A stretch of DNA of 20,043 nucleotides from a virus. A program made the translations under genes and the position numbers. Of this stretch, positions 1-20,043 are shown piece by piece (position 1 is the stretch's first letter; each line of letters opens with the position of its first letter). The notes below the pieces were generated by a model. The model saw nothing but the letters and a program-made list of their open reading frames with translations. It made no database searches and had not been told where the DNA came from. Where the stretch lies: IMG/VR virus record IMGVR_UViG_3300011115_000428, positions 1 to 20,043 of that record; one strand, written 5' to 3'.

Positions 1-1177
1 AAACATCTCGTCCTTCTTTATACCATTGCACAATATCATCTTGTCCACTCAACCAAACTAATACACGCGCTTCAATCTGTGATGAGTCACAGTTAATCAC
101 TTGGTGTCCTTCAGGAGCTACGACTGCATTCTTGAGTGCTTTCTTTTTCTTATCTCTGGATGGTAAGTTCTGGAAGTTAACCTTATCTGATCCCGCCCAA
201 CGTCCTGTATGAGCGCCATAATATTTAAGGGGGATAGGTAGTTTACCTTTATTACGTCCACCAATACCAATAAACCTTTCAATACGTGCCTCTTCCATGG
301 TTGATTTAGTACCCAACCGAACGCGACATAGTTCTTGAATAAATAAATCTTCGTGTTCAGTTAGTTCAATAAAGCCGTTGTCGTTTTTAGCTAAGGCAAA
401 CGTAGGGTTACCTGTCGCAGGACTTGTCTTCATTGGTACTTCTACACCTAACTCAGATAAGACTTCTGCAAATTGTTTATTAGATGCAAGCTTAGCCCTA
501 ACACATTCTTCTGAATCACATTCTAATCGCTTCATTAGGCCTTGTAACATTAAAGCTTTCTCGTCTTTAATTTCGTCTAGTCTAGCTTGTAGTAACGCAT
601 CATCGACCTCTAAGACAGGTTCGGTATACATGCGTAGCGTCATATCAATTAGTTTGATTTCATTCTCAGGATAATCTTGTGCGAGGATTTGGAATAGTTT
701 GTAGGTAAGTTCAACGTCGTTAATACAATAATTTCCATACTGTAATAACTCGTCTTCACTAAAATCTTCTAAGCGTTTGCCTTTAGCTTGAACTACTTCT
801 GTTCCTTTAGCGCCTAATTCATATCGTTCGACTAAGGATGCAAGACTTCCACCAGCATCGATTCCGTGTATTGCCCTAGCCATGCTGAGTGTATCGAGGT
901 AGAGATGTGGGATGATATTAAAACGGAAAGACAATATACCACCATCAAACTGAGTATTATGACAAAGAAGCGCGGAGTCCTTCCAATCAATCTTTTCAAG
1001 TTCATTATTGATCTCTTGATGTGTGCCTGTAACCCACTTTGTAACACCACTATCAATCTTAATACCAACACCGATGACTTGGAATCTTTCATCTTTAATA
1101 TATTCCTCCGTTGTAATTCCGGATAAACTAAAACCTACGTCGTAGTAGGTCTCAAAATCTAATGTAACTAGTTGCAT
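1..1177 (-). CDS. Family A DNA polymerase with 3'-5' exonuclease domain (partial)
   Basis: Replicative phage DNA polymerase of the Pol I (family A) type; the first 392 residues are in the window and the C-terminal palm/fingers run off the left edge. The DEDDy proofreading exonuclease is complete: Exo I LDFET (D7, E9), Exo II CHNTQFD (N74, D78), Exo III YCINDVELTY (Y150, D154). The polymerase part begins with HTGRWAG (about 323-329), NFQNLPS (334-340) and motif A DSSQIEARV with metal-binding D364. Motifs B and C lie outside, so the residue often linked to phage lifestyle cannot be read. There is no 5'-nuclease domain in front, as usual for phage enzymes. The ATG at 1177 lacks a strong Shine-Dalgarno and follows a long structured leader, which suggests translational control. 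It is last in the leftward operon within this window. Confidence 0.95.
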   Translation of the reverse strand, partial: MQLVTLDFETYYDVGFSLSGITTEEYIKDERFQVIGVGIKIDSGVTKWVTGTHQEINNELEKIDWKDSALLCHNTQFDGGILSFRFNIIPHLYLDTLSMARAIHGIDAGGSLASLVERYELGAKGTEVVQAKGKRLEDFSEDELLQYGNYCINDVELTYKLFQILAQDYPENEIKLIDMTLRMYTEPVLEVDDALLQARLDEIKDEKALMLQGLMKRLECDSEECVRAKLASNKQFAEVLSELGVEVPMKTSPATGNPTFALAKNDNGFIELTEHEDLFIQELCRVRLGTKSTMEEARIERFIGIGGRNKGKLPIPLKYYGAHTGRWAGSDKVNFQNLPSRDKKKKALKNAVVAPEGHQVINCDSSQIEARVLVWLSGQDDIVQWYKEGRDV

Positions 1178-1202
1178 ATTTATCTTTATGTTGTTTAATG
1201 AA

Positions 1203-1277
1203 TGCTATCTTATGCAAACGGCAGATAGCAGTGCCGTCATTTAACCCGGCCAAATAACGTTGGAGGAAGGTTGGCCG
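1203..1277 (-). promoter_or_regulatory. Structured leader of the polymerase gene: hairpin plus H-type pseudoknot
   Basis: Read on the minus strand, CGGCCAA (1277-1271) pairs with TTGGCCG (1253-1247) around a 17-nt loop. Further on, ACGGCA (1237-1232) pairs with TGCCGT (1223-1218). The 8-nt loop of that stem contains TGCTATC, which pairs with GATAGCA at 1209-1203. The last two pairings together form a classic H-type pseudoknot ending 25 nt before the polymerase start codon. If T1223 is used in the second stem instead, the two stems compete and become a switch. The base pairing is seen directly; a role as translational operator is inferred from analogy with phage T4, where gene 32 mRNA has a pseudoknot operator and gene 43 a hairpin operator. 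Confidence 0.55.
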
Positions 1278-1321
1278 ATCCACTTGCATTGTGGAGAGAA
1301 TTGGTGGGCTACTCGCGGTTT

Positions 1322-1330
1322 ATAATAGCA
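1322..1330 (-). promoter_or_regulatory. Possible extended -10 promoter for the polymerase gene
   Basis: The minus strand reads TGCTATTAT, an extended -10 (TG, one base, TATTAT) with no convincing -35. It would start an mRNA near 1315 with a leader of roughly 138 nt that contains the whole hairpin and pseudoknot region. Weak evidence on its own; the gap between genes supports it. Confidence 0.35.
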
Positions 1331-1382
1331 AAATACCGTCTAAGAACTTTAATATATATAAAAAGTGCTTTCGCCCATTAAC

Positions 1383-1640
1383 TTATTTATTATGTCTTTC
1401 ATGTTCGTCTCTGCACTCAATCGAACACCATCTTCTTGTATCTTTTACAGGATTACTACACCATAAACATTCGCCTGTATCATTAGTCGGCGTTTCTGCT
1501 TGCGCATGCGCATTAGCTATTGCTACGTCAACAATCTTTTGTGCATATTCATTTGCTACATCTATATCGTCATCCAAAGAAAAGTCTCCGCTTGTTCCTG
1601 TATTAGTTACAGGCTTATATATTAATTTGCTTAATTCCAT
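1383..1640 (-). CDS. Small protein with C-terminal four-cysteine zinc-finger-like motif
   Basis: 85 residues, function unknown. The N-terminal half is acidic (FSLDDDIDVANEY) and likely helical up to about residue 50. The C-terminal part carries ECLWCSNPVKDTRRWCSIEC, i.e. CxxC followed by WCSxxC, a spacing suited to one zinc ion, ending in a charged tail DEHERHNK. Such short treble-clef-like fingers occur in phage and DksA/TraR-type proteins, but the match is too short to name a family. The ATG at 1640 has only a weak AAAGAAA upstream and overlaps the preceding gene by 26 nt, so translation is probably coupled. Last gene before the roughly 200-nt polymerase leader. Confidence 0.75.
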   Translation of the reverse strand: MELSKLIYKPVTNTGTSGDFSLDDDIDVANEYAQKIVDVAIANAHAQAETPTNDTGECLWCSNPVKDTRRWCSIECRDEHERHNK

Positions 1641-1875
1641 TTTCTTTGCGGACTTTGAATCCGTTCATTCCTTTAAATTTCCTTGCCATCATCCATCTTC
1701 TAGATTTATTCATGGGTGGTGGAAGTGATACTAAACCTTTACTCCGTAAATATTTTGCTCGTCTTTCATTTGTAATACATGCACTATAAATTTCTTTTCT
1801 ATGTGCAGTAGGATTTTTAGTTATATAATCATTAATCCTTTTTGCCATTTTTATATCATCTAGCAACGTATACAT
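1615..1875 (-). CDS. Small basic protein of unknown function
   Basis: 86 residues, rich in K and R (MAKRINDYITKNPTAHRKEI; MNKSRRWMMARKFKG), with a likely helix-turn-helix-like N-terminal half that includes NPTAHRKEIYSACITNERRAKYLRSKGLV; nucleic-acid binding is a guess. A longer reading from a GTG at 1887 is possible, but the ATG at 1875 is preferred because GAGGAG lies 11 nt upstream and the ATG forms a TAATG overlap with the stop of the upstream gene. Confidence 0.75.
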   Translation of the reverse strand: MYTLLDDIKMAKRINDYITKNPTAHRKEIYSACITNERRAKYLRSKGLVSLPPPMNKSRRWMMARKFKGMNGFKVRKENGIKQINI

Positions 1876-2054
1876 TAAAACAAACACTCCTCATAATCAT
1901 TTGTATCAAAAGGTTTAGGTTTCTCTACAATTAGTTTTATGACTCTAGCACAAGGATTATTATTTGTATACCATTTAGCTTCCTTGACAGACCATCTATA
2001 TTGGCGTATGACTTCGCCGTCGTCATCTATAACAGCGTAAGTAAAAGGAATCAT
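1875..2054 (-). CDS. Small protein of unknown function
   Basis: 59 residues starting MIPFTYAVIDDDGEVIRQY, probably a short beta-rich fold, then SVKEAKWYTNNNPCARVIKLI. The start at 2054 forms an ATGA overlap with the 50-codon gene upstream and has AAGGTGG in front; a GTG at 2063 would add three residues and is less likely. No family recognised. Confidence 0.7.
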   Translation of the reverse strand: MIPFTYAVIDDDGEVIRQYRWSVKEAKWYTNNNPCARVIKLIVEKPKPFDTNDYEECLF

Positions 2055-2203
2055 GCTTCCCACCTTGTTTTAAAATGCCACCACATTTTTCTTAACTTAC
2101 TTATTTCTTGGTCTATTCGTTTACGCTTATCTGAGCCACGCATCTTACGAAAACGTTTTAATAATAATTTACCGCTAATTCTATATGGTCTAAATAGGGT
2201 CAT
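2051..2203 (-). CDS. 50-residue very basic small protein
   Basis: Starts MTLFRPYRISGKLLLKRFRK and ends in MWWHFKTRWEA, with about one third K/R and a tryptophan-rich tail. It overlaps the gene upstream by 14 nt and the gene downstream by 4 nt (ATGA), and fills exactly the gap that would otherwise be empty in a fully packed operon. That is the main evidence that it is real. The charge suggests nucleic-acid or membrane-surface contact; function unknown. Confidence 0.6.
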   Translation of the reverse strand: MTLFRPYRISGKLLLKRFRKMRGSDKRKRIDQEISKLRKMWWHFKTRWEA

Positions 2204-2414
2204 CTTTGTTATCTTCTTTTATTAACTTTGCACCTTCAGCTAAACCCATGTTATATGCTACTTTCCAAGCCTCCCACATCTTTTCATCATCATACTTTAA
2301 AGCACATAATGAAGGGCTTTGTAGAAAGAATCTTTCATACCATAATGTAAACGCTTGTTTGTCATTCCTCAATATGTTATGCGGAAATGGTTTTTTAATT
2401 GGGTCTTCAATCAT
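2190..2414 (-). CDS. Small protein of unknown function
   Basis: 74 residues; aromatic-rich centre (QAFTLWYERFFLQSP), then MWEAWKVAYNMGLAEGAKLI, a helix pattern common in small phage proteins that accompany replication genes. Starts inside the end of the preceding gene (ATGATTGA). No domain named with confidence. Confidence 0.75.
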   Translation of the reverse strand: MIEDPIKKPFPHNILRNDKQAFTLWYERFFLQSPSLCALKYDDEKMWEAWKVAYNMGLAEGAKLIKEDNKDDPI

Positions 2415-2697
2415 CTTCCACCTCTAATTTAATTTTACCTAAGTATTTAAATCCATCAATGTGTGAATCATCTAGCCCAAAAACAATTTGACCTTCTTCT
2501 GTTCCTACTTCCAATAAAAAAGCATACAAATATTGTGGCTCTTTAGGTTGTGGTTTAATGCGAAATAAATCACTTTCACATTCCCAATATGGTGTTCCTT
2601 TTAATAACATCCATTCACCTTCACCACCAACTTTAAATTCTATTTCAGCACCATCAGCCCATGCTTTTATTTCTTTATGCCATTTATGTTGTTTCAT
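2407..2697 (-). CDS. Conserved phage protein of the 'HKWHKEIKAWADGAEIE' kind
   Basis: 96 residues from MKQHKWHKEIKAWADGAEIEF. The opening (H-x-x-x-I-x-A-W-A-D-G-A-x-I-x) followed by a short beta strand and a second YLYAFLL..EEGQIVFG half recalls a widespread phage family of unknown function, remembered by pattern only. The start at 2697 is chosen over an upstream reading at 2748 because it forms ATGA with the stop of the previous gene and because the familiar N-terminus begins there. Confidence 0.8.
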   Translation of the reverse strand: MKQHKWHKEIKAWADGAEIEFKVGGEGEWMLLKGTPYWECESDLFRIKPQPKEPQYLYAFLLEVGTEEGQIVFGLDDSHIDGFKYLGKIKLEVEDD

Positions 2698-2903
2698 TTT
2701 AATATACCCCAACAGATTTGTAGTTTTTGCCAGAACGATAGTTTGCATGTATTCTCTGCAATAAAGTCTTGTAAAACTTTCTGCACACCTGCTTGCATAA
2801 TTAATTCTTTACCCGCTTGATTAACATCTAATTTTAAATCACAATCGCCATCTTTTCTATCCTTAATACTTACTACTTTAATATATGGTTTTCTAGTTGC
2901 CAT
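2694..2903 (-). CDS. Small protein of unknown function
   Basis: 69 residues, MATRKPYIKVVSIKDRKDGDCDLK onward: a beta-strand-rich N-half, then an amphipathic helix (AGKELIMQAGVQKVLQDFI), and a hydrophobic FWQKLQICWGILK end. AAGGAG sits 8 nt before the ATG at 2903, which fixes the start; a TTG further up is an artefact. No family recognised. Confidence 0.75.
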   Translation of the reverse strand: MATRKPYIKVVSIKDRKDGDCDLKLDVNQAGKELIMQAGVQKVLQDFIAENTCKLSFWQKLQICWGILK

Positions 2904-2904
2904 T

Positions 2905-3114
2905 TTAAAAACTCCTTTGTTCAAAACATTCTAAGTGCGATTTAACAAACATATTAGGCCTTACTTCTTCGTAGAGTTCACCTTGCACACATTTTAAATT
3001 CATCTTGTATTTCTTTTGTATATGAGTGGCTTCCATGACTGCCCACATAAGTAATGCACCTACAATAAGTCCTACTACTGTATACCCTGTGCCTTCATAT
3101 TTGTTAGAGTCCAT
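2905..3114 (-). CDS. Small single-span membrane protein
   Basis: 69 residues with one clear transmembrane segment, about residues 11-30 (YTVVGLIVGALLMWAVMEA), followed by a basic, soluble tail with two cysteines (C42, C63). Topology and position two genes downstream of the SleB-type hydrolase fit a holin or spanin accessory role, but this is inference only; many phage early operons also carry unrelated membrane peptides. GGAAG precedes the ATG by 6 nt and the start overlaps the upstream gene by 11 nt. Confidence 0.7.
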   Translation of the reverse strand: MDSNKYEGTGYTVVGLIVGALLMWAVMEATHIQKKYKMNLKCVQGELYEEVRPNMFVKSHLECFEQRSF

Positions 3115-3370
3115 TGTATGCTTCCATCAATCTTTTTGTCGATTCTCTATAACTTTTAACCCCTGTAATCTTTTCTGCTTGTGCTTCATTTACATAAAAT
3201 GGTGCGATGATTAAATAATGTTTTTTATTAGGTAAGTCTCTTACCCACGATATCTCTGTCGGCCTAAATTGTGTAAATGCTGAAAAAACAAGGTCGTTGT
3301 TAGCATTGAATTCTCGAGTCCACCAACCATCCGGTTGTCTAGGTAATTCGTCTTTAAGGGTTTCTTGCAT
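3104..3370 (-). CDS. Small protein of unknown function
   Basis: 88 residues beginning MQETLKDELPRQPDGWWTREF. The centre looks beta-rich (HYLIIAPFYVNEAQAEKITG) and the end helical (YRESTKRLMEAYNGL). GGAAGG precedes the ATG. It overlaps the end of the hydrolase gene by 17 nt and the membrane-protein gene by 11 nt, so the three are probably translated together. Confidence 0.75.
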   Translation of the reverse strand: MQETLKDELPRQPDGWWTREFNANNDLVFSAFTQFRPTEISWVRDLPNKKHYLIIAPFYVNEAQAEKITGVKSYRESTKRLMEAYNGL

Positions 3371-3740
3371 ATCTACCTTCCCCCTGTTTATAAAATATCA
3401 AGTGTGACCACTTAACTACAGGTTTTAAATTGTACCATGATCTTGGTTTCTTTATTGTTGTATCATGAAAATGCGTTGCACCATAACTATAATCTACTTC
3501 TAACCTATGTAACACTCTGTATGCTATATCTTTATATTCTTGTCGGATCACCGAAGGTGGATTAATTAAACCATACCAACTAAACTGTGCCGGACGTTTC
3601 ATTTCAGAGCATAAATTCTTTTTATCAAAATCTGCTCTTCGCATGAGGACGTATCCCACTGCAATTTGGGCTTCACGCGGCTCGTGAGCGGACTCCATAA
3701 AAATGGTAGTAGCTAAGCAAAGTAATGCTTGATCAATCAT
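3354..3740 (-). CDS. SleB-type cell-wall hydrolase (probable endolysin)
   Basis: 128 residues matching the hydrolase_2 / SleB fold: CLATTIFMESAHEPREAQIAVGYV at 8-31 with the expected catalytic E16 of the 'ExA' pattern, AQFSW at 51-55, and YGATHFH...PRSW at 86-102. Family members cleave peptidoglycan glycan strands (lytic transglycosylase or amidase activity is reported for SleB-like enzymes). There is no signal peptide or membrane segment, so export would need a holin. AGGAGG lies 7 nt before the ATG. Its place among early leftward genes rather than late genes is unusual for a lysis enzyme; a host-wall role during infection is an alternative. Confidence 0.88.
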   Translation of the reverse strand: MIDQALLCLATTIFMESAHEPREAQIAVGYVLMRRADFDKKNLCSEMKRPAQFSWYGLINPPSVIRQEYKDIAYRVLHRLEVDYSYGATHFHDTTIKKPRSWYNLKPVVKWSHLIFYKQGEGRYARNP

Positions 3741-3752
3741 ATTGACCTCCTA

Positions 3753-3765
3753 GGAACAGGTATCA
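3753..3765 (-). repeat. Lone copy of the 13-base half of the bipartite repeat
   Basis: TGATACCTGTTCC on the minus strand, identical to the second half of the 32-nt repeats at 9055, 9934 and 11046 but in the opposite orientation. It lies in the 32-nt gap between the DUF3310 and SleB genes, just before the AGGAGG of the latter. The 14-base first half is absent. Confidence 0.7.
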
Positions 3766-3772
3766 GTTCGGA

Positions 3773-3997
3773 TTATTTTTGGTTTGCTAATTCTAATTCT
3801 TTAAGCATTTGAAGGTTATGGATAGCTTTATCAATATCTTTTAAGCCACCTTTGTCACGCCATCTTGTAATATACTTAATAGCATTGCCCTCAATGAATG
3901 GGATACCATTTACATGAATGTAAACGATAGGTTGGATTTTGTATTTTTTATAGTGGTCACCATCCACTTGTTGCTCTAACGGGTTTACTTCTGTCAT
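3773..3997 (-). CDS. DUF3310 family protein
   Basis: 74 residues with the DUF3310 signature: VDGDHYKKYKIQPIVYI at 11-27, then GNAIKYITRW at 37-46 and KGGLKDIDKAIHNLQML at 49-65. The family is common beside phage nucleotide-metabolism and replication genes and is sometimes annotated as nucleotide kinase, without firm proof. Its ATG overlaps the stop of the nuclease gene by one base (TAATG), a tight coupling that suggests linked roles. Confidence 0.88.
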   Translation of the reverse strand: MTEVNPLEQQVDGDHYKKYKIQPIVYIHVNGIPFIEGNAIKYITRWRDKGGLKDIDKAIHNLQMLKELELANQK

Positions 3998-4281
3998 TAT
4001 AGTCCTTTCATAATGGTCAGCAATTCGTTTATGTTACCCTCATTCACCACGAAAGCCAAGCCCTGATTGTCTTTGATAAGATTTATGTTGTGTTTTTGCA
4101 ACAAAGTAGGTTCATTATTTCCGCTCTTACATTCAATACCAATGAAATGTCCTTTATAGCAAACAATAATATCTGGCACTCCCGACCTACCATATCCCGC
4201 AGTCATAGGGGAAAAGTGATAGGCCTTGAGATCATCTAGTATCTTCTTAACTTGTTTCTTTACTTTGCCTTCCGGTGTCAT
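3997..4281 (-). CDS. VRR-NUC domain nuclease
   Basis: 94 residues forming a stand-alone VRR-NUC (PD-(D/E)xK superfamily) domain. Visible motif: SGVPDIIV with D37, GHFIGIECK with E50 and K52, then a Q at 62 in the following helix. Stand-alone phage members cut branched or flapped DNA in related systems, so a role in recombination or resolving replication intermediates is likely. GGAG lies upstream of the ATG at 4281, which is inside the end of the preceding gene (35-nt overlap). Confidence 0.9.
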   Translation of the reverse strand: MTPEGKVKKQVKKILDDLKAYHFSPMTAGYGRSGVPDIIVCYKGHFIGIECKSGNNEPTLLQKHNINLIKDNQGLAFVVNEGNINELLTIMKGL

Positions 4282-4525
4282 CTTTTATCTCCATATCTAA
4301 TTGGTCGCTATCTGTAATGATGTCATCAATATCTGATGTGTATATGTGATGCATAGCATTAGTTTCAACTTTACCTGTATGAATATCTAATACACCTTCA
4401 AAAAAGAATCCACCACCTTTTAAAAATATTTCCATGTTAGCAACCACGTCGCCTAAGTCATCAGATTCAAACTCTAATCTATTTTTATACTTATCATCTT
4501 TTGCTATCAGTATATATTTTGTCAT
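4247..4525 (-). CDS. Small protein of unknown function
   Basis: 92 residues: MTKYILIAKDDKYKNRLEFE followed by FLKGGGFFFEGVLDIHTG and an acidic C-terminal third. It looks like a small alpha/beta fold. Its ribosome site, AAGGAGAAACAAG directly before ATG, is identical to that of the next gene upstream (4746), so one was probably copied or both are selected for the same strength. Confidence 0.75.
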   Translation of the reverse strand: MTKYILIAKDDKYKNRLEFESDDLGDVVANMEIFLKGGGFFFEGVLDIHTGKVETNAMHHIYTSDIDDIITDSDQLDMEIKDDTGRQSKETS

Positions 4526-4536
4526 CTTGTTTCTCC

Positions 4537-4746
4537 TTAGTGTGTTTTCTTACTTTTAATTATTCTGTCCCAATCATTACCCATGTTGTTTACAAAAGTT
4601 TGTCTATCTACTCCTGTAGTTTGAGCAATGGTAATCATCGCCATAGATAGTGTTGCCATAGCTTCTCCGAATGTAAATTTATCTACCATAAACTCTGTCA
4701 CAAGGTCTACTGATTTATCTTGTATTTTCTTTCCTACATTGTCCAT
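4537..4746 (-). CDS. Small helical protein of unknown function
   Basis: 69 residues, mostly helical: KIQDKSVDLVTEFMVDKFTFGEAMATLSMAMITIAQTTG then a DWDRIIKSK tail. Has the AAGGAGAAACAAG leader shared with the 4525 gene. The preceding 52-codon gene runs 32 nt into it. Confidence 0.75.
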   Translation of the reverse strand: MDNVGKKIQDKSVDLVTEFMVDKFTFGEAMATLSMAMITIAQTTGVDRQTFVNNMGNDWDRIIKSKKTH

Positions 4747-4873
4747 CTTGTTTCTCCTTTTTAAATTTTTCTAAGTTTGTTGTTATCTTTTGTGCGTATG
4801 CTATCGCGTCTTCTAATGCACTATCTTCGAAGTAGCATTGTTCATCTATAACATCATTGAGTGTTCTATCCAT
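4715..4873 (-). CDS. 52-residue acidic small protein
   Basis: MDRTLNDVIDEQCYFEDSALEDAIAYAQK then a lysine-rich end. The ATG at 4873 forms TAATG with the stop of the upstream gene, and the ORF fills a 126-nt gap in an otherwise packed operon; both support it. Its last 10 codons overlap the ribosome site and start of the downstream gene. Function unknown. Confidence 0.65.
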   Translation of the reverse strand: MDRTLNDVIDEQCYFEDSALEDAIAYAQKITTNLEKFKKEKQDGQCRKENTR

Positions 4874-5154
4874 TAGTCTTCACACCTTCCACCAACACAT
4901 GCTCGGCCAATGATCTCGTCTTCTAAGTCATTGTATGCGTCAGCTTGAACAAGATGTTCTGCGTGTTTCTTTTGTCTATCGTATAGACTATGGGTTGATT
5001 CTAGTACCGAACACTTGACAACAAGACCCTTCTCACGCATTGGCTCGGCGATAATGGTCGCGATGTGATCGCTTGGTTCTACACCCCATGTCCCTACTTG
5101 TTTTAAATATGTATCGTCCATGGATACTTCTACTACTACGCTAAACTTGGTCAT
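4873..5154 (-). CDS. Small protein of unknown function
   Basis: 93 residues, MTKFSVVVEVSMDDTYLKQVGTWG..., beta-rich first half, then helices with HSLYDRQKKHAEHLVQ and a GRACVGGRCED end whose two cysteines could pair or bind metal. GGGG lies 6 nt before the ATG. Confidence 0.75.
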   Translation of the reverse strand: MTKFSVVVEVSMDDTYLKQVGTWGVEPSDHIATIIAEPMREKGLVVKCSVLESTHSLYDRQKKHAEHLVQADAYNDLEDEIIGRACVGGRCED

Positions 5155-5163
5155 GCTTATCCC

Positions 5164-5361
5164 CTAATGTATTGTTGGTTTATGATGGATATCAGCTAAG
5201 AATTTCTGAGCGTTTGCCTTAGCCGTATTTACTTCTTGCTCGGTTAAACTTAGTGCAATGTTCTCAGACACATCAATCATATCTGCTAATAAATCTTGAT
5301 CTTCTTCTACGACTGCCATAACTAATAATCTTGTTAACTCTTCTACACTACTCTCTTCCAT
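5164..5361 (-). CDS. Small acidic helical protein
   Basis: 65 residues, MEESSVEELTRLLVMAVVEEDQDLL..., amphipathic helices with the look of a small protein-protein adaptor. The start at 5361 is preferred over 5412 because a perfect AGGAGG lies 5 nt upstream and the longer form would overlap the membrane gene by 43 nt. The AGGAGG itself begins inside the stop codon of the upstream gene. Confidence 0.75.
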   Translation of the reverse strand: MEESSVEELTRLLVMAVVEEDQDLLADMIDVSENIALSLTEQEVNTAKANAQKFLADIHHKPTIH

Positions 5362-5369
5362 AGTTCCTC

Positions 5370-5645
5370 CTAAAATATCCATATTGATATTAAAAATCCT
5401 ACACCTACCCATGTCATTGCAATCAGCGTTTTTTCTAGTATGCTACGCTTGACACTCACGCCAAACTCAGCACCTAACATTCTTCTAATTTGTTTTTCTT
5501 CGATTGCTCTTAACTTATTAAACTTATCTAACACTCCGTTGCGTCTTTTCTTTGCTAACTTTCTCATGCGTTGATAGTCGTGTTCCAAGTCTTTTAAGTC
5601 AACTCGGTCTCTCATATATATCTTTTGTTTAATCGGTTGTTCCAT
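5370..5645 (-). CDS. Tail-anchored basic membrane protein
   Basis: 91 residues. A long positively charged, probably coiled N-terminal domain (about 1-68, many K/R and E) is followed by one hydrophobic segment at the very end (LIAMTWVGVGFLISIWIF). This gives a cytoplasmic basic domain anchored at its C-terminus. AGGAGG precedes ATG 5645 by 9 nt; the in-frame TTG at 5663 overlaps that site and is rejected. Possible roles include bringing DNA or a partner to the membrane; unproven. Confidence 0.75.
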   Translation of the reverse strand: MEQPIKQKIYMRDRVDLKDLEHDYQRMRKLAKKRRNGVLDKFNKLRAIEEKQIRRMLGAEFGVSVKRSILEKTLIAMTWVGVGFLISIWIF

Positions 5646-5877
5646 CTTTCTTTCCCTCCTCAAAGTTTTTTAATGATTGCATATACTGATTTGTTGCAAA
5701 GTTAATACCTCGTATGACACCTAATCGCATCGCGTCATAAAACATCTTTGCATCTTTTTCTTTTCGTTCTCTTTTATGTTCATCAGCATATGCGTAATAC
5801 TCAGCTACCGCTACTTCTATAATGTCTTCCTCAAACTTGCGTTTCTTTTCTTCGTTGACTTGATGTTGTGTCATCAT
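5629..5877 (-). CDS. Small charged helical protein
   Basis: 82 residues from MMTQHQVNEEKKRKFEEDII, with a second half AMRLGVIRGINFATNQYMQSL typical of small phage helices. The start overlaps the upstream 56-codon gene by 4 nt (ATGA); a GTG three codons earlier is less likely. The second ATG (5874) is equally possible. Confidence 0.72.
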   Translation of the reverse strand: MMTQHQVNEEKKRKFEEDIIEVAVAEYYAYADEHKRERKEKDAKMFYDAMRLGVIRGINFATNQYMQSLKNFEEGKKDGTTD

Positions 5878-6044
5878 GCACCCCACTCTGCATACTTGCT
5901 ATTAACTTCGGTAAACATATCTTGTATGGTTTCATCATCGAATACTTCGTTATTAAACTTAGACTTCGGATACCTACTTGTTAAATACTCGTCTACAAAT
6001 TGTCTCATCTCGGTAATGCTTGGTGCTCTCATATCAATACTCAT
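5874..6044 (-). CDS. 56-residue small protein
   Basis: MSIDMRAPSITEMRQFVDEYLTSRYPK... ending KYAEWGA. GGGAGG lies 9 nt before the ATG and both ends overlap neighbours by 4 nt (ATGA), strong signs of a real gene. Mostly helical; function unknown. Confidence 0.72.
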   Translation of the reverse strand: MSIDMRAPSITEMRQFVDEYLTSRYPKSKFNNEVFDDETIQDMFTEVNSKYAEWGA

Positions 6045-6205
6045 TTATATATCCTCCCTATACCATTTAAAATACCTGCTACTTCTTTAGGTTCAAATAC
6101 TTTCTTATCAAAAGCAAACTTTGTTTTCCTACCATTCACATGTTTCACATATCCGCTTACGATAATCTCTTCTACTATTATTTCTTTCTTCTTCTCAGTA
6201 GTCAT
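6041..6205 (-). CDS. 54-residue basic small protein
   Basis: MTTEKKKEIIVEEIIVSGYV, then KHVNGRKTKFAFDKKVFEP and KEVAGILNGIGRIYK: a likely beta-hairpin plus helix. It ends in an ATGA overlap and its start overlaps the preceding gene by 11 nt. Function unknown. Confidence 0.7.
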   Translation of the reverse strand: MTTEKKKEIIVEEIIVSGYVKHVNGRKTKFAFDKKVFEPKEVAGILNGIGRIYK

Positions 6206-6470
6206 AGCTCTTATGTTCCTCTTCTCTTTCTTTGTTTAATAAGTATTGCTCTGTGTCTGTCATTGGTGGATCGTATACTTTACCCTGTATAGCTAAGTTT
6301 TGTAAAGATAAACCTTGTATATCGTTTGGTCTACTTGGTTTTTCATATTCTTTTATTTCTTTACCTGTTAGGAAATGATTCTCCCCGCAACAACCTATCT
6401 TGTCATTCTGTTCTTCATAGCAATAAACACAATACTCCATACCATCTTCTAAATCATCAAAGTCGCTCAT
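6195..6470 (-). CDS. Small protein with cysteine-rich, possibly zinc-binding N-terminus
   Basis: 91 residues. Residues 14-34 contain CVYCYEEQNDKIGCCGENHF: CxxC, then CC and a histidine, enough ligands for one zinc. The remainder is charged and low in structure, ending REEEHKSYDY. AAGGAGG precedes the ATG, which forms ATGA with the upstream gene. Function unknown; a small zinc-ribbon adaptor is one possibility. Confidence 0.75.
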   Translation of the reverse strand: MSDFDDLEDGMEYCVYCYEEQNDKIGCCGENHFLTGKEIKEYEKPSRPNDIQGLSLQNLAIQGKVYDPPMTDTEQYLLNKEREEEHKSYDY

Positions 6471-6646
6471 ACTACCTCCTTGTTATCTGAAACCTGTTCT
6501 TTGTCTGATACTGCTCTCTTGGCTCTGAACCATGTTTGTGTTAAGGCATATACCTTTGCTTCTATGTCGGTGCGTGGTGTTCTGAAGTGGTCGTAGTTCC
6601 CACTAAAGAAATTGTTTTTATATATCTTTCTCCAATCAGCTATCAT
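6467..6646 (-). CDS. 59-residue basic small protein
   Basis: MIADWRKIYKNNFFSGNYDHFRTP... with a basic aromatic start and ending DNKEVV, where the last codons double as the ribosome site of the next gene. GGAGGAGG lies upstream. ATGA overlap downstream and 11-nt overlap upstream. Function unknown. Confidence 0.72.
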   Translation of the reverse strand: MIADWRKIYKNNFFSGNYDHFRTPRTDIEAKVYALTQTWFRAKRAVSDKEQVSDNKEVV

Positions 6647-6851
6647 CTTCTACCTCCTCCTTTGCGGGTTCAAATCTCTCTGCCGTCCATGCCATATGGT
6701 CTGCGCAATTGTTATATCGTTTAACTGCCTCGTGCCTGATGTTATCCATAAGAAGTAAGTATTCATTAGCATCTTCTACTCCCTCAATCTCATCTGCCTC
6801 TTGCATTGCTTCTAATACATTTTTATAAATCTGATTGGCTTTACTCATCAT
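6636..6851 (-). CDS. Small acidic helical protein
   Basis: 71 residues (MMSKANQIYKNVLEAMQEADEIEGVEDANEYLLLMDNI...). Two ATGs, 6851 and 6848, are possible after GGAGGGCG. Helical and acidic; no family recognised. Confidence 0.72.
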   Translation of the reverse strand: MMSKANQIYKNVLEAMQEADEIEGVEDANEYLLLMDNIRHEAVKRYNNCADHMAWTAERFEPAKEEVEDDS

Positions 6852-7038
6852 CGCCCTCCATTAAAAGTAATGAGTTTAATACTTCCCAACCTAGTTCTGT
6901 TAGTCGGTCTTTCATGTTGTCTTCGTTATCTTCTAGCCACTCTTCACATCTTGGTAGTGACCAATCCTTTTTTATTGACTGAACATCTTCTGCCCTCCAT
7001 GTCACAACTGCATAAGTATCACCATATAATTTACTCAT
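6841..7038 (-). CDS. Small acidic protein of unknown function
   Basis: 65 residues, MSKLYGDTYAVVTWRAEDVQ... followed by SLPRCEEWLEDNEDNMKDRL and LGWEVLNSLL. The beta-strand start with an acidic helical end is seen in many small early phage proteins. AAGGAGG and ATGA coupling with the upstream gene fix the start. Confidence 0.78.
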   Translation of the reverse strand: MSKLYGDTYAVVTWRAEDVQSIKKDWSLPRCEEWLEDNEDNMKDRLTELGWEVLNSLLLMEGDDE

Positions 7039-7292
7039 ACTGCCTCCTTAAAAAATGCGTTGTTGTCAATCGCCTTAATAATCATTGGCTCGTTCTCTAT
7101 AAGTTCCTGTGTGCTACCATATTCAACTTCGCTATCGTCTATCTCATGGGTTATATACCATGCGTCATTCTCTTTAAAGTATTGGATTCTTTTTGTTGAC
7201 CTGAACCCACCATTCAAACGCATCACAAACTCGTTGTATGGGTCTTCATTACAATGTTGCTTTAGTTCTTCTATGTTGTTAATTGCTATCAT
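7035..7292 (-). CDS. Small protein of unknown function
   Basis: 85 residues, MIAINNIEELKQHCNEDPYN..., a probable alpha/beta fold with RIQYFKENDAWYITHEIDD in the centre. Ends KEAV, where GAG GCA GTA TGA is also the ribosome site and start overlap of the next gene. AGAGGAAAGG upstream. Confidence 0.75.
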   Translation of the reverse strand: MIAINNIEELKQHCNEDPYNEFVMRLNGGFRSTKRIQYFKENDAWYITHEIDDSEVEYGSTQELIENEPMIIKAIDNNAFFKEAV

Positions 7293-7413
7293 GTTGTGTC
7301 CTTTCCTCTTCTATTTTTATTAGGTCTTTTATAAAGTCATAGCGTTGTTGGTCTGTTAGCTTTTGAAAGAGCTCGTATATTCTTGGGTCTATGGTTCTTT
7401 CTACTTTTCTCAT
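7279..7413 (-). CDS. 44-residue small protein
   Basis: MRKVERTIDPRIYELFQKL then TDQQRYDFIKDLIKIEEERTQ: two amphipathic helices. GAGGAGG lies upstream, ATGA overlap at the start and 14-nt overlap at the end. It fills a 117-nt gap in the operon. Function unknown. Confidence 0.7.
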   Translation of the reverse strand: MRKVERTIDPRIYELFQKLTDQQRYDFIKDLIKIEEERTQHDSN

Positions 7414-7592
7414 ACTTCCTCCTCAAATATATCCAAGTAAACATCATTAACAACTTCGTCAGTTTCATTTGCCCAACCTTTGATTCCGTTCTTTAATACA
7501 TGAGCCACAAACTCTTCCAACCTTCTGTAATCATCAAAGATATTATCCATGTCTCGATTAATAAGTGCCTCTATCTTTTGTTCTCTGTTCAT
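7410..7592 (-). CDS. Small phage protein of the 'NREQKIEALI' type
   Basis: 60 residues, MNREQKIEALINRDMDNIFD..., VLKNGIKGWANETDEVV, acidic end. I recall similar short proteins with a conserved 'KGW/Y.N.TDEE' centre in many tailed phages; function unknown. ATGA overlaps at both ends, GGAGG upstream. Confidence 0.78.
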   Translation of the reverse strand: MNREQKIEALINRDMDNIFDDYRRLEEFVAHVLKNGIKGWANETDEVVNDVYLDIFEEEV

Positions 7593-7819
7593 TTTGTATC
7601 CTCCTCGTAAGTATCAATCTCAACATCGTCATACCCATCTTCTAGGTATTCGTTCTTTAGTGCAATTGCATCTTGATAGGTCAAATACCCACCCATCTCA
7701 ACACCACCCACCCATACCGAGTAATTGCCTAGTGGTATGGCTTTGTAGTCGTCTTTGTTATCCTTGTATAGTTCTCGTGTGACTCGGTCAATCTCTGCAA
7801 AAAAGTTTAGTGTTGCCAT
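7589..7819 (-). CDS. Small acidic protein of unknown function
   Basis: 76 residues. Contains GNYSVWVGGVEMGGYLTYQDA, a beta-hairpin with a helix resembling small modulators of phage early genes, then an acidic end. AAGGAGG lies 10 nt upstream within the end of the previous gene. Confidence 0.75.
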   Translation of the reverse strand: MATLNFFAEIDRVTRELYKDNKDDYKAIPLGNYSVWVGGVEMGGYLTYQDAIALKNEYLEDGYDDVEIDTYEEDTK

Positions 7820-7820
7820 G

Positions 7821-7979
7821 TTATAGTGCCTCCTTAATTTTGTCGTTTATTTTCACAATTTTTTTAAAAATGCGATTGATGTTTGCGCATTCGGGTAGTT
7901 CTTGAGGTATGTTGGTCTCACAATAGTCCACCAATGTCCAATATAAAAAGTCTAGTTCTTTTTCTGATAGTGTTTTCAT
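7821..7979 (-). CDS. 52-residue small helical protein
   Basis: MKTLSEKELDFLYWTLVDYC..., then PECANINRIFKKIVKINDKIKEAL. GGGAGG before the ATG, ATGA with the upstream gene, and the stop is one base before the next start. Helical, three-part pattern; function unknown. Confidence 0.72.
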   Translation of the reverse strand: MKTLSEKELDFLYWTLVDYCETNIPQELPECANINRIFKKIVKINDKIKEAL

Positions 7980-8143
7980 ACTGCCTCCCTAAATTCTTTC
8001 CATACACCATGTATTTGTAATTCAAAGATAACCTTGTTAAGTCTTCTTACCAATAACTTGTCAAAGTCGTTTATTGCCCTATCGTTTAACTCTACTGCGA
8101 TGTCTTCCAATTCAATGCCTAGTTCCATTAGTTTGTCGTTCAT
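7976..8143 (-). CDS. 55-residue small helical protein
   Basis: MNDKLMELGIELEDIAVELN... ending KEFREAV. The start at 8143 has GGAGG 6 nt upstream; the longer reading to 8209 would run 56 nt back into the upstream gene and is rejected. The EAV end is also the next ribosome site. Confidence 0.75.
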   Translation of the reverse strand: MNDKLMELGIELEDIAVELNDRAINDFDKLLVRRLNKVIFELQIHGVWKEFREAV

Positions 8144-8153
8144 ACTGCCTCCG

Positions 8154-8390
8154 TTATAGTGGGTAAAGTTTATAAGTGCCTGTGTATTCACATTGCCACT
8201 CGTATCCACCTCGTTTTGCTAGGTCGTAGAGTTCTTGCTTCAAATCCACAGGGTAATCAGTCATGATGTAGTCAAACGCGTCCATATTGCCTCTCTCGGT
8301 TGTCAAGGTCACCATGTTGTCATGCTCGTTGATATACACATTAAAACCTTGCTTTTCTAATTCTTTTACCATTGTGCTTACTCTTTTCAT
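8154..8390 (-). CDS. First gene of the leftward early operon; unknown function
   Basis: 78 residues. Basic start MKRVSTMVKELEKQGFNVYI, then EHDNMVTLTTERGNMDAFDY and a C-terminal CEYTGTYKLYPL. It resembles a compact alpha/beta domain. As the promoter-proximal gene of the long operon it would be made first after infection, which suits a host-takeover or regulatory role, but no motif shows that. GGAGG 7 nt upstream of the ATG. Confidence 0.75.
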   Translation of the reverse strand: MKRVSTMVKELEKQGFNVYINEHDNMVTLTTERGNMDAFDYIMTDYPVDLKQELYDLAKRGGYEWQCEYTGTYKLYPL

Positions 8391-8451
8391 ATTGCCTCCG
8401 TATAGGTTTTGTTGAGTTTTCTTGTATCGCTTTTTGTTTCGCGATGTGTTT

Positions 8452-8480
8452 ACTATCCTCCTCTTTGTTTCTTATGTCAA
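8452..8480 (-). promoter_or_regulatory. Sigma-70-like promoter of the long leftward operon
   Basis: Perfect -35 TTGACA (8480-8475), 17-nt spacer, -10 GATAGT (8457-8452, 4 of 6). The mRNA would begin near 8445 with a roughly 55-nt leader that holds a small hairpin (ATCGC/GCGAT, 10-nt loop). No other promoter this good precedes the operon. Confidence 0.6.
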
Positions 8481-8522
8481 GTATTATTTTACTAATTATA
8501 TTTTAGTAGGGTTTTCTTGGCG

Positions 8523-9001
8523 ACCTCGTAATTGATTCGTTTCGGTCTCGGTCTGTCGCCACTTTTTCTCGGTTTTGCCTATTTGTTGCCACTCATTTCT
8601 GTGTTTTGCGTGGTTTTACCTCGTAAGTGCTTGATTATATTCATGTTACCATTGTTGCCACTCGTTCGCTTTACAAATGGCTACGAAATACTTGGTTTTG
8701 AGAAAGGGGAAATGTTTGTAAGTGCTTGTTCTATATATATATAATATATTATATTATTATTATTAATGCTTATTTTTTGTGCATTGTTGCCAGTCGCCAC
8801 TACTTTTACATAGTGAATGGGTTGTAAAATGCACTTGCGCGGTTAGACGAATCTCTACCAAGTTTCCCAAGTTTTACCCCACATGTCCTGTTTTTTTAGT
8901 GGCAACATGGCAACAAATCAATATAATCAAGCACTTACGAAAAAATAGTGGCAACAAACCAAGTTTCACTTGGCAACAACCTAGTAAAATCAAGCACTTA
9001 C
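8523..9001. repeat. B-type repeats, GTAAGTGCTTGATT, mirrored
   Basis: Forward copies: TCGTAAGTGCTTGATTATAT at 8621-8640 and GTAAGTGCTTG at 8718-8728. Reverse copies: the exact complement of the first at 8921-8940 (with one more matching base, 21 bp in all), and AATCAAGCACTTAC at 8988-9001. At 8523-8536 lies CTCGTAATTGATT, the same sequence with the four bases GTGC missing. The B copies alternate with A copies in both arms. Confidence 0.85.
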
Positions 9002-9021
9002 CTTGTCACCTTGTGGCAACA
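8554..9021. repeat. A-type short repeats, TGTTGCCAC / GTGGCAACA, mirrored
   Basis: Forward (TTGTTGCCAC) at 8583-8592, 8652-8661 and 8784-8793 (last base differs), with degenerate copies TGTCGCCAC at 8554-8562 and GTCGCCAC at 8793-8800. Reverse (GTGGCAACA or TGGCAACAA) at 8899-8907, 8908-8916, 8948-8957, 8971-8979 and 9013-9021. All left copies face one way and all right copies the other. No other cluster of this sequence was noticed in the window. Confidence 0.85.
8732..8767. other. 36-nt pure A/T tract, possible unwinding element
   Basis: Every base from 8732 to 8767 is A or T, mostly TATATA and ATTATT steps. It lies within the repeat field, immediately next to a B repeat (8718-8728) and 17 nt from an A repeat (8784). 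Such a tract melts easily and would suit a DNA unwinding element. Confidence 0.6.
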
Positions 9022-9054
9022 TCTCGAATAACTCGGTTGGACTTGGTTGAAACC

Positions 9055-9086
9055 AAATGAGCGCATGGCAATGATACCTGTTCCCT
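9055..9086 (+). repeat. 32-nt bipartite repeat, copy 1
   Basis: Layout: 14 conserved bases AAATGAGCGCATGG, three variable bases (CAA), 15 conserved bases TGATACCTGTTCCCT. TTGAAACC stands before it as in copy 2. Lies between a terminator (9152-9173) and the repeat-rich origin candidate. Confidence 0.9.
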
Positions 9087-9151
9087 ACCCCTCGGCAGTC
9101 GATCCCCCCTAAAATGAATACCTGACTAATTTGGTCAACTAAGTAAAAAGC

Positions 9152-9173
9152 AAAAAGCCCTCCGAAGAGGGCT
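9152..9173 (-). terminator. Rho-independent terminator after the Gp88-like gene
   Basis: Minus strand: AGCCCTC, loop TTCG, GAGGGCT, then TTTT. A perfect 7-bp stem with the very stable UUCG loop and a U tract, 25 nt after the stop of the gene at 9198. Confidence 0.9.
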
Positions 9174-9197
9174 TGGCTAGGTGTTACCGGATAGAAC

Positions 9198-9857
9198 TTA
9201 GTGGGCGTGGTAACTAACATTAGTAACTGTATTATCCCAGCAAGCCCGACATGAACCACATTTACCGCCTTGACTAGGTGCTACACATTTAAACCCGTCT
9301 AACTCGGTTTTATCGTGAACCGTAGAGGTTAGGATGTTAGCATAGCCTTTTAATGATCTTGGTAGCTTGGCCGGTTGATCTTTAAACATGGCCGACATTC
9401 TTATAACTAGGTTAACGGGGATTGACTCGGTTTTTAAAAAGTCTTTTACAATGTCATACTCGCGTGTCGGTAGCCAAAACGTGGTGTTTACTAAGTGGCG
9501 CGCGATCGTTGCTATTTTTGCTAGGTGGTCTACACTTTGAAGGTCACCGCTATCATGCCAACGAAAAAAGGGCTTATTACCTATTAGCTTAATCATTGAC
9601 TCGACCCATAACGGGCTTTTAATAGATTCAAGGCGCTTATATTGCGCCGGTTGTATAGTCTTAGCATAGCGATGATAATTACCTTTTAACGCGTAGCAAT
9701 CTTCGCATACTGATCCTTTTACGTTAACTAGCTTTGATCCGGTAATGCATGCTTGCGCCGGTAATGAATAGCTATCACTTGGCATTTTTGTCGTTTTTGT
9801 AACTGAGCCCGCTAACTCTTGAGCTTGTTTTCTCGTGTAAATTTTGATTGTTTGCAT
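9198..9857 (-). CDS. Gp88-like cysteine-rich phage protein
   Basis: 219 residues, similar by pattern to the phage 'gene product 88' family (PF17338-like), function unknown. Landmarks: PAQACITGSKLVNVKGSVCEDCYALKGNY (about 33-61, cysteines 37, 51, 54), then FFRWHDSGDL (97-106), FWLPTREYD (127-135), VNLVIRMSA (148-156), and a C-terminal cluster at C191, C200, C203, C206. Seven cysteines with CxxC-type spacings suggest an iron-sulfur or zinc site. It has its own promoter and terminator, so it is a single-gene unit. AAGGATGC lies before the ATG. Confidence 0.82.
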   Translation of the reverse strand: MQTIKIYTRKQAQELAGSVTKTTKMPSDSYSLPAQACITGSKLVNVKGSVCEDCYALKGNYHRYAKTIQPAQYKRLESIKSPLWVESMIKLIGNKPFFRWHDSGDLQSVDHLAKIATIARHLVNTTFWLPTREYDIVKDFLKTESIPVNLVIRMSAMFKDQPAKLPRSLKGYANILTSTVHDKTELDGFKCVAPSQGGKCGSCRACWDNTVTNVSYHAH

Positions 9858-9886
9858 ATAGCATCCTTGTTGATAAATGAATTTTA

Positions 9887-9915
9887 ATCATACCTGAATT
9901 GTATGAGTTTGTAAA
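9887..9915 (-). promoter_or_regulatory. Strong sigma-70-like promoter of the Gp88-like gene
   Basis: TTTACA (9915-9910), 17-nt spacer, TATGAT (9892-9887): 5 of 6 in each box. Start expected near 9880, giving a leader of about 24 nt. Confidence 0.8.
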
Positions 9916-9933
9916 GTAACGGGATTGAAACCG

Positions 9934-9965
9934 AAATGAGCGCATGGTAATGATACCTGTTCCCT
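9934..9965 (+). repeat. 32-nt bipartite repeat, copy 2
   Basis: Same 14 + 15 conserved bases as copy 1, variable centre TAA. Located 19 nt upstream of the -35 box of the Gp88-like promoter, just after the hairpin that ends the previous unit. Confidence 0.9.
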
Positions 9966-9971
9966 CCCATA

Positions 9972-9989
9972 GAGAGGCTTAAGCCTCCC
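9972..9989 (-). terminator. Hairpin containing the stop codon of the 47-aa gene
   Basis: Minus strand: GGGAGGC, loop TTAA, GCCTCTC (7 bp, one G-U). The loop holds the TAA stop codon of the gene at 9979. No U tract follows, so termination would be weak or factor-assisted, or the hairpin protects the mRNA end. Confidence 0.55.
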
Positions 9990-10122
9990 TTATTAAAGCA
10001 CCAGCTGGCATTCTTTTTAATTCCCAGCGTTTTTTGAATTGTTCGATTGCCTTCTTTTTACTTGAGGCATACTCATCTACGCAGTATGCAAAACCTGAAG
10101 CCCAAATATGATAGTGTTTCAT
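9979..10122 (-). CDS. 47-residue small protein after ardC
   Basis: MKHYHIWASGFAYCVDEYAS..., then KKKAIEQFKKRWELKRMP. A beta hairpin and a basic helix with an aromatic start. Its ATG overlaps the ardC stop by one base (TAATG) and uses the GGAGG inside the ardC end, so it is very likely translated with it. A small partner of the ArdC-like protein is possible. Confidence 0.72.
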   Translation of the reverse strand: MKHYHIWASGFAYCVDEYASSKKKAIEQFKKRWELKRMPAGALIREA

Positions 10123-10940
10123 TACACTGCCTCCTTCGTTGTAAAATCTAGAACCTTCTGAGCTAGCGCACCAGCTTTAAGAATATTCTTAGAATCGTTT
10201 TTTAATACTTCTAACCAGCTGGCAATGTAATTGGCATGTTGCAACTGGCCATCAATTTTTAAATGCGCGCATAACATGGCACTAGATAATTCTGCAACTA
10301 GCTCTTCAAAGGCATAAGCTTGGTTCCCGAATCGTTTACCGAATGATCTATTCAAGCGCGATTCATGGCCAGTCCAGTGTGCTAGCTCGTGCAAGGCCGT
10401 TGCATAATAATCGGCCGTAGATTTGAATTTGTCTTTTTCTGGTAATTGAATAGCATCAATTGAAGGTGCATAGAATGCGCGATTTCCACCAAATGAAATA
10501 CTAGCTTTTTGATTCTTAATGAATGCCTCGCATGATTCAATGGTTTCAATCTCGGTGCGCTCTTCATTCGATGCTGGTAATTCAAGGCCTTCAATTTGAT
10601 CTGCATTAAATACAGTATAAGTTTTTAACATCGGTATTTTTTTGATCTCATCTGAAGCGCTGTCTTTTACTTCTAAGGGACTGAAATATACAACCTGAAT
10701 GCCTTTCGAACCTTTTTTTACTTGAGCGCCAACGCTCTGCGCTTGCTTATATGTGCACCAGTAATTGGTTCCAGCTGGCATCATAGATAATTGAATGAAA
10801 TTAATGCCGTTGTAATAACGCTTAGCTATCGGGTTATATGGTGCATCGATGCCGTTGCTATGCCATGGTTTTACCCATGGTGCTGTGCCAGCTTCTAATT
10901 GTTTGATAATTGAATCGGTTATTGTTTGAGCTATACTCAT
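10122..10940 (-). CDS. ardC: ArdC-type antirestriction protein with zinc metallopeptidase domain
   Basis: 272 residues. The N-terminal half (about 1-125) is the ArdC N-domain (DUF1738 type), with TAPWVKPWHSNG and NPIAKRYYNGINFIQL and a single-stranded-DNA-binding role in known homologues. The C-terminal half is a zincin with ALHELAHWTGH (H184, E185, H188) and a downstream FEELVAELS segment (E212/E213 or E217 as third ligand). ArdC of plasmid pSa protects incoming DNA from host restriction. Here it is the second of a pair of defence-escape-type units between origin and head genes. It has its own promoter. Ends KEAV, doubling as the ribosome site for the 47-aa gene. Confidence 0.9.
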   Translation of the reverse strand: MSIAQTITDSIIKQLEAGTAPWVKPWHSNGIDAPYNPIAKRYYNGINFIQLSMMPAGTNYWCTYKQAQSVGAQVKKGSKGIQVVYFSPLEVKDSASDEIKKIPMLKTYTVFNADQIEGLELPASNEERTEIETIESCEAFIKNQKASISFGGNRAFYAPSIDAIQLPEKDKFKSTADYYATALHELAHWTGHESRLNRSFGKRFGNQAYAFEELVAELSSAMLCAHLKIDGQLQHANYIASWLEVLKNDSKNILKAGALAQKVLDFTTKEAV

Positions 10941-10982
10941 AATTAAATACTCCCTGTTAATTGATAGAATGTTACATTGATT

Positions 10983-11011
10983 AAAATACTATACTTTAGA
11001 TTAAATGTAAA
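10983..11011 (-). promoter_or_regulatory. Sigma-70-like promoter of ardC
   Basis: TTTACA (11011-11006), 17-nt spacer, TATTTT (10988-10983). The leader would be about 35 nt with GGGAG 9 nt before the ardC start codon. Slightly weaker -10 than the Gp88-like promoter. Confidence 0.6.
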
Positions 11012-11045
11012 GCTTTATTTTACTAATTGAAGCGCGCCAAATACA

Positions 11046-11077
11046 AAATGAGCGCATGGCCTTGATACCTGTTCCCT
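11046..11077 (+). repeat. 32-nt bipartite repeat, copy 3
   Basis: Same conserved 14 + 15 bases, variable centre CCT. Lies 35 nt upstream of the ardC -35 box and 6 nt beyond the T tract of the preceding terminator. Confidence 0.9.
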
Positions 11078-11082
11078 CCCCT

Positions 11083-11102
11083 AAAAGGGAGCCTAAGCTC
11101 CC
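11083..11102 (-). terminator. Rho-independent terminator with a stop codon in its loop
   Basis: Minus strand: GGGAGC, loop TTAG, GCTCCC, TTTT. The TAG in the loop is the stop codon of the gene that ends at 11093, so the gene's last codons form the first arm of the terminator. Confidence 0.88.
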
Positions 11103-11323
11103 TCCTTGTTAAACTGGTCAGCCAAGTCCGAACCCGATATATTTTTGATCCATCCATGGCCATGCCATATGTTAGGCCCAGCTCTACCCTTCTCAAGTGT
11201 AACCATGTTCTCTCCCCAGCTAATCTCAAACTGGACGTGGCCCTCCTTCAGGCCACGCTTGATTGCTTGGATGACTTGGTTCTTACTTGGTTTACGTCCA
11301 TCAAAATAGTGATCGTAGATCAT
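11093..11323 (-). CDS. Small basic protein of unknown function
   Basis: 76 residues: MIYDHYFDGRKPSKNQVIQAIKRGLKEGH, then FEISWGENMVTLEKG and WHGHGWIKNISGSDLADQF. A helix plus beta-sheet pattern that could bind nucleic acid (basic helix, K/R-rich), but no motif is conclusive. GAGGAG lies upstream; ATGA overlap with the previous gene. Confidence 0.75.
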   Translation of the reverse strand: MIYDHYFDGRKPSKNQVIQAIKRGLKEGHVQFEISWGENMVTLEKGRAGPNIWHGHGWIKNISGSDLADQFNKEGA

Positions 11324-11571
11324 AGTGGTATCTCCTCAGGGTTAACAGTACGATGCATTGCAAGCCAGTTGGATACATCCTCGAAGGCCTCAGCATAACC
11401 TTGTTTACTTTTCTTATAAGCCTTACCTGATTTCTTACTGATAGCCGCTAACATATTGCTTGGTGTATACATTGAATTGGCTTTCATTCCAGTTTTCATG
11501 TAGAGCTTTAAGGCTGATCGTATCACTGACATGCGGTACATCTCGATTGAATGTGCTGTTACTAATTCCAT
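11320..11571 (-). CDS. Small basic helical protein
   Basis: 83 residues: SVIRSALKLYMKTGMKANS... YKKSKQGYAEAFEDVSNWLAMHRT. Mostly helical, lysine-rich. AAGGAG 7 nt before the ATG. A terminator lies only 24 nt upstream, so this pair of genes depends on read-through or on a promoter I could not see. Confidence 0.75.
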   Translation of the reverse strand: MELVTAHSIEMYRMSVIRSALKLYMKTGMKANSMYTPSNMLAAISKKSGKAYKKSKQGYAEAFEDVSNWLAMHRTVNPEEIPL

Positions 11572-11588
11572 AATGTTCTCCTTAAATT

Positions 11589-11612
11589 AAAAGAGGGAGG
11601 CCGAAGCCTCCC
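11589..11612 (-). terminator. Rho-independent terminator after the 87-aa gene
   Basis: Minus strand: GGGAGGC, loop TTCG, GCCTCCC, then TCTTTT. Perfect 7-bp stem with UUCG loop, 6 nt after the stop codon of the gene ending at 11619. Confidence 0.88.
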
Positions 11613-11618
11613 AGTTGG

Positions 11619-11882
11619 TTACAGCATTCCCTCTACACGGTTGAGGAAATCGTTGCGTGCTTCATCCCACGCATTCTCGTTGGTGCATTGAGCAAGCCTC
11701 GAGTCAAAGTGGAAATAGTTACCGTGATACGTTGCATCCTGAGTGTCAGTCCTGAACTCCCAAGTAACGTACTTCTCTTCCAGCTCAGCTAATACTGCGC
11801 CGTAGATTGGGCCGACGTACAATGCTAATACCTTAGCACCGTTAACACAGTTACCGCCGACTTCTAACTTGAATGTACTCAT
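11619..11882 (-). CDS. Small protein of unknown function
   Basis: 87 residues: MSTFKLEVGGNCVNGAKVLALYVGP..., then EEKYVTWEFRTDT and DEARNDFLNRVEGML. Beta-rich first half, helix at the end. GGAG 8 nt before the ATG at 11882 fixes the start; the open frame continues to 12038 but that part crosses the promoter and is not expected to be translated. Confidence 0.78.
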   Translation of the reverse strand: MSTFKLEVGGNCVNGAKVLALYVGPIYGAVLAELEEKYVTWEFRTDTQDATYHGNYFHFDSRLAQCTNENAWDEARNDFLNRVEGML

Positions 11883-11934
11883 ATTGTTTCTCCATATAGG
11901 TTGATTGAATATCGCGTTCAGTTGCGATTCATTT

Positions 11935-11962
11935 AGGATACCGAATCTATGATAATAGTCAA
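11935..11962 (-). promoter_or_regulatory. Sigma-70-like promoter of the 87-aa gene
   Basis: TTGACT (11962-11957, 5 of 6), 16-nt spacer, TATCCT (11940-11935, 4 of 6). Start near 11928, leader about 45 nt. Confidence 0.6.
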
Positions 11963-12022
11963 GTAAAACGTTACATTTAGGCCTAAAAAGACCCAAAATA
12001 GGCATATACGCAGTTGGCCGAA

Positions 12023-12043
12023 CCCACCCGCACCCCACCCCCC
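12023..12043 (-). other. Potential G-quadruplex
   Basis: On the minus strand the tract has four runs of three or more G (6, 4, 3 and 3) separated by one, three and one bases. This meets the usual G3+ with 1-7 nt loops rule. It stands out in an A/T-rich genome and is followed on the plus strand by AAAAATTTTAAAA. Confidence 0.6.
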
Positions 12044-12284
12044 AAAAATTTTAAAAGGAATTATTTTTTATCTCTTACACTTAGACTTACTCAAACGACC
12101 AACATAAAACTCAAATACTAGAAAGTACCCCCTATGTAAAACAAAGGAATATCAAAAAAATATTTTGCAAAAAATTACGGGAGTTTAGTTAGTAAAGTTA
12201 ATAAGTTTGTATGGAAAAACTAAGGAAATATTATAGACAAAGTAGTTTGTGTAGCATTTAATACAGGCTACGCCGTAGCATCGC

Positions 12285-12308
12285 AAAAAATGTGTAATAT
12301 ACTACACA
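12285..12308 (-). terminator. Terminator after the SprT-like gene
   Basis: Minus strand: TGTGTA, loop GTATAT, TACACA, then TTTTTT, starting 5 nt after the stop codon. The stem is short and A/T-rich, so it is weaker than the others. Confidence 0.65.
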
Positions 12309-12313
12309 AAAAA

Positions 12314-12658
12314 CTAGATTGCTTTAGGATCGAAGTTGTATAACTCGGAGTAGACAGATTTAATACGAAGGAATTTAGCACCATGCAGATGGAAGTCATT
12401 ATCGCCACGAACATAGAGAGCTAAGTGAACCATTTCGTGAAGCAAAGTTTGAAATATAGTTGTGAAGTGCCCACATGCATTAGAACTAATTTGTATCTCC
12501 ATCTCTTCTTCGTCAAAACAACCGTATATATCTGGGTTCTTAATGACTTTGAATTTAACTTTGCATGACTTAGGCATAGGGAGTTTATTGAAAGGTGCCA
12601 TCTGGCACGCCATGTTGTACAGAATCTCTAAGTTCTTCTTGGTTAACGTGGTTTTCAT
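12314..12658 (-). CDS. SprT-like zinc metalloprotease
   Basis: 114 residues with the SprT-like core: TLLHEMVHLAL at 71-81 (H74, E75, H78), followed by FHLHGAKF with H92 as probable third ligand. The zinc-ribbon C-domain of full SprT is missing, as in many phage forms. Related eukaryotic Spartan enzymes digest DNA-protein crosslinks; the role in phages is unknown. There is no Shine-Dalgarno, and a perfect TATAAT ends 6 nt before the ATG, so the mRNA probably begins at the start codon (leaderless). It stands alone and diverges from the head operon. Confidence 0.85.
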   Translation of the reverse strand: MKTTLTKKNLEILYNMACQMAPFNKLPMPKSCKVKFKVIKNPDIYGCFDEEEMEIQISSNACGHFTTIFQTLLHEMVHLALYVRGDNDFHLHGAKFLRIKSVYSELYNFDPKAI

Positions 12659-12664
12659 GTTGGT

Positions 12665-12670
12665 ATTATA
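12665..12670 (-). promoter_or_regulatory. -10 box of a probable leaderless promoter
   Basis: Consensus TATAAT (12670-12665) with no good -35. Standard spacing puts the first transcribed base at the A of the ATG at 12658. Confidence 0.5.
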
Positions 12671-12681
12671 CTAAAATACAC

Positions 12682-12710
12682 TTGCAAAGATACTAAAAAA
12701 TCTATATATT
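12682..12710 (+). promoter_or_regulatory. Promoter of the head operon
   Basis: TTGCAA (12682-12687, 4 of 6), 17-nt spacer, TATATT (12705-12710, 5 of 6). Start near 12717, leader about 39 nt. It is back to back with the SprT-like promoter, in a 97-nt gap, so one regulator could control both. Confidence 0.5.
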
Positions 12711-12755
12711 ACGGGGATTGCTGCAAAAAATAACCAAAGGTGTAATCAGCGACAC

Positions 12756-13394
12756 ATGATAGATGTAAATACCCAAGAAAATCAAGAAGATACCATAGAT
12801 TTTAACGCAATCCTCATGCCATATATCGAGGAAAACGTGCCTATACCCAGAAATTCCAAAGAAGCACTGCCAGAAATGACGTCGGAGGACGAAGTTTTGC
12901 TACGTGCGCAAACAATTAAGGAAATTAGTGATATAACAGGTGAACAAATTGCACCAGACGCAAAAGATATGCATGATGCAGAGAAACTTGCGAAAGATAT
13001 GGTAGAAAACCCTAGTAAAAAGCAAGATTACAGCATATACCCCAACACAACCATAGCATTCTTAGCTGGCATGGTAGGTTCGATGAACCACATGATCGTA
13101 AAAGACCTAGCTGATTTAAAGTTATACGTGGTAAATAAATTAGTTGATATTGTAGAGAACTCTGAAAACGCTAAAGAACAAATCGCAGCCCTTCGCAGTA
13201 TAGGCGAGGTAGACGGCGTTGATGCATTCAAGAAGAAAACAGAAGTTACACACAAAATCGAGACAATGGAAGAAGTTGAAAAAGAACTTCTCGCGATGCT
13301 TAGTGAATTAAAACAAAAAGCATTATTAAAAGCGCCAGCTGAAACGATAGACGCAGAAGTTATAGAAGATGACACAACAGAAACTAACAACTAA
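12756..13394 (+). CDS. terS: Probable small terminase subunit
   Basis: 212 residues, identified mainly by its place directly before the large subunit. Acidic N-terminus (about 1-90), a hydrophobic helix region YPNTTIAFLAGMVGSMNHMIV (95-115), then long charged helices (LYVVNKLVDIVENSENAKEQI; TMEEVEKELLAMLSELKQKA) suited to forming the ring-shaped oligomer that recognises the packaging site. No DNA-binding helix-turn-helix is obvious. AAAGGTG lies 13 nt before the ATG, a weak start. The 3' end overlaps the large-subunit gene by 26 nt. Confidence 0.65.
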   Translation: MIDVNTQENQEDTIDFNAILMPYIEENVPIPRNSKEALPEMTSEDEVLLRAQTIKEISDITGEQIAPDAKDMHDAEKLAKDMVENPSKKQDYSIYPNTTIAFLAGMVGSMNHMIVKDLADLKLYVVNKLVDIVENSENAKEQIAALRSIGEVDGVDAFKKKTEVTHKIETMEEVEKELLAMLSELKQKALLKAPAETIDAEVIEDDTTETNN

Positions 13395-14904
13395 AGATAT
13401 AGAGGAGTTACAAAAGCTTTTTCAAGTAGCAGACCCAAAAGAAAAAGTTAAACTCCAAAGCCTTCTTAAAGCTTATAAAGTTAAGGCTGTTGAGAAGTCA
13501 GGCAAAGAAACATTTTTAGATTTTATACAACACGTGTACCCAGGGTACATGATAGGAGCGCATCATAGACACTTGGCACAAATATTTGAAGACATTGCTA
13601 ACGGAAAAAAGAAACGCGTTATTGTCAATATTGCACCAAGACATGGGAAATCTGAGCTTATCTCTTACTTGGCACCAGCGTGGTTTCTGGGTAAGTACCC
13701 ACATAAAAAAGTCATTATGGCATCTCACACAGCTGATCTTGCAGTTAATTTTGGTCGTCGTGTACGTAATCTTGTGGGTAGTGATGCGTATAAAGACATA
13801 TTTCCGCAAGTAGAGTTACAAGCTGACTCGAAGAGTGCATCACGTTGGGGTACTAATTTTAATGGTGAGTACTTTGCTATTGGTGTAGGTGGTGCCCTAG
13901 CAGGACGTGGTGCTGACTTATTTATTATTGATGACCCGCATTCAGAACAAGATGCTAAGTTAGGTAGGTCAGACGTCTTTTTACCAGCATGGGAATGGTT
14001 TCAATCAGGTCCTATACAACGTCTTATGCCAGGTGGATCTATCATCGTAGTGATGACTAGGTGGTCTAAGTTAGACTTAACCGGACAGATCGTTAACCAG
14101 ATGATTAAACAAGAAGGCGTAGATGAGTGGGAAGTTGTTGAGTTTCCTGCTATTATAGAAGATAAAGATGGGCATGAGAAAAGTCTTTGGCCTGAATTTT
14201 GGCCACTTGAAGAATTACTGGCAAAGAAGGCAGCGCTAGATGTACGGTACTGGAATGCTCAATACTTGCAAAACCCTGTGTCAGAAGAGGGTGCCTTAAT
14301 TAAAAGAGAGTGGTGGAAGATATGGGAGAAAGAAGATCCGCCAAACTGTGAATTCACTATTATGTCATTAGACGCGGCCCAAGAAACAAATAACCGAGCA
14401 GACTATAATTCTCTTACAACATGGGGCGTCTTTTTTAACGAAGAGACCAATAATTATAATATAATACTACTAAATGCTATTAAGGAAAGACTAGAGTTCC
14501 CTGAGTTAAAAGAATTAGTATTACGTGAGTATAAGGAATGGGAACCCGACGCACTCATAGTAGAAAAGAAATCTAACGGTGCAGCCCTCTATCAGGAGAT
14601 GAGAAGGATGGGTGTTCCGCTAGGGGAATTTACGCCGGGCAAAGGGCAAGATAAAATATCCAGAGTCAACTCGGTGGCAGATCTCTTTAGATCTGGTATA
14701 GTATGGGCTCCAGATAAACGTTGGGCACACGAAGTAATTGAAGAATGTAATGACTTTCCAAGCGGTTCGCACGATGACCAAGTGGACTCAACCACTATGG
14801 CGTTAATGCGCTTTAGGCAAGGTGGGTTTATAAGATTACCTAATGATGAGCCTGAAGATATACCAGGGTTTAGAAGTTCTAGAAATAAGTTGTATTTAGT
14901 TTAA
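13369..14904 (+). CDS. terL: Large terminase subunit
   Basis: 511 residues, the packaging motor ATPase and nuclease. ATPase: Walker A APRHGKSE at 89-96, Walker B LFIIDDP at 184-190 (D188, D189), and coupling motif VVMTRW at 227-232. RNase-H-like nuclease: MSLDAAQETNNRADYNSLTTW from 332 (D335), LIVEKKSNG around 397-404 (E399), and GSHDDQVDST at 466-475 (D469, D470, D473). The order and spacing match the headful type of TerL. Length is typical. The ATG at 13369 is embedded in the end of the small-subunit gene with only a weak AGAAG in front, so translation is probably coupled. Confidence 0.96.
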   Translation: MTQQKLTTKDIEELQKLFQVADPKEKVKLQSLLKAYKVKAVEKSGKETFLDFIQHVYPGYMIGAHHRHLAQIFEDIANGKKKRVIVNIAPRHGKSELISYLAPAWFLGKYPHKKVIMASHTADLAVNFGRRVRNLVGSDAYKDIFPQVELQADSKSASRWGTNFNGEYFAIGVGGALAGRGADLFIIDDPHSEQDAKLGRSDVFLPAWEWFQSGPIQRLMPGGSIIVVMTRWSKLDLTGQIVNQMIKQEGVDEWEVVEFPAIIEDKDGHEKSLWPEFWPLEELLAKKAALDVRYWNAQYLQNPVSEEGALIKREWWKIWEKEDPPNCEFTIMSLDAAQETNNRADYNSLTTWGVFFNEETNNYNIILLNAIKERLEFPELKELVLREYKEWEPDALIVEKKSNGAALYQEMRRMGVPLGEFTPGKGQDKISRVNSVADLFRSGIVWAPDKRWAHEVIEECNDFPSGSHDDQVDSTTMALMRFRQGGFIRLPNDEPEDIPGFRSSRNKLYLV

Positions 14905-14914
14905 GGATAAACAT

Positions 14915-17446
14915 ATGGCAATAGATAAAAGTGTATACCAAGCCCCAACGGGAATAGATCAAGATCCGCAAAATCCAGAAACGTCTGCGTTAAGTATTGA
15001 GATTGAGAATCCAGATTCAGTAACTCTAGATGATGGCAGCATGGAGATTACTATTACTCCAGGTAAAGAATCTGATGATGAGTTTAATGATAACTTAGCA
15101 GAAGAGATGGATGAGGGTCAGTTGACTGAGTTGTCAGGTGATTTGATTGGTGAATTTGATGCAGATATTAATTCAAGAAAAGATTGGCTTACTACATATG
15201 TAGATGGTCTAGAACTATTAGGTCTTAAAGTAGAAGATAGAACAGAACCATGGCCTGGTGCATGTAATGTGTATCATCCACTCATGACTGAAGCGCTAGT
15301 GAAGTTCCAAGCAGAAACGATGATGGAGACTTTCCCAGCAGCAGGTCCTGTCAAAACAATTATTGTAGGTAAACAAACTCCAGAAAAAGATGCCGCAGCA
15401 TTAAGAGTTAAAGATGATATGAACTATCAGCTTACTGACTTCATGCCTGAGTATCGTCCTGAACATGAAAGAATGTTATGGGGACTAGGGCTTGCTGGTA
15501 ACGCGTTCAAGAAAGTATATTACGATCCGAACTTAGCACGTCAAGTGTCTATGTATGTTCCAGCAGAAGATATTGTTGTACCTTATGGTGCGTCATCATT
15601 AGAAATGGCAGAACGTGTTACTCACGTGATGCGTAAGACTAAGAATGAGTTACGTAAACTTATGGTGGCTGGCTTCTACAAAGATGTAGATTTAGGTGAA
15701 CCGTTCCTAGACGTTGATGAAGCAGAGAAAAAGATTGCTGAGAAGATGGGCTTCAACCCAACGGAAGATGATCGCTATAAAATTTTAGAAATGCATGTTA
15801 ACTTGGATCTTGAAAATGGAGATTCAGAAGATGGCATAGCATTACCATATATTGTAACAATTGAAAAAGGTACAGGTACTATCTTAGCAATAAGACGTAA
15901 CTGGAATCCTGATGATAAGTTAAAAGCTAAACGTCAACACTTTGTTCATTATGGTTACATTCCAGGCTTTGGCTTTTATTGCTTTGGCTTAATCCATTTG
16001 ATAGGTGCCTTCGCAAAATCAGGTACTATGATCTTACGTCAACTTGTAGACGCAGGTACTCTATCGAACTTACCAGGTGGTATGAAGTCAAGAGGACTTC
16101 GTATTAAAGGAGATGATACTCCTATTGCTCCAGGTGAATGGAGAGATGTTGATGTACCATCAGGTGCTATCCGCGATAACATTTTACCGTTGCCTTATAA
16201 AGAACCTTCACAAGTTCTTAACCAGTTAATGAATCAAATCATTGAAGAAGGTAGAAGATTTGCTTCTGCTGCAGACATGAAAGTATCTGATATGAGTGCA
16301 AACTCACCAGTAGGTACTACATTAGCAATTCTAGAAAGAACTCTCAAAGTAATGTCAGCTGTTCAAGCGCGTATCTACTATGCGATGAAACAAGAGTTTA
16401 AATTACTTAAAGGCATTATTAGAGACTACACTCCTAAAGAATATTCATATGAACCAGATATTGGTGACAGACGTGCTAAACAATCAGATTATGATAACTG
16501 TGATGTTATACCTGTATCAGATCCTAACGCAGCTACCATGTCACAAAAAGTTGTGCAGTATCAAGCAGTTATGCAAATGGCACAACAATATCCACAAATA
16601 TACGACTTACCAGAATTAAATCGTCAAATGCTTGAAGTATTAGGCATTAAGAATATTGGTAAGTTAGTTCCAAGCGCAGAAGATAAGAAACCTAAAGATC
16701 CTGTGTCAGAAAATATGGATATCATTAATATGAAACCGGTTAAAGCATTTATCTATCAAGATCATCAAGCTCATTTATCAGTTCACATGGCAGCTATGCA
16801 AGACCCAAAACTTATGCAAATGATGAGTCAAAACCCGATGGCACAAGCAATTCAAGCCGCGGCTATGGCGCATATTAACGAACACATTGCATTTGAGTAT
16901 AGAAAACAACTAGAAGAACAATTAGGCGTACCATTACCTAATCCAGATGAAACATTACCTGAAGATGTTGAAGTTGAGTTATCTAGATTAACTGCAGCGG
17001 CAGCGCAAAAACTATTAGCTAAAGATCAAGGCGAAGCTCAGCAACAACAAGCTCAGCAACAGCAACAAGATCCGTTAGTTCAAATGCAACAACAAGAACT
17101 ACAACTTAAAGCACAAGACTTGCAAATTAAAGCTCAAAAAACTCAAGCAGATATTCAACTTGAACAACAAAAACTTGAATTTGAAAAAGAAAAACTTGCA
17201 TCTCATGAAAGAATTGAAGGTGTACGTATAGGGTCTAAAACAACAATAGATAAAAATAGACTTGAAGGAGACCAGATGTTACAAGGCGCTCGTTTAGGTA
17301 TGGACGCAGAGTTTAAAAAACAAGAGCATAGTCATAAACAAAAAGAAACAGCTATTAATGCAATTGACCGCTTAATGGAACATAAGCATAAAGTAGAAGA
17401 TCGGAATTTAATAAAGGAACAAAATAAACAACAACCCAAGGAGTAA
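14915..17446 (+). CDS. P22-type portal protein with long Q-rich C-terminal tail
   Basis: 843 residues, longer than most portals (P22 gp1 is 725). The core is recognisable: DINSRKDWLTTYVDGLELLG and EPWPGACNVYHPLMTEAL (about 83-132), then AGNAFKKVYYDPN, and the FHYGYIPGFG-like segment near 345-355. This fits the P22-like portal group. From about residue 700 the chain becomes a Q/K/E-rich helix (QQQQQ runs, then repeats like LKAQDLQIKAQKTQADIQLEQ), comparable to the barrel helix seen in P22. The protein forms the dodecameric ring at one head vertex where DNA enters. AAGGAT precedes the ATG, 10 nt after terL. Confidence 0.9.
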   Translation: MAIDKSVYQAPTGIDQDPQNPETSALSIEIENPDSVTLDDGSMEITITPGKESDDEFNDNLAEEMDEGQLTELSGDLIGEFDADINSRKDWLTTYVDGLELLGLKVEDRTEPWPGACNVYHPLMTEALVKFQAETMMETFPAAGPVKTIIVGKQTPEKDAAALRVKDDMNYQLTDFMPEYRPEHERMLWGLGLAGNAFKKVYYDPNLARQVSMYVPAEDIVVPYGASSLEMAERVTHVMRKTKNELRKLMVAGFYKDVDLGEPFLDVDEAEKKIAEKMGFNPTEDDRYKILEMHVNLDLENGDSEDGIALPYIVTIEKGTGTILAIRRNWNPDDKLKAKRQHFVHYGYIPGFGFYCFGLIHLIGAFAKSGTMILRQLVDAGTLSNLPGGMKSRGLRIKGDDTPIAPGEWRDVDVPSGAIRDNILPLPYKEPSQVLNQLMNQIIEEGRRFASAADMKVSDMSANSPVGTTLAILERTLKVMSAVQARIYYAMKQEFKLLKGIIRDYTPKEYSYEPDIGDRRAKQSDYDNCDVIPVSDPNAATMSQKVVQYQAVMQMAQQYPQIYDLPELNRQMLEVLGIKNIGKLVPSAEDKKPKDPVSENMDIINMKPVKAFIYQDHQAHLSVHMAAMQDPKLMQMMSQNPMAQAIQAAAMAHINEHIAFEYRKQLEEQLGVPLPNPDETLPEDVEVELSRLTAAAAQKLLAKDQGEAQQQQAQQQQQDPLVQMQQQELQLKAQDLQIKAQKTQADIQLEQQKLEFEKEKLASHERIEGVRIGSKTTIDKNRLEGDQMLQGARLGMDAEFKKQEHSHKQKETAINAIDRLMEHKHKVEDRNLIKEQNKQQPKE

Positions 17447-17450
17447 CTAA

Positions 17451-17645
17451 ATGGACCAAACGCTAGAGCTATTATTGTCTCGAATAGATGATCAGCGCAA
17501 AACAGTATTAATGAATTTGGGAGACGGGGCAGCAAAAGATTTTGCTTCGTACCAAAATATGATCGGATATATACGAGGTTTATCCGTAGCAGAAGGTATT
17601 ATTAAAGACCTCGCACAAAGAATGGAGACATATGACGATGAGTGA
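17451..17645 (+). CDS. 64-residue conserved head-operon protein
   Basis: MDQTLELLLSRIDDQRKTVL... then YQNMIGYIRGLSVAEGIIKDL: two amphipathic helices. AAGGAG 7 nt upstream; 4 nt after the portal stop, and 8-nt overlap with the next gene. A short partner of the portal or scaffold is likely, but no function is shown. Confidence 0.78.
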   Translation: MDQTLELLLSRIDDQRKTVLMNLGDGAAKDFASYQNMIGYIRGLSVAEGIIKDLAQRMETYDDE

Positions 17646-18084
17646 TCAAATACTCACAATGAATAAAAATCTGTTAGATGCAAATGGTCGACCGATTGTT
17701 ATTCCAACGTTAGACGCAGTAGAAGCAGAAGACATACCAATTGAAGAAAGAGGCTTACAGCTTCCAGAACCAAAAGGATATAAAATTTTATGTGCTATTC
17801 CTGACGCTTCAGAAACGTATAAAGGTGGTATTGTAAAAGCAGATTCAACTAGAACTGTAGAAGAACATTCAACTGTAGTTTTATTTGTAGTAAGAGTAGG
17901 TGACTTAGCTTATAAAGATGAAGTCAGATTTCCTACAGGTCCATGGTGTAAAGAGGGTGATTTTGTTTTAACGCGTGCATACGCGGGCACCAGATTTAAA
18001 ATTCACGGAAGAGAATTCCGCATTATTAACGACGACACAGTTGAGGGGGTTGTTCAAGATCCTCGCGGCTACACTCGCGCATAA
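17638..18084 (+). CDS. GroES-like co-chaperonin
   Basis: 148 residues from 17638 (150 if the ATG at 17632 is used; GGAG is 10 and 4 nt upstream respectively). After a roughly 45-residue N-terminal arm comes a co-chaperonin fold: KGYKILCAIPDASETYKGGIVKAD contains the mobile loop (SETYKGGIV) that binds GroEL, then STVVLFVVRVG, a GD...F turn (CKEGDFVLTRAYAG) and a last strand FKIHGREFRIINDDTVEGVV. This order matches Cpn10 (GroES) and phage T4 gp31. It would cap host GroEL, helping to fold the capsid protein. The gene order supports this: it sits immediately before scaffold and capsid. Confidence 0.72.
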   Translation: MSDQILTMNKNLLDANGRPIVIPTLDAVEAEDIPIEERGLQLPEPKGYKILCAIPDASETYKGGIVKADSTRTVEEHSTVVLFVVRVGDLAYKDEVRFPTGPWCKEGDFVLTRAYAGTRFKIHGREFRIINDDTVEGVVQDPRGYTRA

Positions 18085-18094
18085 GGAGTAATAT

Positions 18095-19129
18095 ATGGCT
18101 GAGCAAAAAGAAACTGAGATAGTATTTGAATATCCAGATGATATGGATATACCAGGTACGACGGGTAATAAAATACCTGAGGAAAAAGAAGTTTTCATTC
18201 AAACTGAAAAAAACGAAGTAAAAGTAGAAACAAAAGCAGATGACATTGATCTTGAAATTACAGATGATGACATTCCCGCTGCTGATAGAGGTAAAGAACC
18301 CTTACCTAAAGAAAAAGTAGACGAATTAGAAAATGACACTTTAGAAGATTATTCTGAACGAGTCAAACAACGTATGGCTCAACTTAAAAAAGTTTGGCAT
18401 GACGAAAGACGTGCTAAAGAAGCTGCTGACCGAGAACGTGAAGAAGCAGTTAAGTATGCAAAACAAATTGCTGATGAGAATAAAAAGTTAAAAACAACTT
18501 TAAGTTCTGGTGAAGAAGAATATATTAAAGCTGTAAGTAGTTCATTAGAACATCAGTTATCTATCGCTAAACGAGACTATCGTGAAGCTTATGATTCTGG
18601 TGATACTGATAAAATTATTGAAGCTCAATCTAAGATGAATGATACACAAATGCGTTTATCTCAAATGCAACAATATAAGCCTCAGTATAAAAACACTTTA
18701 CAAGAACCTGAAAAAGATGTATATATACAAGAAACTAGACCTCAAGTACCAAAGCCAGATTTAAGAGCTTTAAATTGGCAAGAAAAGAATGACTGGTTTG
18801 GTAAAGACGAAGAAATGACTAGTCTTGCTTTAGGTGTACATGAAAAATTAGTTAGAAGCGGGATTGATCCTTCTTCTGACGAATATTACCGTCGTATAGA
18901 TAGTACGATGCAGAAACGATTCCCAGAAAACTTTGGGGATGCAACGCTAGACGAGGACCAACCCGCCCAGCGCACTAAACCTTCGAATGTAGTTGCTCCG
19001 GCAACGCGTAGCACCGCGCCTAAAAAAGTGCGTCTGACGAAGACACAAGTAGCGTTAGCTAAGAAATTCGGGCTAACACCGGAACAATATGCAAGAGAAA
19101 CTTTAAAATTGGAGAACGCAAATGGATAA
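18095..19129 (+). CDS. Probable scaffolding protein
   Basis: 344 residues. Acidic, unstructured start (about 1-95), a long charged coiled coil (YSERVKQRMAQLKKVWHDER onward, 96-200), a Pro/Thr-rich linker (250-305), and a basic C-terminal helix (KKVRLTKTQVALAKKFGLTPEQYARET). Scaffold proteins use such a basic C-terminal helix to hold the capsid protein during procapsid assembly. It stands two genes before the capsid gene. No protease motif seen. AAGGAG precedes the ATG. Confidence 0.72.
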   Translation: MAEQKETEIVFEYPDDMDIPGTTGNKIPEEKEVFIQTEKNEVKVETKADDIDLEITDDDIPAADRGKEPLPKEKVDELENDTLEDYSERVKQRMAQLKKVWHDERRAKEAADREREEAVKYAKQIADENKKLKTTLSSGEEEYIKAVSSSLEHQLSIAKRDYREAYDSGDTDKIIEAQSKMNDTQMRLSQMQQYKPQYKNTLQEPEKDVYIQETRPQVPKPDLRALNWQEKNDWFGKDEEMTSLALGVHEKLVRSGIDPSSDEYYRRIDSTMQKRFPENFGDATLDEDQPAQRTKPSNVVAPATRSTAPKKVRLTKTQVALAKKFGLTPEQYARETLKLENANG

Positions 19130-19571
19130 TAATAGAATAGATCGTGAACAAGATACAAGAGATGATTTTCAAAGACCTGATAGCTGGAAACCTGCATCAT
19201 TACTACCTGAGTTTAAAAAGGTACCTGGTTGGGCTTATCGATGGATTCGTACAAGTGTCATGAACGAGGCTGATAATCTAAATGTATCCTCCAAAATGCG
19301 TGAAGGATGGGAACCCGTTAAATTAGCGGACCACCCTGAAATGAAATTAATGGTCGACCAAAACTCTCGCTTCAAAGAAGGCGTTGAAATTGGTGGATTA
19401 TTACTTTGCAAAATCCCAGAAGAGTTTGTTGCACAACGAAAGGCTCATTATGCTCAACAAGCAAAACAACAAGCCGAAGCAGTTGATAACAGCTTTATGA
19501 AACAGAATGATCCTAGAATGCCTCTCTTTGCAGAGTCAAAATCTACGACTTCATTCGGTAAAGGTAAATAA
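19122..19571 (+). CDS. Conserved head-assembly protein of unknown function
   Basis: 149 residues: a basic, aromatic WKPASLLPEFKKVPGWAYRWIR (23-44), then MREGWEPVKLADHPE (59-73), EIGGLLLCKIPEEFVAQRKAHY (89-110), and a flexible end RMPLFAESKSTTSFGKGK. I know this pattern from environmental tailed phages, always next to the capsid gene, with no proven function. It overlaps the scaffold gene by 8 nt; GGAG upstream. Confidence 0.75.
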   Translation: MDNNRIDREQDTRDDFQRPDSWKPASLLPEFKKVPGWAYRWIRTSVMNEADNLNVSSKMREGWEPVKLADHPEMKLMVDQNSRFKEGVEIGGLLLCKIPEEFVAQRKAHYAQQAKQQAEAVDNSFMKQNDPRMPLFAESKSTTSFGKGK

Positions 19572-19592
19572 TATAAATATAAGGAGATTACT

Positions 19593-20043
19593 ATGTCATA
19601 TCCAACAGTAACCGCTCCATACGGATTAAGACCTATTAATCGTTTTGACGGCATGCCATATGCTGGTGCTACTAATCAGTACCCAGTAACAAGTGGTCAA
19701 GCAGTTTATAACGGTCAAGTGGTTGCATTCGTAAATGGCGGTACAGTATCACCAGTAGCATCCCACACAGCTAGTACTTACGCTGTAGGTGTTGTAATGG
19801 GTGTTCAATACACAAACTCAACAGGTCAAACAGTGCAAGCTCAATATGCACCTTCATCAGGCGTATCAGATGTTATCGCTTATGTTGTAAATGATCCTGC
19901 TGCAGAGTTTAAAGTCGCAGTTACAGGTAATAATCAAACGATTACTCCAGTAGCAGGCACTGTTTTAAACACAAACGTTTTATTAGTAGTAGGTACAGGC
20001 GACACAGCAACAGGTAATATCAATTCATCTATTGATGGTACTT
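19593..20043 (+). CDS. Probable major capsid protein (partial)
   Basis: First 150 residues visible; the gene runs off the right edge. Starts MSYPTVTAPYGLRPINRFDG, then a beta-rich GATNQYPVTSGQAVYNGQVV region with many G, T, N, V. The opening 'APYGLRPIN' resembles probable capsid proteins of environmental phages with this gene order. AAGGAG (19581-19586) lies 6 nt before the ATG, a very strong start. A minor capsid or decoration protein is the main alternative. Confidence 0.62.
   Translation, partial: MSYPTVTAPYGLRPINRFDGMPYAGATNQYPVTSGQAVYNGQVVAFVNGGTVSPVASHTASTYAVGVVMGVQYTNSTGQTVQAQYAPSSGVSDVIAYVVNDPAAEFKVAVTGNNQTITPVAGTVLNTNVLLVVGTGDTATGNINSSIDGT

Follow-up and report, generated by a model that had tools for sequence, protein, structure and literature searches.

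The origins of PICIs are described as always containing two sets of iterons that flank an AT-rich region (PMC6092414). The Rep helicases of SaPIs read iterons with their C-terminal domain, apparently binding in the form of two hexamers, while in SCC elements the C-terminal domain of Cch2 binds short repeats, and the direct repeats are intergenic and located after cch2 (PMC7581432). For fusions of an AEP primase with DUF927 and a winged helix, origin recognition by the winged helix has been proposed (PMC5862659).

We analysed a 20-kb virus record of IMG/VR derived from an uncultured phage (the window, 20,043 nucleotides in full) and found in it a field of two repeat families, A and B, that face each other beside a tract consisting of A and T only. 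This field is very probably the site where the phage starts copying its own DNA. As in initiator-iteron origins, repeated initiator-type sites adjoin a unique AT-rich putative unwinding element. The probability that the field is a replication origin bound and fired by the phage AEP primase-DUF927 helicase, with a second factor on the B boxes, is put at about 0.72.

The field would fit an origin that works like those of PICIs without being one. The nearest known design is that of SaPI and PICI origins, with two iteron sets flanking an AT-rich region. At these origins, such as that served by SaPIbov1 Rep (8tch), the initiator is a self-loading helicase of the DUF927 type whose C-terminal domain binds the origin (PMC7581432); relatives of the phage encode a SaPI-Rep-like candidate for such an initiator helicase, beyond this 20-kb record. 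In contrast to SaPIs and PICIs, the origin is not directly 3′ of rep: in the relative G002 the field occupies 7.75–8.52 kb and the helicase gene 25.2–28.1 kb, about 17 kb apart. The element is a free-standing tailed phage, not a satellite, since terminase and portal genes are present and seven relatives, including two closed genomes, have no integrase (PF00589) match. The primase is fused to the helicase here, and the field adds a second box family (B), a conserved core and inward-facing tandem pairs of A. Because the host element and the distance to the initiator gene differ and the second box is conserved, the locus is best described as PICI-like but not a PICI origin. The SCCmec Cch/Cch2 module likewise combines a related helicase (Cch, 5dgk) with short repeats as helicase targets, but a mirrored field around a long A/T tract is not described for SCCmec. 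PrimPol-PV1 supergroup primases (PrimQH, All3500) have the same domain combination, a fusion of DUF927 and winged helix; the part of PMC5862659 considered here names no cognate phage origin, whereas a candidate origin is described below together with the changes in its sequence. Lambda-type and iteron-plasmid origins also place initiator repeats next to an easily melted tract, but the repeats run one way there and are mirrored here. No lambda O- or RepA-type initiator was recognised among the relatives' genes tested. The window contains no exact DnaA box (TTWTNCACA), and the single one-mismatch site in the field (8804) is no excess over chance.

Two candidates for a cultured counterpart were rejected. 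HTVC023P, examined among the nearest cultured phages by terminase (43–50%), has a differing replication module with separate primase and helicase. In Pseudomonas phage Rollin, which encodes a relative of the helicase (27%), neither a similar A/T tract nor a similar cluster of TGTT-type repeats was seen over the 47 kb examined.

The repeats of the field are genuine and far exceed chance. Nine TGTTGCCAC-type A repeats with at most one mismatch lie within 8554–9021, four on the plus strand and five on the minus strand (Table 1), and the whole window holds 12 against 3.6 expected. The B box GTAAGTGCTTGATT is exact once on the plus strand and twice on the minus strand, and occurs once more on the plus strand with two mismatches. 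Dinucleotide-shuffled versions of the 807-nt intergenic stretch (1000 in all) contained exact TGTTGCCA 0.04 times on average (maximum 2), compared with 8 observed, and never contained the exact B core GTAAGTGCTTG, observed 4 times. Degenerate A copies such as TGTTACCA are also present. The original prediction of A and B repeats facing opposite ways on two sides was borne out, the switch falling between 8793 and 8899, and the 21-bp inverted repeat it had named turned out to be exact. It had also placed a 36-nt A/T-only tract inside the field; the tract is there, its runner-up in the window being 18 nt, but it lies beside the mirror centre, not at it, with a B box on one side and on the other a conserved core of 17 bp that is followed by tandem A sites. 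Two mechanical open reading frames on the plus strand overlap the field; they run against the operon and are not treated as genes. An Rfam search of 7900–9900 and a nucleotide search of phage records gave no match.

Table 1. Elements of the repeat field and of its borders, in window coordinates
Feature	Position	Strand	Remark
A repeat	8554–8562	+	1 mismatch (TGTCGCCAC)
A repeat	8584–8592	+	TGTTGCCAC
Left arm of inverted repeat	8621–8641	+	exact, 21 bp; holds B box 8623–8636
B box	8623–8636	+	GTAAGTGCTTGATT
Degenerate A repeat	8644–8651	+	TGTTACCA; tandem partner of 8653
A repeat	8653–8661	+	TGTTGCCAC
Third conserved element	8667–8677	+	degenerate copy (TTNGTAAANTT on opposite strand)
B box	8718–8731	+	2 mismatches; abuts A/T tract
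A/T-only tract	8732–8767		36 nt; TAA repeats; proposed unwinding element
Conserved core	8767–8783	-	TGCACAAAAAATAAGCA; separates tract from tandem A pair
A repeat	8785–8793	+	beside core; tandem with degenerate AGTCGCCA at 8792–8799
A repeat	8899–8907	-	first in inward-facing tandem pair
A repeat	8907–8915	-	second in inward-facing tandem pair
Right arm of inverted repeat	8920–8940	-	exact, 21 bp
B box	8925–8938	-	
A repeat	8948–8956	-	
A repeat	8970–8978	-	1 mismatch
B box	8988–9001	-	
A repeat	9013–9021	-	
Promoter-like site	8452–8480	-	TTGACA-17-GATAGT; leftward early genes; just beyond field; consensus match only
Terminator-like hairpin	9155–9174	-	3′ of GP88 gene; closes field on terminase side
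GP88-family gene (PF17338)	9198–9857	-	flanks field; bait for finding relatives

The field sits between leftward genes, which include a family-A DNA polymerase, the GP88-family gene and an ArdC-like gene, and rightward genes begin near the terminase and portal. Both the GP88 gene and a gene for an ArdC-N and zincin metallopeptidase protein (10122–10940) adjoin the field. A 31-bp intergenic repeat, GGGAACAGGTATCANNNCCATGCGCTCATTT, occurs at 9055–9085, 9934–9964 and 11046–11076, all on the minus strand, with a half copy at about 3752–3764 on the plus strand. None would be expected by chance, and relatives carry copies at matching places, one of which (G001, 26552) directly precedes a ribosome-binding site. 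The copy at 9055 points into the field. This repeat may be a phage promoter or another regulatory site.

The GP88 search of IMG/VR returned 23 loci and the helicase search 80, and homologous fields were found in more than 20 related phage contigs, many long contigs from the helicase search among them. Close relatives have both repeat families again, downstream of GP88; in other relatives the B box and the tract persist and the A repeat is changed. The layout is nearly fixed: tandem pairs of A that face inward at a distance of about 110–120 bp are followed by a tract rich in A/T and in TAA, and this tract by a B box. With the tract start set to 420 in the relatives' orientation, tandem A sites lie near 258–280 (forward), 385–396 (reverse) and 524–536 (reverse) across types, and the 8644/8653 pair of the window matches the relatives' conserved outer pair (about 527/536). 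More distant phages retain two inward-facing tandem pairs, an A/T-rich stretch and a B-like box, the uninterrupted A/T run being short in some. The repeats are thus neither absent from relatives nor scattered, either of which had been named as refuting the original prediction. In the 41-kb contig G001 and in G002, a 65-kb record with a 52-bp terminal repeat that was taken as closed, A-type repeats cluster at the field only, and each has one A/T-only run of at least 30 nt, located in the field.

The third conserved element, TTNGTAAANTT, keeps a nearly fixed position in the relatives' fields (about 502–521, tract at 420), where the B box lies on one side of it and the outer tandem A pair on the other; G037, G040 and G041 have several copies. 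GP88 was not found in several field-bearing relatives, for example G018 and G033. G002 also encodes three small putative proteins (4616–5140, 18541–19167 and 19160–19726) that look, by eye only, like 2-oxoglutarate/Fe(II)-dependent dioxygenases.

The letters of the A repeat switch in concert, lineage by lineage, in all copies of a field together. The types found are TGTTGCCA, TGTTCTC, TGTTCCTA, TGTTCCAA, TGTTCTAA, TGTTACA, GGTTCATG and AGTTCATG; position 5, for instance, is G in 9–10 of 10 sites in G000 and G001, C in all 10 in G002 and A in all 10 in G018. Such a concerted change, with the B box and the tract persisting, is expected of an initiator-bound origin, and the swapping of the repeat at every copy points to a single protein that recognises it.

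Cumulative GC skew is confounded with gene direction and expression, and its minima also fall where transcription diverges; therefore, genes of one strand were compared across the field for GC skew at third codon positions in 13 genomes. In 12 of them the polymerase side has the higher value and the terminase side the lower (+0.12 vs. −0.046 in the window), which is what forks departing from the field in both directions would produce. The genomes are related, terminase-side genes are few and expression may contribute, so the difference backs the origin reading as support, not proof. The cumulative skew check proposed with the original prediction gave a divided answer: in the closed relative G018 the detrended minimum (46521) lies about 0.5 kb from the tract (46007–46048), but in G002 the minimum (4795) is the point of transcription divergence, 3.4 kb from the field. 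Together, the conserved geometry, the clustering of repeats at this site only in G001 and G002 and the compatible skew support the interpretation of the field as an origin.

The same observations bear on a regulatory reading, according to which a repressor or activator on the A and B sites controls the leftward early promoter as an operator or enhancer. Concerted operator change is known for the immunity groups of phage repressors, a promoter-like TTGACA site borders the field and the relatives encode a small HTH protein. However, the repeats surround the A/T tract instead of covering the promoter, the A-type sites form no second cluster in G001 or G002, the skew changes at the field and the relatives mentioned above have no integrase match. 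An operator is accordingly rather improbable; repressor sites had been ranked below an origin from the start, and the layout of the field and the skew leave them there.

The window itself was predicted to contain no initiator gene, which is the case, and a good candidate was located in longer relatives. They encode a protein of about 950 aa with a primase-like N terminus, a DUF927 helicase (1e-20) and a C terminus that varies; the gene lies at 14617–17502 in G001, a near relative. Its sequence matches in the PDB are SCCmec Cch and the SaPI helicase. A full-length model of moderate quality (pLDDT 75.7, pTM 0.42) has as its best PDB fold match 8tch, the initiator of SaPIbov1 replication (E 1.8e-12, target TM 0.60). 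The C-terminal 117 aa, which model well (pLDDT 88, pTM 0.81), gave weak fold matches to DNA-binding domains of the winged-helix type (TcpK-oriT, Cch, HSF). This AEP primase-DUF927 helicase is likely the initiator of the field. Directly upstream of it is encoded a 102-aa HTH protein, and a protein of about 140 aa is encoded in the same gene cluster. The recognition helix of the former, SRMSIHSWFRG, is identical or nearly so in most phages with differing A repeats; since the B box is nearly constant too, the HTH protein is, as a guess, a reasonable B-box reader.

Co-variation between the A repeat and proteins was followed in 14 genomes, using 235 windows in ten proteins. Residues 907–952 of the helicase track A-repeat distance best of all 235 (partial r about 0.5, permutation p 0.002). 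Among pairs with an identity of 0.55 or more over the rest of the protein, identity falls in the C-terminal domain by 0.06 when the A type is the same (7 pairs) and by 0.26 when it differs (28 pairs). Outside this domain G004 is closer to G035 than to G002 (0.86 vs. 0.80), whereas its C-terminal domain is closer to that of G002, which has the same A type (0.73 vs. 0.56). On the other hand, windows of the neighbouring small protein and the HTH protein correlate nearly as well (0.48 and 0.42), the correlation falls to 0.16 once five distant TGTTCCAA genomes are dropped, triple comparisons are divided (16 for, 17 against), and the domain is not shared between the distant phages G035 and G037 (0.25 identity), although their A type is one and the same. 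A simple search for specificity columns on full proteins was uninformative. The C-terminal winged-helix-like domain follows the A-repeat type best among the protein segments compared, but the signal is no more than suggestive.

It is also conceivable that the field is an origin at which a different protein reads the A repeats (the 102-aa HTH protein, the upstream protein of about 140 aa or an unrecognised one) and brings in the primase-helicase, in the way that lambda O recruits DnaB. The HTH and the ~140-aa protein track the A type too (partial r 0.44 and 0.43), and their genes share a cluster with the helicase. Against this, a recognition helix that is nearly constant in most of these phages suits the constant B box better than the varying A repeats, and SaPI Rep homologues bind their own iterons (PMC7581432). 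We consider a separate A reader unlikely. A role in packaging (pac/cos) or partition is far less probable still. Sites of this kind are known to carry repeats and bends, and the terminase genes lie about 4 kb from the field, but terminase is absent among the windows that best track the A type and stays about 84–89% identical while the A repeats change, and no partition gene was noticed.

With the helicase as initiator, the following course can be proposed. The AEP primase-DUF927 helicase would bind tandem A pairs via its C-terminal winged-helix-like domain and assemble as two facing rings, which would melt the TAA-rich tract between an A pair and the B box. The initiator would then load itself as fork helicase and primase in both directions. 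The B boxes would be read by a second, conserved factor, possibly the small HTH protein or a host protein. Since a single protein would read every A repeat, the copies would change as a set in each lineage.

We tentatively suggest, at somewhat less than even odds, a wider picture: a widespread environmental phage family with a two-box mirrored origin fired by an AEP-DUF927 initiator, in which the A repeat, acting as a password, and the C-terminal winged helix have changed together many times, giving rise to origin incompatibility groups within one lineage, while a second factor reads the near-constant B box. Few origins of uncultured phages are known, and for the present one a candidate initiator is available as well. 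The recognition repeat exists in at least seven natural variants within a nearly constant scaffold. These form a ready-made series for asking how DUF927 initiator helicases, which SaPI and SCCmec elements also use, select an origin and how this selection evolves.
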